From contig NZ_CP036402.1 of assembly GCF_004322855.1 (NCBI RefSeq), positions 3,782,001 to 3,846,000 of the forward strand: DNA of 64,000 nucleotides, written 5' to 3'. The notes beneath the pieces are model-generated. The model had not been told where the DNA came from. It worked only from the letters and a program-made list of their open reading frames with translations, and did no database searches. This document shows, piece by piece, positions 1-64,000 of the stretch. The DNA comes from Egibacter rhizosphaerae (GTDB lineage Bacteria > Actinomycetota > Nitriliruptoria > Euzebyales > Egibacteraceae). Both the position numbers and the translations under genes were made by a program. Each line of letters opens with the position of its first letter. The first letter of the stretch is position 1.

Positions 1-2
1 CG

Positions 3-242
3 CGGCTGGGGGTCGGACGCTTCGGCCGGTGGCGGGCCGGCGCGGCATTGGTGCCGCGCGGCGAGTTCTCGATCGTCGTCGCTGGTCTGGCGGCCGGCGT
101 CGAACCCGATCTGTCACCGCTGGCGGCGGCCTATGTCCTACTCCTCGCGTTCGTCGGGCCCGTACTGATGCGGTTCGCCGACCCGATCGTCTCGTGGGTG
201 GTTGATCGAACACCTGGGGCCCGGGCAGCTCGCGGGGCGTGA
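3..242 (+). CDS. C-terminal end of a cation/proton antiporter (partial)
   Basis: This reading frame enters from the left edge and ends at a TGA at 240-242, so only the last 79 residues are present. It shows a Pro-Arg-Gly-Glu-Phe motif followed by two hydrophobic segments separated by a short loop (SPLAAAYVLLLAFVGPVLMR). This matches the last helices of CPA2-type Na+/H+ or K+/H+ antiporters, integral membrane proteins that exchange protons for cations; the PRGEFS motif is typical of that group. The tail ends in a short basic stretch with no regulatory domain. The family call is fairly secure, but substrate and gene name cannot be set from a fragment. Confidence 0.6.
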   Translation, partial: RLGVGRFGRWRAGAALVPRGEFSIVVAGLAAGVEPDLSPLAAAYVLLLAFVGPVLMRFADPIVSWVVDRTPGARAARGA

Positions 243-259
243 TCGGTTCTGACCGGGTC

Positions 260-319
260 GTGATGCGTGAGGCCGTGATGCGTGAGGCCGTGATTCGTCA
301 GGCCGTGATCCGCCAGGGT
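260..319. repeat. 15-bp tandem repeat, four copies
   Basis: Four back-to-back 15-base units based on GTGATGCGTGAGGCC start at 260, 275, 290 and 305. The first two are identical and the last two have drifted. The array lies just after the antiporter stop and downstream of the minus-strand fragment at 345-779. No coding function is apparent. Confidence 0.85.
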
Positions 320-344
320 GGTCATCTCGGCAGTCGGGAGCACT

Positions 345-779
345 TCATCCGCCGTGATCTCCGCTCGCTCCGGAGTCACGTGCGCTCCAGACGTGCTCCG
401 GCACGAGGCTCATGAACCTCCGCACGGTGTCGGCCGTCGGAGCGAGCTCCTCGGAATCCCACGGTCCTTCGCGGGTCGCGACGAGCCAGCCCCCGACGAG
501 GTCCCAGCCTTCGAGTTTCTCGTCGAGCAAGAACTCGATCATCTCCTGGTGCAGCACCTCGCGGACGACGGCCTCGTCGTCGGCGTGCACACGGAACCGC
601 TGGTCGAAGGCCGGCGAGCCCGTCTCGAAGCCGGAGAAGCCAACCTTGCCCGCGAGCTTGCTGAGCACGTTCTCGCTGTCGATCCGAAGCGTCGGGACGT
701 GCGCGGGTAGAGGCGCGACGGCGACGCCGTGCGTCTGTGACCGCGTCCCCCGTCGACCGAGAGGACCCCGCACAAGCAT
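345..779 (-). pseudogene. C-terminal fragment of an uncharacterised membrane-anchored family (possible lemA partner)
   Basis: The 144-residue frame begins with a Gly/Arg-rich stretch, then GVAVAPLPAHVPTLRIDSEN and a folded-looking domain with conserved Phe, Asp and Trp positions (FDQRFRVHADD; GWDLVGGWLVATREG). I recognise this from memory as the second half of an actinobacterial protein of roughly 250-300 residues whose first half has a membrane helix and a Tyr/Thr-rich motif ending in YAVAVTRLPAP. That first half is missing here: a stop codon lies just upstream in frame. A first-half fragment of the same family sits at 3265-3643 on the same strand. The two overlap in the AVAV..LPA region and differ there, so they are probably pieces of two paralogues rather than one split gene. 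Expression as a short soluble protein cannot be ruled out. Confidence 0.5.
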
Positions 780-998
780 GTTGGCTCTCCATGGCTTTCA
801 TGGCACGCGAACGCTTACCACGACCTTAACAGGGGACGCTGTCCACCTGTGCCGCTCCCCGGGACGAACCCGACAGCAGGGTGAGGGCTCGAGCCTCGTC
901 ATCCGGCAAAGTATCGCTATTTCGGAGCACTGCCTGGATCTTTCCACAGATTTGGTGTGGTGCGGTGTGTTGTCATAGGTGGCGGGCATCATGAGGGT

Positions 999-2675
999 AT
1001 GTCGAACAGGTATTCGCTGCACCAAGCACCGCCGGCCTCGCGCGAGGACGGCCGCGACGGCGGCGGGCCGGTGGAGACCACCGCGGGCACCCCCGGTGAC
1101 CTCGCAGCGCTCGAGGCGGCGCTGGAGCAGGCCGAGGCCGCCCTGGCGCGCGCGGTCATCGCCGCCGGCCGGCTGGCCGGCAGCGGGGTGTGCGAGCAGC
1201 AGGAAGGGCTGCCGCTGGAGCGGTTCGTGTCGCTGGCGGTCCGCTGGAGCGGCCGCGACGCCCGCGCCTTGGTGGGCATCGGTGAGGTGCTGGGCGACAT
1301 CCCGGTGCTGGCAGGGCTGGTCGAGCAGGGGCAGGTGTCGTACTCGCAGGCACGCGCGGTCGCCGGCGGGCTGGGCCGGCTGGGTCGGGCCGCGCGCGCG
1401 ACGGTGGACAAGCGCATCGGCGCCACCATCGCCGCGCGCGGCGGCGTCGACGGCTACGACCCCGACGGGCTGGTCGACGCGGTCGCCGACGCGGTCGCTG
1501 ACTGCCGCGAGCAGCGCGCGGCCACGCGCCAGGACCAACGCGCGCGGGCGAGCAACTACCTGCAACTGCAGCCGGGCCTGGACGGGCGCGTGCAGTTGTT
1601 CGGCGACTGCGACGCTCTCGCCGGCGCGGTGATCATCAACGCGCTCGACGCGGCCGCGGGCACCCCCACCAACGACGACGGCGACCACGCGCATCACCAC
1701 GACGACGACCGCGACGACGACGACGCGGGCGCGGGTGCGGGTGCGGGCCTGCCCGAGGGGGTGGCGCCCACCCGGCGGGGTCGGGCCTACGCCGATGCGC
1801 TCACCACGATCGCCAGCCACTACCTCGCCGGCGCCAGCGACACCGAACGCGCCGCCGCGGCCACCCCCAACCACCCCAACGGCGCGGGCACCACGAACCA
1901 CCCCAACGGCGCGGATCCTGCGGGCGGCTCGGGCACCGGCACGGGCACCGACGACGCGGGCGGTGCGGGCGCGGGCGGCTCGGCTGCGGGCGCCGCCGGC
2001 GGCTCGGCTGCGGGCGCGAGCTCTGCCGGGCCTGCGGGCGCAGGGGCGGGACGGCGCGCGCGGCCGCTGGTGATCGCCCACGTGCAACTGTCGCAACTGT
2101 TCGGCCTGGCCGACGGACGCATCGAACTCAACACCCGCGGCGGATACCCGCGCGTGTCCGCGGCCACCATCGAGGCGCTGGCCGCCAGCGGCGACGTGCG
2201 CGCGGTCGTGTTCGACGGCGCCCGCCCCCTGGCGGTCACCGACAAGATCGCCGCCGACCACATCCCCGCCGCCACCCGCACCAGCGTGCGCGCCCGCGAC
2301 CGCGGCTGCCGCTTGCCCGGCTCACGCGACCCCATCGGCCACACCGACCTGCACCACCTCACCGCCCGCGCCGCCGGCGGCGACCACCACCCCGACAACC
2401 TCGTCGCGCTCTCACGCCGATGGCACACCCGCGTGCACCACCACCACTGGCACCTGACCCTCGACCCCGACTCAGGACAACTCACCATCCGCCGCGGCGA
2501 CCGCCAATGGCACAGCCTGCCGCCCGGCACCCCACTCGAACCCGCACCTGCCCCTCCTGAACCCGAACCACCGCCCGACCCACCCGACCCGCCCCAGGAC
2601 AACCCCGAAGACAACCACGAACCCGACCAGCACGACCCGCCAGACCCCGACCACCACGACCCGCCACCCTTCTAA
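999..2675 (+). CDS. DUF222 / HNH endonuclease family protein (13E12-repeat type)
   Basis: A 558-residue protein from the ATG at 999; a GTG at 957 is in frame but adds no family sequence. Residues from about 30 to 400 match the DUF222 helical domain of actinobacterial 13E12-repeat proteins, interrupted by His/Asp-rich (about 230-245) and Gly/Ala-rich low-complexity stretches. An HNH nuclease module follows at about 430-480, with DLHHLTARAAGG and PDNLVALSRRWH. The tail is a long Pro/Asp-rich repeat. In the usual family motif a Cys pair (CRFPGC) precedes the HNH; here the second Cys is Ser (CRLPGS), so the zinc site may be weakened. These genes occur in multiple copies and are suspected mobile nucleases. 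This one sits between fragments of broken genes on the opposite strand and is followed by a strong hairpin. Confidence 0.85.
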   Translation: MSNRYSLHQAPPASREDGRDGGGPVETTAGTPGDLAALEAALEQAEAALARAVIAAGRLAGSGVCEQQEGLPLERFVSLAVRWSGRDARALVGIGEVLGDIPVLAGLVEQGQVSYSQARAVAGGLGRLGRAARATVDKRIGATIAARGGVDGYDPDGLVDAVADAVADCREQRAATRQDQRARASNYLQLQPGLDGRVQLFGDCDALAGAVIINALDAAAGTPTNDDGDHAHHHDDDRDDDDAGAGAGAGLPEGVAPTRRGRAYADALTTIASHYLAGASDTERAAAATPNHPNGAGTTNHPNGADPAGGSGTGTGTDDAGGAGAGGSAAGAAGGSAAGASSAGPAGAGAGRRARPLVIAHVQLSQLFGLADGRIELNTRGGYPRVSAATIEALAASGDVRAVVFDGARPLAVTDKIAADHIPAATRTSVRARDRGCRLPGSRDPIGHTDLHHLTARAAGGDHHPDNLVALSRRWHTRVHHHHWHLTLDPDSGQLTIRRGDRQWHSLPPGTPLEPAPAPPEPEPPPDPPDPPQDNPEDNHEPDQHDPPDPDHHDPPPF

Positions 2676-2690
2676 CCCCCACACACCCCC

Positions 2691-2718
2691 GCCCCGCGCA
2701 CCCACCCGTGCGCGGGGC
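2691..2718 (+). terminator. Hairpin terminator after the HNH gene
   Basis: A perfect 11-bp stem (GCCCCGCGCAC pairing with GTGCGCGGGGC) with a six-base loop lies 15 bases after the stop codon at 2675. It has no T-tract, which is common for terminators in high-GC actinobacteria. Confidence 0.7.
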
Positions 2719-2817
2719 ACACGCGCGGTCAGCCATCCGTCCACTGAATGATCGAGGGCTGCCCGCGCGGAGGGCAGGCGATCCGGTGGCGACGCGGGCC
2801 TCAGCTCGCTTCGTGAC

Positions 2818-3264
2818 CTAGTCGGCCGTCCCCCGCTCGAACCCCGGAACGGTCGTGCGCACGGGGTCCTCGACCTCGAAGTAGGGTTCATGCTCCCAGG
2901 AAACGAGCCCGCGGAGGAACCGCCACGGCACCGTCTCGCCGAGCGTGTTCCACCGACGGACGTTCGCGTTGTGCAATCGACGGATCGCCGCGATGCGGTC
3001 CTCGGTCTCGGCGAGCTGGTGCTGAAGGTCACGGAACCGGGCGTCGGCTTTCAGGTCGGGATAGCTCTCGGCGACGGCCAGCAGTTGACGCAACTCGCCG
3101 GCGAGGCGTTGCTCGTCTCGGATCTGCCCTTCGTGCGCCCCGTCGTTGGCAGCCGCGACCGCGCGTGCCTCGACGACCCGCTCGAGGACGTCCTGCTCAT
3201 GCGAGGCGTATCCCTTCACGGCCTCGACAAGGTTCGGGATCAGGTCGTAACGGCGACGCAGTTG
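2818..3264 (-). pseudogene. lemA fragment lacking its N-terminus
   Basis: The frame from about 3264 down to the stop at 2818 encodes a clear LemA domain: QLRRRYDLIPNLVEAVKGYA, a Lys-Ala-Asp segment, then FRDLQHQLAETEDRIA and the family-typical Asn-rich turn and Phe-Glu-Val-Glu-Asp-Pro end. LemA proteins normally have an N-terminal membrane helix and a first coiled-coil strand. Both are missing. Directly upstream the sequence switches, without any spacer, to a different gene in another frame (3265-3643). That is the mark of a deletion or recombination junction. An open frame continues to 3504 but its extra residues are only an out-of-frame reading of the neighbour. The product is unlikely to be a functional membrane-anchored LemA. 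Confidence 0.75.
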
Positions 3265-3643
3265 GTGCGGGCAACCGCGTAACCGCGACCGCGTAACGGT
3301 ACGTGCGGGTAGACCGGTTGCGACGGGAGCCGCTACGTTGCTTGTAACGGTAGTCGAAGAGCGTGCACCAGTCGTCGGCGGAACCGATCGTGACGACGTT
3401 CGTGCAGCGGCGACCGAACCCGCGGTCGAACAGCGAGAAGCTCGGCACCAGCCACCGGATCCACTCGTCGTTGCGTTCCTCGTAGCGCCAGCCGTTCCGC
3501 TCACACGTCGACCGGATCGCCCGTCGGCGTCGGCGTTCGCGCACGAACGCAGCGATGGCCACCGCGAGCGCCGCTGCGATGACGAGAGGGACGACGATTT
3601 CGAAGTTGATGTTCACGCCCGCACCGTCCGTCCTCGAGGTCAT
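3265..3643 (-). pseudogene. N-terminal fragment of an uncharacterised membrane-anchored family, fused to lemA remnant
   Basis: From the ATG at 3643 the frame encodes a hydrophobic anchor at residues 15-34 (VVPLVIAAALAVAIAAFV), a basic stretch, then a domain with GWRYEERNDEWIRW, FDRGFGRRCTNVV and TYRYAVAVTRLPAP. After the last Pro the reading frame runs out of phase into the lemA remnant and stops at 3197. This is the first half of the family whose second half is seen at 345-779. No function is known to me for this family. A frame shift and a missing second half make it a pseudogene by sequence. It is divergently arranged with nth. Confidence 0.6.
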
Positions 3644-3715
3644 CAGGATCCCGCATCGTGCCAGCGCAGCAGGCTAGCAAGTCCGTCCGGTTCGGAACGG
3701 GAGAGGCCCGCGCGC

Positions 3716-3721
3716 TAGGCT
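3716..3721 (+). promoter_or_regulatory. -10 element for nth (leaderless)
   Basis: TAGGCT lies eight bases before the GTG at 3730. With transcription starting about seven bases after a -10 box, the mRNA would begin at or next to the start codon. Confidence 0.55.
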
Positions 3722-3729
3722 CTCGCGCC

Positions 3730-4458
3730 GTGACTGGTTCGACCCGCCCCCTCGACCGGCGCAGCGGCAAGACGCTGCGGGCCCCCGAGATCCTCGATCG
3801 GCTGCACGAGGCCTACGGCGACGGCGTCGTGGAGCTGGACTGGGAAACGCCGTGGGAGCTGCTCGTCGCGACGATCCTGTCGGCACAGTCGACCGACAAG
3901 AAGGTCAACGAGCTCACCCCGTACCTGTTCCGCAAGTACCCCGATCCGGCGGCGGTCCTCGCGACTCCCGAGGAGGAGCTCGAGCGCGACATCTACCAGA
4001 CCGGCTTCTACCGCCAGAAGTCGCAGGCGCTACGAGGGGTGAGCGCCGCGCTGCTCGAGCACCACGACGGGCAGGTTCCGACCTCGATGGCGGAGCTGAT
4101 CGCACTTCCCGGCGTGGCGCGCAAGACGGCGAACGTCGTGCTCGGTGCGGCCGCACCCGGGGCCCACGCCGCTGATCCGGAGGCCGGCATCGCGGTCGAC
4201 ACCCACGTCAAGCGGCTGGCCCGGCGCCTCGGCTTCACCACCGAAACCGATCCGAACAAGATCGAGCGGGACCTGATGCGGCTGTTCCCCAAGGAGCGGT
4301 GGCCGCGGGCGAGCCTCGTGATCATCCTGCACGGGCGGAGGGTCTGCGAGGCTCAGCGGCCGCGGTGCGCCGACTGTGTGCTCGAGGACCTCTGTCCCTC
4401 GTCGCTGGCCGCGGGGTGTCGCGACAAGGCGCGCCAGGCCAAGGAAATGGGGACCTGA
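3730..4458 (+). CDS. nth: Endonuclease III (DNA glycosylase/AP lyase)
   Basis: A 242-residue endonuclease III, which removes oxidised pyrimidines from DNA and cuts the abasic strand. The helix-hairpin-helix with the catalytic lysine is at about residue 127 (LPGVARKTANVVLG). The catalytic aspartate follows at about 157 (VDTHVKRLARRLG). Four cysteines near the C-terminus have the C-x6-C-x2-C-x5-C spacing that binds the 4Fe-4S cluster (CEAQRPRCADCVLEDLC). The GTG at 3730 is preferred over the upstream in-frame GTG at 3658 because it sits eight bases after TAGGCT and because the extra residues have no family similarity. The length is typical. It is divergent from the broken locus on its left and 95 bases before ispH. 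Confidence 0.95.
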   Translation: MTGSTRPLDRRSGKTLRAPEILDRLHEAYGDGVVELDWETPWELLVATILSAQSTDKKVNELTPYLFRKYPDPAAVLATPEEELERDIYQTGFYRQKSQALRGVSAALLEHHDGQVPTSMAELIALPGVARKTANVVLGAAAPGAHAADPEAGIAVDTHVKRLARRLGFTTETDPNKIERDLMRLFPKERWPRASLVIILHGRRVCEAQRPRCADCVLEDLCPSSLAAGCRDKARQAKEMGT

Positions 4459-4513
4459 CCCGGCCGTGAGGGTGGGTCCGATTCGGTCAGCGCTCACGTG
4501 CCGCCCGCTGACC

Positions 4514-4519
4514 TAGACT
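4514..4519 (+). promoter_or_regulatory. -10 element for ispH
   Basis: TAGACT is placed so that transcription would start near 4526. This is downstream of the candidate GTG at 4521, so it rules that codon out and supports the ATG at 4554. Confidence 0.5.
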
Positions 4520-4553
4520 GGTGAGGGTCCCCGCTGCCGATGAGCGAGCGATC

Positions 4554-5543
4554 ATGCCTGCGAACGGTTCAGGTTCCACCGGGCCCACCACCGACGAGCT
4601 GACGGTGCTGCTCGCCGCTCCGCGCGGGTTCTGCGCCGGGGTGGAGCGAGCCGTCGACGTGGTCGAGCTCGCGCTCGAGCACTACGGGCCGCCGATCTAC
4701 GTCCGACACGCGATCGTGCACAACACGCGGGTCGTCGCGGACCTCGAGCACAAGGGCGCGGTCTTCGTCGAGGACGAGAACGACGTGCCGGAGGGCGGGC
4801 GCATCGTCTACTCGGCCCACGGGATCCCGCCGGAGGTCCGCGACAACGCCGAGCGTCGGGGACTCCGCGAGATCGACGCGACGTGTCCGCTGGTAACCAA
4901 GGTCCACTATGAGGCCAAGGACTTCGCGAACAAGGGCCACGACATCATCCTCGTCGGCCATGCGGGCCACCAGGAGGTCGTCGGGACCACCGGGCACGCT
5001 CCCGAGGCGATCCACCTCGTGGAGACACCCGCCGACGTGCACGCGCTCGAGCTTGACGATCCGGAGAACGTGGCCTACATCACTCAGACCACCCTTTCGG
5101 TGGACGAGGCGAACGAGGTCGTCGACGCCATCCTCGAGAAGTTCCCGAACGCACGCGGCCCCCGCGGTGACGACATCTGCTACGCGACCACCAACCGTCA
5201 GGACGCCGTGAAGGTCCTCGCCGAACGCAGCGACGTCGTGCTCGTGATCGGCTCGGACACGTCGTCGAACTCCAAGCGGATGGTCGAGGTCGCGCTGGGC
5301 CACGGTGCCGCCGCTGCCTACCTCGTCGACCACGCCGGGGATCTGCGCGACGAATGGTTCGACGGGGTGTCGCGCGTGGGGCTCACGTCGGGTGCGAGCG
5401 CGCCCGACGTCCTGGTGCAGGAGATGATCGACGCGCTCGATGAGCGCTTCGGGGCCGAGGTGCGCACTGTGGACGTGGTCGACGAGCAGATGCACTTCGC
5501 GCTGCCCAAGGAGCTGCGCGGACTGCCACTCGCGAACGCCTGA
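4554..5543 (+). CDS. ispH: 4-hydroxy-3-methylbut-2-enyl diphosphate reductase
   Basis: A 329-residue IspH (LytB), the last enzyme of the methylerythritol phosphate pathway, making isopentenyl and dimethylallyl diphosphate. The three cysteines that hold the iron-sulfur cluster are in RGFCAGVERAVDVVE (about residue 27), ATCPLVTKVH (about 110) and DDICYATTNRQ (about 207). Other family motifs are HAIVHNTRVV, GHAGHQEVVGTTGH and SDTSSNSKRMVEVA. The ATG at 4554 fits the family N-terminus and the -10 box at 4514. It is cytosolic. The nth-ispH order has no obvious functional link. Confidence 0.97.
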   Translation: MPANGSGSTGPTTDELTVLLAAPRGFCAGVERAVDVVELALEHYGPPIYVRHAIVHNTRVVADLEHKGAVFVEDENDVPEGGRIVYSAHGIPPEVRDNAERRGLREIDATCPLVTKVHYEAKDFANKGHDIILVGHAGHQEVVGTTGHAPEAIHLVETPADVHALELDDPENVAYITQTTLSVDEANEVVDAILEKFPNARGPRGDDICYATTNRQDAVKVLAERSDVVLVIGSDTSSNSKRMVEVALGHGAAAAYLVDHAGDLRDEWFDGVSRVGLTSGASAPDVLVQEMIDALDERFGAEVRTVDVVDEQMHFALPKELRGLPLANA

Positions 5544-5624
5544 CCGCGCCCGACCCCGGGGCAGGCTGCGGTGACTGACGGCGCGAGGCGATCACACAGG
5601 GTGGTGCAACGGCGTCGCGTTGGG

Positions 5625-5630
5625 TAGGGT
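5625..5630 (+). promoter_or_regulatory. -10 element for the DUF5658 gene (leaderless)
   Basis: TAGGGT lies seven bases before the GTG at 5638. There is no separate ribosome-binding site, as expected for a leaderless mRNA. Confidence 0.5.
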
Positions 5631-5637
5631 CATCCGC

Positions 5638-6129
5638 GTGTCCGAGCAGACCCCACTGACTCGAGGGCCGCAGGCCGCGGCCCATCGAACCCCGTCCGCG
5701 GCCTGGCCCCGTCGGGAGGCCGAGCCGCTCCCGCAGGCGCCAGGGGCGCACGTCGAGATCGACGTCACTGACGAGGCCGTGCGGACCGATGGCGGGCGCG
5801 TGGTCATCGACCTCACACCGGGTGACCGCGGCTCCGCGAAGGCGCAGCTGACGTCGCCGCTCGGGCTGCTGGTGCTCTGCAACGTCCTCAACGTGCTCGA
5901 CGCTGGCCTCACGATCCTGTGGATCGACATGGACGTCGCGGTCGAGGGCAACCCGATCGTGGACACGATCGGGTTCCCGGCGAAGGTCGTCGGCGTGGCC
6001 ATCGGGTCGTGGATCGTCTACCGGGTTCGTCCGCGGGTGTTGTGGCTGCCGATCGTCGTCCTCGCCGCGGTGAACGCCTACCACCTGCTCGGCGCGGTTT
6101 GGTTCGTCCTCCTTCCGACACTCGGGTGA
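5638..6129 (+). CDS. DUF5658-like membrane protein
   Basis: A 163-residue protein with a polar N-terminal half of about 70 residues and three membrane segments in the second half (LLVLCNVLNVLDAGLTILWI; VVGVAIGSWIVYRV; WLPIVVLAAVNAYHLLGAVW). The pattern Asn-x-Leu-Asp in the first helix and Gly-Asn-Pro-Ile after it matches the DUF5658 family of small integral membrane proteins, which has no known function. The GTG at 5638 is chosen over the TTG at 5620 because of the -10 box just before it. It stands alone, 95 bases after ispH. Confidence 0.7.
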   Translation: MSEQTPLTRGPQAAAHRTPSAAWPRREAEPLPQAPGAHVEIDVTDEAVRTDGGRVVIDLTPGDRGSAKAQLTSPLGLLVLCNVLNVLDAGLTILWIDMDVAVEGNPIVDTIGFPAKVVGVAIGSWIVYRVRPRVLWLPIVVLAAVNAYHLLGAVWFVLLPTLG

Positions 6130-6288
6130 CACCGGCGCCAGCGCGCCCTTCACCGGCTATCAGCACGATCTCAAGCCGTATCCCCGTCCCGCTCGGCGAA
6201 CGTCGTGCCCTCCGCGCGTGGGTGAGGGGCGCCGTCGCGCGGAAGCGTGACCGCGTGCGGGTGGGCCGCTGAGCTCGCGGGCACTGCG

Positions 6289-6576
6289 TCAGCCGAGGCG
6301 CTCGTCGATCGCCCGGGCCTGCTCGACGTCAGCCTCGGTGACCCCTCCCTTGAAGTGGGTGATGTAGGTCAGCGTCACCTTGTTCCAGCTGATCGCCACG
6401 TCGGGGTGATGATCGGCTTCGTCGGCGAGCTCGGCGACGCGGTTGAGGAACGACACGGAGTCGTTGAAGTCCTTGCGCTGAAACGTCTTCGAGATGCCCT
6501 CGTCCGGCGTGCCCGACCAACCGTCGAGCTCAGCCACGCGTGCCTGCAGGGTCGCGTCGTCCAAGAGGTCAGCCAT
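6289..6576 (-). CDS. 4a-hydroxytetrahydrobiopterin dehydratase (pterin-4a-carbinolamine dehydratase)
   Basis: A 95-residue protein of the usual PCD/DCoH length. The family signature is present as ADEADHHPDVAISWNKVTLT, including the His-His-Pro active-site motif, followed by the Thr-His and the C-terminal Gly-Val-Thr-x-x-Asp helix. The enzyme dehydrates 4a-hydroxytetrahydropterin, recycling the cofactor of aromatic amino acid hydroxylases; in bacteria without such hydroxylases the role is less clear. A ribosome-binding site (AAAGGAC) precedes the ATG at 6576. It follows the ribonuclease D gene by 15 bases, so the two are probably co-transcribed. Confidence 0.93.
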   Translation of the reverse strand: MADLLDDATLQARVAELDGWSGTPDEGISKTFQRKDFNDSVSFLNRVAELADEADHHPDVAISWNKVTLTYITHFKGGVTEADVEQARAIDERLG

Positions 6577-6591
6577 TGCGGCGGTCCTTTG

Positions 6592-7758
6592 TCAGGCGTC
6601 GTCGGGTGAGCGTTCCTCGTCCCGGTCACTTCGCTCCGGAGCCGTTCCCGCGGGCCCGATGCCCAACGCTTCGCAGAAGGGTTCGCGCAGTAGATCCCAC
6701 TGCCAGCTGCGCAGCCCCAGGGCCTCCCTCAACTCCTCGCCGGATCCCGGGTCGGCGAGCACGCCGTCGAGCAGCGTGCGGCTCGGGCACAGCACGCCCG
6801 CATCGATTCCGAGCTCCTCGGCGATTGCGGCACGGACCGCCCGCAGACGTTCGGCGGCCGCACGATCGTCGTCGGTCGCGCGGCGCTCCGCCCGCCGCCC
6901 GAGGGGCTGCTCGGGAGCGCGCGCCAGCGCGTCGACGATCTGGTCGCCGAACCGGTGGACCGCCTGCCGGCGAACGCCACGCGCACCCAGCTGCCGCGGC
7001 GAGCTCGGAGGGTCGGCGGCCAGGTCGACGATGACCTTGTCGCCCACGATTCGCGAGGGAGCGGTGTCGGTGGACTTCGCGAGTTCCTCGCGGGTCTCCC
7101 ACAGGGCACGGGCCCGCCCCCGCGCTCGCGGGTCGAGGCGGCCGATGCCCTTGAGCCGTCCCCAACTGCGCCGGTCCTCGACCGATGGCTGGGCACGCTC
7201 GGCCTCGCGCTCCTGCACGTACCAGTGCCAGCGGCCGGAGGTCTCCAGCCGGTCACGCAACGCCGCCCAGAGATCGAGCAGGTGCACGACGTCCTCGGCG
7301 GCGTAGGCGAGCATCGCGTCGGTCAGCGGCCTCGCCTCCCAGTCCGCACGCTGCATCGCCGCCTTGTCGGCTTCGAGTTCGATTCCCAGGAGCTCGCGGT
7401 GCAGGGCGCCGAGGCCGGTCGGAAGCCCGAGTATCGCGGCGGCGATCGCGGTGTCCTCCACGTTGGGGGGCACGACGTCGTCGGCCTCCAACGGGGCCAG
7501 GTCGTTCTCCATGGCGTGCAGGATGACGGAGCGGGGCTGGAGGAACGTCGCCAGGGGAGCGAGGTCGTCGATCGCGAGCGGGTCGACGAGCAGGACCTGA
7601 CCGGACGCGCCGACCTGCACGAGCGCGGCCGTCCGGAAGTAGCGGTTCCAATCGGCGCGTTCCACGTCGACGGCCACCTCCGGGGGGTCGCCGAGGCTCG
7701 ACAGGGCACTGCGCAGCTCGCGGGGTTCGTCGACAAGACGGTAGCAAGTGTTGGTCAC
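6592..7758 (-). CDS. rnd: Ribonuclease D family 3'-5' exonuclease with HRDC domain
   Basis: A 388-residue protein from a GTG at 7758 with AGGAGG eight bases upstream. The DEDD-type exonuclease residues are visible: Asp and Glu in AVDVERADWNRYF (about residues 33-35), Asp in HAMENDLAPLEA (about 90), and Tyr and Asp in YAAEDVVHLLDL (about 160-164). A DTAIAAAILGL stretch lies between them. An HRDC-like helical domain follows the Trp-Gly-Arg-Leu-Lys segment (about 215-290), and the C-terminal part is Arg/Ala-rich. Family members trim the 3' ends of tRNA and other structured RNA. An open frame continues upstream to 8676, but those residues are antisense to the neighbouring deacetylase gene. Confidence 0.92.
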   Translation of the reverse strand: MTNTCYRLVDEPRELRSALSSLGDPPEVAVDVERADWNRYFRTAALVQVGASGQVLLVDPLAIDDLAPLATFLQPRSVILHAMENDLAPLEADDVVPPNVEDTAIAAAILGLPTGLGALHRELLGIELEADKAAMQRADWEARPLTDAMLAYAAEDVVHLLDLWAALRDRLETSGRWHWYVQEREAERAQPSVEDRRSWGRLKGIGRLDPRARGRARALWETREELAKSTDTAPSRIVGDKVIVDLAADPPSSPRQLGARGVRRQAVHRFGDQIVDALARAPEQPLGRRAERRATDDDRAAAERLRAVRAAIAEELGIDAGVLCPSRTLLDGVLADPGSGEELREALGLRSWQWDLLREPFCEALGIGPAGTAPERSDRDEERSPDDA

Positions 7759-7866
7759 GGGGCCTCCTGGTCGCTGCGGCGAGGATAGGACGCCGCGGGA
7801 CCGAGGCGCGGCAAGCCGGGTACGCTCGAACGGCCGAGGCCACCACGTCGGAGAGGGGAGCGTCCC

Positions 7867-8733
7867 GTGCTGACACCTGCCGCTGCCGGGCTGCTCTGTG
7901 TGCACGCCCACCCGGACGATGAGGTCATCGGCACCGGGGGCGCGATCGCGGCGGCAGCCGATCGCGGCCTGCGCGTGGGTGTCGTCACCTGTACCGGCGG
8001 TGAGGAGGGTGAGATCGTGGGGGCCGGCATGGATCCCGACGAGATCCGGCCGCGGCTCGCGGCGGTCCGGCGCGAGGAGCTCGCGGCCTCCCTCGACATC
8101 CTCGGCGCGCAGGGCCCCCGGCTGCTCGGCTACCGGGACTCCGGGATGATGGGCGAGCCGTCGAACGACGCGCCGGACTGCTTCTGGCAGGCGAACGTCG
8201 ATGAGGCGGTGCGGCGGGTGGTCCGCGAGATCCGGGCGTTCCAGCCGAGCGTCCTCGTGACGTACGACGCGTTCGGCGGATACGGCCATCCCGACCACAT
8301 CCAGGCCCACCGCGTCACCCTGCTCGCCAGTGAGGCAGCGGCCATGGCGGCCCTCTACCCGGAGGAGGGATCGCCCTGGCGCACCCCGAAGCTTTATCTC
8401 ACCACGATTCCGCGGTCGCAGATCGCCCGTCTCAACGGGCTGCTGACCGAGCGCGGCCTGCCCTCGCCGTTCGGTGAGACCACCGAGCCCGACGAGATCC
8501 CCATGGGGGCGCCCGACGAGTGGGTGACGACCTCGCTGGACGTGCGGCCGTGGCTCGACCGCAAGTGGGCGGCGCTGCGCACGCACCGCACCCAGATCAG
8601 CGAGGACTCCTTCTTCCTGAACATGCCCGAGGACCTGCGCGACCAGGGATTCGCGACCGAGTGGTACATCCGCCATTGGAGCGACGTGGCCGCGGCCCTG
8701 CCCGAGGACGACCTGTTCGCCGGGATCCCGTGA
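7867..8733 (+). CDS. LmbE-family deacetylase: MshB or Mca-type mycothiol enzyme
   Basis: A 288-residue zinc deacetylase. Metal-binding motifs are AHPDDEVIGTGG near residue 15 and YGHPDHIQAHRV near residue 140. The middle contains CTGGEEGEIVG and RDSGMMGEPSN, as in both MshB (GlcNAc-inositol deacetylase of mycothiol synthesis) and Mca (mycothiol S-conjugate amidase). CTGGEEGEI and the length lean toward MshB, but the two paralogues are close and I leave the gene symbol blank. GAGAGGGGAGC precedes the GTG start. Either role implies mycothiol chemistry and therefore an actinobacterium. It converges with upp, with two bases between their stop codons. Confidence 0.85.
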   Translation: MLTPAAAGLLCVHAHPDDEVIGTGGAIAAAADRGLRVGVVTCTGGEEGEIVGAGMDPDEIRPRLAAVRREELAASLDILGAQGPRLLGYRDSGMMGEPSNDAPDCFWQANVDEAVRRVVREIRAFQPSVLVTYDAFGGYGHPDHIQAHRVTLLASEAAAMAALYPEEGSPWRTPKLYLTTIPRSQIARLNGLLTERGLPSPFGETTEPDEIPMGAPDEWVTTSLDVRPWLDRKWAALRTHRTQISEDSFFLNMPEDLRDQGFATEWYIRHWSDVAAALPEDDLFAGIP

Positions 8734-8735
8734 GC

Positions 8736-9383
8736 CTACGAGGTGCCGAACAGTCGGTCACCGAAGTCGCCGAGCCCGGGAACGATGAAGCCGACGTCGT
8801 TGAGGTGGCTGTCGATGGCGCCCGTCACGACACCGACGTCGGGGTGCTCGTTCGCGAGCCGCTCGATGCCCTCCGGTGCCGCGACGACACACACGAGCTG
8901 GACGTTGCGGGCCCCGCGCTCCTTGAGGAGCGACGCGGCGAAGGCCGCCGACCCGCCGGTGGCGAGCATCGGGTCGAGCAGCAGGGTGCTCGTGCCGTCG
9001 AGGTTGGGGACCTTCAGGTAGTAGGACGTGGGCTGCAGCGTCGACTCGTCCCGCTCGAGGCCCGCGTAGCCGACCTGCACGTCCGGCAGAAGGTCGGTCA
9101 CGGCCTCGAGCAGCCCGAGGCCGGCGCGCAGGATCGGGACCGCGACCACGCCACCGTCCAACAGCTCCGCGTCGGCCTCCTCCAGGGGCGTGGTGACCCG
9201 CGCGCGACGGGTCGGCAGGTTGCGGGTGGCCTCGAGCACGAGCACTGTCGACAAGCGCTTCGACAGGTGACGGAACTGCTCCGGGGGTGTGGACTCGTCG
9301 CGCAGGCCGGCCAGCAAATGGCTGGTCAGCGGGTGCTCGACCACGGAGACGTTGGCGGGGGTGCGCGCGGAGGGCTCGACCAT
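8736..9383 (-). CDS. upp: Uracil phosphoribosyltransferase
   Basis: A 215-residue enzyme that turns uracil and PRPP into UMP. The PRPP-binding loop is LLLDPMLATGGSA (about residues 133-145). The uracil-binding C-terminal motif is VPGLGDFGDRLFGT, and VVAAPEGIERL is also typical. Length and ends match the family. The ATG at 9383 follows a TAGGAT -10 box by only eight bases, with no ribosome-binding site, so a leaderless mRNA is likely. It faces away from the large nucleotidase gene. With that gene and the nucleoside transporter beyond it, it makes this region rich in nucleotide salvage functions. Confidence 0.96.
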   Translation of the reverse strand: MVEPSARTPANVSVVEHPLTSHLLAGLRDESTPPEQFRHLSKRLSTVLVLEATRNLPTRRARVTTPLEEADAELLDGGVVAVPILRAGLGLLEAVTDLLPDVQVGYAGLERDESTLQPTSYYLKVPNLDGTSTLLLDPMLATGGSAAFAASLLKERGARNVQLVCVVAAPEGIERLANEHPDVGVVTGAIDSHLNDVGFIVPGLGDFGDRLFGTS

Positions 9384-9391
9384 GAGGCCGG

Positions 9392-9397
9392 ATCCTA
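9392..9397 (-). promoter_or_regulatory. -10 element for upp (leaderless)
   Basis: On the minus strand TAGGAT ends eight bases before the upp ATG at 9383. Confidence 0.5.
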
Positions 9398-9715
9398 ACC
9401 GGGTCGAGTGCGCGCGTCATCGCGGTTGTGGCCGGAGCGCCAGGGACGTACCGACAGCCCGCACCGATGAGCTCCGCGGTGGTGTGCGCTCCACGAAGGC
9501 GGACCCGCACCATCACGACTTGTGAATACCCGACAATCCGATGGGTTCCGAGATGTCAACAAACTCCCTATCGGGTGAGTCGTCGTTTTCATAGAGTCTG
9601 CGGTTAGCCCCTTGCCGGTTCGCACACCAGATGGCGGGAGGCGGAGCGGCTCACGCGCACCGTCTCGCTGCCGGCGGGCCCAGCACCGGCGAAGTCCAAG
9701 ATAAGGAGGTCTCGC
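9398..9715. other. Intergenic region between upp and the nucleotidase gene
   Basis: About 320 bases with no convincing gene. It is less GC-rich around 9520-9605, where AT-rich steps and a possible -10 (TAGAGT near 9592) suggest the promoter of the large secreted protein. A strong ribosome-binding site (AAGGAGG) sits at the right end, just before 9716. No palindrome stood out. Confidence 0.4.
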
Positions 9716-12271
9716 ATGGCCGTGCTATCGCACCACGATCACGCCGTACCGCTGTCACGCGTGGCGCTGGCGCTGTTCGCGAGCGTCGCCGTGGCCATCG
9801 CGCTGGGGTGGTCGGTGAGCTCGGAACGAGCGCTCGCCGACGACCACGATGGTGAGGCGAACGTCGACCGCATGGATGACATGCAGCTGTTCAGCCTCGA
9901 CGACGACTCCGGGTACACGCGCGAGTGGGGCGACGAGGCGTTCGGTACCGCCGCGGCGCTGTCGGAGCGTGCGTTCGCCAACGGGGCCGACGAGGTCTAC
10001 ATCGCGACCCGCGACGACTTTCCGGACGGGCTGGCCGGCGGGGCGGCCGCAGCCGCCGAGGGGGCACCGCTCCTGCTCGTCACCGAGGACTCCGTGCCCG
10101 AGGCCACGAGCGAGGAGCTCGACCGGCTCGACCCCGACGACCTCGTGCTCCTCGGCGGGACGGCCGCGGTTTCCGGTGACGTCGAGACCGACCTCGAGGC
10201 CTACGGCGAGGTGGACCGCCAGGGCGGTGCCGACCGCTACGAGACGGCCGCGGAGGTGGCCGGCGGTACGGACGTCAGCACCGTCTTCGTGACCACCGGC
10301 GAGAACTTCCCGGACGCCGTGGCCGGCGGTGCAGCCGCGGGTGCCGAGGGGGCCTCGGTCCTGCTGACCCAGGAGGACGAGCTGCCCGAGGTCACCGCTG
10401 ACGCGCTGGCCGACGCCGACCCCGACGACATCGTCCTGCTCGGCGGCACCGCGGCGGTCTCGAGCGACGTCGAGGACGCGCTCGAGGAGTACGCCTCGGT
10501 CGAGCGGCTCGGGGGCGACACGCGCTACGAGACCGCGCAGCTGGTCGCCGAGCGGTTCGACGACGGCGACCAGAGCTACGTGGCCACGGGCGAGGGCTTC
10601 GCCGACGCGCTCGCAGCCGCGCCCGCAGCCGTCGGCGACGGGGCCCCGGTACTGCTGACCCAGACGGGCACGGGAACGGCCGCGGCAGCGGACGAGATCG
10701 TCGCGCGCGGCAGCGCAGAGATCGTCGTGGCCGGCGGGACCGCCGCCGTGGCCGACGTCGCGGTCGCGGACCTGCTGGGTGCGATCACCGACGAGGCGAC
10801 CGTGGTGGGAGACACCCACCTGCACGGGACGTACGGCGACGACGAGGGTCCGAACCTCGCGCGGTACAGCCAGCTGGCCGCCGACCGCATCGACGCCCAC
10901 AACGATGCCTGGTTCATCGGCGGGGGCGACGAGTTCGCGCCGTCGGTGTTCTCCAGCCTGTTCGAGGCGGACCACATGATCCCGGCGCTCAACGAGACGC
11001 CGCTCAGCTACAGCCCCTACGGCAACCACGACTGGGACTACGGCCCGACGCTCCTCAAGGAAGCCGTGGCCGAGAGCGACTTCACGTGGCTGAGCGCCGA
11101 CATGCGCGACGCGGAGAACACGGACGAGGTCTTCGCGGCCGATGAAGGGGCGCAGCAGTACGAGCTCCTCGATGTCGGGAGCTTCACGGTCGGCCTTACG
11201 GGGCTCGCCCCCCTCGAGGTAGAGGACGTGACCCAGCTCGAGGACGAGGACAACGAGGCTGTCCAGCTTCCGGTGCACGACGCGCTCGACGAGGTCGTCC
11301 CGATGATGGAGGACGACGGCGCGGACGTGATCATGATCGCCAACCACCTCTGTGGCACGGATGCGCGCGATGTCGCCGAGGAGCGTGACGACATCGACTT
11401 CATGCAGGGGGACGACTGCTCGGAGGTCCTCGACGAGCCCGAGCGCTTCGGGGACACGATCGTCTCCCTCGTGGGCGACGAGTACGACCACATGGGCGAG
11501 GCGACGTTGTTCGTGCGCGACGGCGAGCTCGTGGCCCTGGGCTTCCACCGCCACGACCTCGACGAGAGCTACCCCGAGGACGAGGACGTCCGGGCGGTCA
11601 TGGACGAGTGGGAGGAGGAGCTCGACGACGAGCTCGAAGAGGTCATCGGGACCCGGCTCACCGACTGGGACACCCGCAGCCCTGACCCCGTCCGCCTCCG
11701 CGAGACGGGCATCGCGAACTACATCATCGACGCGATGCGCGACTACCACGACGCGGACGTGGGACTTACCAACGGTGGTGGGATCCGCAGCGACGAGCTC
11801 TACGAGGCCGACACCGACATCTCGCTGTACGACGTGTTCGCGGTCCTCCCGTTCGGCAACACCGTGACGATGGTCGAGATCGACGGACAGGGGATCTGGG
11901 ACGCCCTCGAGCTCGGGGTCGCCGCGGTCGAGGAGGGCTCCGGACAGTTCGCCCACGTGAGCGGCATGGAGTTCACGTTCGATCCCAACGGCGACCCCAT
12001 CGACATCGAGGATGGGGAGATCGTCTCGGATGGGTCGCGGATCCAGGAGGTCACGATCGACGGTGAGCCGATCGACCTGGACGAGACCTACACCCTCGCC
12101 ACGAACGACTTCACGATGACCGGGGGCGACGGTTATGTGATGCTCGACGAGGCCGAGCACGTGGTGGAGGGCCACCACGGCCCACTGATGGCCGAGGTCG
12201 TCGCCGACGCGGTCCGTGAGGACGGCGACGTGACGGCCGAGGTCGACGGCCGCATCCAGGAAGTCGAGTAG
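9716..12271 (+). CDS. Secreted CWB2-repeat protein fused to a 5'-nucleotidase/metallophosphatase
   Basis: An 851-residue exported protein. Residues 1-41 form a signal peptide (SRVALALFASVAVAIALGW, with cleavage likely after ALA). Three cell-wall-binding type 2 repeats occupy about 77-173, 174-272 and 273-355, each ending in a variant of LGGTAAVS. A calcineurin-type metallophosphatase domain follows (about 362-600) with VVGDTHLHGTY, GGGDEF and NHDWDYG. A 5'-nucleotidase C-terminal domain follows with TNGGGIRSDE at about 684, FGNTVTMVEIDGQG and SGMEFTFDP. Such enzymes remove phosphate from extracellular nucleotides; CWB2 repeats hold proteins on the wall. The first metal motif is unusual: the family's Asn-Asp-x-His is here Gly-Asp-Thr-His. 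The protein is very acidic. AAGGAGG eight bases upstream fixes the start. A nucleoside ABC importer follows. Confidence 0.88.
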   Translation: MAVLSHHDHAVPLSRVALALFASVAVAIALGWSVSSERALADDHDGEANVDRMDDMQLFSLDDDSGYTREWGDEAFGTAAALSERAFANGADEVYIATRDDFPDGLAGGAAAAAEGAPLLLVTEDSVPEATSEELDRLDPDDLVLLGGTAAVSGDVETDLEAYGEVDRQGGADRYETAAEVAGGTDVSTVFVTTGENFPDAVAGGAAAGAEGASVLLTQEDELPEVTADALADADPDDIVLLGGTAAVSSDVEDALEEYASVERLGGDTRYETAQLVAERFDDGDQSYVATGEGFADALAAAPAAVGDGAPVLLTQTGTGTAAAADEIVARGSAEIVVAGGTAAVADVAVADLLGAITDEATVVGDTHLHGTYGDDEGPNLARYSQLAADRIDAHNDAWFIGGGDEFAPSVFSSLFEADHMIPALNETPLSYSPYGNHDWDYGPTLLKEAVAESDFTWLSADMRDAENTDEVFAADEGAQQYELLDVGSFTVGLTGLAPLEVEDVTQLEDEDNEAVQLPVHDALDEVVPMMEDDGADVIMIANHLCGTDARDVAEERDDIDFMQGDDCSEVLDEPERFGDTIVSLVGDEYDHMGEATLFVRDGELVALGFHRHDLDESYPEDEDVRAVMDEWEEELDDELEEVIGTRLTDWDTRSPDPVRLRETGIANYIIDAMRDYHDADVGLTNGGGIRSDELYEADTDISLYDVFAVLPFGNTVTMVEIDGQGIWDALELGVAAVEEGSGQFAHVSGMEFTFDPNGDPIDIEDGEIVSDGSRIQEVTIDGEPIDLDETYTLATNDFTMTGGDGYVMLDEAEHVVEGHHGPLMAEVVADAVREDGDVTAEVDGRIQEVE

Positions 12272-12290
12272 CGCGCTACGGACCGGCTAC

Positions 12291-12314
12291 GGGGGCGGTC
12301 GTACGGCCGCCCCC
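12291..12314 (+). terminator. Hairpin terminator after the nucleotidase gene
   Basis: GGGGGCGG and CCGCCCCC form an 8-bp stem with an eight-base loop, 20 bases after the stop at 12271. There is no T-tract. Confidence 0.65.
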
Positions 12315-12437
12315 GAACGCCTACCATGGGCGACAGCGCGGTACGGGGGTGACTCGCACGACGGGTCGATTCGCCCGCGTGCTGAGGCGAAATCGCGCCG
12401 AGGCCGGCTCGGCGGGAAAACACATCAGGAGGGGAAC

Positions 12438-13706
12438 ATGGCCAGACGATTCGCGATGCTCATCGCCCTACTCGCCGCACTCGCCCTGCTCGTCGCGGCT
12501 TGCGAGGACGTCGACCCCGAGGACGACCCGGCGCTCGACGAGCCTGAGGAGGAAGAGGAGCCCGAGGAGGACGAGGAGCCCGAGGAGGACGACGAGCCCG
12601 ACGAGCCCGACGAGCCCGAGGAGGACGAGGAGCCCGACGAAGAGGAGCCCGACGAGGAGGACGTCGAGACCGGCGCCGACGTCGGCGAGGACGTCGATCC
12701 CGAGGGTGACCTCTGCGTCGACGAGGCGGCCGAGGTCGAGGCTCCGGACGACTTCACGGTCGGCCTCGTGACCGACATCGGCAACGTCGATGACGGCACC
12801 TTCAACCAGTACGCCTACGAGGGCGTGCTCGAGGCGGCCGAGTGCTTCGGCATCGACGACGAGAACATCGCGGTGATCGAGACCCAGAGCGAGGCCGACT
12901 ACGAGCGCAACATGGAGTCGATCCTCGACGCCGATCCCGACGTCGTGATCCCCGTGGGCTTCCTCCTGCAGGACGCCACCGAGAACTTCGCGCAGGAGAA
13001 CGAGGACGTCATCTACGTCGGCGTCGACCAGTTCTCCGACGGCGAGATCGACAACTTCGTCGGACTGCAGTTCCGCGAGGACCAGGGCGGCTTCCTGGCC
13101 GGCGCCATGGCGGCGCTGCTCACCGAGTCGGAGATCGTCGCCGCGGTCGGTGGGCCCGAGGACGTGCCTGCGATCCCGCGCTTCCTGAACGGCTACCAGA
13201 TGGGCGTGGACCACGTGGATCCGGACGTGACCGTCCAGGAGATCTACATCCCGTCGTTCGACGACCCCGCGGAGGGTCGTGCCGCGGCCGAGCAGTTCAT
13301 CGGCGAGGGTGCCGACGTCGTGTTCGGTGCCGCGGGTGTCACCGGCTCCGGCGCCATCCAGGCCGCCGCCGAGCAGGACGCCTGGGTCCTCGGCGTCGAC
13401 CAGGACGAGTACTACACCACCTTCGAGGAAGGCGGGGTCGAGGGCTCCGAGCGCCTGGCCAGCAGCGCGGTCAAGCGAATCGACGTCGGCGTCTTCGAGA
13501 ACATCCAGCTGATCATCGAGGACCAGTTCGAGCCGGGGAACTTCATCCTCGACGCGGAGAACGAGGGCATCACGCTCGCGCCGTACAACGAGGCCGACAT
13601 CCCCGAGGATGTCGACTCCGAGATCACCGAGATCGAGGAGGGCCTCGCCGACGGATCGATCGAGACCGGCGTCGACCCCGAGACCGGGGAGCTGCTCGAC
13701 GAGTAG
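12438..13706 (+). CDS. BMP-family nucleoside-binding lipoprotein (ABC importer)
   Basis: A 422-residue substrate-binding lipoprotein. The signal peptide ends in the lipobox LVAAC with the lipidated Cys at residue 22. Residues 23 to about 90 are an extreme Glu/Asp/Pro spacer with almost no other residues. The BMP domain (about 105-395) starts with FTVGLVTDIGNVDDGTFNQ and includes DADPDVVIPVGF and FGAAGVTGSGAIQAA. BMP proteins such as PnrA and BmpA bind purine nucleosides and hand them to a permease. The matching ATPase and two permeases follow directly. AGGAGGGG precedes the ATG. The acidic spacer is far longer than usual and may keep the binding domain away from the membrane or suit high salt. 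Confidence 0.93.
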   Translation: MARRFAMLIALLAALALLVAACEDVDPEDDPALDEPEEEEEPEEDEEPEEDDEPDEPDEPEEDEEPDEEEPDEEDVETGADVGEDVDPEGDLCVDEAAEVEAPDDFTVGLVTDIGNVDDGTFNQYAYEGVLEAAECFGIDDENIAVIETQSEADYERNMESILDADPDVVIPVGFLLQDATENFAQENEDVIYVGVDQFSDGEIDNFVGLQFREDQGGFLAGAMAALLTESEIVAAVGGPEDVPAIPRFLNGYQMGVDHVDPDVTVQEIYIPSFDDPAEGRAAAEQFIGEGADVVFGAAGVTGSGAIQAAAEQDAWVLGVDQDEYYTTFEEGGVEGSERLASSAVKRIDVGVFENIQLIIEDQFEPGNFILDAENEGITLAPYNEADIPEDVDSEITEIEEGLADGSIETGVDPETGELLDE

Positions 13707-13750
13707 CCCGACGCGGGAGCCCTGCCGCAAGTGACGTGGCTGCGATGATG

Positions 13751-13781
13751 GGCGGCGGGCGCCGAATCGGCGCCCGCCGCC
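13751..13781 (+). terminator. Very stable intra-operon hairpin between the binding protein and ATPase genes
   Basis: A perfect 14-bp stem (GGCGGCGGGCGCCG, then AAT, then its complement) lies 44 bases after the lipoprotein stop and 44 before the ATPase start. In ABC importer operons, a hairpin here often reduces read-through or protects the upstream mRNA so that the binding protein is made in excess. Confidence 0.75.
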
Positions 13782-13825
13782 TCGATAGCGGGGTCGGGTG
13801 GCCGTCCCGCCGCAAGGGGGCGTGA

Positions 13826-15427
13826 GTGACGAGCGAGACCGCGGAGACGGGCGGTGCCGAGTCGCCGCCGCTGGTCGAGGCCGAGGGCATCACCAAGCGG
13901 TTTCCCGGTGTGGTGGCGAACGCCGACGTGGATCTGGACTTGCACGCGGGTGAGATCCACTGCGTTCTCGGGGAGAACGGGGCCGGCAAGACGACCCTCA
14001 TGAACGTCGTCTACGGCCTCTACCAGCCCGACGAGGGCGAGCTGCGGGTCCGCGGCGAGCGCGTTGACTTCGAGAGCAGCGCGGACGCGATCGCCGCGGG
14101 AATCGGCATGGTGCACCAGCACTTCCAGCTCGTGCCGGTGCTCACCGTCACGGACAACGTGATCCTCGGACAGGAGCCGATGCGTGGGCCGCTCGTCGAT
14201 CGGGAGTCGGCTCGCCAACGCATCGTCGAACTGAGCGAGCAGTACGGCCTCGCCGTGGATCCGGACGCGAGGATCGGCGACCTCTCGGTCGGCGCGCAGC
14301 AGCGGGTCGAGCTCTTGAAGGCCCTGTATCGCGAAGCGGACGTGCTGATCCTCGACGAGCCGACGGCCGTCCTCACCCCGGGGGAGGTCCGGGAATTCTT
14401 CGAGGTGGTGCGCGGCCTCGTGGCTCAGGGCAAGGCCGTCGTCTTCATCACGCACAAGCTGCGCGAGGTGCTGGAACTGGCCGATCGGATCAGCGTGCTG
14501 CGCGGCGGCGCGCTGGTCGGCACGGCTGATCCCCACGAGGCGACCATCGAGAGCCTCGCGGAGCTCATGGTCGGCCGGGAGGTCGCCTTCACGGTCGACA
14601 AGACCCCGGCGCAGCCGACCCACACCATGCTGCAGGTGCGGGACCTCCACGTGAAGGACGACCGCGGCGTCCAGACCGTGCAGGGCGTCGACTTCGAGGT
14701 GCGTGCCGGCGAGATCTTCGGGATCGCGGGTGTCGAGGGCAACGGGCAACGGGAGCTCGTCGAAGCCGTGACGGGCATGCGGACCCCCACGAACGGTCAG
14801 ATCGTGATCGGGGAGTACGACATCGTCGGCGCCAACCCGCGCAAGGTGCAGGGCTTGGGGGTCGGTCACATCCCCGAGGACCGGGGTAAGCACGGACTCG
14901 TTTCGCGGTTCGACCTGACCGAGAACGTGATCCTCAACCGATACCATCACCCACCGTTCAGCCAGCGGTTCCTGTTGAACCGTGGGGTGGCGAAGGACAC
15001 GACGCAGCGGCTGGTGGAGCAGTACGACGTGCGTACCCCCAGCATCGACGTGTCGGCCTCGACGCTCTCGGGCGGGAATCAACAGAAGCTCGTGGTCGCG
15101 CGTGAGCTCGAGCAGGAGCTGCGGCTGCTCGTGGTCAACCAGCCGACCCGGGGCTTGGACGTCGGGTCGGTCGAGTTCATCCACTCGCAGCTGGTGCGGC
15201 GACGAGACGACGGTGTGGCCGTGCTCCTCGTATCAGCGGAGCTGGACGAGGTCCTGGGCCTCGCTGACCGGATCGGGGTCATCTACCGCGGTGAGCTGCT
15301 CGCGACCATGGATGCGGCCGAGGCCACGCGAGAGCGCGTTGGTCCCCTCATGGCGGGCCAGACCCAGCAGGCCGCCGCCGCGGGTGCCGGGGCGAACGGA
15401 GACGGCGAAGGGAAACAGGGCGCATGA
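13826..15427 (+). CDS. Nucleoside ABC transporter ATP-binding protein (two ATPase halves)
   Basis: A 533-residue protein with two ABC domains, as in the NupO/YufO and RbsA group. The first has Walker A GENGAGKTTLMN (about residue 49), the family-type signature LSVGAQQRVELLKA and Walker B VLILDEPTAVL. The second has a degenerate P-loop, GVEGNGQRELVEA (about 302), with signature LSGGNQQKLVVARE (about 414) and the Asp-box degraded to VVNQPTRGLD, which is normal for the weaker half of this group. It energises nucleoside uptake with the two following permeases. The GTG start at 13826 has GGGGGCG rather than a clear ribosome-binding site. Its end overlaps the next gene by four bases (ATGA). Confidence 0.93.
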   Translation: MTSETAETGGAESPPLVEAEGITKRFPGVVANADVDLDLHAGEIHCVLGENGAGKTTLMNVVYGLYQPDEGELRVRGERVDFESSADAIAAGIGMVHQHFQLVPVLTVTDNVILGQEPMRGPLVDRESARQRIVELSEQYGLAVDPDARIGDLSVGAQQRVELLKALYREADVLILDEPTAVLTPGEVREFFEVVRGLVAQGKAVVFITHKLREVLELADRISVLRGGALVGTADPHEATIESLAELMVGREVAFTVDKTPAQPTHTMLQVRDLHVKDDRGVQTVQGVDFEVRAGEIFGIAGVEGNGQRELVEAVTGMRTPTNGQIVIGEYDIVGANPRKVQGLGVGHIPEDRGKHGLVSRFDLTENVILNRYHHPPFSQRFLLNRGVAKDTTQRLVEQYDVRTPSIDVSASTLSGGNQQKLVVARELEQELRLLVVNQPTRGLDVGSVEFIHSQLVRRRDDGVAVLLVSAELDEVLGLADRIGVIYRGELLATMDAAEATRERVGPLMAGQTQQAAAAGAGANGDGEGKQGA

Positions 15428-16578
15428 CGCAGGAGGAGGCTCCATCCCGTTCGCGGGTACACGAAGCGATCGAGACCTACTTCCGGCTCGCCCCGGTCAC
15501 CGTGCCCATCTATGCGCTGATCCTCGCGATGGCCGTGGGGAGCATCATCGTGATCGCTGCGGGGTCGAACCCGCTGGACGCCTACGCGGCACTGGTCTCC
15601 GGCGTGTTCGGCACGCCGGCCCGGTTCGCGAACGCCCTCGCCCGCTCGACACCGTTCATCTTCACCGCGCTCGCGGTGGCGATCTGCTATCGCGCGGGGC
15701 TGTTCAACATTGGCGCGGAGGGGCAGCTCCTGATCGGCGGCGTGACCGGCACGTGGGTCGCCGGCTGGGCCATGTTCACCGGCTGGCCCGCTCTGTTCGC
15801 GATCAGCGCCGGCCTCATCGGCGGTGTGATCGGCGGGGCGATCTACGGCTTCATCCCGGGGTTCCTGAAGGCCAAGACGGGGGCCCACGAGGTCATCGTC
15901 ACCATCATGCTCAACCTCATCGCCCTGCTGCTCCTGGAGTGGCTCATCGGGTCGCGGAACCCGCCGATCCTCGTCGATCCGGAAGCGGCGGCCGCGCGCA
16001 CCGAGCCGGTCGTGGAGGCGGCGCGGCTGCCCAGCCTCTACCCGGGCACGAGCCTGCACGCCGGGTTCCTGGTCGCGATCGCGCTCTGCGTGCTGGTGTG
16101 GTACCTGATCCGGCACTCGCGCTTCGGCTTCGAGGTGCGCACCATCGGGTCGAACCCCGCTGCGGCCCGGTACGCGGGCATGAGCGTGTCGCGGACGACG
16201 ATGATGGTGTTCCTGTTCGCCGGGGCGCTCGCGGGGCTCGGTGCGGCGGCTGACGTGCAGGGCTCCTCCGGGGGCTACCTCACACCCGGACGCTTCCAGG
16301 ACGTCGGATTCGACGGGATCGCCATCGCGCTGATCGCCCGCGCTAACCCGCTGGCGGTGATCCCCGCCGCGATCCTCTGGGGCTCGTTGCTGGCGGGCGC
16401 GGGACTAATGCAGGTGGCAGCCGGGATCTCGATCGATCTGGTCCGCATCATCCAGGCGCTCATCATCCTCTTCGTGGCGGCGGACATGATCGTTCGCACG
16501 ATCTTCCGGATCCGGAAGCCGCGGGGTCGCGAGGACACCGACGAGCCGCTCATCGCCGCGCGCGGGTGGGAAGGCTAG
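15424..16578 (+). CDS. Nucleoside ABC transporter permease (NupP type)
   Basis: A 384-residue integral membrane protein of the branched-chain amino acid/ribose permease fold, with about nine hydrophobic segments from residue 18 to 355. FNIGAEGQLLIGG and KTGAHEVIVTIMLNLIA are conserved in BMP-linked permeases such as NupP/YufP. It forms half of the membrane channel of the nucleoside importer. The ATG overlaps the ATPase stop, so the two are translationally coupled. The polar C-terminus is rich in Arg and Glu. Confidence 0.92.
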   Translation: MTQEEAPSRSRVHEAIETYFRLAPVTVPIYALILAMAVGSIIVIAAGSNPLDAYAALVSGVFGTPARFANALARSTPFIFTALAVAICYRAGLFNIGAEGQLLIGGVTGTWVAGWAMFTGWPALFAISAGLIGGVIGGAIYGFIPGFLKAKTGAHEVIVTIMLNLIALLLLEWLIGSRNPPILVDPEAAAARTEPVVEAARLPSLYPGTSLHAGFLVAIALCVLVWYLIRHSRFGFEVRTIGSNPAAARYAGMSVSRTTMMVFLFAGALAGLGAAADVQGSSGGYLTPGRFQDVGFDGIAIALIARANPLAVIPAAILWGSLLAGAGLMQVAAGISIDLVRIIQALIILFVAADMIVRTIFRIRKPRGREDTDEPLIAARGWEG

Positions 16579-16581
16579 GAC

Positions 16582-17913
16582 ATGGCCGTGAGCGAGAACA
16601 CGACCTCCGAGACCTCGGCCGAGGCCCCCAAGCCGCTCCAGCCGCCGCGACGCATCCCGAAGCTACGGCACCTCCAGACGCTCGGCACCGCGTTCCTCGT
16701 GCTGGGGGTCCTCGTCGTCTGGGCCTCCACGGCACTCGAGGACGAGCCGATCACGATGGCGATCGGCGTCGGGGAGGCCGCCCCCCGATTCGACGTGACG
16801 CCCGACCTCACGGTCCTCGTGATCGGGCTCGTCATGACGATCGCCGGGCTCGTCGCGCTCGCGGATCGGTGGACCGGGCGTTACGCCGCCGTCGGGCTGC
16901 TGGTATCCGCGATCCTGCTGCTGCCCTTGCTCGTCGTCTTGTCGGTGGGCCTGTCGGGTGCGCCCCAGACGAACATCCTGACCCTGGCCGCGGAGGCGCT
17001 GCGCCGCGGCACGCCGATCGCTCTGGGAGCGTTGGCGGGGCTGTGGTGTGAGCGCTCCGGCGTCATCAACATCGGGATCGAGGGAATGATGCTCGCGGGC
17101 GCGGGCATCGGGTTCCTCTCCTACACGATGGTCTTCGGCGGCGTCCCCGGCCTCGGGCTGGTCGGCGCGGTGCTGGTGGCCGTGCTCACCGGTGGGCTGA
17201 TGGCGGCGCTGCACGCGATGCTGTGCGTCACGTTCAAGACCGACCAGATCGTCTCGGGCGTCGTGATCAACCTGTTGGCGCTCGGGCTGACGAGCTTCCT
17301 GCGACGCGAGATCCTCCTGCCCGCGGACGCGACCAGCGCGCCGACGCTGCCGCAGATCGACCTGCTCGTGCTGTCCGACCTTCCGGTGGTCGGCCCCCTG
17401 TTCTCCGGTCGCCCGATCTTCTTCACGATGTTCCTGGCCGTGCTCGTCACGCACATCGTCCTGTTCCGTTCCCGGTGGGGACTGCGGGTGCGGTCGGTCG
17501 GCGAGAAGCCGCATGCGGCGGAGACCGCGGGTCTCAACGTGGTCAAGCTGCGCTATCAGGCCGTGATCGTCGGTGGTCTCCTCGCCGGGCTCGGCGGGGC
17601 GTGGTTCTCGCTCGAGACCGTGGGCGGCTTCGACGACGGCATGACCCAGGGCAACGGGTTCATCGCGCTGGCGGCGATGATCTTCGGCAAGTGGCGGCCG
17701 TGGTCAGCGTTCGGCGGCGCCATGTTGTTCGGCCTGGCGAGCTCGATCGGTACGCGGATCCAGTTGCTCGGGGTCGAGGTGGGCGACTTCCCGATCCCGC
17801 CGCAGTTCATGCAGGCGTTCCCCTACGTGGTCACCATCATCGTGCTCGCCGGCGCCATCGGACGCGCCGTGCCGCCGGCGGCGATCGGCCAGCCCTACGA
17901 GCCGTCCCGCTGA
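16582..17913 (+). CDS. Nucleoside ABC transporter permease (NupQ type)
   Basis: A 443-residue second permease, starting three bases after the first. It has a polar N-terminus of about 35 residues and then about ten membrane segments. GVINIGIEGMMLAGAG is the counterpart of the family motif in the partner permease, and TDQIVSGVVINLLALGL and AAMIFGKWRP are typical. It is about 100 residues longer than most NupQ proteins because of two added helices before the conserved core. With the lipoprotein, ATPase and first permease it makes a complete importer. An inverted repeat follows the stop. Confidence 0.92.
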   Translation: MAVSENTTSETSAEAPKPLQPPRRIPKLRHLQTLGTAFLVLGVLVVWASTALEDEPITMAIGVGEAAPRFDVTPDLTVLVIGLVMTIAGLVALADRWTGRYAAVGLLVSAILLLPLLVVLSVGLSGAPQTNILTLAAEALRRGTPIALGALAGLWCERSGVINIGIEGMMLAGAGIGFLSYTMVFGGVPGLGLVGAVLVAVLTGGLMAALHAMLCVTFKTDQIVSGVVINLLALGLTSFLRREILLPADATSAPTLPQIDLLVLSDLPVVGPLFSGRPIFFTMFLAVLVTHIVLFRSRWGLRVRSVGEKPHAAETAGLNVVKLRYQAVIVGGLLAGLGGAWFSLETVGGFDDGMTQGNGFIALAAMIFGKWRPWSAFGGAMLFGLASSIGTRIQLLGVEVGDFPIPPQFMQAFPYVVTIIVLAGAIGRAVPPAAIGQPYEPSR

Positions 17914-17931
17914 GTGGGCGCGGCCGTGCGC

Positions 17932-17984
17932 ACCGAGGACGTGCGCTTGGGGAGTCGGGGCCCGGTCGTGCGCACGTCGTCGGT
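17932..17984 (+). terminator. Inverted repeat ending the nucleoside importer operon
   Basis: ACCGAGGACGTGCGC (17932-17946) pairs with GCGCACGTCGTCGGT (17970-17984) at 14 of 15 positions around a 23-base loop. It begins 19 bases after the permease stop. Confidence 0.55.
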
Positions 17985-18002
17985 CCCGCGCCCGCGACGC
18001 GG

Positions 18003-18008
18003 TAGGAT
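18003..18008 (+). promoter_or_regulatory. -10 element for pyk
   Basis: TAGGAT lies about 130 bases before the pyk ATG, just after the inverted repeat that ends the previous operon. No good -35 is visible. Confidence 0.4.
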
Positions 18009-18137
18009 GCGGGCCCGCACGTCGAGGCCGCGTTCCGCTCCCCACCACTGCGCACAGGAACGGTTCGCGCCCGCCCATACCACTCTGGTCCTCGAGTCGG
18101 ACGCCGGGTGCACTCATCAGTCGCAGGAGGCCCGTTG

Positions 18138-19586
18138 ATGCGCCGCGCGAAGATCGTCGCGACCCTCGGTCCCGCTCTCGACGACCGCGACAAGCTGCGC
18201 GGAGCGATCGAGGCCGGCATCGACGTGGTGCGCCTGAACTTCAGCCACGGTGATCCGGAGACCCACGCCCGACGACTGGAAGCGGTCCGGGAGATCTCGG
18301 TCAAGCTCGGCCGCAACGTCGGCAGCCTCGCCGACCTGCAGGGACCCAAGATCCGCCTGGGGACCCTCCCCGACGAGGGCGTGCAGCTCGACAACGGCGC
18401 CGAGGTCTTCCTGCAGCCCGGCCGCGAGCAGCTCGACAGCTACGAGAGCGAAGGGCAACCCTCCCTGCCGGTCGTCTACGAGTCCCTGGCCGACGACGTC
18501 GCGCCGGGCGCGCTCGTGCTCGTCGACGACGGGTCGATCCGGCTGGTCGCGAGCCGCCACGACGAGGGTGGCGTGTGGTGCCGGGTCGTTGCCGGGGGAG
18601 TGGCGAAGAGCAAGAAGGGCGTCAACCTCCCCGGTGCCAGCGTGAGCGCGCCGAGCCTCACCCCCAAGGACCTCGAGGACCTGAAGACCGCGGTCGACCT
18701 GGGGGCGGACTGGCTCGCCCTGTCCTTCGTGCGCAAGGCGGAGGACCCCGACGGGGCCCGCGAGCAGATCGCACGCCACGGGTCCGAAGCCCCGATCGTG
18801 AGCAAGCTCGAGCGCCCCGAGGCGATCGATCGCCTCGACGAGGTGATCTCCGCGAGCGACGCGGTGATGGTGGCCCGCGGCGATCTCGGCGTCGAGATCG
18901 GGCCGGAGCGTGTGCCGGCGATCCAGAAGCAGATCATCTCGAAGGCGAACGCCGCGTCGAAGCCCGTCATCACCGCCACCGAGATGCTCGAGTCGATGAT
19001 CGACTCGCCGCGGGCGACGCGGGCCGAGGCCAGCGATGTCGCGAACGCCGTCTTCGACGGCACGGATGCGCTGATGCTGTCCGGGGAGACGGCCGCGGGT
19101 CGTTATCCGGTCGAGGCCGTGCGGAGCATGGCCCGGATCATCGAGGTGGCCGAGTCGAGCCCGCAACTCGCGCACCCCAACCCCGACTGGGTCGGCTACG
19201 CCGATGAGCCCGAGGTCGGCCGGGTCGTCGCACGCGCCGCCGTGCAGGTCGCGAAGGACATCCAGGCGACGGCCCTCGTGGTCTACTCGATCACCGGATC
19301 GTCGATCCAGCGCGTCAGCAAGTACCGCCCCGACGTCCCCCTGCTGGGTCTGACGCCCACTGAGACGGCCCTGCGGCGGACCGCCTTGATGTGGGGCACC
19401 GAGGCCGGTCTCGTGCCGATGAAGGAACAGGCGACCGACCTGACCAGTTCGGCGGAACGGGTGCTCGTCGACGGCAACTGGGCCCGCCGAGGCGACCAGG
19501 TGGTGATCGTGTCGGGCCGGCCCGGTGGTGAGGGGGGCACCAACCGGCTCATGGTCCACCGCGTCGGCGATCCGGTCGTCACGTGA
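18138..19586 (+). CDS. pyk: Pyruvate kinase
   Basis: A 482-residue glycolytic enzyme that makes pyruvate and ATP from phosphoenolpyruvate and ADP. Family motifs in order: RRAKIVATLGPAL at the start, VRLNFSHGD (about 32), LADLQGPKIRLG, SFVRKAEDPDG, the catalytic-lysine region SKLERPEAID, the metal site MVARGDLGVEIG and ATEMLESMIDSPRATRAEAS. The Ser/Gly C-terminal domain is complete. GCAGGAGG eight bases upstream selects the ATG at 18138 over the upstream GTG at 18108. The length is normal. It converges with the MarR gene. Confidence 0.97.
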   Translation: MRRAKIVATLGPALDDRDKLRGAIEAGIDVVRLNFSHGDPETHARRLEAVREISVKLGRNVGSLADLQGPKIRLGTLPDEGVQLDNGAEVFLQPGREQLDSYESEGQPSLPVVYESLADDVAPGALVLVDDGSIRLVASRHDEGGVWCRVVAGGVAKSKKGVNLPGASVSAPSLTPKDLEDLKTAVDLGADWLALSFVRKAEDPDGAREQIARHGSEAPIVSKLERPEAIDRLDEVISASDAVMVARGDLGVEIGPERVPAIQKQIISKANAASKPVITATEMLESMIDSPRATRAEASDVANAVFDGTDALMLSGETAAGRYPVEAVRSMARIIEVAESSPQLAHPNPDWVGYADEPEVGRVVARAAVQVAKDIQATALVVYSITGSSIQRVSKYRPDVPLLGLTPTETALRRTALMWGTEAGLVPMKEQATDLTSSAERVLVDGNWARRGDQVVIVSGRPGGEGGTNRLMVHRVGDPVVT

Positions 19587-19635
19587 GGGCGTCGGGTCGT
19601 GCCGCGTGCCCGAGGACGGCGCACGCGTCGCGGGG

Positions 19636-20214
19636 CTAGCGCTCGTCGGCGACGGCTTCGGTGAGCCCCTGTTCCTCCAGAAGGTGGCTCGGGATCGCCC
19701 CGCGGACGCGGCGGAGCAGGACGACGAGTTCCGCGAGTTCGTCGTCGTGCAGATGGCCGAAGACCCCCTCGAGCATCGCGTAGTGGTGCGGGTAGTGGGA
19801 CTCGAGCAGCTCGCGTCCGGCCGCCGTGAGCGCGACGAGCACACGCCGGCGGTCCTCGGGGTGGGGTTGCCGGGTGACCATGCCCTTGGCCTCGAGCGTG
19901 TCGATCAACCCGGTCACCGACGGTCGCGAGACCAAGAGCCGTTCGGCGAGGTCGCACGGCTCGAGCTCGCTGCCCGGTGTGTTCACCAGCGCCTGGAGCA
20001 GGTTGAACGCGCTCGCCGACAGGCCCTGCGGGCGCAGCGACTCGCCGAACTCGGCCTGGACCGCGTTGTAGGCGCGGAACAGCCAGATGATGGCCTGCAC
20101 CTCGAGCGGCCGCACGTCCGGGTGCGCGGCTTCCTGCAGGGCGAGGCGCTGCAACTCGGTGGGCGGGGTGCCCGGGGCCGCCGGCTTGCGGGGGCTCTGT
20201 TCAGTATCAGTCAC
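19636..20214 (-). CDS. MarR-family transcriptional regulator
   Basis: A 192-residue winged-helix regulator with a longer than usual N-terminal arm. The DNA-binding part is clear: SAFNLLQALVNTPG, then LLVSRPSVTGLIDTLEAKG (recognition helix, about residues 92-110) and the wing HPEDRRRVLVALTAAG. A GGAGGAG ribosome-binding site precedes the GTG at 20214. A short palindrome (20249-20260) sits in the promoter, which suggests self-regulation. The ligand and other targets are unknown. The gene just upstream on the same strand is the small SH3-like protein. Confidence 0.9.
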   Translation of the reverse strand: MTDTEQSPRKPAAPGTPPTELQRLALQEAAHPDVRPLEVQAIIWLFRAYNAVQAEFGESLRPQGLSASAFNLLQALVNTPGSELEPCDLAERLLVSRPSVTGLIDTLEAKGMVTRQPHPEDRRRVLVALTAAGRELLESHYPHHYAMLEGVFGHLHDDELAELVVLLRRVRGAIPSHLLEEQGLTEAVADER

Positions 20215-20239
20215 GCCGATCTCCTCCCTCCCCTCTGAG

Positions 20240-20260
20240 TGTACCTCGTTCGATCTCGAA
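20240..20260 (-). promoter_or_regulatory. MarR gene promoter with palindrome
   Basis: On the minus strand a -10 candidate TACACT (near 20240-20245) follows the palindrome TTCG-AGAT-CGAA (20249-20260). A regulator bound there would block RNA polymerase. This is inference from position and symmetry only. Confidence 0.4.
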
Positions 20261-20279
20261 TAAGCCAGGAGGGACCGGA

Positions 20280-20528
20280 TCAGCGTCGCTTCGGCGGTGG
20301 TGGGGGGACCGTGCGACCGGCGACCACATCGTCCTCGGCCACGACGGCGACGCTGCCGTCGCGACGTGCGATCTCGAGTTCGCCGTGGTCCCATCGTCGC
20401 AGCTCGCCGAGTACATCGGTGTGGCCGGGCTCACCCTGCCGCGCCTCGGGTCGTCGCACGCGGAGGCTGACCCGCCGGCCGACATCATCGGGCGAGATAC
20501 GTACCACGTACCGCGGTCCCAGAGGCAC
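20280..20528 (-). CDS. Small SH3-like domain protein (Rv0428c-type N-terminal domain)
   Basis: An 82-residue protein with GPRYVVRISPDDVGRRVSLR, then TDVLGELRRWDHGELEIARR and a final VVAGRTVPPPPPK. This matches the short beta-barrel domain usually found at the N-terminus of actinobacterial GNAT acetyltransferases such as Rv0428c. Here it stands alone, with no acetyltransferase part downstream; the next gene is a MarR regulator 65 bases away. The start is a GTG at 20528. The function of the free domain is unknown. It could be a truncated acetyltransferase, but its ends look clean. Confidence 0.65.
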   Translation of the reverse strand: MPLGPRYVVRISPDDVGRRVSLRVRRPEARQGEPGHTDVLGELRRWDHGELEIARRDGSVAVVAEDDVVAGRTVPPPPPKRR

Positions 20529-20675
20529 GACCGCCAGTATCGCGCGAGTTCGGGTTCCCGACCACGGGGCCCGCAGCGAGTGGTCGTGGAGACCGCTCGC
20601 CGGCTAGGGTCTTGTCTCGAGGCCGTGCGCGGTGCGGCTCGCCGATCCCGGACGCCGAGGAGATTCGGGGCGCTC

Positions 20676-21212
20676 GTGACCCAAGCTGGTGGATGGCAGG
20701 GCCGATACTTCGAGGACTTCGAGGTCGGGGACGTCTACCGTCACCCCCTCGGACGCACGATCAGCGAGGCCGACAACACCTGGTTCACCTTGTTGACCAT
20801 GAACACGAACCAGTTGCACTTCAATGCCCACTACGCCGAGCGGTCGACCTTCGGTCGCGTGCTCGTGAACTCGGGGTTGACCGTGGCGATGGTGCTGGGG
20901 CTGTCGGTCTCCGATCTATCGCAGAACGCGGTCGCCAACCTCGGCTGGGACGAGATCCGCCTCACCCACCCGGTCTTCGTCGGCGACACGCTCTATGCGG
21001 AGTCCCTCGTGCTGAACGTGAGGGAGTCGGAGTCGCGCCCCTATGCGGGGATCGTCCGCGCGAGGACCCGGGGGCTCAATCAGGACGGGACCGAGGTCCT
21101 CGACTACAAGCGCACGGTGATGATCTACAAGCGCAACGCCCCCCAGGACAAGGGCCACTTCCCGGAGCCGGCCGAACCATTGCGCCCCGAGACCGGCACC
21201 GACCCGACCTGA
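20676..21212 (+). CDS. MaoC-family dehydratase
   Basis: A 178-residue hot-dog fold protein. GRYFEDFEVGDVYRHPLGRT opens the domain, then the helix with NQLHFNAHYAERSTFGRVLV and LGWDEIRLTHPVFVGDTLYA. These match MaoC-type enoyl or mesaconyl-CoA hydratases, which add water to CoA thioesters. The catalytic Asp/His of R-hydratases would be expected in the early helix; here it reads MNTNQLHFNAHYA, with the Asp replaced by Asn, so activity may differ. The GTG at 20676 is the first in-frame start next to the domain, with AGGAG about 14 bases upstream; TAGGGT at 20605 may be its -10 box. No pathway neighbours are visible. Confidence 0.85.
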   Translation: MTQAGGWQGRYFEDFEVGDVYRHPLGRTISEADNTWFTLLTMNTNQLHFNAHYAERSTFGRVLVNSGLTVAMVLGLSVSDLSQNAVANLGWDEIRLTHPVFVGDTLYAESLVLNVRESESRPYAGIVRARTRGLNQDGTEVLDYKRTVMIYKRNAPQDKGHFPEPAEPLRPETGTDPT

Positions 21213-21239
21213 GCGAACTCGCGTCTGCCGGACGGGCTC

Positions 21240-21796
21240 GTGTGGTGGCCCCACCGCTCCACCACGGGCGCGCTGCCAACTCACATCGCGCCACGCGAGC
21301 GCGGCCAGCGTCGCGAGCGCCACGGCGGCCGCGAGAGCGGTGGTCGTGGGGCGTGCCACCCCCTGCTCCACCGCGATGGCGGTGGTGCCCCACGCGACGG
21401 CCAGGGGGAACCCGGGCTCCGGGGGACCGAGAACGGTGAGGGTCACGGCGATCGCGCCGACGGCGAGCAGCCCGATCGGTGCCCAGGCCGCTGCCGGCGG
21501 GCCGGCACCCGCAGCGGGGCGAGGACCCGATCATGTGCGCGGACCGGCCGCGCCTGATAGATCGCGAAGGCCAGGCTCGCCACGTAGATGAGTCCCCAGA
21601 TGGCGAACGCGTAGCCGGCCGGGTCGATCCAGGAGTCGTAGCGGTCCGAGATGGTCCCCACCTGCGCGCCCGGCAGCACGTCGGATTGGCTCAGTCCGGC
21701 CGCGACGATCTGCCAGAGCGCGAGCGCGACGAGCGCGGCCTGCCAAGGGGAGAACCTTCGCCATGCGGGCCTCCCTCTCTCCGGGCCGTTGCGCAT
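21240..21796 (-). pseudogene. Decayed TspO/MBR-like (tryptophan-rich sensory protein) gene
   Basis: From the ATG at 21796 the frame encodes a hydrophobic start (WQAALVALALWQIVAAGL) and YAFAIWGLIYVASLAFAIYQ, which resembles the first helices of the longer actinobacterial tryptophan-rich sensory proteins. After RVLAPLRVP the frame runs out. In the next frame, from about 21505 to 21260, a plausible C-terminal pair of helices appears (AWAPIGLLAVGAIAVTLTVL and AWGTTAIAVEQG). The central helices are missing and the two ends are in different frames, so an internal deletion with a frameshift is the simplest reading. The family assignment is from memory and moderate. Confidence 0.5.
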
Positions 21797-21816
21797 TCGC
21801 GGCTCACCGCCTGGTT

Positions 21817-21984
21817 CTACTCGAATGGCCGAGGTCGCTCACCTGAGTCGATCGTGTGACCGGCTCCGGTGAACGCGACCACCGTGCGGGCATCGCTCAG
21901 CAGGGCGGCGAGGTCAGCGACCGAGCCTCCCACTGGCGGGCCCGTCGGCTGGGGCGGGTTGGCCGCGGCCTCTCCCGAAGGCAT
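21817..21984 (-). pseudogene. N-terminal remnant of a sirtuin (Sir2) NAD-dependent deacylase
   Basis: The 55-residue frame contains LAALLSDARTVVAFTGAG followed by HTIDSGE. This is the beginning of Sir2 proteins, where FTGAGIS-x-x-SGIPDFR binds NAD. After the Ser-Gly the sirtuin sequence ends abruptly in Arg-Pro-Arg-Pro and a stop. The rest of the gene (about 200 residues) is absent. The decayed TspO-like gene follows immediately on the same strand, so a segment of the chromosome seems to have been eroded here. Confidence 0.55.
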
Positions 21985-22040
21985 GGGGCACCGGTACCCG
22001 GCTGGGCGTGCAGGTGGCGGCCGAAGGGGACGCTTGCGCC

Positions 22041-22511
22041 ATGAGCGCCGTTCGGATGTCAACCCCGGCCGCTCGGCTCGGTCGGAAGCTGCTCCGGATC
22101 GTCGTGATCGCCTGGGCGGTGATGGCGTTCGGTCAGCTGCTCCTCGCGCTCCTGCGCGGTCACGGGTTCGGCAGTGCCGTACAGCTCGTGGTCGGCCAGA
22201 CGTGGGAGGTCGTGGTGGCGGTCGTGAACCTCCTGGCGCTCGTCCTTGTCGTGGCGTTGCTGGGACTGTTGGTGGGCGCGCTCGTCGGGGTCGTGATGGT
22301 CGGCATCGGTGCGAGCGACCGGGTCGCCTGGCGGATGGTGCGTCTGGGGGCGGCGGCGAGCGGTTCGGGGTTGGCGATCCAGCTCGCGACCTTCGGTGCG
22401 AGTCCGCTGATCGTGGCGCTGACCTTCGTCGGCACCCTGCTGTCGCTGTGGGGCACCACCCGGCTGCCGGAGGAAGCGCTCGGCGCCGGCCGCGCGCAGG
22501 CGGCGGAGTAG
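22041..22511 (+). CDS. Small membrane protein of unknown function
   Basis: A 156-residue protein from the ATG at 22041; an ORF start at 22008 adds only non-hydrophobic residues. It has four likely membrane segments (IVVIAWAVMAFGQLLLALL; VVVAVVNLLALVLVVALL with LLVGALVGVVMVGIG; a later LTFVGTLLSLWG). The tail is short and polar. I recognise no family. It converges with zur, 61 bases away. Confidence 0.6.
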   Translation: MSAVRMSTPAARLGRKLLRIVVIAWAVMAFGQLLLALLRGHGFGSAVQLVVGQTWEVVVAVVNLLALVLVVALLGLLVGALVGVVMVGIGASDRVAWRMVRLGAAASGSGLAIQLATFGASPLIVALTFVGTLLSLWGTTRLPEEALGAGRAQAAE

Positions 22512-22572
22512 GGCGGATCGGGGCGGCGGAGCCCCTGGTCGGGCACCGGGTGCGCCGAGCGCGCGGATACGG

Positions 22573-22998
22573 TCAGTGGTCGAGGCACACGGCGCAGACG
22601 CCGAAGATGTCCGCTCGGTGACCGGTGACCTTGTAACCGCGTCGGCTCGCCACCTCGCTCACCCAGCGCTCGACCTCCTCGGCGGTGATCTCCTCGACCC
22701 GGTTGCAGGTCTCGCAGACCAAGTGGTGGTGGTGTGCGGAACCGCACAACCGGAACGACTGCTCACCCTCGTGGGTGAAGACGTCGAGCAACTCGGCGTC
22801 GGCGAGTGCGGTCAAGGTGCGATAGACAGTGGTCAACCCGATCGGTTCACCGGCCTGCCGGAGCTCCATGTGGAGATCCTGGGCCGTCACGGCATCGTCA
22901 CGCCGGCTCAGGGCGTCGATGACGGTGAGCCGTTGGCGCGTCGCGCGCAGCCCCGCGTCGCGCAGCGCGCTCTCCGGCTCATCGCTGACCACGGTCAT
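22573..22998 (-). CDS. zur: Fur-family zinc uptake regulator
   Basis: A 141-residue Fur-family repressor. The winged helix includes TTVYRTLTALADAELL (about residues 55-70). The metal-binding part has SAHHHHLVCETCNRVEEI and a second Cys pair, FGVCAVC, near the C-terminus; these two pairs form the structural zinc site. It is the last gene of a minus-strand operon after znuA, znuC and znuB, with 16 bases before it, so zinc regulation is well supported. When zinc is plentiful it should repress the operon, including itself, from the palindrome at 25814-25842. Confidence 0.93.
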   Translation of the reverse strand: MTVVSDEPESALRDAGLRATRQRLTVIDALSRRDDAVTAQDLHMELRQAGEPIGLTTVYRTLTALADAELLDVFTHEGEQSFRLCGSAHHHHLVCETCNRVEEITAEEVERWVSEVASRRGYKVTGHRADIFGVCAVCLDH

Positions 22999-23014
22999 CG
23001 CGGTCTCCCTCCCT

Positions 23015-23857
23015 CTAGGCGATTTCTCGGCGGACCCGATCGCGGGCGAGGCGGATCAGCACCGCCAACACGTAGCAGGCGATGGCCCCGAGCACGATCG
23101 AGGACCCGGGCGTCTCGTCGGCGTAGTACGCGAACACCAGCCCGAACAGGGCGCAGCCGCCACCGATGGCAGCGGCGCCCAGCATGGTACCGCGGTAGCT
23201 GCGTGACAGTTGGGACGCGGCCGCGACCGGCACCACCATCAGGCCGGCGACGAGCAGGATCCCGATCGTGTACATGCCGCCCACGACCACGAGCGCCACG
23301 ATCACGGTCAGGGTGAGCACGAGACGGTCGGCGTGGATCCCGCTGACGCGCGCGGCGGCCTCGTCGAACGCGATCGCGACCAGCGGCCGGTAGAAGACGG
23401 CCATGAGCAGGAGCACGCCCCCCGCGAGCCCCGCGATCGTGGCCGCGTCCGCGAACGAGAGGTTCAGTGGGCTGCCGAACAGCACCCCGAGAGCGTTGTT
23501 GATGCCGATCCCCGAGCGGTGCATGAAGAAGTAGCCGAGCGCGATCCCCCCGTAGAAGATCATCGCGAGCGAGAGGTCGCCGGACAAGCCGCTGCGTTGC
23601 AACCACGGCAACAGCACCGCGGCGAGCAGGCTGAGGATGGTGGCGCCGAGCAGGATGTCGAAGTCGAACAGGAAGCCGAGTCCCACCCCGGCGAAGGCCA
23701 CGTGGCCGATCCCGTCGCCGATGAGGCTCTGGCGGCGCTGGACGACGAAGGTCCCGACCATCGGCGCGACGACGGCGACGGGCACGGTCGCGAGGAGCGC
23801 GTGGCGCATGAAGCCGCGGTCCAGGAACTCCAGCCAGGCGATCTCAGCGAGGCTCAT
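23015..23857 (-). CDS. znuB: Zinc ABC transporter permease
   Basis: A 280-residue ABC-3 family permease with about eight membrane segments from residue 17 on. RRQSLIGDGIGHVAFAGVG is the family's conserved early loop and GGMYTIGILLVAGLMVVPVA its conserved late helix. The ATG at 23857 overlaps the end of znuC by 14 bases, so translation is coupled. It forms the membrane channel for zinc or manganese; the partner genes make zinc most likely. Confidence 0.95.
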   Translation of the reverse strand: MSLAEIAWLEFLDRGFMRHALLATVPVAVVAPMVGTFVVQRRQSLIGDGIGHVAFAGVGLGFLFDFDILLGATILSLLAAVLLPWLQRSGLSGDLSLAMIFYGGIALGYFFMHRSGIGINNALGVLFGSPLNLSFADAATIAGLAGGVLLLMAVFYRPLVAIAFDEAAARVSGIHADRLVLTLTVIVALVVVGGMYTIGILLVAGLMVVPVAAASQLSRSYRGTMLGAAAIGGGCALFGLVFAYYADETPGSSIVLGAIACYVLAVLIRLARDRVRREIA

Positions 23858-24650
23858 CCGCACCCCCTTCGACCGGTGGCGGCTCGGCCTCGCGTCCCTC
23901 GTCGATCCGGTGGGCCATCGCGACGATGTCGGCATCGGCATGGCTGCGCTCGACCGGTCGGCCCGCCCGCATCTCCACGATCCGGTGCGCGATGCCGACG
24001 AAGCCCTCGGGCTCGTGGCTGATGTAGGCGATCGCGACGCGTTCATGGGTGATCAGGTGTTCCAGCGACTCTCGGAGGATGCGTCGTGCATCGGTGTCGA
24101 CCCCCGTCGTGGGCTCGTCGAGGACGAGGAGCTCGGGGTCGGTGACGAGCGCGCGAGCGATGAGCACTCGCTGCTGCTGCCCACCGGAGAGCCGGTTCAC
24201 CGCTTGCTTCCGAAGGGGAGCGATGCCCATCACGTCGATCGCGTGCTCGACACGCTCGCGCTGTGCGCGGTTCATGCGGCGTAGCAGTCCGAGACGCGCC
24301 ACGAGGCCGCTGCGGACGACCTCCTCCACACTGATCGGTAGTGCGGCGTCGGCCATCGCCCGCTGGGGCACATACCCGACGCGCCACCACTCCTCGACCT
24401 GGTCGACCGGGGTCCCGAACAGTCGAACGGTGCCGTGGGTGGGTCGCATCAGCCCGAGCCCGAGCTTGACGAGCGTCGACTTGCCCGAACCGTTGGGGCC
24501 GACGATGGCGACGAACTCGCCGGCGTGGATCCTCAGGTTCACGTCGCGGAGCACCGGGATGCGCTGATAGCCGAACGTGACCTGCTCGAACGCGAGTGCG
24601 GCCGGGGCGTACGCCCCAGCCGCGTCGGCCGTGGTGTCGGGTGGGATCAC
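23844..24650 (-). CDS. znuC: Zinc ABC transporter ATP-binding protein
   Basis: A 268-residue ABC ATPase: Walker A GPNGSGKSTLVKL (about residue 50), Q-loop region YVPQRAMAD, signature RLSGGQQQRVLIARAL, Walker B ELLVLDEPTTGVD and switch His in AYISHEPEG. The GTG at 24650 overlaps the znuA stop by four bases (GTGA). A GTG nine bases earlier is possible. The C-terminal 40 residues are Glu/Asp-rich and have no known role. Confidence 0.95.
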   Translation of the reverse strand: MIPPDTTADAAGAYAPAALAFEQVTFGYQRIPVLRDVNLRIHAGEFVAIVGPNGSGKSTLVKLGLGLMRPTHGTVRLFGTPVDQVEEWWRVGYVPQRAMADAALPISVEEVVRSGLVARLGLLRRMNRAQRERVEHAIDVMGIAPLRKQAVNRLSGGQQQRVLIARALVTDPELLVLDEPTTGVDTDARRILRESLEHLITHERVAIAYISHEPEGFVGIAHRIVEMRAGRPVERSHADADIVAMAHRIDEGREAEPPPVEGGADEPR

Positions 24651-25759
24651 CGGGTGCACTCCAGTCCTTCGGAGAACGTCTCCACCTGCTCCATCAGCAC
24701 GTCGAGGTAGTCGCGATCCTCCCAGCCCTCCTGGGGGATCTCCATGGGATCGACCTCGAAGAGTTCGACGTCGGCTTCCGCTGCGAGTGCCTCGGCGTTC
24801 TCTCGGCCCTCGACGGGCTCCGCGAAGACGCCCGGAATGCCCTCGTCCTCGATCAGGTCCGCGAGCTCGGCGATGCGCTGGGGACTCGCCTCGCCGTGGC
24901 CCCCGGCACCCGCGATGCCCTCCTGCTCGATCCCGCGGGGTTCGAACAGGTAGGCCCAGGCCTCGTGCCCGACGAGAGCGGTCTCCTGCGTGCAGCCCTC
25001 GAGGAGTTCGTCGATCTCCTCCTCCGCGATGGCCAACTCGCCGGCGACCTCCTCCCCGTTGGCGAGGTACGTGTCCGCCCGGTCGCTGTCGGCCTCGGCG
25101 AAGCCCTCGGCGATGGCTTCCGCGACCTCGGCCATGAGGCGCGGCGCCAGCCACACGTGCGGATCCTTGTCGCCGTGGCCGTCACCGTGCCCGTCGTCGT
25201 GCCCGTCGTCGTGCCCGTCGTCGTCGTGTTCGTGGCCGTCGTCGTGCCCATGGTCGAAGTCGATCAGCTGCTCGTCCCCGACGATCTGCTCGACGTTCAC
25301 CACGATGCCGCTGGCCTCATGTGCGGCGTCCTCGACCTGGGGCTGGAAGTCGACGTCGCCCATGTACATGAAGATGTCGGCATCTTCGATCGCCTCACGG
25401 TCGCCCGCGCTGAGCTCGAGGTCGTGGGGATCCTGTCCTGCCCCGCCCAGCAGCTGGACGTCGGCACCGGGGGCGACGTCCTCGGCGAGCGAATCGAGCG
25501 CGAAGATCGACGTCACGATGTCCACGCGCCCACCGACCTCGTCATGGTCGACCTCGTCGTGGCCGGCATCGTCCTCGGCCTCACCCTCGTCCTCGTCCCC
25601 CGCTTCTTCCCCGTCTTCGTCGTCCTCGTCCTGGTCCTCGACCTCGTCAGCCTGCCCCTCGTCGGACTCGTCGTCGGCGACGTCCTCGGTGTCGTCGGCG
25701 CACGCGGCGACGAGCAGGGCGAGGGTCGCGAGAAGGGCGAGTAGGCGGTAGCGCGTCAC
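24647..25759 (-). CDS. znuA: Zinc-binding lipoprotein of the ABC importer
   Basis: A 370-residue cluster A-I binding protein. The signal peptide ends in LLVAAC (lipid Cys at residue 20), followed by an acidic spacer of about 55 residues. VDIVTSIFALDSLAEDVAPG opens the binding domain; the metal-site His are in GQDPHDLELS (about 108), KDPHVWLAPRL (about 205) and the VGHEAWAYL region. Between the first two is a loop with alternating His, Asp and Gly (about 170-200), as in zinc-specific ZnuA proteins. AAGGAG precedes the GTG at 25759; the long ORF upstream is not coding. It heads the operon znuA-znuC-znuB-zur. Confidence 0.95.
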   Translation of the reverse strand: MTRYRLLALLATLALLVAACADDTEDVADDESDEGQADEVEDQDEDDEDGEEAGDEDEGEAEDDAGHDEVDHDEVGGRVDIVTSIFALDSLAEDVAPGADVQLLGGAGQDPHDLELSAGDREAIEDADIFMYMGDVDFQPQVEDAAHEASGIVVNVEQIVGDEQLIDFDHGHDDGHEHDDDGHDDGHDDGHGDGHGDKDPHVWLAPRLMAEVAEAIAEGFAEADSDRADTYLANGEEVAGELAIAEEEIDELLEGCTQETALVGHEAWAYLFEPRGIEQEGIAGAGGHGEASPQRIAELADLIEDEGIPGVFAEPVEGRENAEALAAEADVELFEVDPMEIPQEGWEDRDYLDVLMEQVETFSEGLECTR

Positions 25760-25813
25760 GGAGACTCCTTGTGCCCGGATGGTGGTCGTCTGGCTGCCGG
25801 TCGGCTTCCGCGC

Positions 25814-25842
25814 ATGACAACCCAAACGGGAATCGTTGTCAA
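25814..25842 (-). promoter_or_regulatory. znu promoter overlapped by a Zur-type palindrome
   Basis: On the minus strand TTGACA (-35) is followed after exactly 17 bases by TGTCAT (-10). A perfect 7-bp inverted repeat, TGACAAC with GTTGTCA (25815-25841), spans this promoter, with an AACG-ATTCC-CGTT core inside it. Position and symmetry fit a Zur operator that occludes the promoter. Confidence 0.75.
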
Positions 25843-25873
25843 GTGTAGGGCGGCGGGAGTCTCCACGCACGGG

Positions 25874-25923
25874 CCGCCCGGGCGGACATGTGCTCAGGAT
25901 GTCGCAGCAGTCCGCCCGGGCGA
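25874..25923 (-). terminator. Hairpin terminator after the SDR gene
   Basis: CCGCCCGGGCGGA (25874-25886) pairs with TCCGCCCGGGCGA (25911-25923) at 12 of 13 positions. On the minus strand it starts six bases after the stop at 25929 and shields the znu promoter from read-through. Confidence 0.65.
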
Positions 25924-25928
25924 GCGAT

Positions 25929-26651
25929 TCAGCTGTCGCCGTACACCGGGATGCCCGCGCCCGACACGACCCACGCGTCGTCGCTGGCGAGCCATGCGAT
26001 CACCTTGGCGATCGCTGCGGGAGGAGTCCAGCGATCGTGGCGGCCATCGGGCATGGCGGCGCGGTTCGCCGCGGTGTCGATCATGCCGGGCAGCACGCAG
26101 TTCGCGGTCCGGCCGGTGCGCTTGAGCTCGGCCGCCAAGCTCTCGGTGAGCGCGAGCACGCCCGACTTGGCCGCGGTGTACGGGGCGTCGCCTCCACCCG
26201 GCCGCACGGCTTGGCGGGCGCCGACGAGCACCACTCGGCCAGCGTCCTCGCGCATGTGCCGCAGGCCCTCGCGGGCGACGACGAACGCGGTCTTCAGGTT
26301 GAGCGTCAGGAGCCGGTCGACCTCGGTGAGGTCGTCGAGTTCGGCGACCGGCGTGCCGCCCGCGTAGCCGCCGACGGTCGAGCAGGCGAGCCACAGGGGC
26401 CCCCAGTCGGCGCGGAGCACGTCGAGGAGCGCGGCGATCTCGTCGGGGTCGGTCGCGTTCGCCTCGGAGAGCCGGAGTCGTCCGTCGTCGACGGCGTCGG
26501 GGTGCGCGGTGCGCAGCTCCTCGGCCTCCTCGCGCACGATCCAGGGCACGCACACCCGGTCGCCGCGGTCGAGGAGCTCGGCCACGACGGCGCGGCCGAG
26601 CGCACCGCCCCCACCGGCCACCAGGCAATTGCGGGAAGCGTTCGGGTCCAA
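25929..26651 (-). CDS. Short-chain dehydrogenase/reductase with an atypical active site
   Basis: A 240-residue Rossmann protein. The nucleotide-binding loop is CLVAGGGGALGRAVV, and the Tyr-x-x-x-Lys pair is in APYTAAKSGVLALTE. Asn in NLKTAFVVAREG is the third usual catalytic residue. The expected catalytic Ser, which normally sits in a Ser-Ser motif before the Tyr, is replaced: the segment reads RVVLVGARQAVRPGG. The enzyme may be an SDR with altered catalysis or a non-catalytic member. Both possible starts are TTG; the one at 26651 has GAGAGGA seven bases upstream, while the one at 26681 has none. Substrate is unknown. Confidence 0.85.
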   Translation of the reverse strand: MDPNASRNCLVAGGGGALGRAVVAELLDRGDRVCVPWIVREEAEELRTAHPDAVDDGRLRLSEANATDPDEIAALLDVLRADWGPLWLACSTVGGYAGGTPVAELDDLTEVDRLLTLNLKTAFVVAREGLRHMREDAGRVVLVGARQAVRPGGGDAPYTAAKSGVLALTESLAAELKRTGRTANCVLPGMIDTAANRAAMPDGRHDRWTPPAAIAKVIAWLASDDAWVVSGAGIPVYGDS

Positions 26652-26812
26652 GAGCGGTCCTCTCGTCGGTGCTGCGGACAAGTTGGTCGCCGGTCCGTGG
26701 GCGCGTAGGTTGTGGCGCGCCGCGTCCCGAGGGTGGCGTGCCCATCCGGCTCGGGCGGCGGGTCGTCGGTGCCTCGCGCCCGGCTATTTTTCACGGCTGC
26801 CACCTTGGAAGC

Positions 26813-26818
26813 TAGGCT
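26813..26818 (+). promoter_or_regulatory. -10 element for fdxA
   Basis: TAGGCT lies about 100 bases before the ferredoxin start. An AT-rich stretch (TATTTTTCA, near 26784) is just upstream. A -35 candidate TTGGAA is at 26805. Confidence 0.4.
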
Positions 26819-26918
26819 GTGGCCTCGCGGGATATGCCCCGTCGCCGCGACCGATCGCACCGGCCGGGGCGAGCGCCCACCCATCCCCGCCGGTGCGGCG
26901 GTACGAGAAGGAGCCGTC

Positions 26919-27242
26919 ATGGTCTATGTGATCACCGAGCCCTGCATCGATGTCAAGGACCGCTCCTGCATCGACGAGTGCCCCGTCGACTGCATCTACG
27001 AGGGGCCGAGGATGCTCTACATCCAGCCCGACGAGTGCATCGACTGCGCGGCGTGCGAGCCGGTCTGCCCGGTGGAGGCCATCTTCTACGAGGACGACAT
27101 CCCGCAGGTTTGGGAGGAGTTCATTACCATCAACAGTGAATGGTTCGAGGACTCCGTCACCGGCCTCGACAGCCCGGGCGGCGCGGCGACCGTCGGCCCG
27201 CAGGACGTCGACCACCCCAAGGTGGCGACCTGGGAGGTCTGA
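26919..27242 (+). CDS. fdxA: Seven-iron ferredoxin
   Basis: A 107-residue FdxA. The N-terminal cluster ligands are Cys in SCIDECPVDCIYEGP, and the second cluster ligands are CIDCAACEPVCPVEAI. These patterns fit one 3Fe-4S and one 4Fe-4S cluster, as in actinobacterial FdxA. The tail DDIPQVWEEFITINSEWF is typical of the group. AAGGAG six bases upstream sets the ATG at 26919. It carries electrons in the cytosol; partners cannot be told from context. Confidence 0.95.
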   Translation: MVYVITEPCIDVKDRSCIDECPVDCIYEGPRMLYIQPDECIDCAACEPVCPVEAIFYEDDIPQVWEEFITINSEWFEDSVTGLDSPGGAATVGPQDVDHPKVATWEV

Positions 27243-27332
27243 GCGGCCGGGGCGCATCACCGGGCTCGTGGCTCGACCGACGAGGGTGCGCCCGGGCGGA
27301 CCGAGAACACGGTGACGAGCACGGGAGGTGCG

Positions 27333-28091
27333 ATGTTCGAGGGTCGCACGGCGCTGGTCACGGGGGGCTCGCGCGGCATCGGCTATGCGATCGCCGGGGA
27401 GCTCGTGTCCAACGGCGCACGGGTGTGCGTGACGGGACGCAAGCAGGCGCAGCTCGACGAGGCCCTCGCCGAGCTCGGCGGTGGTGACGGCGTGATCGGG
27501 GTCGCCGGCGGGAGCGACGATCCCCAGCACCGGGAGGACGCGGTGGCCCGGACCGTCGAGGCCTTCGGTGCGGTCGACCTCCTCGTGAACAACGCGGGGA
27601 CGAACCCGCAGTACGGCCCGCTCGTCGACGCGGACCTCAAGGCCGTCGACAAGATCATGTCGGTCAATGTCGTCGCCCCCCTCGGGTGGGTGCAGGAGGC
27701 CTGGCGGGCGTGGATGGCCGAACACGGGGGAGTGGTCCTCAACGTCGCCTCGATCGGGGGTCTGCGGCCGGGGTCCTGGATCGGCGCCTACAACACGAGC
27801 AAGGCGGGGCTGATCCAGCTCACCCGCCAGCTCGCGCTGGAGCTGGGTCCCACCGTCCGGGTCAACGCCATCGCGCCCGCCGTCGTGAAGACCGACTTCG
27901 CGAGTGCGCTCTACGAAGGTCGCGAGGGCGAGGTGGCGGCCAAGTACCCGATGAAGCGCCTCGGCACCCCCTCCGATGCCGCGTCCGCGGCTCGCTGGCT
28001 GTTGTCGGACGAGGCGGGCTGGGTGACCGGCGAGACGGTCGTGCTCGACGGCGGCGTGGGCCTCGTCGGCTGGGACGGTCCCGACGCGTGA
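27333..28091 (+). CDS. SDR-family oxidoreductase (FabG-like)
   Basis: A 252-residue classical SDR. NAD(P)-binding motif: ALVTGGSRGIGYAIA (residues 6-20). The NNAG motif is VNNAGTNPQYG. The catalytic Ser is in VLNVASIGGLRPGS, and Tyr/Lys in AYNTSKAGLIQLT. The C-terminal WVTGETVVLDGG is typical. The thiol-free Arg near the start of strand 2 (TGRKQ) suggests NADP preference. GGGAGG precedes the ATG at 27333; a GTG at 27312 is less likely. The gene overlaps the next by four bases (GTGA). Confidence 0.92.
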   Translation: MFEGRTALVTGGSRGIGYAIAGELVSNGARVCVTGRKQAQLDEALAELGGGDGVIGVAGGSDDPQHREDAVARTVEAFGAVDLLVNNAGTNPQYGPLVDADLKAVDKIMSVNVVAPLGWVQEAWRAWMAEHGGVVLNVASIGGLRPGSWIGAYNTSKAGLIQLTRQLALELGPTVRVNAIAPAVVKTDFASALYEGREGEVAAKYPMKRLGTPSDAASAARWLLSDEAGWVTGETVVLDGGVGLVGWDGPDA

Positions 28092-29245
28092 TCGCCGCCG
28101 TGTCACAACCCGCGGTACCCGACGCGCCCGAACCCTCGCCGGTCGTGCCGGACTTCGACGGCGGGTGGGTCGGTGCCGTCGTCGGCGGCCTCGCCGGGGC
28201 CCGCGAGGGCGCCGCTCCCTCCTGGCTGCCGTCCGCCGCGTCCGACGCGAGGGCGACCGTCCTGCTCGTCGTCGACGGGCTCGGGTGGGAGATGCTCGAG
28301 GCCCATCGGGACGTGATGCCCGCCCTGTCGGCGTTCGAGGGAGGACCGATCACGACGGTCACGCCGAGTACCACCGCCGCAGCGCTCACGTCGATCACGA
28401 CCGGCGTGCCACCGGGCACGCACGGGATCGTCGGCTACCGGTTCCGGGTGGGCGGTCACGTGCTGAACACGTTGCAGTGGCGCGTCCCGCGGGGCGTGAC
28501 GGCCCCCGAACCCGCCGAGGTCCAGCCCGTCGTGCCGTTCGGGGGGCGTCCCGTCCCGGTCGTCTCGCGATACGAGTTCGCCGACACGGGCTTCACCGTC
28601 GCGCACCTGCGTGGTTCCGACCTGCGCGGATGGGTGACGCCCGGCACGATCGCGGCGCACACCATGCGGGCGGTGGAGGAGGGCCACGGGCTCGTCTACG
28701 CGTACTGGGACGGGCTCGACAAGGTGGCGCACGCGCACGGGCTGCACGATGAGTTCCTGCGCGACGAGCTCGGGGCGACCGATCGCCTCGTCGCCCAGCT
28801 GCTCGAGCGGCTGCCGGGTGACATCGCCTTGGCGGTCACCGCCGACCACGGTCACGTCCACGTCGAGCCGGCCGACCACGTCGACCTGCGGGCCGAACTG
28901 GGTGACCTCTTCGCCGGCTGTGCGGGCGAGGCCCGGTTCCGCTCGCTGTACGCGCGGTCGGGTGCCGCCCGCGAACTCGCGGCGGCCGCGCGGGAGCGCT
29001 TCGGGGACATTGCGTGGGTGCGTACCCGCGACGAGATCGTGGCCGACGGATGGCTCGGCGAGAACCCACGCCCCACGGTGACCGGACGCATCGGGGACGT
29101 CGTGCTGGCCGCCCACGAACCGGTGGCGTTCATCGATCCGGAGTTCACGCAGGAAGCCCGCCTGCTGGGGATGCACGGCAGCCTCACGCACGCGGAGATG
29201 CAGGTCCCGCTGAAGGTGACGCGAGGGCAGGCGAGCAGCCGCTGA
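28088..29245 (+). CDS. Alkaline phosphatase superfamily protein (type I phosphodiesterase/nucleotide pyrophosphatase)
   Basis: A 385-residue protein with the metal and nucleophile motifs of the PF01663 family: LLVVDGLGWEML (Asp metal ligand, about residue 60), TTVTPSTTAAALTSITTG with the Thr nucleophile, YWDGLDKVAHAHG, VTADHGHVHVE and GMHGSLTHAEMQVP. There is no signal peptide or membrane helix, so it probably works in the cytosol. Related proteins split phosphodiesters or pyrophosphates; the substrate here is unknown. It is translationally coupled to the SDR. Confidence 0.88.
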   Translation: MIAAVSQPAVPDAPEPSPVVPDFDGGWVGAVVGGLAGAREGAAPSWLPSAASDARATVLLVVDGLGWEMLEAHRDVMPALSAFEGGPITTVTPSTTAAALTSITTGVPPGTHGIVGYRFRVGGHVLNTLQWRVPRGVTAPEPAEVQPVVPFGGRPVPVVSRYEFADTGFTVAHLRGSDLRGWVTPGTIAAHTMRAVEEGHGLVYAYWDGLDKVAHAHGLHDEFLRDELGATDRLVAQLLERLPGDIALAVTADHGHVHVEPADHVDLRAELGDLFAGCAGEARFRSLYARSGAARELAAAARERFGDIAWVRTRDEIVADGWLGENPRPTVTGRIGDVVLAAHEPVAFIDPEFTQEARLLGMHGSLTHAEMQVPLKVTRGQASSR

Positions 29246-29326
29246 CCGCGCCGGTGCTCGGCGCCTGCCGCTGGTGAGTCGGACCGGATCGGTCACGCGC
29301 GCGCAACCGGTGCCGGCACGTCAGCC

Positions 29327-29977
29327 TCACGGACCGAGCCGCTCGACCCGCCATCCGTCCGCGTCTCGTTGGTACCGGAAACGGTCGTGGACGCGATCCT
29401 GCCCGCCCTGCCAGACCTCGACGACGGTCGGGCCGAGCCGGAATCCCCCGAACCACGGCGGTCGCGTCGGTTCCGCGTCCTCGAAGCGCCGGGCCACCTC
29501 GGCCACGCGGTCCTCGAGTTCCTGACGCCCCTCGACCGGACGGCTCTGCACGCTCGCGTGCGCAGCCAGGCGGGCGCCCCTGGGTCGCGCCATGAACAGC
29601 TCGTCGGCCTCCGCGTCGCCGAGACGTGTGGCGACCCCCTCGACGATGACCTGCCGCTCGATCTCGGGCCACCAGAAGACGGCGCTCGCGCGAGGATTGA
29701 CGGCCAGCTCGCGCGCTTTGCGGCTGCGCAGGTTGGTGTGGAAGCCCAGTCCGCGGGCATCGAGCTCCTTGAGCAGGACCGTCCGCGCCGACGGAAGGCC
29801 CTCGGCGCTGGCGGTGGCGAGAACCATCGCGTTGGGTTCGAGGTTCCCCGCCGCGGTGGCCGCCTCCAGCCACGCCCCGAGCTGCGCGATCGGGTCGGGG
29901 TCGAGGTCCCCCGATCGGAGGATGGCCCGAGCGTACTCGCGGCGGACCGCGGCCGGGTCGAACGATGTGTCGTCCAC
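29327..29977 (-). CDS. pdxH: Pyridoxamine 5'-phosphate oxidase
   Basis: A 216-residue FMN enzyme making pyridoxal phosphate from pyridoxamine or pyridoxine phosphate. Motifs: VRREYARAILRSGD at the start, EPNAMVLATASAEGLPSART, RTVLLKELDARGLGFHTN (FMN binding), SAVFWWPEIERQVIVEG and the C-terminal Arg-rich HDRFRYQRD with the substrate site. The start is GTG at 29977: TAGGCT ends seven bases before it (leaderless), and the ATG at 29995 lies upstream of the expected transcription start. It follows the clpP pair on the same strand after 46 bases, but has its own promoter. Confidence 0.94.
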   Translation of the reverse strand: MDDTSFDPAAVRREYARAILRSGDLDPDPIAQLGAWLEAATAAGNLEPNAMVLATASAEGLPSARTVLLKELDARGLGFHTNLRSRKARELAVNPRASAVFWWPEIERQVIVEGVATRLGDAEADELFMARPRGARLAAHASVQSRPVEGRQELEDRVAEVARRFEDAEPTRPPWFGGFRLGPTVVEVWQGGQDRVHDRFRYQRDADGWRVERLGP

Positions 29978-29984
29978 GCCCGCG

Positions 29985-29990
29985 AGCCTA
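29985..29990 (-). promoter_or_regulatory. -10 element for pdxH (leaderless)
   Basis: TAGGCT on the minus strand ends seven bases before the GTG at 29977. The alternative ATG at 29995 is upstream of the -10 box. Confidence 0.55.
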
Positions 29991-30023
29991 CCCATCACGA
30001 CGCCGGGACCGCCGACCTTCACG

Positions 30024-30641
30024 TCACGCGGCGCGGGCCGGCGCGGCCTGGGCCGTCTCCACGACCTCGTCGACGAGGCCGTAGGCCCTCGCACGGGCGG
30101 CAGGCAGCACGAGGTCACGATCGGCGTCGGCGGCGACGGTCGTGGCGTCCCGGCCCGTCGCCGCGCCGAGCAACTCCCAGAGCAGTGCCCGCAAGCGTCG
30201 GAACTCGTCGGCGTGCCCCTGCAGGTCGCTCGCCTGGCCCCGGGCCTGGCCCCACGGCTGGTGCAGCAGGACGCGGCTGTGGGGGAGCGCGAGACGTCGA
30301 GCCGGTGATCCGCACGCGAGGATCACCGCCGCGATCGACGCGGCCTGCCCGATGCAGACCGTGCGGACCGGGCAGCTCACGTAGCGCATCGTGTCGAGGA
30401 TCGCCAGCCCGGCCGTCACCGAGCCGCCCGGCGAGTTGACGTAGAGCGCGACCTCCTTATCCGGGTCGGCCGCATGCAGGTGCAGCAACTGAGCGACCAC
30501 GATGTTCGCGACGGTGTCGTCGACCTGGTCACCGAGGAACACGACCCGCTCGCTCAGCAACCGTGAGAACACGTCGGTCGCGCGGTCGCCCCGGGGATGT
30601 GCCTCCACCACCGACGGGATGGGGAGCGTCGCCGCGGTCAT
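30024..30641 (-). CDS. clpP: ATP-dependent Clp protease proteolytic subunit (second gene of a pair)
   Basis: A 205-residue ClpP. The catalytic serine is in VCIGQAASIAAVIL (about residue 98), the His in PHSRVLLHQPWGQ, and the Asp in DADRDLVL. The oxyanion-hole loop VNSPGGSVTAGLAI is standard. It overlaps the upstream clpP by four bases (ATGA), so the pair is co-translated, as is usual for ClpP1P2 of actinobacteria, which form mixed 14-mers. The usual clpX neighbour is not here. Confidence 0.93.
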   Translation of the reverse strand: MTAATLPIPSVVEAHPRGDRATDVFSRLLSERVVFLGDQVDDTVANIVVAQLLHLHAADPDKEVALYVNSPGGSVTAGLAILDTMRYVSCPVRTVCIGQAASIAAVILACGSPARRLALPHSRVLLHQPWGQARGQASDLQGHADEFRRLRALLWELLGAATGRDATTVAADADRDLVLPAARARAYGLVDEVVETAQAAPARAA

Positions 30642-31285
30642 CGGGCGCTCCGGACGACGCGGTCGATGAGGCCGTACTCCATGGCCTCGTCGGCCGACAG
30701 CCAGAGGTCGCGGTCCGTGTCGGCGCGGATCCGTTCCACGGGCTGGCCGGTCCGGGACGCGAGCAGTTCCTCGACCCGACGCTTCAGGCGGGCCATCTCA
30801 TCGGCCTGGATCGCGATGTCGGCGGTCGTGCCCTCGACCCCGCCGGAGGGCTGGTGGAGCATGACGCGCGCGTTCTCGGTGGCCTCACGGGGTCCGGTGC
30901 CCGTCGCCAGCAGCACCGCGGCCGCCGACGCGGCCACCCCGACGCAGCGGGTGCGCACGGGCGCCCCCATCGTCTGGATCACGTCGTGGATGGCGAGCAT
31001 CCCGTGGGAGGCGCCCCCGAGGGAGTCGATGAAGAGGGTCACCTCCTCGTCGCCCTGCGCGTCGAGCGCCACGAGCTCGGCGCACAGCTCGTCGGCCCGC
31101 GTGTCCTCGATCGAGCCCCGCAGGAAGAGGATCCGGCGCTCGAAGAGGCGATCGAACGGCGTGGGGGCCGGCCAGGCGGACCCGGGGGTGCCATGTGGCA
31201 AGGGGCGTTCCGGTTCGGGGTCCCCGGGGTGGTGAGGTTCCGAGCCGGACGACCCGGGCGGGGGAGCGCTCGCGCGTGGCCACAT
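30638..31285 (-). CDS. ClpP-like protease subunit with altered oxyanion loop (first gene of a pair)
   Basis: A 215-residue ClpP homologue with a Pro-rich N-terminal extension of about 40 residues. The catalytic Ser is in VGVAASAAAVLLATG, His in ARVMLHQPSGG and Asp in DTDRDLWLSADEA, so the triad is intact. The loop usually reading NSPGGS is here DSLGGASHG, changing Asn to Asp and Pro to Leu. Such divergent ClpP forms pair with a normal ClpP in streptomycetes and relatives. AGGAA precedes the ATG at 31285. Two palindromes lie upstream, so the pair may be regulated. Confidence 0.9.
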   Translation of the reverse strand: MWPRASAPPPGSSGSEPHHPGDPEPERPLPHGTPGSAWPAPTPFDRLFERRILFLRGSIEDTRADELCAELVALDAQGDEEVTLFIDSLGGASHGMLAIHDVIQTMGAPVRTRCVGVAASAAAVLLATGTGPREATENARVMLHQPSGGVEGTTADIAIQADEMARLKRRVEELLASRTGQPVERIRADTDRDLWLSADEAMEYGLIDRVVRSAR

Positions 31286-31298
31286 CAGGGTTCCTTTC

Positions 31299-31349
31299 GC
31301 AACCTTACGGTTGCGTGTAACCATATCGGTCGCACGGTATCGTGCAACC
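31299..31349 (-). promoter_or_regulatory. Two palindromes upstream of the clpP pair
   Basis: GCAACC-TTAC-GGTTGC (31299-31314) and GGTCGCAC-GGTATC-GTGCAACC (31328-31349; 7 of 8 pairs) share the half-site GGTTGC/GCAACC. They lie 14-64 bases before the clpP start, in the divergent region with the SRPBCC gene. ClgR, the usual clp activator in actinobacteria, is one candidate, but its known site differs; the regulator is not identified. Confidence 0.5.
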
Positions 31350-31471
31350 ACTAAGTTGCGATCGGCCCGCACTCGCGAGGCGCCGGGCCGCGATCGGTCG
31401 AGAGACGTCGCCGATGCGCTCCACGATCCGGCATCGCGTGGCGCCGCCGACGGCCACGGGAAGGAGCCAGC

Positions 31472-32242
31472 GTGACCGACAACCCGCCCTCGAAGCCCGA
31501 CGCGTCGGATCCGGACGACGACGCTCACCCGTCCGAGCGGGCATGGCCGTGGCCCGGACGGCCCCGCCGACCGGTGCGCCGCTGCGTGGACATCGCCGCG
31601 CCGCCCACGACGGTCTGGCGAGCCCTGACCGACGATGCGCTCCTGAGCCGGTGGACCGGCTCGCTGGCGAGCCTGGATCCCCGGCCCGGCGGGTGGGCCC
31701 GTTTCCGCGGCCCGGCGGGCGAGCGGGACGCTCGTGTCACCCGCGCCGAGCCACCGCACCGACTGACGTGGCGTTGGCGTTTCGCGGAGGACGAGGCCGA
31801 GGACTTGTCCGCCGAGGTGGACCTGGTCCTCGTGGAGACCTCGGCGGGGACCCGGCTCACGGTGACCGAAACACCAGCCCCGGCCGGGCCGTCGGCGGCG
31901 ATCGGCAGCCTGTCGGCCGGGCCGTCGGCGGCGATCGGCAGCCTGTCGGCCGCGGCGCCCGCCCCCCTGTTCGGCGACGTGACCGCGGGTCTGGAAGAAC
32001 ACTTCGTGGCTGTCGGCCCGCAACCCGGCCGGCTCGAACCCGGCCGGCTCGGCCTCGCCCTCCTGGTCACCGGGCCCGCGTGGGCAGTGCGGCCACGCCG
32101 CCCCGTCGCGGCGGGACGCGCGGTGCGACAGCGACTCGGCTGCGAGCGCCGCGCGGTCTCGGCGCGCTCCCGGGCACGCGACACCGGCACGGCCGCGGGC
32201 CACGAGGTGTTGGCGGCGGCGGGCGGGTCGATTCGCCGGTGA
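31472..32242 (+). CDS. SRPBCC (AHSA1-type) domain protein
   Basis: A 256-residue protein with an acidic/Pro-rich start and an SRPBCC domain (about 35-135): CVDIAAPPTTVWRALTDD, LSRWTGSLASLDPRPGGW and RLTWRWRFAEDE. These proteins bind small hydrophobic ligands in a helix-grip fold. The region after about residue 135 has a duplicated GPSAAIGSLSA unit (33-bp repeat) and then a basic, low-information tail that may be unstructured. AAGGAG precedes the GTG at 31472. An ArsR-type regulator overlaps its end by four bases. Confidence 0.8.
   Translation: MTDNPPSKPDASDPDDDAHPSERAWPWPGRPRRPVRRCVDIAAPPTTVWRALTDDALLSRWTGSLASLDPRPGGWARFRGPAGERDARVTRAEPPHRLTWRWRFAEDEAEDLSAEVDLVLVETSAGTRLTVTETPAPAGPSAAIGSLSAGPSAAIGSLSAAAPAPLFGDVTAGLEEHFVAVGPQPGRLEPGRLGLALLVTGPAWAVRPRRPVAAGRAVRQRLGCERRAVSARSRARDTGTAAGHEVLAAAGGSIRR
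31884..31949. repeat. 33-bp direct repeat inside the SRPBCC gene
   Basis: Two identical 33-base units (31884 and 31917) encode the doubled GPSAAIGSLSA in the protein. The reading frame is kept. Confidence 0.85.
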
Positions 32243-32601
32243 ACGACGCCCACGGCGACCCGTCGGCGCAGGAGGCGGCGGTCGACGCGGTGTTCGCCGC
32301 CCTCGCGGACGGCACGCGCCGCGACGTCGTCGCTCGTCTCGCGCAGGCGCCCGCGACGGCCACCGAGCTCGCGGCGGCTCTGCCCGTCAGCCGTCAGGCC
32401 ATCGCGAAGCACCTCGACGTCCTCGAGCACGCCGGGCTCGTACAGCGCACGCGTGAGGGTCGTGCGGTGCGCTACCACCTCACGCCCGCCCCCCTGGGGC
32501 CAGCGATGGCGTGGATGGTCGACGTCGGGGCCGAGTGGGACGGGGCGCTCGCACGGCTCGCCGTCCTCGCCGCGGAAGAAGAGTCCTGGCAGGCTCGTTA
32601 G
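32239..32601 (+). CDS. ArsR-family HTH regulator
   Basis: A 120-residue winged-helix protein: VFAALADGTRRDVVARLAQ, then ATELAAALPVSRQAIAKHLD (recognition helix about residues 46-60) and LEHAGLVQRTREGRAVRYHL. No Cys metal site of classical ArsR is present, so it is of the non-metal type that usually pairs with an SRPBCC/AHSA1 protein. Here the order is reversed: the SRPBCC gene comes first and the regulator overlaps its end (GTGA). Confidence 0.9.
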   Translation: MNDAHGDPSAQEAAVDAVFAALADGTRRDVVARLAQAPATATELAAALPVSRQAIAKHLDVLEHAGLVQRTREGRAVRYHLTPAPLGPAMAWMVDVGAEWDGALARLAVLAAEEESWQAR

Positions 32602-32637
32602 CCTGCGCCCGCAACTCCAGCGAGCGAGGAGTCGGTG

Positions 32638-34536
32638 ATGCCCGAAGAACGCCCCGAGTCCGGTGGGCCCGTCCGACCGGAACCAGGAGCCGCCGAGGGA
32701 GCCGTCGAGGCGGCGCCCGTGGGCGGGCTCCACGAGCGGGTGCGGGCCTGGATCGCCGAGGACCCCGATCCCGTGACCCGCGAGGAGCTCAGGGTCCTGC
32801 TCGAGCGGGGTGACGACGCCGCACTGGCGGCGAGGTTCGAGGCGCCTCTGGAGTTCGGCACCGCCGGGATCCGCGGTGCGCTCGGTGCAGGTCCGGCCCG
32901 CATGAACCGGCTCGTGGTGCGCCGGGTCACGGCGGGGCTCGCGGCCCGGCTTGCGGTGGAGGCGGCGCCCGAGGGTCAACGGGTCGTCGTGGGCCGCGAC
33001 GCGCGCCACCAGTCGGAGGCGTTCGCCGAGGAGACGGCGGCGGTGCTCGCGGCCGGCGGGTTCGAGGTCGTGCGGCTCGACGGCGTGGTCCCGACCCCAC
33101 TGCTGGCCTTCGCCGTCCGGCATCTGGGGGCCTCGGCCGCGGTCCAGATCACCGCCAGCCACAACCCCCCGCAGGACAACGGCTACAAGGTCTACTGGCA
33201 CGACGGGGCGCAGATCGCTCCGCCGCTCGATGTCGAGATCAGTGAGGCCATGGACCGGGCCGCTGCGCCGGGTGCCTTGACGATCCCCGAGGACGCCGCG
33301 CCGGCGCCCGATGCCGACGCGACCGGTGAGCTCCGTCGCGCCTACCACCGCGCCGTGCACGGACTCGTCGAGCACTCACCCGACGCCCCGCCGGTGACCG
33401 ACGAGGTGCGGGCCGCTCGGCGCCGGTTGCGTATCGTCGCCACGCCCCTGCACGGCGTCGCCGGTGCCGATCTCGTCTCGGTCCTCACTGCGGCGGGGTT
33501 CGACGACGTCCGGCTGGTGGCGAGCCAAGCCGATCCCGATCCCGACTTCCCCAGCGTCGCGTTCCCCAATCCCGAGGAGCCGGGCGCGCTCGACGCGGCC
33601 CTCGACGAGGCGGCCGCCGTGGGAGCCGACCTCCTGATCGCGACCGATCCGGACGGGGATCGCCTCGCCGCCGCGGTGCCGCCGGCAGCCGCCCCTCAGG
33701 AGGTCGCCGGTGAGGAGGCCGCCACCGACGCCGCGGATCCCGGGAACTGGCGACGCCTGTCCGGGGACGAGTTGGGCTGCCTGCTGGCCGAGGACCGGCT
33801 CGCACACGGAGCCGGGCCCGAGCGGTACGTCGGTACCACGGTCGTGTCGAGCCGGCTGCTGGCACGGATCGCGGCGCACCACGGCGTGGCGCACGCGGAG
33901 ACCCTGACGGGGTTCAAGTGGCTGGCTCGCGTGGCTGCCGAGCAGGCCGCCGCCGGGTACCGGCACGTGCTGAGCTATGAGCAAGCGCTCGGGGTGATGG
34001 CGGGGGACGTCGTCATGGACAAGGACGGGATCAGCGCCGCCTTGCTCCTCGCCGACCTCGTCGCCCGCCTCGCGGACGAGGGCCGCGCGGTGCCCGACGC
34101 CCTCGATGCGTTGGCGCGACGGCACGGACTGCACGCGACCGGTGGCCGCTCGATCCGCCTGGATGAGCAGGGGGGCGACACCCTCGTGGAGGCCGCGCTC
34201 GGACGCCTGTGCGAGCAGCCTCCGGCCGAACTGGCCGGTGTGAGGGTCGAGGCGCTGGTCGATCACCGGGAGGGTGCGCGATACCAGCTCGGAGCGGGAG
34301 CCAGCACGTCGCTCGGCACACCGCCGACCGAGCTCCTGGCACTCGAGCTGGCGGACGGCAGCCGCTGTCAGGTGCGCCCGTCGGGCACCGAGCCGTTGCT
34401 CAAGTGCTATCTCGAGGTGGTCGAACCGGTCGCCGATGGCGAGGCGGTCGCTGTGGCCAGAGCGCGGGCCGAACAGCGCCTCGCCGCAGTGGACGAGGGC
34501 TTCCTCGATGCGCTCGGCCTCGCGCCGCGAGGGTGA
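32638..34536 (+). CDS. Phosphohexomutase (phosphoglucomutase/phosphomannomutase family)
   Basis: A 632-residue enzyme of the alpha-D-phosphohexomutase family, which moves phosphate between C1 and C6 (or C2) of sugars. Motifs: GTAGIRGALG near residue 75, the phosphoserine loop ITASHNPPQDNGYKVYW (about 172), the metal loop TDPDGDRLAAA (about 337), GFKWLARVA and the phosphate-binding RPSGTEPLLKCY (about 580). It is longer than most (about 550-580) because of a loop insertion and an N-terminal extension. GAGGAG precedes the start; GTG at 32635 is directly before the ATG. Glucose or mannose specificity cannot be told. Confidence 0.92.
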   Translation: MPEERPESGGPVRPEPGAAEGAVEAAPVGGLHERVRAWIAEDPDPVTREELRVLLERGDDAALAARFEAPLEFGTAGIRGALGAGPARMNRLVVRRVTAGLAARLAVEAAPEGQRVVVGRDARHQSEAFAEETAAVLAAGGFEVVRLDGVVPTPLLAFAVRHLGASAAVQITASHNPPQDNGYKVYWHDGAQIAPPLDVEISEAMDRAAAPGALTIPEDAAPAPDADATGELRRAYHRAVHGLVEHSPDAPPVTDEVRAARRRLRIVATPLHGVAGADLVSVLTAAGFDDVRLVASQADPDPDFPSVAFPNPEEPGALDAALDEAAAVGADLLIATDPDGDRLAAAVPPAAAPQEVAGEEAATDAADPGNWRRLSGDELGCLLAEDRLAHGAGPERYVGTTVVSSRLLARIAAHHGVAHAETLTGFKWLARVAAEQAAAGYRHVLSYEQALGVMAGDVVMDKDGISAALLLADLVARLADEGRAVPDALDALARRHGLHATGGRSIRLDEQGGDTLVEAALGRLCEQPPAELAGVRVEALVDHREGARYQLGAGASTSLGTPPTELLALELADGSRCQVRPSGTEPLLKCYLEVVEPVADGEAVAVARARAEQRLAAVDEGFLDALGLAPRG

Positions 34537-35283
34537 TCCCGGATCGACGCTGAACCGCGTTGAGGCGACGCTACCGGGGGCCCCGGGTCGTGCCCGTGCG
34601 CATCGAGGGTGTGAACTTGCGGCCGTGCCATGGCGGCTGTCCGTGGGGTCGGGGCTCGCTGCGTCCGGAGGGCAAGCGGGCGAGTAGGCGACTACGCCTG
34701 TCCGCGTGCCGACCGCGGCCACGGCCGTGTCGCTGAAGCGGAGGGGCGCAGCCGGGGATCCCGGGGATCGATCGTGGGTGTTGCATGCGACGTCAGCTCC
34801 TTCTCAAGCGTGTTGAATCCGCTGATCCTGACCGTGCGCCAAGGGTCGGTGACCGCAACGTGATCTCTGTCATCGGCGAACCCGATGGCCCCCATGGGCG
34901 GAGGGTCTAGCACACCCGCGCGCCGAGACCGTCAGTCCCCCGTCAGGTGGATTGGGTGACCGGGCCGGCCGAGCTGGGGTTCGGATCGCCCCGCGCTCCT
35001 CGATTCCGGCGTAGGAGCGCTCTCGGCGCCCCCTGCGGCCTGGCCGCCCCGTCGTGCAGCGGACCATCGGGTTGGTCGCCCGCGGCGCGCGCCCCGTGCA
35101 CGCTGTCGCCCGCCCCGCGGATCGGTCGTGGGCCGTTGATCGCACCTCCGTCGGGGTAGTGAGAGCGATTGCGCCCTCGGTCGGATCGTGTCGGGCTGCG
35201 TGACGGCATCCCGCCGGCAACGCGTCCCATTGGGGATTCGCCCGGGGAGAGGCCGCGAGGGCGGCCGCTGATACAACCGTCGC
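34537..35283. other. Long non-coding stretch between pgm-type gene and folP
   Basis: About 750 bases with no clear gene. A minus-strand frame at 34692-34913 has a coherent-looking start (VAVTDPWRTVRISGFN) and then loses structure; it may be a remnant, but I cannot name it. No tRNA, terminator or repeat is convincing. Codon-position GC bias is weak, so it is probably an eroded region. Confidence 0.4.
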
Positions 35284-36147
35284 TCAGTCGAGGCCACGCA
35301 TGGCCGAGAGCGGCGGTTGCCAGCCGAGGATGGCCTCGGTCGCGCGCAGTGCCCGGACGGTGGCCGTGGTGTCGTGGACGCGCACCATTCGAGCCCCGAG
35401 CTGGGCGCACAGTGCGGCGCAGGCGAGACTCGCCTCCAGCCGCTGTTCGGGCGGGAGTCCGCCGATCGCCTCCCCCAGGAAGTCCTTGCGCGACAGGGAG
35501 ACCAGCACCGGATGGCCCAGCGTGACCAGCTCGGGAAGTCGACGCGTCACCTCGAGCGACTGGAAGGTCGTCTTGCCGAAGTCGTGTCCGGGGTCGACGA
35601 GCAGCTGTTGGCCGTCGACCCCGCGTTCCCGTGCCACCTGCGCGAGGGCGGCGCAGGTGCGCACCACGTCGGTCGTGCAGTCCGGGTCGTACGACGGTCG
35701 GAAGGGTCGCGTCCGTGGTGGCCCACCCGGGTGCATCACGACGAGCCCCGTGCCGGGGCGCGCCGCGACGATATCGGCGATCTCCGGCTCGACGAGGCCG
35801 GACACGTCGTTGACGAGCTGTGCGCCGGCATCGAGTGCGGCCGCAGCGACCGATGCCCGGGAGGTGTCGACCGAGATCGGCGCGTCCGTGCGCTCCCGCA
35901 CGGCCTCGACGAAGGGAACGATCCGCTCGTGCTCCTGTTCGGGTGTCACCGGTTCGCCCGGTCCGGCCTTCACCCCCCCGACATCGATCAGGTCGGCGCC
36001 GGCCCGCACGTGCGCGAGGGCCTCGTCCACGGCGGTGTCCAGCGGGAACGTGCGGCCTCGGTCGAAGAACGAGTCGGGGGTGCGATTGACGATCGCCATC
36101 ACCGCGACCCTGCGCCGCAGGTCGAGGTCGTGCTGGCCGAGTCGCAT
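35284..36147 (-). CDS. folP: Dihydropteroate synthase
   Basis: A 287-residue TIM-barrel enzyme that joins p-aminobenzoate to dihydropterin diphosphate in folate synthesis. Motifs: AVMAIVNRTPDSFFDRG (the usual Asn-x-Thr-Pro-Asp-Ser-Phe), GADLIDVGGVKAGPGE (usually Asp-Ile-Gly-Gly-Glu-Ser), ISVDTSRASVA, LVNDVSGL and LVVMHPGG (usually Met-His). The phrase VGGVKAGPG in place of GGESTRPG and MHPGGPP in place of MHMRG are typical of the second actinobacterial FolP paralogue, so it may be the FolP2-type protein. AGGAT precedes the ATG at 36147. Sulfonamide sensitivity is unknown. Confidence 0.85.
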   Translation of the reverse strand: MRLGQHDLDLRRRVAVMAIVNRTPDSFFDRGRTFPLDTAVDEALAHVRAGADLIDVGGVKAGPGEPVTPEQEHERIVPFVEAVRERTDAPISVDTSRASVAAAALDAGAQLVNDVSGLVEPEIADIVAARPGTGLVVMHPGGPPRTRPFRPSYDPDCTTDVVRTCAALAQVARERGVDGQQLLVDPGHDFGKTTFQSLEVTRRLPELVTLGHPVLVSLSRKDFLGEAIGGLPPEQRLEASLACAALCAQLGARMVRVHDTTATVRALRATEAILGWQPPLSAMRGLD

Positions 36148-36180
36148 GCGGATCCTTCGCGTGGTGTGATCGGTCGGAAT

Positions 36181-36194
36181 CCTCCCGCGGGAGG
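36181..36194. promoter_or_regulatory. Perfect 14-base palindrome between divergent folP and membrane-protein genes
   Basis: CCTCCCGCGGGAGG reads the same on both strands. It lies 34 bases before folP and 25 bases upstream of TATCCT (36219-36224), the likely -10 box of the gene at 36278. It is a candidate operator for one or both genes. Confidence 0.45.
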
Positions 36195-36277
36195 ATCGGT
36201 GCGCGCCTGCGCTGCCGCTATCCTGCCCCCGCGGCGCGAGGCCCGCGCCGTCCGACGATGCGTGAAACGGGGGAGCC

Positions 36278-37648
36278 GTGAGCGACCCAACGAGCGGCGG
36301 GCGACCGACCGACGACGAGGGCGGTTCACCACGGTCGCCCGACCAGGGCGGGGATCCGAACTGGGGCGGGCAATCCAGTGGGGATCCGAACTGGGGCGGA
36401 CAATCCAGCGGGGATCCGAACTGGGGCGGGCAATCCAGCGGGGATCCGAACCGAGGCGCACCGCCGATCGGCGGTGCTGAGCCCCGATACGCGACGCCGC
36501 CGTCTGGTGGCTGGGCGCCCCCACACGGAGGCGCCGCGCCCCCCGGTTCACCGAGCGCGGGTGGTTCGCGGCCGATGTCGGTCGGCGACCTGCTGGACGG
36601 CACCGTGCGCACCATCCTGCGGAACTGGAAGACGGTGTTCGGCGTCGCCGCCGTGGTGTTCATCCCCTTCAACATCGTCTACTTCGGACTCGGCGTGGAT
36701 CCGGGGGCGATGCCGCTGGAGGAGTTCACCGATCCCGTGGAGCCCGGACAGGACCCCACGCAGATCGTGAGCCCCGCGGAGCTCGGCGCGACGTTCATGC
36801 TCGCCCTGGTGCAGACGATCGTGATCAGCCCGTTCATCGCGGGCGCTGTCGTGTACCTCATCGGACGTGACCAGGTCGGTCAGGACACGGGCGGCATCGG
36901 AGCCGCGCTGGGTGCGGCCGCGAGGAGACTCCACGTGCTCGTCGGCGCGCGCGTCCTGCTCGCGCTGGTCGGTCTGATCCTCGGGTTGCTCCTCGTCCTG
37001 TTCTTCGGGGTCCTGGTGGGAGTGGGTGGCCTCGTGGGCGGCCTCCTGCTGATCCCGCTCGTCCCGGCGGCCATCTTCGGCCTCGCGGCGTTGTACGTGC
37101 TGTTCGCGATCGTCACGCCGGCCGTCATGCTCGAGGGGCGTGGTCCGCTCAGCGCGCTCGGTCGCTCGTCGGAGCTCGTGCGCCGCCGCTACTGGCCCAC
37201 CCTCGGCCGCGTGTTGCTGTTGGTCCTCCTGTACTGGGTGTTGACGCTCGTGCTCAGCCCGCTCCAGTTTGTCGGCATGTTCACCGGTGCGGCCGGGAGC
37301 GCGATCGTGATGACCGTCACCGAGGTGCTGGTGACCCCCTTCCTGCCCGTCGCCCTCACCCTCGTGTACCTCGACCTGCGCGCACGGACCGAAGGTACCG
37401 ATCTCGCGGCGTCCTACGGTGGCGGGCCGCCTCGGCCCTGGTGGGAACAGCCCGGTTCCGCCGGGGGTTGGGGTGCGCACGGTCAGCAGGGGTACGGCCC
37501 GCCGTCCGGTCAGCAGGGGTACGCGCCGCCGTCCGGTGAGCAGGGAAGCGGGTCGTCACCCGGTCAGCAGGGCCAGGGGTGGGGCCGGCGCCCACCGGGC
37601 GAGAGCGGCGGCCCATCAGGGGATCCGCGAGGAGGCGGCTCTGGCTGA
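36278..37648 (+). CDS. Membrane protein with Gly/Pro/Gln-rich tails, first gene of the MoxR cluster
   Basis: A 456-residue protein. The first 90 residues hold three copies of a GDPNWGGQSS unit and other Gly/Pro sequence. VGDLLDGTVRTILRNWKTVF leads into about six membrane segments (residues 118-370) of the glycerophosphodiester-phosphodiesterase membrane-domain or YciC type, with LGRSSELVRRRYWPTLGRV near the end. The last 80 residues repeat QQGYGPPSG and related units. No enzymatic domain is present. Similar proteins stand at the head of DUF4129/DUF4350/MoxR/DUF58 clusters. The start follows GGGGGAGC. TATCCT at 36219 may be its promoter. Confidence 0.75.
   Translation: MSDPTSGGRPTDDEGGSPRSPDQGGDPNWGGQSSGDPNWGGQSSGDPNWGGQSSGDPNRGAPPIGGAEPRYATPPSGGWAPPHGGAAPPGSPSAGGSRPMSVGDLLDGTVRTILRNWKTVFGVAAVVFIPFNIVYFGLGVDPGAMPLEEFTDPVEPGQDPTQIVSPAELGATFMLALVQTIVISPFIAGAVVYLIGRDQVGQDTGGIGAALGAAARRLHVLVGARVLLALVGLILGLLLVLFFGVLVGVGGLVGGLLLIPLVPAAIFGLAALYVLFAIVTPAVMLEGRGPLSALGRSSELVRRRYWPTLGRVLLLVLLYWVLTLVLSPLQFVGMFTGAAGSAIVMTVTEVLVTPFLPVALTLVYLDLRARTEGTDLAASYGGGPPRPWWEQPGSAGGWGAHGQQGYGPPSGQQGYAPPSGEQGSGSSPGQQGQGWGRRPPGESGGPSGDPRGGGSG
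36351..36440. repeat. 30-bp tandem repeat, three copies
   Basis: Units start at 36351, 36381 and 36411 (GGGATCCGAACTGGGGCGGG and ten further bases), with a part copy after. They encode the GDPNWGGQSS repeat. Confidence 0.9.
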
Positions 37649-38297
37649 CCTACCTCAGCCGTCGCGGGAGTCCGACGAGGCTCGGAACACCGCCGACGAG
37701 GTCCTGGCGCGGCCGGAGTACTCGGACGCACAGCCGGGGCTGCTCGAACGGATCTGGTGGACGATCGTCGACGCGCTCCTCGAGCTGATCGACCGTGCGG
37801 CCGGCGGGGACGTCGCTGCGATGTTGGGTCTGCTCGTGCTCGCCGGCGGCATCGTGTTGGCGGTGGTTCTGCTGGTGCGCGCCCTGCGGCGCGTGCGGGC
37901 CTCCACCGGCACGCGCGCACGCGCCGACACGCTGGAAGGGCGAACGGCCGCGTCCTGGCGCTCCCTGGCCGAGGCGCACGAACACGACGGCGAATGGCGC
38001 GATGCCCTGAGGTGCCACTATCGGGCGCTGCTGGCCGAGCTCGTCGCCGCCGAACGCGTCGAGGAGGTACCGGGACGCACCCCACGCGAGTACCTCGCGG
38101 CAGTCTCCGAGGACGCCCCCGCGTTCACATCTCCCCTGGAGGCCGCCACCGACGCCTTCGAAGCCGCCTGGTACGGGCACCAGCCGGTCGGGCCGGACGA
38201 TGTCGAGGACGTTCGGGCACGCGACGCCGAGATCCGAGCGCTGCTCGGCTCCACGACCGCGGCACGCGGCACCGTCGGGACGGGAGCCCCATCGTGA
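37641..38297 (+). CDS. DUF4129-domain membrane protein with probable CTG start
   Basis: A 218-residue protein with a polar first 35 residues, one strong membrane helix (MLGLLVLAGGIVLAVVLLV, about 58-76) and a cytosolic DUF4129 domain: WRSLAEAHEHDGEWRDALRC, RALLAELVAAERVEEVPGRT and TPREYLAAVSE. DUF4129 proteins go with MoxR/DUF58 systems; the role is unknown. No ATG, GTG or TTG is suitably placed. A CTG at 37641 follows GAGGAGG by five bases and overlaps the stop of the previous gene. I take it as the start. Confidence 0.75.
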   Translation: MADLPQPSRESDEARNTADEVLARPEYSDAQPGLLERIWWTIVDALLELIDRAAGGDVAAMLGLLVLAGGIVLAVVLLVRALRRVRASTGTRARADTLEGRTAASWRSLAEAHEHDGEWRDALRCHYRALLAELVAAERVEEVPGRTPREYLAAVSEDAPAFTSPLEAATDAFEAAWYGHQPVGPDDVEDVRARDAEIRALLGSTTAARGTVGTGAPS

Positions 38298-39403
38298 GCC
38301 GGCGCGGGTGGATCATCGGGGTCCTGCTGGTCGTGGGCCTGGCGGTGGCGGGCTGGTGGGGGGCGCGCGACGCCGACGAGGAGCCCCTGCAGCCAACCTC
38401 CACCGGGCCGATGGGCACGCAGGCGGTCGTCGACGTGCTCGACGAGCTCGGCGCGGACGTCGACGTCGATCGTGAGGTCGCCGACGACGTGGACGCGGCC
38501 CTGCTCCTCGCCGACGACCTCGAGCGCGCCGAGCGCGAGGCGCTCGAGGGGGCGGTGCAGGCCGGTGCCACCCTGCTCGTCACCGATCCCGGCAGTGAGC
38601 TGGCCGCCGAGATGGAGACCGACGTCGCCGTCCCCGGCGGAGGTGTGACGCTCCAGCCGAGCCCCGACTGTCCCGTCGCGGCCTTCGACGGGATCGGCGG
38701 GGTCCGCGCCAGCGGCTTCCCCTTCGAGCCCGACGACGGCGAGGTCGGTTGTTTCCCCGTCGACGGCGGCCCGTGGCTCGTCGTGAGCCCGGAAGGAGAG
38801 GGCCGTGTCGTCAGCGTGGGCTCGTCCGAATGGCTGGTGAACTCCCAGCTCACCCGAGCCGACCACGCCGCGCTCGCCGTCGCGATCCTGTTGCCGGGGG
38901 ACGAGGCGCGGGTCACGGTCCTGCCGCCGGGCGAGCTCGCGCTCGAAGGCGAGGGCATGGGTATCGATGGGGTTCTTCCGCTCGTCCCGGGCTGGGTGTG
39001 GGCACTGCTCGCACAGGTCGTCGTCGCAGCACTCGTCGTCATCGGATGGCGAGCCCGCCGGCTCGGAAGACCGGTGAGCGAGCCCCAGCCGGTCGATCTG
39101 CCCGGATCCGAGCTCGTCGTCGCCGTCGGTGAGCTCTTGCAGGTCAGCGGTTCCGCGGCACACGCGGCTCGGCGTCTGCGTGCGGACACCGCGACGCAGC
39201 TGCGCCAGCGCCTCGGGCTCGCGCCCGACGCCCCGCCCCGGGAACTGGCCGCCGCCGCAGTGGCCGCCGGTGCCGACCCCGACCAGGCCGAACGCGCCTT
39301 CGTGGCGCCCGAACCGGAACAGGACGCCGAACTGCTGCGCCTGGCCCGCGACCTCGAGGACGTGCGCGCCGCGGTCGAAGGCCACGCGCCCGCCCTCACG
39401 TAG
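38294..39403 (+). CDS. DUF4350-domain membrane protein
   Basis: A 369-residue protein. An N-terminal helix (WIIGVLLVVGLAVAGWWG) is followed by an extracellular DUF4350 domain (about 35-215), with STGPMGTQAVVDVLDELGAD, LLLADDLERAEREAL and GATLLVTDPGSELAAE. A second helix (VWALLAQVVVAALVVIGW) and a cytosolic tail end it. The fold resembles glutamine amidotransferase-like ABC-associated domains, but the acid spacers hide any active site. The GTG overlaps the DUF4129 stop (GTGA). Confidence 0.82.
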   Translation: MSRRGWIIGVLLVVGLAVAGWWGARDADEEPLQPTSTGPMGTQAVVDVLDELGADVDVDREVADDVDAALLLADDLERAEREALEGAVQAGATLLVTDPGSELAAEMETDVAVPGGGVTLQPSPDCPVAAFDGIGGVRASGFPFEPDDGEVGCFPVDGGPWLVVSPEGEGRVVSVGSSEWLVNSQLTRADHAALAVAILLPGDEARVTVLPPGELALEGEGMGIDGVLPLVPGWVWALLAQVVVAALVVIGWRARRLGRPVSEPQPVDLPGSELVVAVGELLQVSGSAAHAARRLRADTATQLRQRLGLAPDAPPRELAAAAVAAGADPDQAERAFVAPEPEQDAELLRLARDLEDVRAAVEGHAPALT

Positions 39404-39443
39404 GCAGCCGTCCCCCAGTCACCTCACGTAGGCAGCCGTCCCC
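39394..39443. repeat. 28-bp duplication across the DUF4350 stop codon
   Basis: CCTCACGTAGGCAGCCGTCC plus two bases occur at 39394 and again at 39422. The first copy contains the TAG stop (39401-39403). Confidence 0.85.
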
Positions 39444-39483
39444 AGCGCCCTTCCGACCCCCATCACCCCCACAGGAGGTCCCC

Positions 39484-40566
39484 GTGTCCGAGCACGAGCA
39501 CGACCACCCGAGCGCACCGGGTCGAGCCTCCGGTCTCCCCGACCCGGATGCCTCCGGTCCCCCCGACCCGGATGCCTCCGGTCCCCCCGACCCGGATGCC
39601 TCCGGTCCCCCCGACCCAGGACAAACGCAGGAGGTCCTCGACCGGGTGCGCGCCGAGGTCAGCAAGATCGTCGTCGGCCAGGAAGGCGTCGTCACCGGGC
39701 TCCTCACGGCGTTGTTGGTGCGCGGGCACGTGCTGCTCGAAGGAGTGCCGGGCACCGCCAAGACCCTGCTCGTCAAGGCCCTCGGTGCCGCTCTCGACCT
39801 TGACAACTCCCGGGTGCAGTTCACCCCCGACCTCATGCCGAGCGACATCACGGGGCAGACGGTCTTCTTCCAGGAGACGGGGGAGTTCCGGTTCCGCAGC
39901 GGACCGACCTTCACCAACCTGCTGCTCGCGGACGAGATCAACCGCACGCCCCCGAAGACGCAGTCCGCGCTGTTGGAGGCGATGCAGGAACGGCAGGTCA
40001 CCGTGGAGGGGGCCCCGCGACCGCTGCCTGACCCGTTCCTGGTCGTCGCGACGCAGAACCCGATCGAGTACGAGGGGACCTACCCGCTGCCGGAGGCCCA
40101 ACTCGACCGCTTCCTCCTCAAGCTCGTCGTCGGCTACCCGAGTGCCGAGCAGGAACGCGACATCGTGCGCCGCCACCACCGAGGCCTCGATCCCCACGAC
40201 CTCGCGACCGCCGACATCCGTCGCGTCGCGAGCCCGGCCGACCTGACCGAGGCGCGGCGCGCGGTGCAGGCCATCGAGGTCGAGGATCGGGTCAGCGACT
40301 ACCTGGTGGAGCTGTGCCGGGCCACGCGCGAGTCGCCGCAGGTCATCCTCGGGGTGAGTACCCGCGGCGCCACGATGCTGCTGCACGCCGCCAAGGCGTG
40401 GGCGCTGCTCGCCGGCCGCGGGTTCGTCACCCCCGACGACGTCAAGGCCGTCGCCACTCCGACGCTGCGTCATCGGCTGCAGCTCCGCCCCGAGGTGGAG
40501 CTGGAGGGTGCCACCAGCGACGGAGTGCTGGCGGGCGTGCTGGAACGAACGGAGGTGCCCCGCTGA
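39484..40566 (+). CDS. MoxR-family AAA ATPase
   Basis: A 360-residue AAA+ protein of the MoxR group, chaperones that often insert metals or help assemble surface complexes with a VWA/DUF58 partner. The N-terminus has three PPDPDASG-type repeats. Walker A is EGVPGTAKTLLVKAL (about residue 85), Walker B LLLADEINRTPPKTQ, sensor region VVATQNPIEYEGTYPLPEAQ and the lid GRGFVTPDDVKAVA. CAGGAGG precedes the GTG. The DUF58 gene overlaps it by four bases. Confidence 0.93.
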   Translation: MSEHEHDHPSAPGRASGLPDPDASGPPDPDASGPPDPDASGPPDPGQTQEVLDRVRAEVSKIVVGQEGVVTGLLTALLVRGHVLLEGVPGTAKTLLVKALGAALDLDNSRVQFTPDLMPSDITGQTVFFQETGEFRFRSGPTFTNLLLADEINRTPPKTQSALLEAMQERQVTVEGAPRPLPDPFLVVATQNPIEYEGTYPLPEAQLDRFLLKLVVGYPSAEQERDIVRRHHRGLDPHDLATADIRRVASPADLTEARRAVQAIEVEDRVSDYLVELCRATRESPQVILGVSTRGATMLLHAAKAWALLAGRGFVTPDDVKAVATPTLRHRLQLRPEVELEGATSDGVLAGVLERTEVPR

Positions 40567-41957
40567 GCTGGGAGCGGTTCCTGCGCGCGGTTCCGGTCCC
40601 GACTCCGCGCCTCGCATTCGTCGCGGTTGCGCTCGCTCCGTTCGCCGCGCTGTTGGGAGCGGTCACCGACGTCGCCTGGCTCACCTGGTGGCCCGCGCCG
40701 TTGGGGTTGTCGCTGGTGCTCGTCGGCATCGCGGTGATCGACGCGGCGCGAGCTCCGGATCCGGCGAGACTCTCGGTGAGCCGTGAGCTCCCTCCGGTGC
40801 TGACCCTCGAAGCGGAGGGCCGGATCGTCTGGCGCGTCCACAACCCCGTCGGCCACCGGGTGCGCACGGGGATCGCTGACGCCCTGCAGCCCTCGCTGCG
40901 GGCCGGTCGGCGTCGGGTCAGCTTCGAGCTCCCCCCGCACGGCCGGGGAGGGATGGAGACGCGCATCCGACCCGAGCGGCGAGGTCGGTTCGAGCTGGGA
41001 CCACTGACCGTGCGGGTGTACGGTCGGCTCGGTCTCGCTGCCCGGCAGGCGACCCAGCACGTCCCGGGGGAGTTGCGCGTCTACCCGCCACTGCGTTCGC
41101 GCAACGTCGCCGAGCAGAAGCTGCGGTCCGCGCAGCTGCGCACGGGCCTGCGTTTGGCGCAGGGCGCGGGCGCCGGCACCGAGTTCGAGGCGCTGCGGGA
41201 GTACACCCGCGACGACGAGTTCCGCCACATCGACTGGGCCGCGACCGCCCGCGTGGGCAAGCCGATCGTGCGGACCTTCCGCCCCGAGCGGAATCAGACC
41301 GTTCTCGTGCTGGTGGACAGCGGTCGGACGATGGCCGGTCAGCTCGCCCTGCCCGACGGCCGGGCGCGGCTCTCCCGGGGCGACCCGTGGACCGTGCCCC
41401 GCCTCGACCACGCCATGGACGGCGCATTGGCCCTCACACGGGTCGCCACTGGCCTCGGCGACGCGGTCGGCCTCGTCGCGTTCGCCGATCGGGTTCGCGC
41501 GGTGCTGCCCCCTCGTGGCCACAACGACCAACTGCAGCGCGTGGCCGCGGCGTTGCACACGGTTGATCCGGTCCTCGACGAGAGCGACTATCGCGGGGCG
41601 TTCGTGGAGGCGCTGGCTCGATTTCCTCGGCGTGCCCTCCTCGTGGTCCTCACCGAACTCGCGGAGGAGCCGATGGCGGCGACCCTGCTGCCGGCACTGC
41701 CCCTCGTCGCTCGCGATCACCTCGTCGTCGTCGCCGGCATCCGCGATCCGGAGGTGACGACGTGGGCCCGGATGCGCCCCGACGACGCCGACGGCGCCTA
41801 CCGCAAGGCGGCGGCTGCGGCCGCGATAGACGAGCGCCGCCGCAGTGCCGCGCGTTTGCGCGGGGCCGGTGCCCGGGTCGTCGACGCGACCCCCGACGAA
41901 CTCGCCGCCCGCCTCGCCGATGTCTATCTCGACACGAAGCTGGCGGGCCGTCTCTGA
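40563..41957 (+). CDS. DUF58-domain protein with probable CTG start
   Basis: A 464-residue protein: two N-terminal membrane helices (LAFVAVALAPFAALLGAV; WWPAPLGLSLVLVGIAVI), then a beta-rich region and the DUF58/VWA-like part (REYTRDDEFRHIDWAATARV about residue 225; VLVLVDSGRTM with the MIDAS-like Asp-Ser at about 265). Partner of MoxR. The CTG at 40563 overlaps the moxR stop as CTGA and has GGAGG seven bases upstream. No other start codon is near in frame. Its position copies the ATGA/GTGA couplings elsewhere in the cluster. Confidence 0.85.
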   Translation: MSWERFLRAVPVPTPRLAFVAVALAPFAALLGAVTDVAWLTWWPAPLGLSLVLVGIAVIDAARAPDPARLSVSRELPPVLTLEAEGRIVWRVHNPVGHRVRTGIADALQPSLRAGRRRVSFELPPHGRGGMETRIRPERRGRFELGPLTVRVYGRLGLAARQATQHVPGELRVYPPLRSRNVAEQKLRSAQLRTGLRLAQGAGAGTEFEALREYTRDDEFRHIDWAATARVGKPIVRTFRPERNQTVLVLVDSGRTMAGQLALPDGRARLSRGDPWTVPRLDHAMDGALALTRVATGLGDAVGLVAFADRVRAVLPPRGHNDQLQRVAAALHTVDPVLDESDYRGAFVEALARFPRRALLVVLTELAEEPMAATLLPALPLVARDHLVVVAGIRDPEVTTWARMRPDDADGAYRKAAAAAAIDERRRSAARLRGAGARVVDATPDELAARLADVYLDTKLAGRL

Positions 41958-42042
41958 TGCGGCTAGCGCCCTGAAGGCGGTCTCCGGACGAAGCTGGCGG
42001 GCCGTCTCTGATGCGGCCAGCGCCCATGAACGCGGTCTCCGG
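41934..42042. repeat. 54-bp duplication across the DUF58 stop codon
   Basis: ACGAAGCTGGCGGGCCGTCT and the bases after it occur at 41934 and 41988. The first copy contains the TGA stop. The second has a three-base insertion near its end and is no longer coding. Confidence 0.85.
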
Positions 42043-42074
42043 CGACGGCGTGCCGGGCTCGCCGCATCCGGGCG

Positions 42075-43124
42075 TCAGCCAGCCGCGGTGGCGGGACGCA
42101 CGGATGCGGCGGGTTCGGGTCGCTGCCGCCGCGGCGCGATCGGCTCCTCGCCGATCGCGCCCGTCAAACCGGCCTTCGCCGCGCGGGGACCGAGCACCAC
42201 CGCGTACAGCACGAACGCGAGCCACGCGACCGCGCCGATTCCGACCCGTACCCAGGCGGGCCACTCGGCGCCCGTCACGAACCCCTCGATGAGCCCGGCG
42301 ACCGTGAACGCGGCGATCAGGGCGATGACGATGCTCACCGCTCGCCGGCCGGCCTCGCGCAATGCGACCGAGCGCGGCCGATCACCCGGATCGATCAGCG
42401 CCCATCCGAGGTGGATGCCCGCGCCGCCGGCCACGAAGATCGCGGTCAGTTCCAGCAGTCCGTGCGGCAGGATCAGCGTCCAGAACTGCAGTTGTTCGCC
42501 GCCGGCCGCCATCATGCCCCATGCGCCGCCGACGCTGAGCCCGTTGAGCACGAGCACGTAGGCGCTCGGGAGCGCGAGCAGCGCCCCGGCGCCGAACGCG
42601 GCGATCGCGACCTGGATGTTGTTCGTCGTGACCACCGCGCCGAACTGCGTCGACGGCAGGTCGGTGTAGTAGTCGGCGAACTGCTCCTCGACGTAGATCT
42701 CGCGCAACTCCTCGGGCGCGAACGCCTGCAACGCCTCCGGGCTCTGGGTCAGCCAGAGTCCGAAGGCGGCGGCGGGCACGACGAACAGCAGGGTCGAGAC
42801 GGCGATGGCCGGTCGCGCCAGCCACAGCGCGGCCGGGACCGTCTGGGTGAAGAAGCGCGCGGCTTGCCGCCATGACGCCACGCGGCGTCCGTGCAGCAGC
42901 GAGCTCGCCTGCCCGACGAGCGACGAGAGCTCGGTGACCAATCCGGGGTCGGCGTAGCGGGCGCGCGCGAGGGAGAGGTGCGTGCCCACGCGTTGGTAGA
43001 GGGCAGTGAGGCGCTCGAGCTCGTCGGGTGAGAGCGAGCGCCCGTCCCGGCTCGCGCGGCGCAGCAGGTCGCGCAGCTCCTCCCACTCGTGTTCGTGCAT
43101 ACGGATGAACCCGTCGATGGTCAT
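42075..43124 (-). CDS. SpoIIM-like (stage II sporulation protein M) membrane protein
   Basis: A 349-residue protein with a helical cytosolic first 95 residues (FIRMHEHEWEELRDLLRRAS) and then five or six membrane helices. The SpoIIM/DUF95 features are VPAALWLARPAIAVSTLLFV, NNIQVAIAAFGAGALLALPS and LPHGLLELTAIFVAGGAGIH. In sporeformers the family helps membrane migration; here no sporulation genes appear, and members in MoxR/RDD clusters have unknown roles. The ATG at 43124 lies six bases after TATCCT with no ribosome-binding site, which fits a leaderless mRNA. The far upstream ORF is not coding. Confidence 0.85.
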   Translation of the reverse strand: MTIDGFIRMHEHEWEELRDLLRRASRDGRSLSPDELERLTALYQRVGTHLSLARARYADPGLVTELSSLVGQASSLLHGRRVASWRQAARFFTQTVPAALWLARPAIAVSTLLFVVPAAAFGLWLTQSPEALQAFAPEELREIYVEEQFADYYTDLPSTQFGAVVTTNNIQVAIAAFGAGALLALPSAYVLVLNGLSVGGAWGMMAAGGEQLQFWTLILPHGLLELTAIFVAGGAGIHLGWALIDPGDRPRSVALREAGRRAVSIVIALIAAFTVAGLIEGFVTGAEWPAWVRVGIGAVAWLAFVLYAVVLGPRAAKAGLTGAIGEEPIAPRRQRPEPAASVRPATAAG

Positions 43125-43130
43125 GATGGC

Positions 43131-43136
43131 AGGATA
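43131..43136 (-). promoter_or_regulatory. -10 element for the spoIIM-like gene (leaderless)
   Basis: TATCCT on the minus strand ends six bases before the ATG at 43124. Confidence 0.55.
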
Positions 43137-43205
43137 GATGCGGAACGGGCGCGGGCGCTGCCGGGCCCGGACGGCCATCGCCGAGCGACGCAGGAGACCA
43201 CACCA

Positions 43206-44027
43206 GTGGCGAGTGATCCGAGCACGCAGCGCGCGACCGCGGGTGTCCCGTTGCCCACCGACGGCGTCGGTGGCGAGGTCGTCACCCCCGAGGCGGTGCG
43301 GCTCGGGTTCGCGGACGCGACGATCGCCACGCGTGGGATCGCCGCGATCGTCGACTTCCTCATCATGGGTGTCCTGATGCTGGTAACGCAGCTGGCGGTG
43401 GTCTTCGGCGGACCGGCACTGGGCGCCGCCGAATGGCTCGGCCCGACCGCAGCGATCGTCCTCGTGTTCCTCATGCTGTTCGGCTATCCGACCGCGTTCG
43501 AGAGCCTGTGGCGAGGCCGTACGCCCGGCAAGGCGATGCTCGGGCTGCAGGTGCTGACGGTCGAAGGGTCGCCGATCGGGTTCCGTCACGCCGCGATCCG
43601 GGCCGCGATCGGACTCGTCGAACTGCGGGTGACCAGCGGCCTGATTGCGGTGATCGTGAGCGTGCTCTCACGCCGGGGCCAGCGGCTCGGCGACCACGCG
43701 GCGGGGACCGTCGTCGTGCGGGCGCCCTCCGCGCGTCGCCGGGTGCGGGCCATGGTCGTCGACGTGCCCCCCGGCCTGGAGGGATTCGCGCACCGGCTCG
43801 ACCCCACTGGCGCGACCGGTGAGGACTACCGGGCGGCGCGCACCTTCCTCGAGCGCCGGGAACAACTCACGGCACAGGCTCGCGCGGACCTCGCGAGCCG
43901 GATCGCGTCGGAGGTCGGTCCGCGAGTGGGCGTGGTGCCGGACGCGCGGGTGTCGGCCGAGGACTTCCTCGTGTGCTTCGTTGCCCGGTACCAGCAGCAC
44001 GAGCAGGCGCGCCCCGACGGTGCGTAA
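43206..44027 (+). CDS. RDD-family membrane protein
   Basis: A 273-residue protein: polar start, then four membrane segments with the RDD-type opening ATRGIAAIVDFLIMGVLMLV (the Arg and Asp pair is kept) and the loop ESLWRGRTPGKAMLGLQVLT, typical of the family. The C-terminal 80 residues are soluble and charged (FAHRLDPTGATGEDYRAART). RDD proteins are often near SpoIIM and DUF58; some are ion transporters. AGGAG precedes the GTG at 43206. It is divergent from the spoIIM-like gene. Confidence 0.85.
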   Translation: MASDPSTQRATAGVPLPTDGVGGEVVTPEAVRLGFADATIATRGIAAIVDFLIMGVLMLVTQLAVVFGGPALGAAEWLGPTAAIVLVFLMLFGYPTAFESLWRGRTPGKAMLGLQVLTVEGSPIGFRHAAIRAAIGLVELRVTSGLIAVIVSVLSRRGQRLGDHAAGTVVVRAPSARRRVRAMVVDVPPGLEGFAHRLDPTGATGEDYRAARTFLERREQLTAQARADLASRIASEVGPRVGVVPDARVSAEDFLVCFVARYQQHEQARPDGA

Positions 44028-44106
44028 GGTACCCCGGCCGCGCCGGACCCATCGGCGGGCGGTGGCCCGGGGGCTCGGGGATGCCGGCTCGGGCGGTCGC
44101 TAGGCC

Positions 44107-44262
44107 GGCAGCGGTCGGGTGAGGTCGGCAACGCTGCGGGCAGCGGTCGGGTGAGGTCGGCAACGCTGCGGGCAGCGGTCGGGTGAGGTCGGCAACGCTG
44201 CGGGCAGCGGTCGGATGGTCGGCAACGCTGCGGGTAGCGATCGGATGGTCGGCAACGCCGCG
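44107..44262. repeat. Tandem array of 32/30-bp units between RDD and hydrolase genes
   Basis: Three identical 32-base units (44107, 44139, 44171) based on GGCAGCGGTCGGGTGAGGTC are followed by two 30-base units (44203, 44233) that have lost GA within the unit and gained changes. A trailing part copy runs into the end of the hydrolase gene. The array lies between two converging genes. Confidence 0.9.
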
Positions 44263-44275
44263 GCAGCGGTGGCCG

Positions 44276-45049
44276 CTACGTCAGGAACTCAAGGACGCGC
44301 GCGGCGATCCCGTCGGGCTGTTCGAGCGCCGCCCAGTGCGATGCGGTGGGGACGACCCGCACCTCCGAGACGGGGATCTCCCGGTGCAGCTCCTCGGTCA
44401 TCGCGATGGGCGTGGACCGGTCGTGGTCGCCGACGAGCAGCAGCGTCGGCTGCCCGATCGCCGATCGGTCGACCTTCGGTGCCTTCGCGAGCGCCCGGCA
44501 CGACTTCGCGTACTGTTTGGGGTCGTTGCGCAGAAACATGCTGCGCAGCAGCCCGGTGACCTGCGGCAACTTCGCGTGCGTCCGGGAAGCCAGGGCGCCG
44601 GACACCCAGTCGTCGACGAGCGAGTCCATGCCCTCGGCCTCGACCTTGTCAGCGCGTTCGTTGTAGGCCTGCTGCATCGGCGGTTCGAAGTAGCTGATCC
44701 CCCCGAGCAGCACGAGGTGGTCGACGCTCTCGGGCTTGTTGACCGCGAGGTGTTGCGCGACCAGTGAGCCGAGTGAGTGGCCCACGAGCGTGACCGGTGG
44801 CAGCTCCAGGGCGGAGATCAAGGCCTCCACGTCCTGTGCCCAGGTCTTGACCGAGAACGCCCCCTTGCCGGCGTCGCTGCGTCCGTGCCCTCGCAGGTCG
44901 AGCGAGACGACGTGGTGGTGCAGGGCCAGCGCCTCGGTGACCCCGTGCCAGACGTGGAGGTCGCCGCCGAGCCCGTGCACGAGGACGATCGGTGGGCCCT
45001 GCCCCTGACTGGAGTAATGGTGCGTGACGCCGTTGAGTTCGAGAAACAT
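44276..45049 (-). CDS. Alpha/beta hydrolase
   Basis: A 257-residue hydrolase. The oxyanion strand is PPIVLVHGLGGDLHVWHGV, then LDLRGHGRSDAG, the nucleophile elbow TLVGHSLGSLVA (Ser at about residue 93), the acid in LLLVGDHDRSTPI and the His in VVPTASHWAALEQ. No signal peptide, so it is probably cytosolic. The substrate is unknown. The ATG at 45049 is followed directly by the domain. It ends at the edge of the tandem array. Confidence 0.88.
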   Translation of the reverse strand: MFLELNGVTHHYSSQGQGPPIVLVHGLGGDLHVWHGVTEALALHHHVVSLDLRGHGRSDAGKGAFSVKTWAQDVEALISALELPPVTLVGHSLGSLVAQHLAVNKPESVDHLVLLGGISYFEPPMQQAYNERADKVEAEGMDSLVDDWVSGALASRTHAKLPQVTGLLRSMFLRNDPKQYAKSCRALAKAPKVDRSAIGQPTLLLVGDHDRSTPIAMTEELHREIPVSEVRVVPTASHWAALEQPDGIAARVLEFLT

Positions 45050-45622
45050 CGCCGTTGCTCCGTTCTGGCTGGTGTGGTCTGGGCGGGCGGCGCGCGACGC
45101 CGTCGGCTCGGTCTGCGTCGCGGCGGCCTGGCCCGCAGGCGCCGCGCAGGCTAGCCGACAAGGCGGCAGCGGACACGCTGGTGGCCACGCCCTTCGGGCG
45201 ATGGGTGGTTCGGAGAGCAGGGCCGCGTCGGCGTGAAGCCGCATCGTGCATCACTGTGGTCGGGCGGTGTCGCGGGGCGTTGTGGCCGGGGGTGTCGTGG
45301 GCGGTGATCGGGCGGTGTCGTGGGTGGTGGTCGGGCGGTGTCGCGGGGCGGTGGCCGGGGGCTGCAGCCGATTGTGTTCGTCGTTTCCGAGCAAACTCTC
45401 GCGACAGACCGACCATGTCGATCCGGTGCAAGCTGACGGCGAGGAGGGTCTGCAACCTGGGGCGGGATCTTGCGCTTAGATGAGCATGTCGATCGGGCGC
45501 AGCGCGGCGCGTCCGCCGACCGCGCACCGCTCCCCACCCACCGTTTCCTGCTCCGGCGAGAGCCCCTGGGTGTCCCACCGTCCCCGGGTGCGTGCCGCCC
45601 TCAGCGTGTCGAGGGTCGCGCG
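45050..45622. other. Intergenic region with degenerate G-rich repeats
   Basis: About 570 bases without a supported gene. Between 45259 and 45362 the word TCGGGCGGTGTCG occurs three times (near 45260, 45308 and 45331) in an irregular repeat. On the minus strand this reads as a Pro/His/Thr-rich tail, but it has no start or domain. Nothing else is recognisable. Confidence 0.5.
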
Positions 45623-46468
45623 TCACCCGTCGAGCGCATCGACCGCGTCGCGGACCGCGGCGATCACCTCGTCGCCGTCGAGCAGTACCGCGTCGTTGTG
45701 GTCCGCGCCCTCGATCGGCCGGTGGCCGACGAGGTTGCGAGCCTCCCCGGCCACCTCTCGGCTGAGCTCCGCCGGTACGATCCCGTCGTCGGTGCCGTAG
45801 GCCACCGCGACCGGGACATCAAGTCGCGCCACGCGCTCCGCGACGGGGTAGCGGTCCCGCAGGAGCGTGCGCACCGGCAGGAACGGATAGTGCTGGCGGC
45901 CGACCGCGGCGAGATCCGTGAAGGGCGAGCGCAACACGAGCGCGCCGACCTCCCGCTCGGTGGCGAGTTCGGTGACGACGCCGGTCCCGAGGCTCTCACC
46001 GAACGCGACGACGCGGCCGGGATCGTGTCCCCGCTCGTGGACGAGGTGGTCATGGGCGGCCCGGACGTCGCGGGCGAGGCCCTCCTCGGTGGGTGATCCC
46101 TCGTTGCCGCCGTAGCCGCGATAGTCGAACAGGAGCACCGCGAGGTCCTCGGCGGCCAGTCGCTCGGCCAACGGGGCCCGCAGGCCGCGATGTCCCGCGT
46201 TGCCGTTGGCGACGAGCACTGCCGCGCGGGGCTCGTCGGGCGCGAGGTACCAGGCGCCGAGGTCCAGGCCGTCCTCGGTCGTGAGCACCACCTCCTCCGC
46301 TTCCGGGAGCCGTTCGTCGGCCGGCGGGACGTCCGCGGGCATCGGCAGGTAGATCAGCCGTCGCTGGAACCCGGCGGCCAGACCGATGACCACCAGGGCG
46401 ATCGCCAGCACGACGACGACCACGCGCACCACCCCCTTCACGGCTTCAGGGCTTGCTGGTCGAGCCAT
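45623..46468 (-). CDS. Membrane-anchored alpha/beta hydrolase (BEM46-like)
   Basis: A 281-residue protein with a single N-terminal helix (VVRVVVVVLAIALVVIGLAA) and then FQRRLIYLPMPADVPPADE, typical of BEM46/YqkD-type hydrolases with their catalytic domain outside. The nucleophile is in VVAFGESLGTGVV (Ser about residue 157), the acid in AYGTDDGIVP and the His in IEGADHNDAVLL. LLFDYRGYGGNEGSPTEEG is family-typical. The ATG at 46468 is chosen over a TTG at 46477. Substrate unknown. Confidence 0.88.
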   Translation of the reverse strand: MARPASPEAVKGVVRVVVVVLAIALVVIGLAAGFQRRLIYLPMPADVPPADERLPEAEEVVLTTEDGLDLGAWYLAPDEPRAAVLVANGNAGHRGLRAPLAERLAAEDLAVLLFDYRGYGGNEGSPTEEGLARDVRAAHDHLVHERGHDPGRVVAFGESLGTGVVTELATEREVGALVLRSPFTDLAAVGRQHYPFLPVRTLLRDRYPVAERVARLDVPVAVAYGTDDGIVPAELSREVAGEARNLVGHRPIEGADHNDAVLLDGDEVIAAVRDAVDALDG

Positions 46469-46483
46469 GCGGACCAACCCGGG

Positions 46484-47305
46484 CTACTCGTCGAGGCCGT
46501 CGGAGCCCGACTGATCGTCCGCGTCCTCGCCCTCCTCCAGATCCTCGCCTCCCTCCAGCCGCGCGAGGTCGTCCAACGTCGGGAACCCCCCGGAGCCCTC
46601 GGGCGCGTCGGGGGCGGCTCCCGTGCCCGCGAACTCGGCCGCCGGTGGGTGGGCACGGCCGGCCGGATCGAGCAGGTGCGCCCCGCGACGCCCCGAACCC
46701 TGCAACGTTTCGGGCGCGCGTTCCCGCAGGCCGGATAGCAGCCGATCGAGCGGTGGCCACCAACGACCGGCGTCGAGTCGTGCGAGTACCGGCGGGGCGG
46801 GCGGCGCGGACACCGGCACGACCCGGTGGGGTGCGGTGCCGTGCAGGATGCCCAGTACCCAGTGCCGCAGGGTCGGCGGCCAGGTGTCCGGTTCGACGGC
46901 CAGGTAGTAGTCGGGCAGCTCGAGCGCTCCGGCCCGCCAGCGCCGCAGCGTGTCGGCGACCGCCACCTCGAGCTCGCCGTGTCCACCGAGCCGATCGAAG
47001 AAGCGCCGCCAGGCCCACGCCACGTCCTCGAGCGGGTCGAGGCGCTGGACCGCGTACGGCGCGCGGGTTCGCGCGGCCTCGGCCAGCACCGCCGCGGTTC
47101 GGTGCGCCGGGTCGCTCGTGTTCACCACAGGGAGGTCCGCGCCCTCCCCGGCGCCACCGGCGGGACTGCTGGACGCGTCGGCCTCGTCGGCGGGCACGTC
47201 GATGCGCCGCACGTTGCGGGCCGTGGCGAGTGTCGACACCGCCCGTTCGGCCTCCTCGTCGGTGGCGGCGAGGACCGCGATCACCGTGGTGCGCGCCGAG
47301 AGCAC
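46484..47305 (-). CDS. Uncharacterised actinobacterial protein
   Basis: A 273-residue protein from a GTG at 47305 with GGAGG six bases upstream, so the start is firm. The first half has short conserved-looking helices (EEAERAVSTLATARNV; EDVAWAWRRFFDRL). The middle has LPDYYLAVEPDTWPPTLRHW and a Pro-rich stretch, and the C-terminus is acidic (EEGEDADDQSGSDG). I do not recognise the family. It lies between DUF3151 and a hydrolase on the same strand with gaps of 12 and 15 bases, so the three may be an operon. Confidence 0.6.
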   Translation of the reverse strand: MLSARTTVIAVLAATDEEAERAVSTLATARNVRRIDVPADEADASSSPAGGAGEGADLPVVNTSDPAHRTAAVLAEAARTRAPYAVQRLDPLEDVAWAWRRFFDRLGGHGELEVAVADTLRRWRAGALELPDYYLAVEPDTWPPTLRHWVLGILHGTAPHRVVPVSAPPAPPVLARLDAGRWWPPLDRLLSGLRERAPETLQGSGRRGAHLLDPAGRAHPPAAEFAGTGAAPDAPEGSGGFPTLDDLARLEGGEDLEEGEDADDQSGSDGLDE

Positions 47306-47317
47306 GCCGGGCCTCCT

Positions 47318-47752
47318 TTACCGACGCGGGTCGAATCGTCCACCGGGGTCGAGCTCGACGAGGAAGTGCTCGCACCGGAGACGCTCGTCCTCCTCGCCGA
47401 TCTGACGAGCGGCGCGCCGCAGTGCGTCCACGCTGTGCACGAACCCGACGTTGGGCTCGTGGTCGCTCGGCACCGGCCCCTGGCCCTTCCAACCGGCCTT
47501 GCGGAGCGCGTCGAGGCCGCGGTGGTGACCGGTGCGCGCGAACGCGTACGCCGCGACGGGATCGCCCTCTTCGAGCGCGTTCTCGGCGAGCTCGGCCCAT
47601 GCGGCGAGGAACGTCGGGTGGACGGCCACCACGCGCCGAAGGGCGGCGCGGGGGTCGTCGGCGGTGCGTGCCCGCTCGAGGGCGACCGTTGCCTCCTCCG
47701 GGGGCGGGTCTAGGTGGGTCGGGTTGACGCCGTGCATCGGGAGATCACTCAT
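47318..47752 (-). CDS. DUF3151 family protein
   Basis: A 144-residue protein that matches the actinobacterial DUF3151 family: AVHPTFLAAWAELAENAL, GHHRGLDALRKAGWKGQGPV (the most conserved part), PSDHEPNVGFVHSVDALRRA and IGEEDERLRCEHFLVELD. The function is unknown. A -10-like TAGAAC ends seven bases before the ATG, which may make its mRNA leaderless. It heads the three-gene minus-strand group. Confidence 0.9.
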   Translation of the reverse strand: MSDLPMHGVNPTHLDPPPEEATVALERARTADDPRAALRRVVAVHPTFLAAWAELAENALEEGDPVAAYAFARTGHHRGLDALRKAGWKGQGPVPSDHEPNVGFVHSVDALRRAARQIGEEDERLRCEHFLVELDPGGRFDPRR

Positions 47753-47759
47753 ACCCGCC

Positions 47760-47765
47760 GTTCTA
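47760..47765 (-). promoter_or_regulatory. Possible -10 element for the DUF3151 gene (leaderless)
   Basis: TAGAAC on the minus strand ends seven bases before the ATG at 47752. The last base differs from the usual T, so this is the weakest member of the set. Confidence 0.35.
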
Positions 47766-47846
47766 CCGCGCGGGTCCGCTGTTCACCTGTGTCGGCGCGA
47801 GAATCCAGGGGGAGTAAGCACCCCGTTCCCGCGTTTCGACGGTACC

Positions 47847-48614
47847 GTGGCCGACGTGCGCAAGGTGGCGGTGCTCGGTGTGCTCCTGGGCGCGTTGGTG
47901 GTGCTCTCGGCGTGCGGGACCGCTGCGGTGGACGACTCGCGGGAGGCTGGCAGCGGCCTCGAGCTCACCGGCGACGTCGACGGGGCCCGTGTGACGGTGA
48001 ACGACGGCGCGCCCGAGCTCGTGGTCGGCGACTGCAGTCCCCGATTCGGTCCCGGCACCGACGTGTGCGCGATCAGTCGGGCCGTGGGCGGCGAGGTGTT
48101 CGTGCTCTCGATCGAGAACCCCGAGGTCCTCGAGGTCGGGGACACGCTGGACGTCGCGGCTTCGGACTGCCGTGGGCCGACGTGTGACGACGTGACCGAG
48201 CACGCGGTCATCGACGTCCAACTCGGCGCCAACGACCGTGTCCGCGCGCAGGGCGGAACCCTGCGCGTCGACGTCGTCGAGGAGTTCCGCCGCTACGCGG
48301 GCAGGCTCCGACTCGAGCTGCCCGACGGCAGGCTGTCGGGTTCGTTCGACCTCGTCCCGCTCCCCGACGATCGCGGCAGGCCCCCGGACCCGGATCAAGC
48401 CGACCCGGATCAAGCCGACCCGGATCAAGCCGACCCGGATCAAGCCGACCCGGATCAAGCCGACCCGGATCAAGCCGACCCGTCGGATCCGGCCGACCCG
48501 CGCGAGCAGGACGAACCGCCGGAGGCCCCCGACGGCGAGGGGCAGGGTGATGACAGCCCGCCCGAGGCGCCCAGCGAGCCGGGCGAGCCGGTGCCCGAAC
48601 CCGACGACGGGTAG
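47847..48614 (+). CDS. Lipoprotein with DPDQA repeat and acidic tail
   Basis: A 255-residue lipoprotein: signal peptide VAVLGVLLGALVVLSACG with the lipid Cys at about residue 22. A compact domain follows (about 40-170) with four Cys (VGDCSPRFG; DVCAISR; ASDCRGPTCDD) that could form two disulfides. After FDLVPLPDDRGRP come six copies of DPDQA and an acidic Pro/Glu tail. I recognise no family for the domain. Start codons GTG at 47847 and 47856 are both possible. It is divergent from DUF3151. Confidence 0.7.
   Translation: MADVRKVAVLGVLLGALVVLSACGTAAVDDSREAGSGLELTGDVDGARVTVNDGAPELVVGDCSPRFGPGTDVCAISRAVGGEVFVLSIENPEVLEVGDTLDVAASDCRGPTCDDVTEHAVIDVQLGANDRVRAQGGTLRVDVVEEFRRYAGRLRLELPDGRLSGSFDLVPLPDDRGRPPDPDQADPDQADPDQADPDQADPDQADPDQADPSDPADPREQDEPPEAPDGEGQGDDSPPEAPSEPGEPVPEPDDG
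48387..48476. repeat. 15-bp tandem repeat, six identical copies
   Basis: GACCCGGATCAAGCC is repeated six times without change, encoding DPDQA six times. Identity of all copies at the DNA level suggests recent expansion. Confidence 0.95.
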
Positions 48615-48629
48615 CTGCGTCGTCGCTCG

Positions 48630-49133
48630 TCAGCCCGGCCCGCCGAGGACACGGCGGAGACGGTCCAGGAGCCCGACCCGCGGTCGCTCGCCACGGTGCA
48701 CCGGACGCGCGATGGGTCCTTCGGCCAGCAGCGGCAGGTCCTCGGGCGGGCTGGCGGTCGCGTGCAGGAGCAGGGGATCCGCGGCGTCGTTGCGCAAGCC
48801 GTGGGTCACGCCCGCCGGAACCAGCAGAGCGTGCATCGGCTCGAGGGTCACCTCGGCGTCGCGGGTGACGACCCAGGCCCTGCCCCCGAGCACGGTGTAG
48901 ACGACGTCGGCGGACGGATACTCGCGGGCTCCCACGTGCTGGCCAGGTTGAAGGCATACGAGGTCGAGCGCCATCACGTCCGTGGTGAACACGCGCCGGC
49001 CTCCGGGGCCGTCGTCGGCGAAGTCGACGTGGTCGCGCAGGTCCGCGAGCACCGGCCGGGTCGGGGGCGTGGCGGCGGGCTCGGGTGCCTCGTCGGCCCG
49101 AGGCTGCTCCCCCGGTGGGTGCGGGTCGACCAT
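48630..49133 (-). CDS. Cupin-domain protein
   Basis: A 167-residue protein with a Pro-rich start, then a small cupin barrel (about 50-125): MALDLVCLQPGQHVGAREYP, ADVVYTVLGGRAWVV and LVPAGVTHGLRNDAADPLLL. The usual two His of the first cupin motif are reduced to one (GQHVGAREYP) and the second motif keeps its His (VTHGLRN), so metal binding may be weaker. Function unknown. The ATG lies six bases after TACCAT, so the mRNA is probably leaderless. It is divergent from pepA. Confidence 0.82.
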   Translation of the reverse strand: MVDPHPPGEQPRADEAPEPAATPPTRPVLADLRDHVDFADDGPGGRRVFTTDVMALDLVCLQPGQHVGAREYPSADVVYTVLGGRAWVVTRDAEVTLEPMHALLVPAGVTHGLRNDAADPLLLHATASPPEDLPLLAEGPIARPVHRGERPRVGLLDRLRRVLGGPG

Positions 49134-49139
49134 GTCGCC

Positions 49140-49145
49140 ATGGTA
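49140..49145 (-). promoter_or_regulatory. -10 element for the cupin gene (leaderless)
   Basis: TACCAT on the minus strand ends six bases before the ATG at 49133. Confidence 0.45.
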
Positions 49146-49181
49146 CGGCCCGCTCGCGGCGCCACGCCGCTCCCGCCGGAC

Positions 49182-49187
49182 TAGACT
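49182..49187 (+). promoter_or_regulatory. -10 element for pepA
   Basis: TAGACT, identical to the ispH box, lies 29 bases before the pepA ATG, which also has a ribosome-binding site (GAGGAG). Confidence 0.55.
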
Positions 49188-49216
49188 GCGCGGTCGTCAC
49201 CGGATGAGGAGCCAGC

Positions 49217-50719
49217 ATGCCGACGTTCGCGTTCCGCAAACAGGCGCCCGAGGCCGCCGTCGTCGCCACGGTCGTGGTGTTCGCCGTCAAGGGCGAGGAC
49301 CAGCCCGAGCTCGGAACCGACGCGCAGGCGCTGGGGCGCGCGCTCGATGTCAACCTCGACAGCGAGCTGGAGGCACTGCACTACGACGCGAAGCTGGGAG
49401 CCGTCGCCCGGATCCCGACCCGTGGCAAGGCGAAGGCCCCGTTGGCGCTCGTCGTCGGGCTCGGCTCGACCCCCGACGCCGGTGCGCTCCGCAAGGCGTG
49501 CGGTGCCGCGGCGCGGGCAGCGTCCAAGGACGAGGACCTCGCCGTCGTCGTCCCCGGTGACCTGTTGAGCGACGACGTCGGCGCGGCCGCGCGCGCCCAG
49601 GCGGTGACCGAGGGGTTCGCGCTCGGCTCCTACGCGTTCACGACCTACCGCACCAAAGCGCCCGAAGCACCGGGCCTGGGCGAGGTCGTCGTCCTCGCGG
49701 GGGAGGGGCTCAAGCCTGCCGAGATCAAGAACGGCATCAGCGCGGGCGAGGTGACGAGCGAGGCGGTCTGCCTCACCCGCGACCTCGTCAACGAGCCTCC
49801 GGCCGGCAAGCGTCCGCCCGCGTTCGCCGAGCACGCCCGCCAGCTCGCCAAGGACGCGGGCTGCAAGGTGACCATCCACGACGAGAAGGCGCTGATCGCA
49901 GGTGGGTTCGGGGGGATCCTCGGGGTTGGGCAGGGCTCCGACGAGCCGCCGCGGCTCGTCGAGGTCTCGCACGCTCCGCGCGGCGCCAACCGCCACGTCG
50001 TTCTCGTCGGCAAGGGCATCACGTTCGACACGGGCGGCGTGTCGCTGAAGCCGACGAGCGGCATGGCGACCATGAAGATGGACATGGCCGGCGCCGCGAC
50101 CGCGCTCGCCACGGTGATCGCCGCGGCCCGCCTCGGGTTGAAGGTCAAGATCACCGCACTCCTGCCCCTGGCGGAGAACATGGTCTCCGGCGACGCCTAC
50201 CGCGTGTCCGACGTGCTCACCCACCGGGGCGGCAAGACCGTCGAGGTGATGAACACCGACGCGGAGGGGCGGCTCGTGATGGCCGACGCGCTCGCCTACG
50301 GCGCCGAGTCGGAGCCCCACGCGATGGTCGACATCGCGACGTTGACGGGTGCCCAGCTCGTCGCGCTGGGTGGCAAGATCGCCGGGCTCATGGGCTCGGA
50401 CGACGAGCTGCTCGCCGCACTCGAGCAGGCCGCCGACCAGGTCGACGAGGGACTGTGGCGACTGCCGCTGCCCGAGCAGTACCGCGAGCACCTCGACAGC
50501 GACGTCGCCGACCTCAAGAACACCGGCAAGGGGCGTGAGGCCGGCACCATCGTCGCCGGGCTGTTCCTCAAGGAGTTCACCGCCGGGCGTTCCTGGGCGC
50601 ACCTCGACATCGCCGGGCCCGCGTACGACGAGAAGGGCGACGGCAAGCTCGAGGGCAAGGGTGGCACCGGCATGGGCGTGCGCACCCTGCTGCGCTGGCT
50701 CGAGACCCAGGCCGCATGA
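49217..50719 (+). CDS. pepA: Leucyl aminopeptidase (M17)
   Basis: A 500-residue cytosolic aminopeptidase with two metal ions. The N-terminal domain is poorly conserved, as usual; the catalytic domain has VLVGKGITFDTGGVSLKPTS, MDMAGAATALATVIA (Lys and Asp ligands) and the signature VMNTDAEGRLVMADALAYG (about residue 345), followed by IATLTGAQLVALGG and WAHLDIAGPAY. Length is typical. GAGGAG precedes the ATG. The next short ORF overlaps its stop. Confidence 0.96.
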   Translation: MPTFAFRKQAPEAAVVATVVVFAVKGEDQPELGTDAQALGRALDVNLDSELEALHYDAKLGAVARIPTRGKAKAPLALVVGLGSTPDAGALRKACGAAARAASKDEDLAVVVPGDLLSDDVGAAARAQAVTEGFALGSYAFTTYRTKAPEAPGLGEVVVLAGEGLKPAEIKNGISAGEVTSEAVCLTRDLVNEPPAGKRPPAFAEHARQLAKDAGCKVTIHDEKALIAGGFGGILGVGQGSDEPPRLVEVSHAPRGANRHVVLVGKGITFDTGGVSLKPTSGMATMKMDMAGAATALATVIAAARLGLKVKITALLPLAENMVSGDAYRVSDVLTHRGGKTVEVMNTDAEGRLVMADALAYGAESEPHAMVDIATLTGAQLVALGGKIAGLMGSDDELLAALEQAADQVDEGLWRLPLPEQYREHLDSDVADLKNTGKGREAGTIVAGLFLKEFTAGRSWAHLDIAGPAYDEKGDGKLEGKGGTGMGVRTLLRWLETQAA

Positions 50720-51009
50720 CCCTCACCGCAGGGGAGACGGCTCGCGGGGCGTTCCCGGCCGTGCGCGCCGGCCGATCCCGCGACCGCCTCGCGGCCGACG
50801 AGCCGTCACGCGACGCTGGGGGCATGGATGCGCTGTCCCGGCTCGAACTCACGCAGCGCGGTCCCCGCGATCGCCGCACCGCCCGCGGTCGCCGCGGCCC
50901 TTGCGCCGCCCCCGGTCACCGCGGCCGCTGCGCCGCCCGCGATCGTCGCGGTCCCTGCGAGGTCGGCTGCGCGCTCGACGCTGACCACCGTTCCCGGAGG
51001 CCGCGGTGA
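50716..51009 (+). CDS. Possible small Arg-rich protein coupled to pepA
   Basis: A 97-residue frame whose ATG overlaps the pepA stop (ATGA) and whose TGA overlaps the next gene's GTG (GTGA). Such coupling at both ends is the best reason to believe it. The first 50 residues (MTLTAGETARGAFPAVRAGR onward) look ordinary; the second half is Arg/Gly/Cys-rich and comes from an imperfect GC-only repeat (50860-50960), which also opens long frames on other strands. I know no homologue. It may be a real protein with an expanded tail or only chance. Confidence 0.4.
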   Translation: MTLTAGETARGAFPAVRAGRSRDRLAADEPSRDAGGMDALSRLELTQRGPRDRRTARGRRGPCAAPGHRGRCAARDRRGPCEVGCALDADHRSRRPR

Positions 51010-51797
51010 GCGGGCCCCTGGGGGTGGTCGCGCTGCTGCTGGCACAGACCGCCGTGGGTGCGCTGGTGGTCCTGTGGGGCATCGGGGCCTGGGGCGCGAC
51101 CCGGCGAACGTTCATCCATCTGACCGGCATTGCGGCCACGTTGGCCGCCTGGGGCGCCTGGGCGGCGGGACGCGCCGGGGTCGCCGAGGCGGCCTCCGGA
51201 GTCGGTGCGGCTGACGGGTTCGCGGCTGCGGTACCGGGTGCCTTGCTCGCGAGCGCGGGCGTGCTGACCCTCTGGCAGGGCGCGCTCATCACGGGCGAGA
51301 ACGCCGTCAGTCGCCTCCTCGGGTATGTCGCGACGCTCGGAGCGGCCGCTGCGCTCGGGATCACCGCTGCGAGCCGGGGGGACCGCATCCTCCTCGCGGT
51401 CACCGAGGCCGGGCTCGGTGCGCTGTTCCTCGGTTCGACCCTGCTCGGCCTGCTGCTGGGGCACTGGTACCTGTTCGAACGCCGGCTCACCAACCGCTAC
51501 ATGATCCGCAGCGCCCGTTGGTACGCCGCCGGGGTCGTGGCGGGAGCTGCGGCGGCGGGTCTGAGCTCGCTCAACCCGGCGCCACCGCTCGCCGGGTTCA
51601 GCCCGTTCCTGGCCGTCCCCGGATTCTCGCTCTGGCTGGCCGGCGGTCTCGTGCTCGTCTGCGCGCTCATCGCCGCGTTCGTGCTGAAGTTGGCCCACGA
51701 GGGCGGCCGCTCGATCCAGGCCGCGACCGGGTTGATGTACCTGGCGGTGATCATGGCGTTCAGCGCCGAGCTGTCGACGAAGTTCCGGTTCTTCTGA
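51006..51797 (+). CDS. Seven-helix membrane protein of unknown function
   Basis: A 263-residue protein with about seven hydrophobic segments spread over its whole length (VVALLLAQTAVGALVVLWGI; RTFIHLTGIAATLAAWGAWA; LFLGSTLLGLLLGHWYLFER; and others to YLAVIMAFSAEL). GHWYLFERRLTNRYMIRSAR and SIQAATGLMYLAVIM look conserved, with a His that could bind a metal or haem, but I cannot place the family. The GTG overlaps the small ORF before it. It is 239 bases upstream of the acidic repeat protein. Confidence 0.7.
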   Translation: MSGPLGVVALLLAQTAVGALVVLWGIGAWGATRRTFIHLTGIAATLAAWGAWAAGRAGVAEAASGVGAADGFAAAVPGALLASAGVLTLWQGALITGENAVSRLLGYVATLGAAAALGITAASRGDRILLAVTEAGLGALFLGSTLLGLLLGHWYLFERRLTNRYMIRSARWYAAGVVAGAAAAGLSSLNPAPPLAGFSPFLAVPGFSLWLAGGLVLVCALIAAFVLKLAHEGGRSIQAATGLMYLAVIMAFSAELSTKFRFF

Positions 51798-51860
51798 CCC
51801 GTCGGGCCGACCTTTCGACGAGGAGCGTGCGCCAGACGGACACGCTCGTGTTACTCTGCG

Positions 51861-51866
51861 TAGTAT
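51861..51866 (+). promoter_or_regulatory. -10 element upstream of the acidic repeat protein
   Basis: TAGTAT lies in the AT-richest part of the 239-base gap, about 165 bases before the start at 52037. The long untranslated leader has no riboswitch that I can recognise. Confidence 0.35.
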
Positions 51867-52036
51867 CATGAGGTGGCTCGAAAACCCTCTGAAGGCTGCT
51901 CCCGGGGCGTGTGGTTTGTGTTCTGCCTGCGTACGGGGAAAGGGTCGTTTCACCGAGCCTCGCGGGGGCTGACTGCGTACCGTGAATCTCGGAGGAGCGG
52001 GTCAAGGCCGGGCAGCGGCGTGCCGATAGCGCGGGC

Positions 52037-54001
52037 ATGGGAATCCGGCTGAACGCTCCGCTCCTGACCGCTGCTCTGTCGCTGCTGCTCGTGACTGCCA
52101 TGGTTGTGGCGGTCAGCGGGTTCGGCGGCCTGTTGAGCTTCCCGACCGCCCGGGTCGAGCAGATGGTGGGCTCCCCACAGCTCGACGCCGCGCAGGCGCC
52201 CCTCGGGGACGAGGGACCCGAGCCCACGACCCACGCAGGGTCGAACTCTGAGGACGGCTTCGCCCTGATCCCGCCCGATCCCGACGCGGATGCCGCAGGG
52301 CCCGCGGTGATGGACGAGTCGTCCGGCGACGACACCAGCGCCGGGGACGGAGGCGACTCCCAGGATTCGAGCGGTTCCTCCGATGGGGGTGGCGCGTCCG
52401 GTGAGGCGACCGCCGACGCCGCCTCCGCCGGGGCCAGCGGTGGCTCGGGCGACATCGCCGACGCCTCCCAGGGATCGGGCTCGCAGGGCGGTGGCGCGTC
52501 GGATTCCGGTGCAGGCGACGGCGGCGCCGACGCCGGCACTGACGACGCCGGCACTGACGACGCCAGCGAGGGCGAGAGTGCGCCGGACGGGCCCGGCCCG
52601 GTCGTCGTGGAGCCCCCCGAGGGCCCGCGGCCACCGGCATTCGGGGCCGCCTCGACCGGTGATGATGCCTCGAAGCTCGCCGCGACGCTGCGCGAGGAGC
52701 TCGCCCAGGCGGAACGTGACCGCGAGGACACCGAGGACGGCGGCTCCTCCGATGACGCCGAGGAGGACAGCGGCTCGGACGGCGGCAGTGGTTCGGACGG
52801 CGGCGGTGGTTCGGACGGCGGCGGCGGTTCGGACGGCGGCAGTGGTTCGGACGGCGGCGGTGGTTCGGACGGCGGCGGCGGTTCGGACGGCGGCAGCGAC
52901 TCAGACGGCGGCAGCGACTCGGACGGCGGCAGTGGTTCGGACGGCGGCAGCGACTCGGACTCGGGAGCCTCCGACGAAGGCGGGGACGAGGACAGCGGCC
53001 GGGAGGCCGAGAACGCGGACGACGAGGATGCCTCGACCGCCGCGGCCGCTACCCCACCTCTGCCCGAGGGCGAAGAGCCCCCCGAGTGGTGGGACGAGCT
53101 CGACGAGGACGAGCAGCACGGGGTGACCGAGCTCATCGAGACCGACGACGAGTGGCGCGAGTGGTGGGAAGAGGGCGTCGGGACCCCCGAGCAGCCCGAG
53201 GACGACGACGGCTCGGACGAGGACGGCGACAGCTCGGACGAGGACGGGTCCGAGGAGGACGACGACGGCTCGGACGAGGCCGGTAAGGACGACGAGGACG
53301 ACGAGGACGGCTCGGACGAGGACGGGAAGGACGACGAGGACGACGGCTCGGACGAGGAAGGCTCGGACGAGGACGGCTCCGATGAGGAGGACGGCTCGGA
53401 CGAGGATGGCTCGGACGAGGACGGCGATGGCTCGGACGAGGACGGCTCCGATGACGAGGACGGCTCCGATGAGGAGGACGGCTCGGACGAGGATGGCTCG
53501 GACGAGGACGGCTCCGATGAGGAGGACGGCTCGGACGAGGATGGCTCGGACGAGGACGGCGATGGCTCGGACGAGGATGGCTCGGACGAGGATGGCTCGG
53601 ACGAGGACGGCTCCGATGAGGAGGATGGCTCGGACGAGGAGGGCTCCGATGAGGAGGACGGCTCGGACGAGGATGGCTCGGACGAGGACGGCGACGGCTC
53701 GGACGAGGACGGCTCGGACGAGGACGGCTCCGATGAGGAGGACGGCTCGGACGAGGATGGCTCGGACGAGGACGGCGATGGCGACGGGTCCGAGGACGGG
53801 TACGGCGACGGACCCGAGGACGGCAAGGACGACCAGGACGAGGACGGCGACGAGTCGAGCGACGACGGCGACGGAAACGGCGAGGGCGACAACGCACAGG
53901 ACGACGGGAACAACGGCAACGAGGACGACGCCGCCCGCGAGTCCGAGGACGAGAAGGGCACGGACGAGGACGATGACGACGCGGACGCCGACGGCGAGTA
54001 G
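52037..54001 (+). CDS. Secreted, extremely acidic Ser-Asp-Glu-Gly repeat protein
   Basis: A 654-residue protein. Residues 8-32 form a signal peptide or anchor (APLLTAALSLLLVTAMVVAV). After about 150 mixed Ser/Gly/Asp/Ala residues and a helix (ASKLAATLREELAQAERDRE, about 215-235) come two repeat blocks. Block 1 (about 245-310) alternates SDGG and GGGSDGG units; block 2 (about 390-585) is built from SDEDG and SDEEDG units in a higher-order pattern, SDEEDGSDEDGSDEDGDG. Between them is one ordered-looking segment, EWWDELDEDEQHGVTELIE and WREWWEEG (about 350-385), with four or five Trp. No sorting signal or second helix is seen. Calcium binding or a surface brush is possible. The function is unknown. 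Confidence 0.7.
   Translation: MGIRLNAPLLTAALSLLLVTAMVVAVSGFGGLLSFPTARVEQMVGSPQLDAAQAPLGDEGPEPTTHAGSNSEDGFALIPPDPDADAAGPAVMDESSGDDTSAGDGGDSQDSSGSSDGGGASGEATADAASAGASGGSGDIADASQGSGSQGGGASDSGAGDGGADAGTDDAGTDDASEGESAPDGPGPVVVEPPEGPRPPAFGAASTGDDASKLAATLREELAQAERDREDTEDGGSSDDAEEDSGSDGGSGSDGGGGSDGGGGSDGGSGSDGGGGSDGGGGSDGGSDSDGGSDSDGGSGSDGGSDSDSGASDEGGDEDSGREAENADDEDASTAAAATPPLPEGEEPPEWWDELDEDEQHGVTELIETDDEWREWWEEGVGTPEQPEDDDGSDEDGDSSDEDGSEEDDDGSDEAGKDDEDDEDGSDEDGKDDEDDGSDEEGSDEDGSDEEDGSDEDGSDEDGDGSDEDGSDDEDGSDEEDGSDEDGSDEDGSDEEDGSDEDGSDEDGDGSDEDGSDEDGSDEDGSDEEDGSDEEGSDEEDGSDEDGSDEDGDGSDEDGSDEDGSDEEDGSDEDGSDEDGDGDGSEDGYGDGPEDGKDDQDEDGDESSDDGDGNGEGDNAQDDGNNGNEDDAARESEDEKGTDEDDDDADADGE
52775..53785. 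repeat. Two blocks of short tandem repeats encoding Ser-Asp repeats
   Basis: Block 1 (about 52775-52970) is made of 12-18-base units such as GGCGGCGGTTCGGAC. Block 2 (about 53205-53785) uses GGCTCGGACGAGGA-type units with longer near-identical modules of about 57-70 bases. The reading frame is kept throughout. Confidence 0.85.
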
Positions 54002-54022
54002 GAGCGTCGACGAGCCGGAGGG

Positions 54023-56059
54023 CTAGGCGTCAGGTCCCGTCGTCGGCCTTTCACCCGTCCCTTCGCCCACCGGCGGGGGCGTGGCCGTGATCACCCGGTC
54101 GCGCCCCCGCCGCTTCGCGTCGTAGAGGGCCTGGTCGGCTCGGCGCAGCAGGTCGTCGGACGGCTCCTGCGGGTCCCGGGTCGCGATACCCACCGAGCAG
54201 GTGACGGACAGCTCGAGTTGGCCGTCGGGATCGTTGTTCCCCCCGCGCACCCGAACCGGGGTCGCTGACACCGACTGCCGGACCCGTTCACCGATCACCT
54301 GTGCGCCCGCCGTGTCGGTCTCGGGCAGCAGGACGATGAACTCCTCGCCGCCGGCTCGCGCGACCAGATCCGACGTGCGGCAGGAGTCCGACAAGCGTCG
54401 AGCGACCTCGACGAGCACGGTGTCGCCCGCGTCGTGCCCCCACACATCGTTGACGTGCTTGAAATGGTCGAGGTCGACGGTCAGTACGCTGAGTTCGCGG
54501 CCGTGGCGGTCGGCGGCGCTGCACTCCCGCGACAGCGTGTCGCGGAGGGTGCGAATGTTCGCCAACCCGGTCAGCCCATCAGTGGCTGCTTGACGCTGCG
54601 CCTCCGCGTGTCGGTCGACGTGGTCCAGCGCAACCGAGGCGTGGGAGCTGAAGCTCCGAAGGATCGCGACGTCGCGGTCGTCGTACGGCTGCGAGGCATC
54701 GAGACGCCAGACGGTCAGCGTGCCGCGGACCCCGCCGTGCCGACGGAGGGGGACGCACAGCGCCGCGCCGTCACTGGCGTCGCTGTGGATCTCGTCCTGC
54801 GGGTCCGGTAGCCGGGAGGGCCGTCCCGTCGCGTAGACGTGCTCGGCGAGGCGCCGCAGCGGCCCGGCGAGGTCCACGTCGGGAGTGAACCCATGTGTGT
54901 ACGGGCGAAGCTCGCCGTCCTCCACGAGCAGGACCTCCGCACGGTCCGCTGCGAGGGCCTCTTCGGCCGAGGACGCGATGACGTCCAGTACGTGCGACAG
55001 GTCCAGGCGTGCCGCGAGGCTCTGCCCGACCCGGTCAAGGGAGGCGGCGAGCGCGTCGCGCGACTCCTGGACCTCGGTGAGCCGCTGCGATAGCTGCGTC
55101 GCCATCTGGTTGAGGGCGGCGGAGAGCTCGCGCACCTCGGCTGGCCCGCGATCGTCGGGCGCTCGTCTTTCGAGGTCGCCGTCCGCCACGTCGCGCGCTG
55201 CTGCGGCGGCGGTCGCCAGTGGTCGCGTCAGCTGCCCGGCCAACAGCCAGGCCAGCACCAGGGCCAAGAGGGCCACCGGGGCCGCCACCGCCGTCAAGGG
55301 CGCCAGGAGCCCCCCGGTGGTGGGTCGCTGGCTCCAGATCACCAGCGTGCCCTCCGTGGAGGTCGCGGTGGTCGCCGTCACCGCCGTGCCGTTGGCGCTC
55401 GTCTCCTCGACCTCGCCGAGCGGCGGCAACGACGCGGGCGGGGTGGCGGTGGCCGCGACGACGCTGTCGTTGCGGACCAACCCGAAGTCGACGGTGGTGC
55501 CGGTGGTGAGCTCCGTGGCGGTGACCGGGTTCGCCGCGGCCACCCAGCCGAGCGTCTCCAACTCGTCGTCCTCGCGGGTCTGCACCTCGCGGCTGGCGTG
55601 CGAGACGCCCGGCACCTGCTCGCCCGCGACCACCGCCTCCGCGAGCTCCTCATCGGTGGTGTCGGGCAGCGAACCGGCGGTGGCCAACGGCCGACCGTCG
55701 GGGGCGACGACCACGAGGACGTCAGCGCGCTCGGGCACGCGGCCGTCGGCGAGGTCGTCGATCAGCTCCCCCAGGGCCTGTTCGTCCGCATCGGCCAGCG
55801 CCTCGGCGCCCTCTTCGGCCACGAGCAGTTCCGCCGCGTCGGAGGTGAGATCGCCGACGCGCGTTGCCCTCGCGTCGGTCGCGACGACGATCGCGTCCGC
55901 AGCGGTGACGAGTTCGGCCTGGGCACGCTCCGCGACCTGCTGGTCGAGCCGCTGTCCGAGGAGCGTCACGCCCAGCACGACCGGGACCAGCGAGATCGCC
56001 ACGAACACGGCGGCGAGCACCCCGCGGATTCCTAGGACGCGACGACGCTCGTTCGGCAT
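54023..56059 (-). CDS. Membrane diguanylate cyclase with periplasmic sensor, HAMP and GAF domains
   Basis: A 678-residue protein: helix 1 (VLAAVFVAISLVPVVLGVTL), an outside sensor region of about 210 residues, helix 2 (VAAPVALLALVLAWLLAG, about 250-268), a HAMP domain, a GAF-type domain (about 345-480; LDLSHVLDVIASSAEEAL) and a GGDEF domain. The active-site motif is ARAGGEEFIVLLPE and the inhibitory site RTSD stands five residues before it, so product inhibition is likely. It makes the second messenger c-di-GMP in response to a signal outside. No EAL domain is present. The stop is 21 bases from the end of the acidic repeat gene. Upstream on the same strand is the EVE gene. Confidence 0.93.
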   Translation of the reverse strand: MPNERRRVLGIRGVLAAVFVAISLVPVVLGVTLLGQRLDQQVAERAQAELVTAADAIVVATDARATRVGDLTSDAAELLVAEEGAEALADADEQALGELIDDLADGRVPERADVLVVVAPDGRPLATAGSLPDTTDEELAEAVVAGEQVPGVSHASREVQTREDDELETLGWVAAANPVTATELTTGTTVDFGLVRNDSVVAATATPPASLPPLGEVEETSANGTAVTATTATSTEGTLVIWSQRPTTGGLLAPLTAVAAPVALLALVLAWLLAGQLTRPLATAAAAARDVADGDLERRAPDDRGPAEVRELSAALNQMATQLSQRLTEVQESRDALAASLDRVGQSLAARLDLSHVLDVIASSAEEALAADRAEVLLVEDGELRPYTHGFTPDVDLAGPLRRLAEHVYATGRPSRLPDPQDEIHSDASDGAALCVPLRRHGGVRGTLTVWRLDASQPYDDRDVAILRSFSSHASVALDHVDRHAEAQRQAATDGLTGLANIRTLRDTLSRECSAADRHGRELSVLTVDLDHFKHVNDVWGHDAGDTVLVEVARRLSDSCRTSDLVARAGGEEFIVLLPETDTAGAQVIGERVRQSVSATPVRVRGGNNDPDGQLELSVTCSVGIATRDPQEPSDDLLRRADQALYDAKRRGRDRVITATPPPVGEGTGERPTTGPDA

Positions 56060-56097
56060 GTGGGCGCTCGCAGCCGCTCAGGTCCCGGACGGGGACG

Positions 56098-56538
56098 TCA
56101 CGAGGCCTGCTCCTCGAGCGCCGCCTTGACGACCTTGTAGTCGGCCTCGGGCCACTCCCGGATGTTTCCTTGAAAGGCGAGTTTCCAGTTCTGCTCGGGC
56201 CAGCGCTTCACGAACTCGAGCTCCTCGTAGAGGTCCTCGGCGGGCACCCAGCGCTCGGGGTCGGTGATCGCGACCTCGGGGCTGATGTGGAACCGCCAGG
56301 GGTAGTCCTCGCCGGGCTTCGACTCCCAGATCGGCTCGTGGTCCTCGAAGTACTCGCTCGTGACCTCGGCGGTCGCGCCGAACGCGACGTGCTTCGTGAT
56401 GTAGTAGACGACCTTGTCGCCTGGCTGGATCTGCTCGGCGGTGCGCTGGCGGCGGGACTTGATCCCCTGCACCGTCCAGCCGAGTTCTGCGGTCCTCGCG
56501 AAGTTGTCGGGGCTCGTGGTCAGGCACCAGATGCGCAT
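56098..56538 (-). CDS. EVE-domain protein
   Basis: A 146-residue PUA-like protein of the EVE family, which binds modified bases in RNA or DNA. Motifs: WCLTTSPDNFARTAELGWT, QPGDKVVYYITKHVAFGATA (the pocket region, usually Pro-Gly-Asp-x-x-x-x-Tyr) and YPWRFHISPEVAITD. AGGAG precedes the ATG. The stop is 38 bases from the diguanylate cyclase start; the two may be co-transcribed but with no known link. Confidence 0.85.
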   Translation of the reverse strand: MRIWCLTTSPDNFARTAELGWTVQGIKSRRQRTAEQIQPGDKVVYYITKHVAFGATAEVTSEYFEDHEPIWESKPGEDYPWRFHISPEVAITDPERWVPAEDLYEELEFVKRWPEQNWKLAFQGNIREWPEADYKVVKAALEEQAS

Positions 56539-56559
56539 AGGGACTCCTAGGACACGGGC

Positions 56560-57237
56560 TCATCGCGGCGGGACGGCGGCGTCCGCATCGTCCTCGGTGT
56601 CCGGGTGGTAGGCGGCGACGAGGATGCCGTCCCCCAACGGGAGGATCTCCCCGTGCAGCGCCGGATCATCACGTATCTCGTCCACGAGTGCTCGTAGCCC
56701 CAGCGTCTCGGGTTCCTCGGCGGCTGGATCCGCGACCCGCCCCTCCCAGAGGACGTTGTCGGCCACGATGAGCCCTCCGGGCCGGAGCAGGCGGCGCGCG
56801 TGAGCGAGGTAGTCGGGGTACTCGCTCTCGAGGGCGTCGAGGAAGACCAGGTCGTAGTTCCGGTCCGCCAAGCGTGGCAGCACCTGCAGGGCGGGGCCGA
56901 GGATCGAGCGGACACGGGCGGTCACGCCGGCCTCGGCGTAGGCGCGGCGGGCGAGCTCCTGGTGGTCGGGCTCGGCCTCGATCGTGGTGAGGACCGCGGT
57001 GGGGCTGGCCCCGGCCAGCAGCCACAGCCCGCTGTAACCGCCGCCGGACCCGATCTCGACCATGCCTCGCGCCGGGTGGACGCCTGCGAGGAACCGCAGG
57101 AAGGTGCCGACCTCGAGCGGCACGGCGGGGATGTCCGCCTCCTCGCTGCGGGCGCGGGCCGCGCGCAACGGCTCGGTCTCCCCACCGGTGAAGCCGCGCA
57201 GCCAACCGCGTAGCCGCTCCTCGATCTGCACCCACAC
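56560..57237 (-). CDS. O-methyltransferase (class I SAM, family 3)
   Basis: A 225-residue SAM enzyme. Motif I is ARGMVEIGSGGGYSGLWLL (about 58-76), then LTTIEAEPDHQELARRAYAE, the Asp-metal motif YDLVFLDALESEYPDYL and GGLIVADNVLWEGRV with the conserved Asp-Asn. Members methylate catechol-like or small hydroxyl substrates; the natural substrate is unknown. A gene of this type is next to sigE in mycobacteria (Rv1220c), as here. The GTG start at 57237 is chosen from family length. Confidence 0.92.
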   Translation of the reverse strand: MWVQIEERLRGWLRGFTGGETEPLRAARARSEEADIPAVPLEVGTFLRFLAGVHPARGMVEIGSGGGYSGLWLLAGASPTAVLTTIEAEPDHQELARRAYAEAGVTARVRSILGPALQVLPRLADRNYDLVFLDALESEYPDYLAHARRLLRPGGLIVADNVLWEGRVADPAAEEPETLGLRALVDEIRDDPALHGEILPLGDGILVAAYHPDTEDDADAAVPPR

Positions 57238-57442
57238 CCCCTTGGATTAGCGGTGATCGTCGCGCCGTGTCAGCGCCCGTCACGGGGCGGCAGACTCTAC
57301 ATCGCGGTGCTGTCGCTCGTCGCCCGTACAGGCGAGCAGCCAGGGGAGGGACCCGCCCTCCGGGCCGCTCGAGGCGGTGCCCACGGGGCGCGCGTATGCT
57401 GGAGGAAATCGGCGGTCGCCGCCAATTCGGAGGAGCGTGGCG

Positions 57443-58123
57443 ATGAGCGGCCAGGAGGAGGCGCCGGACCCCGCGTCGGGGGCGTCCGGGGCGGTCGAGC
57501 CCGGTACCGCGGCGCTCGCCGAGCCGTCCGTCCGCGAGGACCCGCGACCGAGCTGGGACGAGGTCGCCGAGACCTACGGGCCGCGGGTGTACCGGATGGC
57601 CTACCACCTCACCGGCGATGCGGACGAGGCGGCGGACCTCGCTCAGGACGTGTTCGTGCGGGTGTACCGGAACCTGCATCGCTACCGCCCGGGCGCGTTC
57701 GACGGTTGGCTCTACAAGATCGCGAAGAACCTCTTCCTCGATCGGGTGCGCCGACGGCAGCGGGTACGCATGCAGGCCTTCGGCGAGGACGGGGGCGAGG
57801 CCACTCCGAGTGGCGAGCCGGGACCTGCCGACGTGGTCGAGCGCCGCACGCTCGAGGCGCGGCTCGAGAGCGGGCTCGCGGCGCTGCCTCCCGAATGGCG
57901 GCTGGCGGTCGTTCTCTGCGACATCGAGGGCCTCGCCTACGAGGAGATCAGTCGTGTGACCGGATGGCCGGTCGGCACCGTGCGCTCGCGGATCCACCGC
58001 GGGCGCCGGCGTCTGCGCGAGCACCTGGAGGCGTCCGGGCCGCAGTCGTCCGAAGAGCCGGCTGCCGGCGCGTCGGCTGGTTCAGCGTCGGCTGGTTCGG
58101 GGGAGGGATCGCCGGATGCGTGA
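57443..58123 (+). CDS. sigE: ECF sigma factor (SigE type)
   Basis: A 226-residue sigma-70 factor with regions 2 and 4 only. Region 2: WDEVAETYGPRVYRMAYHLT, DEAADLAQDVFVRVYRNL and WLYKIAKNLFLDRVRRRQR. Region 4: GLAALPPEWRLAVVLCDIEG and YEEISRVTGWPVGTVRSRIH. The order sigE, anti-sigma, htrA, tatB and the divergent methyltransferase matches mycobacterial sigE, so the symbol follows context. GGAGGAG precedes the ATG at 57443; an upstream ATG at 57377 has none. TATGCT at 57395 may be its -10 box. It directs envelope-stress genes. Confidence 0.9.
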   Translation: MSGQEEAPDPASGASGAVEPGTAALAEPSVREDPRPSWDEVAETYGPRVYRMAYHLTGDADEAADLAQDVFVRVYRNLHRYRPGAFDGWLYKIAKNLFLDRVRRRQRVRMQAFGEDGGEATPSGEPGPADVVERRTLEARLESGLAALPPEWRLAVVLCDIEGLAYEEISRVTGWPVGTVRSRIHRGRRRLREHLEASGPQSSEEPAAGASAGSASAGSGEGSPDA

Positions 58124-58658
58124 CCGGTGCCCCAGCGAGGAGCAGCTCTCCGCCCGGCTCGACGGCGCGGTCGCCTCGTCGACCGCGCAACGGCTCGACG
58201 CACACGTCCGGAACTGCGGCGACTGTCGCGCCTGCCTCGAAGGTCTCCGCGCCGTTCGCGACACGCTGCGCAGCCTGCCCCCGCGGCAGGTCCCACCCGA
58301 GGTCCTGCGCAACGCAGCGGCCGCGGGCGAGCGGGCCGAGCTCCACCGCAGCCATCGGGTGCACGCAGGGGTCGTCGCCGCAGCGCTGGTGGCGGCGGTC
58401 GTTGCCGGGGCGGTCGTCGAGCAGCACCTCGTCGTCGGTGGTGACCGGGATATGCCTGCCGACCTCATGGAGACCCGACAGGAGCCCCACGGGGACGTCG
58501 AACTCCTGCGTGCCGCGGGCGTCCGCTCGGTCAGTGCGACAGGGACGATCCTGCGGTCGCCCGAACGTTCGGAGGTCGAGCCCGCGACGGTCGAACCGGT
58601 GCAGGTCGACGAGCTCGAGGCCGACGATGCGGCGCCCGTCGGGGCGGGCGAGCCCTGA
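58116..58658 (+). CDS. rseA: Anti-sigma factor with zinc-finger domain (RseA-like)
   Basis: A 180-residue membrane anti-sigma factor. The zf-HC2 motif is HVRNCGDCRACLEGL (His-x3-Cys-x2-Cys, about residues 31-38) with an earlier conserved His or Arg region, and a membrane helix at about 85-103 (VVAAALVAAVVAGAVVEQHL). The outer part is acidic. It should hold SigE until stress is sensed. The ATG overlaps the sigE end by eight bases. A 24-bp tandem repeat crosses its stop codon. Confidence 0.88.
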   Translation: MRDRCPSEEQLSARLDGAVASSTAQRLDAHVRNCGDCRACLEGLRAVRDTLRSLPPRQVPPEVLRNAAAAGERAELHRSHRVHAGVVAAALVAAVVAGAVVEQHLVVGGDRDMPADLMETRQEPHGDVELLRAAGVRSVSATGTILRSPERSEVEPATVEPVQVDELEADDAAPVGAGEP

Positions 58659-58726
58659 GCGTTCACGCCGGGCCAACACTGAGCGTTCACGGCGGGCCAG
58701 CACTGAGCGTTCACGCCGGGCGAGCG
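58655..58726. repeat. 24-bp tandem repeat across the rseA stop codon
   Basis: Units start at 58655, 58679 and 58703 (CTGAGCGTTCACGCCGGGCC plus four bases), with a degenerate fourth copy after. The first unit contains the TGA stop (58656-58658). Confidence 0.85.
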
Positions 58727-58893
58727 GCAGAGCGTTCACGCGCGGGGAGCGGCACACTGTCGGCACGAAACCCGCGAACTGTCGACACGAACCCGCCACG
58801 TGGACGCCGTCGGGTGCAGCCCGCTCGAGTGGCCCCGCCCGGTCCAGCCATTGAGTCGTTGTTCGGGGTGTCCAGGGTGTTGATGGAGACACG

Positions 58894-60165
58894 ATGAGAG
58901 GCGCAGCAAGGCGCACGCCGGCCGACGAGGTGTATCCGGCGATCCCCGCGGTCTCACGGAGGCGTTCCCGAGCGGCGACCGTGACCGGCGTGGTCGCCGC
59001 GAGCTGTGTCGGGGCGCTGGTGGGTGGCGGCCTCGTGCTCGCCGTCGCGGCCACCGCCGGGGATACGATCGGACTCGGCGGCGAGACGCCCGCGCCCGTT
59101 CCGCAGACCACCGTGGAGCCGCCGCCCGGCGAGGGTGACGACGCCGATTCCGACCGGATCGCCGACGTGGCCGAGGCCGTGCTGCCCGCCGTCGTCAGGG
59201 TCGACATCGACGGCGAGGAGGCCGACCAGCAGCCCGACCGTGGGCCCGACGACCCGAGCGGCAACGGTTCCGGGGTCATCTACGGGGGCGAGGGCCACAT
59301 CATCACGAACAACCACGTCGTGGAGCCGGCCGACGACCTCACCGTCGTGTTCGCCGACGGTTCGCGGGAGGAGGCCGAGGTCGTCGGCACCGACCGCTTG
59401 AACGATCTCGCGGTCATCCAGGTCGACCGCGACGACCTCACCGTCATCGGCATCGGCGACCAGTCGGCGTTGCGGGTGGGACAGCCGGCGGTGGCGGTCG
59501 GCAGCCCGTTCGGGCTCGAGGGATCGGTCACCAGCGGCGTGATCAGTGCGCTCGATCGCGGAATCGATGTGCGGGGGCCCGGCGGTGCCCCCCTGACGCT
59601 GCCGCAGGTGATCCAGACGGACGCACCGATCAACCCGGGGAACTCGGGCGGTCCCCTCGTGGACCGGCACGGCCAGCTCATCGGCATCAACTCAGCCATC
59701 CTGACATCCGGACAGCCGGCGAACGCGGGTGTCGGCTTCGCGATCCCGGTGGACACCGTCGTCGATGTGGCCGACGAACTCATCGCCGAGGGGCGGGTCA
59801 CGCACCCGTTCATCGGCATCGAGGGCGCGACCCTGTCCGTCAGCGAGGCCGAGGAGCTCGGCATCGACGGGGGAGCGGAGATCAGCGAGATCGTCCCCGA
59901 CACTCCGGCCGCCGAGGCCGGGCTCCAGTCGGGCGACGTGGTCGTGGGTCTGGGCGACGACACCATCCTCGCGATGGAGGAGCTCGTGACCAGCGTGCTC
60001 GAGTACGAAGTCGGTGAGGCGGTCGAGGTGCACTTACTGCGTGACGGGGAGGAGGAGACGGTCGAGGTCGTGCTGGCGGAACGCCCCGGCGACGACGAGC
60101 TGGGTTCGACCGACCCCGAGCTCGAAGGGCCGGAGGATCTCCCGGACGACGAGTTCGAGGACTGA
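58894..60165 (+). CDS. htrA: Membrane-anchored trypsin-like serine protease with PDZ domain (HtrA)
   Basis: A 423-residue protein: short cytosolic part, anchor helix (about 28-52), acidic linker, then a trypsin-like domain with His in HIITNNHVVEPADD, Asp in DRLNDLAVIQVDR and Ser in NPGNSGGPLVDR (the Gly-Asn-Ser-Gly-Gly motif). One PDZ domain follows (about 305-395; ISEIVPDTPAAEAGLQSGDV). It degrades or refolds misfolded envelope proteins and may cut the anti-sigma factor. It lies 235 bases after rseA and may also have its own promoter. Confidence 0.95.
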   Translation: MRGAARRTPADEVYPAIPAVSRRRSRAATVTGVVAASCVGALVGGGLVLAVAATAGDTIGLGGETPAPVPQTTVEPPPGEGDDADSDRIADVAEAVLPAVVRVDIDGEEADQQPDRGPDDPSGNGSGVIYGGEGHIITNNHVVEPADDLTVVFADGSREEAEVVGTDRLNDLAVIQVDRDDLTVIGIGDQSALRVGQPAVAVGSPFGLEGSVTSGVISALDRGIDVRGPGGAPLTLPQVIQTDAPINPGNSGGPLVDRHGQLIGINSAILTSGQPANAGVGFAIPVDTVVDVADELIAEGRVTHPFIGIEGATLSVSEAEELGIDGGAEISEIVPDTPAAEAGLQSGDVVVGLGDDTILAMEELVTSVLEYEVGEAVEVHLLRDGEEETVEVVLAERPGDDELGSTDPELEGPEDLPDDEFED

Positions 60166-60177
60166 GGTGTCCGAACG

Positions 60178-60519
60178 ATGAGCCCGTGGGAGATCGGCAC
60201 CCTCGCGCTGTTGGCCCTGCTCATCTTCGGTCCCGACAAGCTCCCGCAGATGGCTCGGACCACGGCGCAGACGATCGGTCGGGTGAGGCGCGAGGCCCGG
60301 GAGACGCTGGATGATCTGCGCAAGGCCAGCGAGATCGATCAGCTGCGCCGGGACGCGGGCATCGACGAGCTACGGGACGCGGCTCAGGAGCTGCAGGGGG
60401 ATGTCGATGACGCCCGGCAAGAGCTCGACCGTGCGGCGCTGACCGGATCGGACACCGGCAGCTCGCGCTCGCGGGTGCCCGACGACGAGCCGCCGCCCTA
60501 CGATCCCGACGCGACCTGA
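60178..60519 (+). CDS. tatB: Sec-independent translocase protein TatB/TatA
   Basis: A 113-residue protein with a short N-terminal membrane helix (WEIGTLALLALLIF), the family's Gly-Pro-Asp-Lys-Leu-Pro turn (FGPDKLPQMARTTAQTIGRV) and an amphipathic helix, then an acidic tail. TatB forms the receptor of the twin-arginine export machine. The length and place after htrA fit actinobacterial TatB; TatA could not be excluded by sequence alone. It starts 12 bases after htrA. Confidence 0.9.
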   Translation: MSPWEIGTLALLALLIFGPDKLPQMARTTAQTIGRVRREARETLDDLRKASEIDQLRRDAGIDELRDAAQELQGDVDDARQELDRAALTGSDTGSSRSRVPDDEPPPYDPDAT

Positions 60520-60525
60520 GCCCGC

Positions 60526-61146
60526 GTGCACATCGCTCCGGAGCGGCGGTCGCGCCGAGCGGCCGGGAGGGTGCTCGTCGGGGCCGCGGTCACCGCCGTC
60601 GCGTGGAGATCGCTGGGGCTGCGATCCGCTCAGCGTCTCGATGTGCGCCTCGGCGACGCCCTGCGCGCTCGGCGCCGACCGGGCCGGCGGGCCGACCGGT
60701 GGGTGGTTGCCACCACCGACCTCGGATCGCTCTACGCGGTGGGTGGCGCGTCGGCGACGCTCGCCTGGCTCGGGCGGCGGGAGGCCGCGGGCGACGTGGC
60801 CGGGATCGGCCTGCTCGCGTGGGTGGTCGGGCAGCGCACGAAGCGGTTCGTGCGTCGGAAGCGCCCCTACGAGGCTGACGGTGTCCGGCGCTTGATTCGG
60901 CCACCCACCGGCTCCTCGTTCCCGTCCGGGCACGCGGCGGTCGCCGCCGCCGTGGCGGAGGTACTGGCCGACGAGGTCCACCCGCTCGGTCGGGTCGCGC
61001 TCCGGGGGGTGGCCGGCTACGTCGCGGCCTCGCGGGTCGACGTGGGGGTGCACTACGCCAGCGACGTGCTCGGCGGCGCGGGAATCGGGATCGCGCTCGC
61101 GGGGTTGTGGCGCCTCGTGCCGCCAGGGCGCTGGCGCCGCGCCTAG
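60526..61146 (+). CDS. PAP2-superfamily phosphatase
   Basis: A 206-residue membrane phosphatase. The three catalytic motifs are present: KRFVRRKRPYE (Lys-x6-Arg-Pro), GSSFPSGHAAVAAAVAEVLA (Pro-Ser-Gly-His) and ASRVDVGVHYASDVLGGAG (Ser-Arg-x5-His-x3-Asp). Several Ala/Val/Leu-rich helices carry them. Such enzymes act on lipid phosphates such as undecaprenyl diphosphate or phosphatidic acid. The GTG is six bases after the tatB stop. It converges with mrp so closely that a CTAG sequence (61143-61146) gives the stop codon of both genes. Confidence 0.9.
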   Translation: MHIAPERRSRRAAGRVLVGAAVTAVAWRSLGLRSAQRLDVRLGDALRARRRPGRRADRWVVATTDLGSLYAVGGASATLAWLGRREAAGDVAGIGLLAWVVGQRTKRFVRRKRPYEADGVRRLIRPPTGSSFPSGHAAVAAAVAEVLADEVHPLGRVALRGVAGYVAASRVDVGVHYASDVLGGAGIGIALAGLWRLVPPGRWRRA

Positions 61147-62264
61147 AACTGCAGCGGCAGGCTCTTGCCGACCAGGGACGACTTCTTCTTCACGAGGCCG
61201 TCCGCGATCTCGCTGATGCGCTGCGACGCCGGCGCTTCGGGGTCGCTCAGCACGAGCGGACGGCCGTCGTCGGCGCCCTCGCGGAGCCGCGGGTCGATCG
61301 GGATGCTCCCCAGCAGGTCGGTGCCCAGTTCGGTGGCGAGCAGCGCGCCGCCACCTTCCCCGAAGATCGCGTACTCGGTGCCGGTGTCGGGCGCGACGAA
61401 GGTGGCCATATTCTCCACCACCCCCGCGACTCGCATGCCGGTTTGCGCGGTCGTCTGCCCCGCACGCAGCGCGACGCGCTGCGCGGCCTGCTGCGGTGTG
61501 GTGACCACGAGCATGTCCGCGTTCGGCAGCATCTGCGCGAGGCTGATCGCGATGTCGCCGGTGCCGGGTGGTAGGTCGCAGAGCAGGAAGTCGAGCTCGC
61601 CCCAGAAGACGTCCGCGAGGAACTGCTGCAGTGCGCGGTGCAGCATCGGTCCCCGCCAGATCACGGGCTTCTCCTCGTCGAGGAAGAAGCCGATCGAGAT
61701 CACCTTCACCCCGTGACCCATCAGCGGCAGGACCATGTCCTGCAGTGCGATCGGCTTGCCCTCGACCCCGAGCATCCGGGGAATCGAGTACCCCCAGATG
61801 TCGGCGTCGAGGATCCCGACGCGCTGACCGCGCTCGGCCAGGGCGACCGCGAGGTTCGTCGTGAGCGAGGACTTGCCCACCCCGCCCTTGCCGCTGGCGA
61901 CGGCGAAGACCTTCGTGTCGCTGTCGAGATCGTTGAAGGGGATGTGCGGCTCGCCCCCTTGTTGACCCGAGCTGCCCGCCTGGGGGCGGACCTGCGAAAC
62001 GACCGCGGCCGTCTCCTCCTCGCTCATGACGTCCCAGGCGACCTCGGCGCTGTCGACCCCCGGGACCGCGGCGGCCGCCTCGACGACCCTTGAGCGCAGG
62101 ACCTCTGCTGCCGGGTAGCCGACGACCGGGAGCCGCACGTCGATGATCGCCCGCCCATCGTCGAGGCGGACACCGTCGACCATCGCGAGCTCCCCGAGCG
62201 GGCGGTCGAGCAGCGGATCGTGTAGCTCGGCGACGGCGCGGCGCACCTCGTCTTGGTTCGCCAC
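61143..62264 (-). CDS. mrp: Mrp/NBP35-family iron-sulfur carrier ATPase without the CxxC motif
   Basis: A 373-residue protein: an N-terminal DUF59 domain (about 5-80; DPLLDRPLGELAMVDGVRLD) and a P-loop ATPase with the Walker A SGKGGVGKSSLTTNLAVAL (about 122-140), switch VGILDADIWGYSIPRMLGVE and Walker B-like LLCDLPPGTGDIAISLAQML. The C-terminal Cys-x-x-Cys that usually binds the cluster is replaced: ENMATFVAPDTGTEYAIFGE. That loss is seen in other actinobacterial Mrp proteins to my memory. AAAGGAT precedes the GTG at 62264. Same relative position as Rv1229c near sigE in mycobacteria. Confidence 0.9.
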   Translation of the reverse strand: MANQDEVRRAVAELHDPLLDRPLGELAMVDGVRLDDGRAIIDVRLPVVGYPAAEVLRSRVVEAAAAVPGVDSAEVAWDVMSEEETAAVVSQVRPQAGSSGQQGGEPHIPFNDLDSDTKVFAVASGKGGVGKSSLTTNLAVALAERGQRVGILDADIWGYSIPRMLGVEGKPIALQDMVLPLMGHGVKVISIGFFLDEEKPVIWRGPMLHRALQQFLADVFWGELDFLLCDLPPGTGDIAISLAQMLPNADMLVVTTPQQAAQRVALRAGQTTAQTGMRVAGVVENMATFVAPDTGTEYAIFGEGGGALLATELGTDLLGSIPIDPRLREGADDGRPLVLSDPEAPASQRISEIADGLVKKKSSLVGKSLPLQF

Positions 62265-62322
62265 CGGGAGATCCTTTCGGCTACGGGCGGAAGCCGGATC
62301 GTACCGGTGGGTTTCGTGAGAT

Positions 62323-64000
62323 TCAGCCGGAGCCGGGGGAGGCGCCGAGTTCGGCCAGCAACCGCTCGGCGGCCTCCACGTGGCGAGCTCTGCGACGCGT
62401 CCAGCTCTCGCCGTCGGCCGCCCCGTTGCCTGCCGCGGTCTCGCCGTCGGCCGCCCCGTTGCCTGCCGCGGTCTCGCCGTCGGCGGTCGACCTGTCGTCC
62501 GCGCGGTCTGCGTCGTCGTCGGGGTCTGCGGCCGCGTCGGGGTCTGCGTCGTCGTCGGGGTCTGCGGCCTGGTCGGGTCGCTCGTGCGGGAAACCGGGAT
62601 CCTGAATCGCCGATTCGCGATCCGCTCGGGCGGTCACGACCGCTGGGGGCGCGGTGGGCTCGTGGTCCATCCGTTCCCCTCGGTCGACTCGTTCCTCCCC
62701 GTCGACTCGTTCCTCCCCGTCGGCCCGTTCCTGCGCCACGGCAGCGCCGGCCGGCGCGAGAGAGCTCGCAGCTCGTGAGTTCACGGCGGACAACGAGCTG
62801 TCTCCCGGGGCCGCGTGAGGGACCTCGTGGGCGCCACCGCACGACTCGCCACACGAGGGGCACACCTTCCACGCGGGGTGCAGCTCCCGCTCGCACGCGT
62901 CGCAGCGCAACGGGCGGAGGTCGGTGCTGCACCACGGGCACCAGGCGAAGTCCGGCTCCACGCGCTGTGCACATCCCGGGCAGGTGCCGTCGCCGTCGCC
63001 CGTACCGCTGGGAGCGACGCGGAGGACCTCCTCCAGGGTCGTGACGCCCGCGGCGGCCAGTTCCACGCCGTGCTCGCGAACGGTTCTCAGGCCGGCGAGC
63101 CGCGCTTGCTCGCGGATGGCGGTCTCGGATCCTTCGTTGGCGATCAACTCCCGCACCGCGGTGGTGACCGGCATCATCTCGAACAGCCCGACGCGCCCGC
63201 GGTAGCCGCTCCAGCCACACTGGCCGCATCCGGCGCCACGCCGCAGGCGCGCGTCGCGCAGCTGTGCCTCGTTGATCCGCAGCGTCTCCAGCAGGCCGGG
63301 ATCGGGCTCGGCGGGACGCGCGCAGTGGGCGCAGACCCGCCGCACCAGCCGTTGGGCGACGACGAGGGTCAGAGCGCTCGATACGAGGAAGCTCGGCACG
63401 CCGAGGTCGCGCAGGCGCGACACGGCACCGGGTGCGTCGTTCGTGTGCAGGGTCGAGAGGACGAGGTGACCGGTGAGCGCGGCCTGCAACGACAGCTCGG
63501 CGGTCTCCCCGTCGCGGATCTCGCCGAGCATCACCACGTCGGGGTCCTGCCGCAGCACGCTGCGCAAGGACTTCGCGAACGTGAGGCCGGCCTTGGGATT
63601 GATCTGGGTCTGGTTCACCCCGCCGAGCCGGTACTCGATCGGGTCCTCGAGCGTGATCACGTTGTGGGTCTCGCGCGCGATCTCACGCAGGAACGCGTAC
63701 AGCGTCGACGTCTTGCCCGACCCCGTGGGGCCGGTGACGAGGACGAGACCCTGGGGCGACTCGATCGCGCTGTCGACGAGCGCCCGGTAGGCGCGATCGA
63801 GGCCGAGGTCGTCGAGCTGGAGCTGCTCGTCGCCCTGACGCAGGAGCCGGAGCACGAGCGTCTCGCCGTGCATCGTGGGCATCGCGGAGGCCCGCACGTC
63901 GATCGGCTCGCGGTCGACGCGGGCCTGCCAGCGCCCGTCCTGGGGGAGTCGGCGCTCGGCGATGTCCATGCCCGCCAGCAACTTGAGCCGGGAGATCAGC
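62323..64000 (-). CDS. GspE/PilB-type secretion ATPase with C-terminal zinc ribbons (partial)
   Basis: The start lies beyond the right edge; 559 residues are visible. Walker A is TGPTGSGKTSTLYAFLR, the Asp box is VITLEDPIEYRLGGVNQTQI, Walker B VVMLGEIRDGETAELSLQAA and the His box TGHLVLSTLHTNDAPG. The family tetracysteine (CAHC and CGQC) is kept. These enzymes power type II secretion or type IV pilus/Tad-like assembly. After the ATPase comes a four-CxxC zinc-ribbon module (about 62,840-62,980: CPGC, CPWC, CDAC, CPSC) and then a 160-residue low-complexity tail with Glu/Arg, Asp/Pro and AADGETAAGNG repeats, features not usual in this family. No pilin genes are in view. Confidence 0.85.
   Translation of the reverse strand, partial: LISRLKLLAGMDIAERRLPQDGRWQARVDREPIDVRASAMPTMHGETLVLRLLRQGDEQLQLDDLGLDRAYRALVDSAIESPQGLVLVTGPTGSGKTSTLYAFLREIARETHNVITLEDPIEYRLGGVNQTQINPKAGLTFAKSLRSVLRQDPDVVMLGEIRDGETAELSLQAALTGHLVLSTLHTNDAPGAVSRLRDLGVPSFLVSSALTLVVAQRLVRRVCAHCARPAEPDPGLLETLRINEAQLRDARLRRGAGCGQCGWSGYRGRVGLFEMMPVTTAVRELIANEGSETAIREQARLAGLRTVREHGVELAAAGVTTLEEVLRVAPSGTGDGDGTCPGCAQRVEPDFAWCPWCSTDLRPLRCDACERELHPAWKVCPSCGESCGGAHEVPHAAPGDSSLSAVNSRAASSLAPAGAAVAQERADGEERVDGEERVDRGERMDHEPTAPPAVVTARADRESAIQDPGFPHERPDQAADPDDDADPDAAADPDDDADRADDRSTADGETAAGNGAADGETAAGNGAADGESWTRRRARHVEAAERLLAELGASPGSG

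Follow-up and report, generated by a model that had tools for sequence, protein, structure and literature searches.

The gene at 52037–54001 on the forward strand of the window, by which we mean the whole 64,000-nucleotide stretch of Egibacter rhizosphaerae DNA analyzed here, encodes a 654-residue polyanionic repeat protein that is probably exported and for which no homologue was found in the collections searched. Taken alone, it is an ordinary low-complexity protein; its interest lies in being the extreme of a genome-wide trait, and it may represent the domain-free end of a general acidification of extracytoplasmic proteins. We consider it likely that the exterior of this bacterium is acidified. 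That the protein is a free-standing polyanion of this exterior, with a mode of action comparable to that of alkaliphile acidic surface polymers, is a reading by analogy to which we give about an even chance, and a role of the acidic exterior in handling protons or cations is our best guess from the same analogy.

The open reading frame, its strand, its coordinates and its length of 654 residues from an ATG start had all been given exactly in the original prediction. GC content at the three codon positions (0.79/0.51/0.88) resembles that of the neighboring genes, whereas an overlapping antisense open reading frame of 764 residues shows an unnatural pattern (0.52/0.78/0.84) and was rejected; the frame at 52037–54001 was therefore taken as the coding one. 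A search of the forward strand revealed no promoter of the sigma-70 type for the gene, and inspection by eye revealed no good ribosome site near the ATG, a GGAGGAG being located about 38 bases upstream. With such weak start signals, initiation and expression are putative. The 5' region was no more structured than its shuffles (z 0.2), and an Rfam search returned zero matches at the gathering score.

As had been predicted, most of the protein consists of Asp (160), Glu (91), Ser (87), and Gly (134), which together make up 72% of the 654 residues. Cysteine is absent, leaving no site for lipidation, the net charge is approximately -237 at pH 7, and the pI is about 4.05. This strong acidity is computed, and we infer the location of the protein from its N-terminal helix and the genome-wide pattern described below. 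The two repeat styles proposed earlier are real. An 18-bp array at 52768–52960 (forward strand; Tandem Repeats Finder; 10.7 copies with 89% matches) codes for SDGG(G/S)(G/D), and a GSDED/GSDEED array occupies 53200–53776 on the same strand (Tandem Repeats Finder and repeat analysis). In the latter array there are exact duplications of up to 83 bp, every one of them in frame, in agreement with the near-identity at the DNA level that had been pointed out. All differences among 29 GS[DE][DE][DE] units fall at the third codon position, and the 678 pairwise codon differences comprise 442 synonymous changes and 236 D/E exchanges, a pattern that is partly due to construction because the residues were fixed by the search.

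Three helices interrupt this composition. The first is hydrophobic (residues ~7–33; 52055–52135, forward strand), with a hydropathy maximum of 2.41 and an AlphaFold pLDDT of ~64–85, and it is either a signal peptide that is cleaved or a membrane anchor that is retained. Export, as proposed in the original prediction, is likely and is well supported by inference from this hydrophobic N-terminus, which may resemble that of haloarchaeal surface proteins. The second is a short charged helix (residues ~208–233, ...SKLAATLREELAQAERDRED...; 52658–52735, forward strand; pLDDT ~75–81), and the third is the Trp-rich helical segment EWWDELDEDEQHGVTELIETDDEWREWWEE (residues ~350–380; 53084–53176, forward strand; pLDDT ~72–81). 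The AlphaFold model is a single-sequence one that covers residues 1–392, the acidic C-terminal array lying outside the modeled part; apart from the three helices, residues 1–392 were modeled at low confidence, as disorder would be. LPxTG was absent from the last 60 residues, consistent with the earlier statement that there is no wall-sorting motif. No second hydrophobic segment was detected beyond residue 60, and no Pfam family was detected in the protein, including SLH or any other wall-binding domain.

Searches for relatives suggested that the protein is confined to its lineage. Neither the N-terminus nor the Trp-rich segment had a convincing relative in the 41 or 66 class genomes or in an 85k-species genome scan, which used six short peptide patterns only, and no convincing relative of the protein was found among solved structures. 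The searches of the class genomes yielded no further genome of the genus. The N-terminal 84 residues gave weak matches in the 66 class genomes (E 0.002–0.05), which were inspected in part. One of these (L091) was rejected because it is the tail end of a polytopic membrane protein with no relation to ours, and another (L098) because a stop lay within the match and the coding frame was not clear; the others inspected were short and unconvincing. Weak matches to the Trp segment occurred in two relatives (E 0.03–0.04), one of them within a solute-binding lipoprotein, and the PDB matches were designed helical TIM barrels, that is, a match of helix composition only. This segment had been described as a conserved-looking helix; the helix is borne out by the AlphaFold model, but the conservation is not, as no homologue was found. 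By sequence comparison with the collections searched, the segment is an orphan rather than a conserved domain, and the whole protein is a lineage-specific orphan. A strict DNA pattern for GSDEDGSDE was present, among 66 genomes, only in this one, where the acidic gene and a single DUF5667 gene carry it, although looser acidic tails do exist in relatives.

The original prediction overlooked that the acidic style extends to about half of the exported proteins of this genome. With home-made gene calls, protein classes assigned by a simple rule on hydropathy, lipoproteins recognized by a loose lipobox pattern, and small numbers per genome, we sampled approximately 464 kb of the genome (the window and 20 stretches of 20 kb each) and found a 40-residue stretch with at least 50% D/E in 12 of the 25 predicted exported proteins, compared with 0 of the 207 cytoplasmic proteins and 3 of the 69 multi-helix membrane proteins. 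Among exported proteins of relatives, such stretches were found in 0/25 for a genome of the same family (G015), 2/24 for one of the same order (G029), and 0/17 for one of the same class (G039). The excess over relatives persisted under all nine threshold choices; when the hydropathy cut was set at its strictest, a small number of this genome's proteins in which no segment was called passed the acidic test too. Cytoplasmic proteins were not more acidic than those of G029 and G039, which argues against a salt-in proteome, though they were more acidic than those of G015. Runs of eight acidic codons yielded 103 pattern matches in this genome, the highest count in the class. Eleven regions with such runs, part of the 103 matches, were read, and ten open reading frames were left after the frame filter. 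Of these, nine encode MreC, RodZ, a CWB2 protein that binds the cell wall, a DUF5667 protein, a lytic transglycosylase, a cytochrome c, and three lipoproteins (two identified as solute-binding and one with no Pfam match), and according to what is known of these families the acidic runs lie in the extracytoplasmic part. The frame of the tenth (L162, 176 residues) is doubtful. A few searches aimed at this trait among open-licence papers found no published description of a genome-wide acidic exterior.

The pattern was also seen in lipoproteins. In seven of the ten identified in the genome sample, the 40 residues following the lipid Cys were 55–80% D/E with no K/R, and at a 40% cut an acidic region in this position was found in 0/5, 1/11, and 0/3 lipoproteins of the three relatives. 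In the window, such spacers follow the lipid Cys in the lipoprotein genes at 12438–13706 (spacer at 12504–12623, forward strand, 72% D/E) and 24647–25870 (spacer at 25580–25699, reverse strand, 65% D/E), both without K/R. One lipoprotein was compared with its counterpart in G010: the bodies are equal in length and 75% identical, and the spacers are 60 and 44 residues long and 73% and 68% acidic, respectively, with zero basic residues in either. Because spacer length differs and charge is kept, charge rather than sequence seems to be selected, an illustration from one orthologous pair and no test. DUF5667 proteins of G008, G017, and G018 have acidic tails, in agreement with a kept charge, but those in G015 and G029 are not acidic. 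Across genomes of the family, some DUF5667 proteins (L153 in G008 and L134 in G018) have a strongly acidic tail and others one rich in Pro/Thr/Ser, indicating that tail composition switches between lineages. A protein of more than 500 residues in G017 (L118, contig C41), cut at the locus end, has a folded-looking middle flanked on either side by stretches rich in Asp, Glu, Gly, and Ser.

If the protein is a free-standing polyanion, the N-terminal signal or anchor helix would carry a disordered, strongly negative chain across the membrane, and the chain would remain at the cell surface or be released from there. Its dense carboxylates would create a polyanionic layer along membrane and wall, where cations and protons would accumulate and hydroxide would be kept off, as has been proposed for the acidic surface polymers of alkaliphiles, and the short charged helix and the Trp-rich helix may tether the chain to the membrane, the wall, or itself. 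In alkaliphilic Bacillus, acidic wall polymers (TUA/TUP) and SlpA have been proposed to collect protons and hold hydroxide off (PMC5938343). SlpA (pI 4.36, poor in Arg and Lys), teichuronopeptide, and teichuronic acid are likewise acidic polymers outside the membrane (PMC5938343, PMC12457358). However, SlpA has SLH domains and forms an S-layer, and in teichuronopeptide an acidic polypeptide is joined to polyglucuronic acid, whereas the 654-residue protein is an actinobacterial repeat protein with no SLH or known anchor domain. In the cytochrome c of obligate alkaliphiles, the lipid Cys is followed by a segment that is acidic and free of basic residues and has been proposed to be an H+ capacitor; this stretch lies soon after the lipid cysteine in cytochrome c-550 of obligate alkaliphilic Bacillaceae, a layout that the lipoproteins described here share (PMC12457358). 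Cytochrome c-550 has 10–14 acidic residues and is one protein family, whereas the present lipoproteins carry 22–32 per 40 residues on several unrelated proteins, in addition to the free-standing chain.

In favor of this reading, there are soda-lake MAGs among the same-family genomes. Two of them, G001 and G017, correspond to MAGs of T1Sed and CSSed, which are data sets from soda-lake sediments. Nitriliruptoria are abundant in soda-lake sediments (PMC6146748). Against the reading counts G015, of the same family, which is without the acidic exported-protein habit. G039, also without it, is perhaps Nitriliruptor alkaliphilus, and if so it would argue against alkalinity alone. The surface-charge idea is itself unsettled, as B. 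pseudofirmus OF4 and its mutants did not differ in electrophoretic mobility (PMC5938343). We advance only tentatively the wider view that the acidified exterior is lineage-wide, with acidic, base-free collars beside the membrane on most lipoproteins and on many other exported proteins and the orphan free polyanion together forming a proteinaceous cation or proton reservoir in which charge is selected and sequence and length drift. How protons or cations are kept near the membrane at high pH or salt is a long-standing question that has been argued mostly from Bacillus. Should this be what the collars and the free polyanion are for, the idea has been put to use in an actinobacterial lineage throughout its exported proteins, and the matter could be approached by comparing related genomes with and without the trait.

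A surface stalk or adhesin, in which the repeats would be a spacer holding the Trp-rich module off the cell for attachment or for a biofilm matrix, is an unlikely alternative. It is favored by the modular build of the protein, in which one folded-looking segment stands between repeats of two styles, and by the adjoining diguanylate cyclase gene, which is convergent with the acidic gene at a distance of 21 bp, a tail-to-tail arrangement noted in the original prediction. The cyclase contains HAMP, GAF, and GGDEF domains and two hydrophobic segments, in line with the earlier description of it as a membrane protein. A Ser-Asp rich low-complexity region is common to our protein and the Sdr/MSCRAMM proteins, and the match to SdrC (NCBIfam NF000535), a further point in favor of a stalk, is weak and compositional, its 17.3 bits lying far under the cut-off of 1700, confirming that the resemblance is one of composition only. 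Unlike the Sdr/MSCRAMM proteins, the 654-residue protein has neither LPxTG nor a C-terminal hydrophobic segment nor a recognized domain. A stalk or adhesin is further disfavored because a sorting motif, a second anchor, and a recognizable adhesion domain are all absent, and because the long acidic array stands at the free C-terminus, past the Trp segment, which would be odd for a stalk.

The neighborhood also speaks against a stalk, as it is a variable slot. The recurring gene order in relatives is cupin, M17 aminopeptidase, membrane protein (51006–51797, forward strand, in the window; matches in 39 of 41 class genomes), variable slot, O-methyltransferase, and sigma factor, the aminopeptidase usually preceding the membrane protein and the O-methyltransferase usually, and the sigma factor often, following it. 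The acidic gene was not found in the slot of relatives, and relatives of the cyclase in other genomes have mostly different neighbors; by this comparison, both genes look like lineage-specific insertions between conserved genes. Because the slot contents vary and cyclase relatives are mostly elsewhere, the closeness of the cyclase gene says little for a part in biofilms, and the hint of biofilm biology that had been drawn from the neighbors was not supported.

Repeat expansion with little function, by which slippage in GC-rich codons would have lengthened an exported frame in one lineage, is in our view a doubtful explanation. The absence of a homologue in the collections searched and the weak initiation signals fit it, as do the exact in-frame duplications, which indicate recent expansion, and the identical GSDEDGSDE codons in the DUF5667 gene tail. 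However, the codon-position GC is like that of real genes, the orthologous lipoprotein pair keeps its charge despite the change in length, and slippage alone fails to account for acidic stretches being nearly confined to exported proteins.

Rather improbable is a calcium- or mineral-binding Asp-rich protein that would buffer divalent cations or steer carbonate precipitation. Polycarboxylates in general bind Ca2+, and the protein has eight DxDxDG-type stretches and long D/E/S runs, but the RTX nonapeptide GGxGxDxUx, with its hydrophobic position, had no match, calcium-binding repeat families were absent in Pfam searches even at E up to 1, and the lipoprotein spacers of this genome owe their acidity to different patterns, most of them D/E/P. 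DUF5667 proteins (PF18915) of this class combine a membrane segment with low-complexity, sometimes acidic tails, and a DUF5667 relative that lost its domain and kept the tail is highly improbable: the DUF5667 protein of this genome has the same repeat style, with an identical stretch of 35 bp, and acidic tails occur in several same-family genomes, but the PF18915 domain is absent from our protein, with no match at E up to 1, and the acidic habit is found on unrelated proteins too.

The product of 51006–51797 had been described as a seven-helix protein. Its helical membrane nature was upheld, but the count is approximate; the all-helical, polytopic AlphaFold model (pLDDT 86), whose underlying alignment (A1) contains two rows of wrong-strand translations (15% and 21% identity), shows eight helices of at least 23 residues. 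The protein belongs to no Pfam or NCBIfam family, and in a Foldseek search its model weakly resembled cytochrome bd subunits and subunit C of alternative complex III (E 0.05 at best). At 47832–48614 on the forward strand, a putative lipoprotein ends in a tandem PDQAD repeat, showing a similar liking for acidic low-complexity tails.
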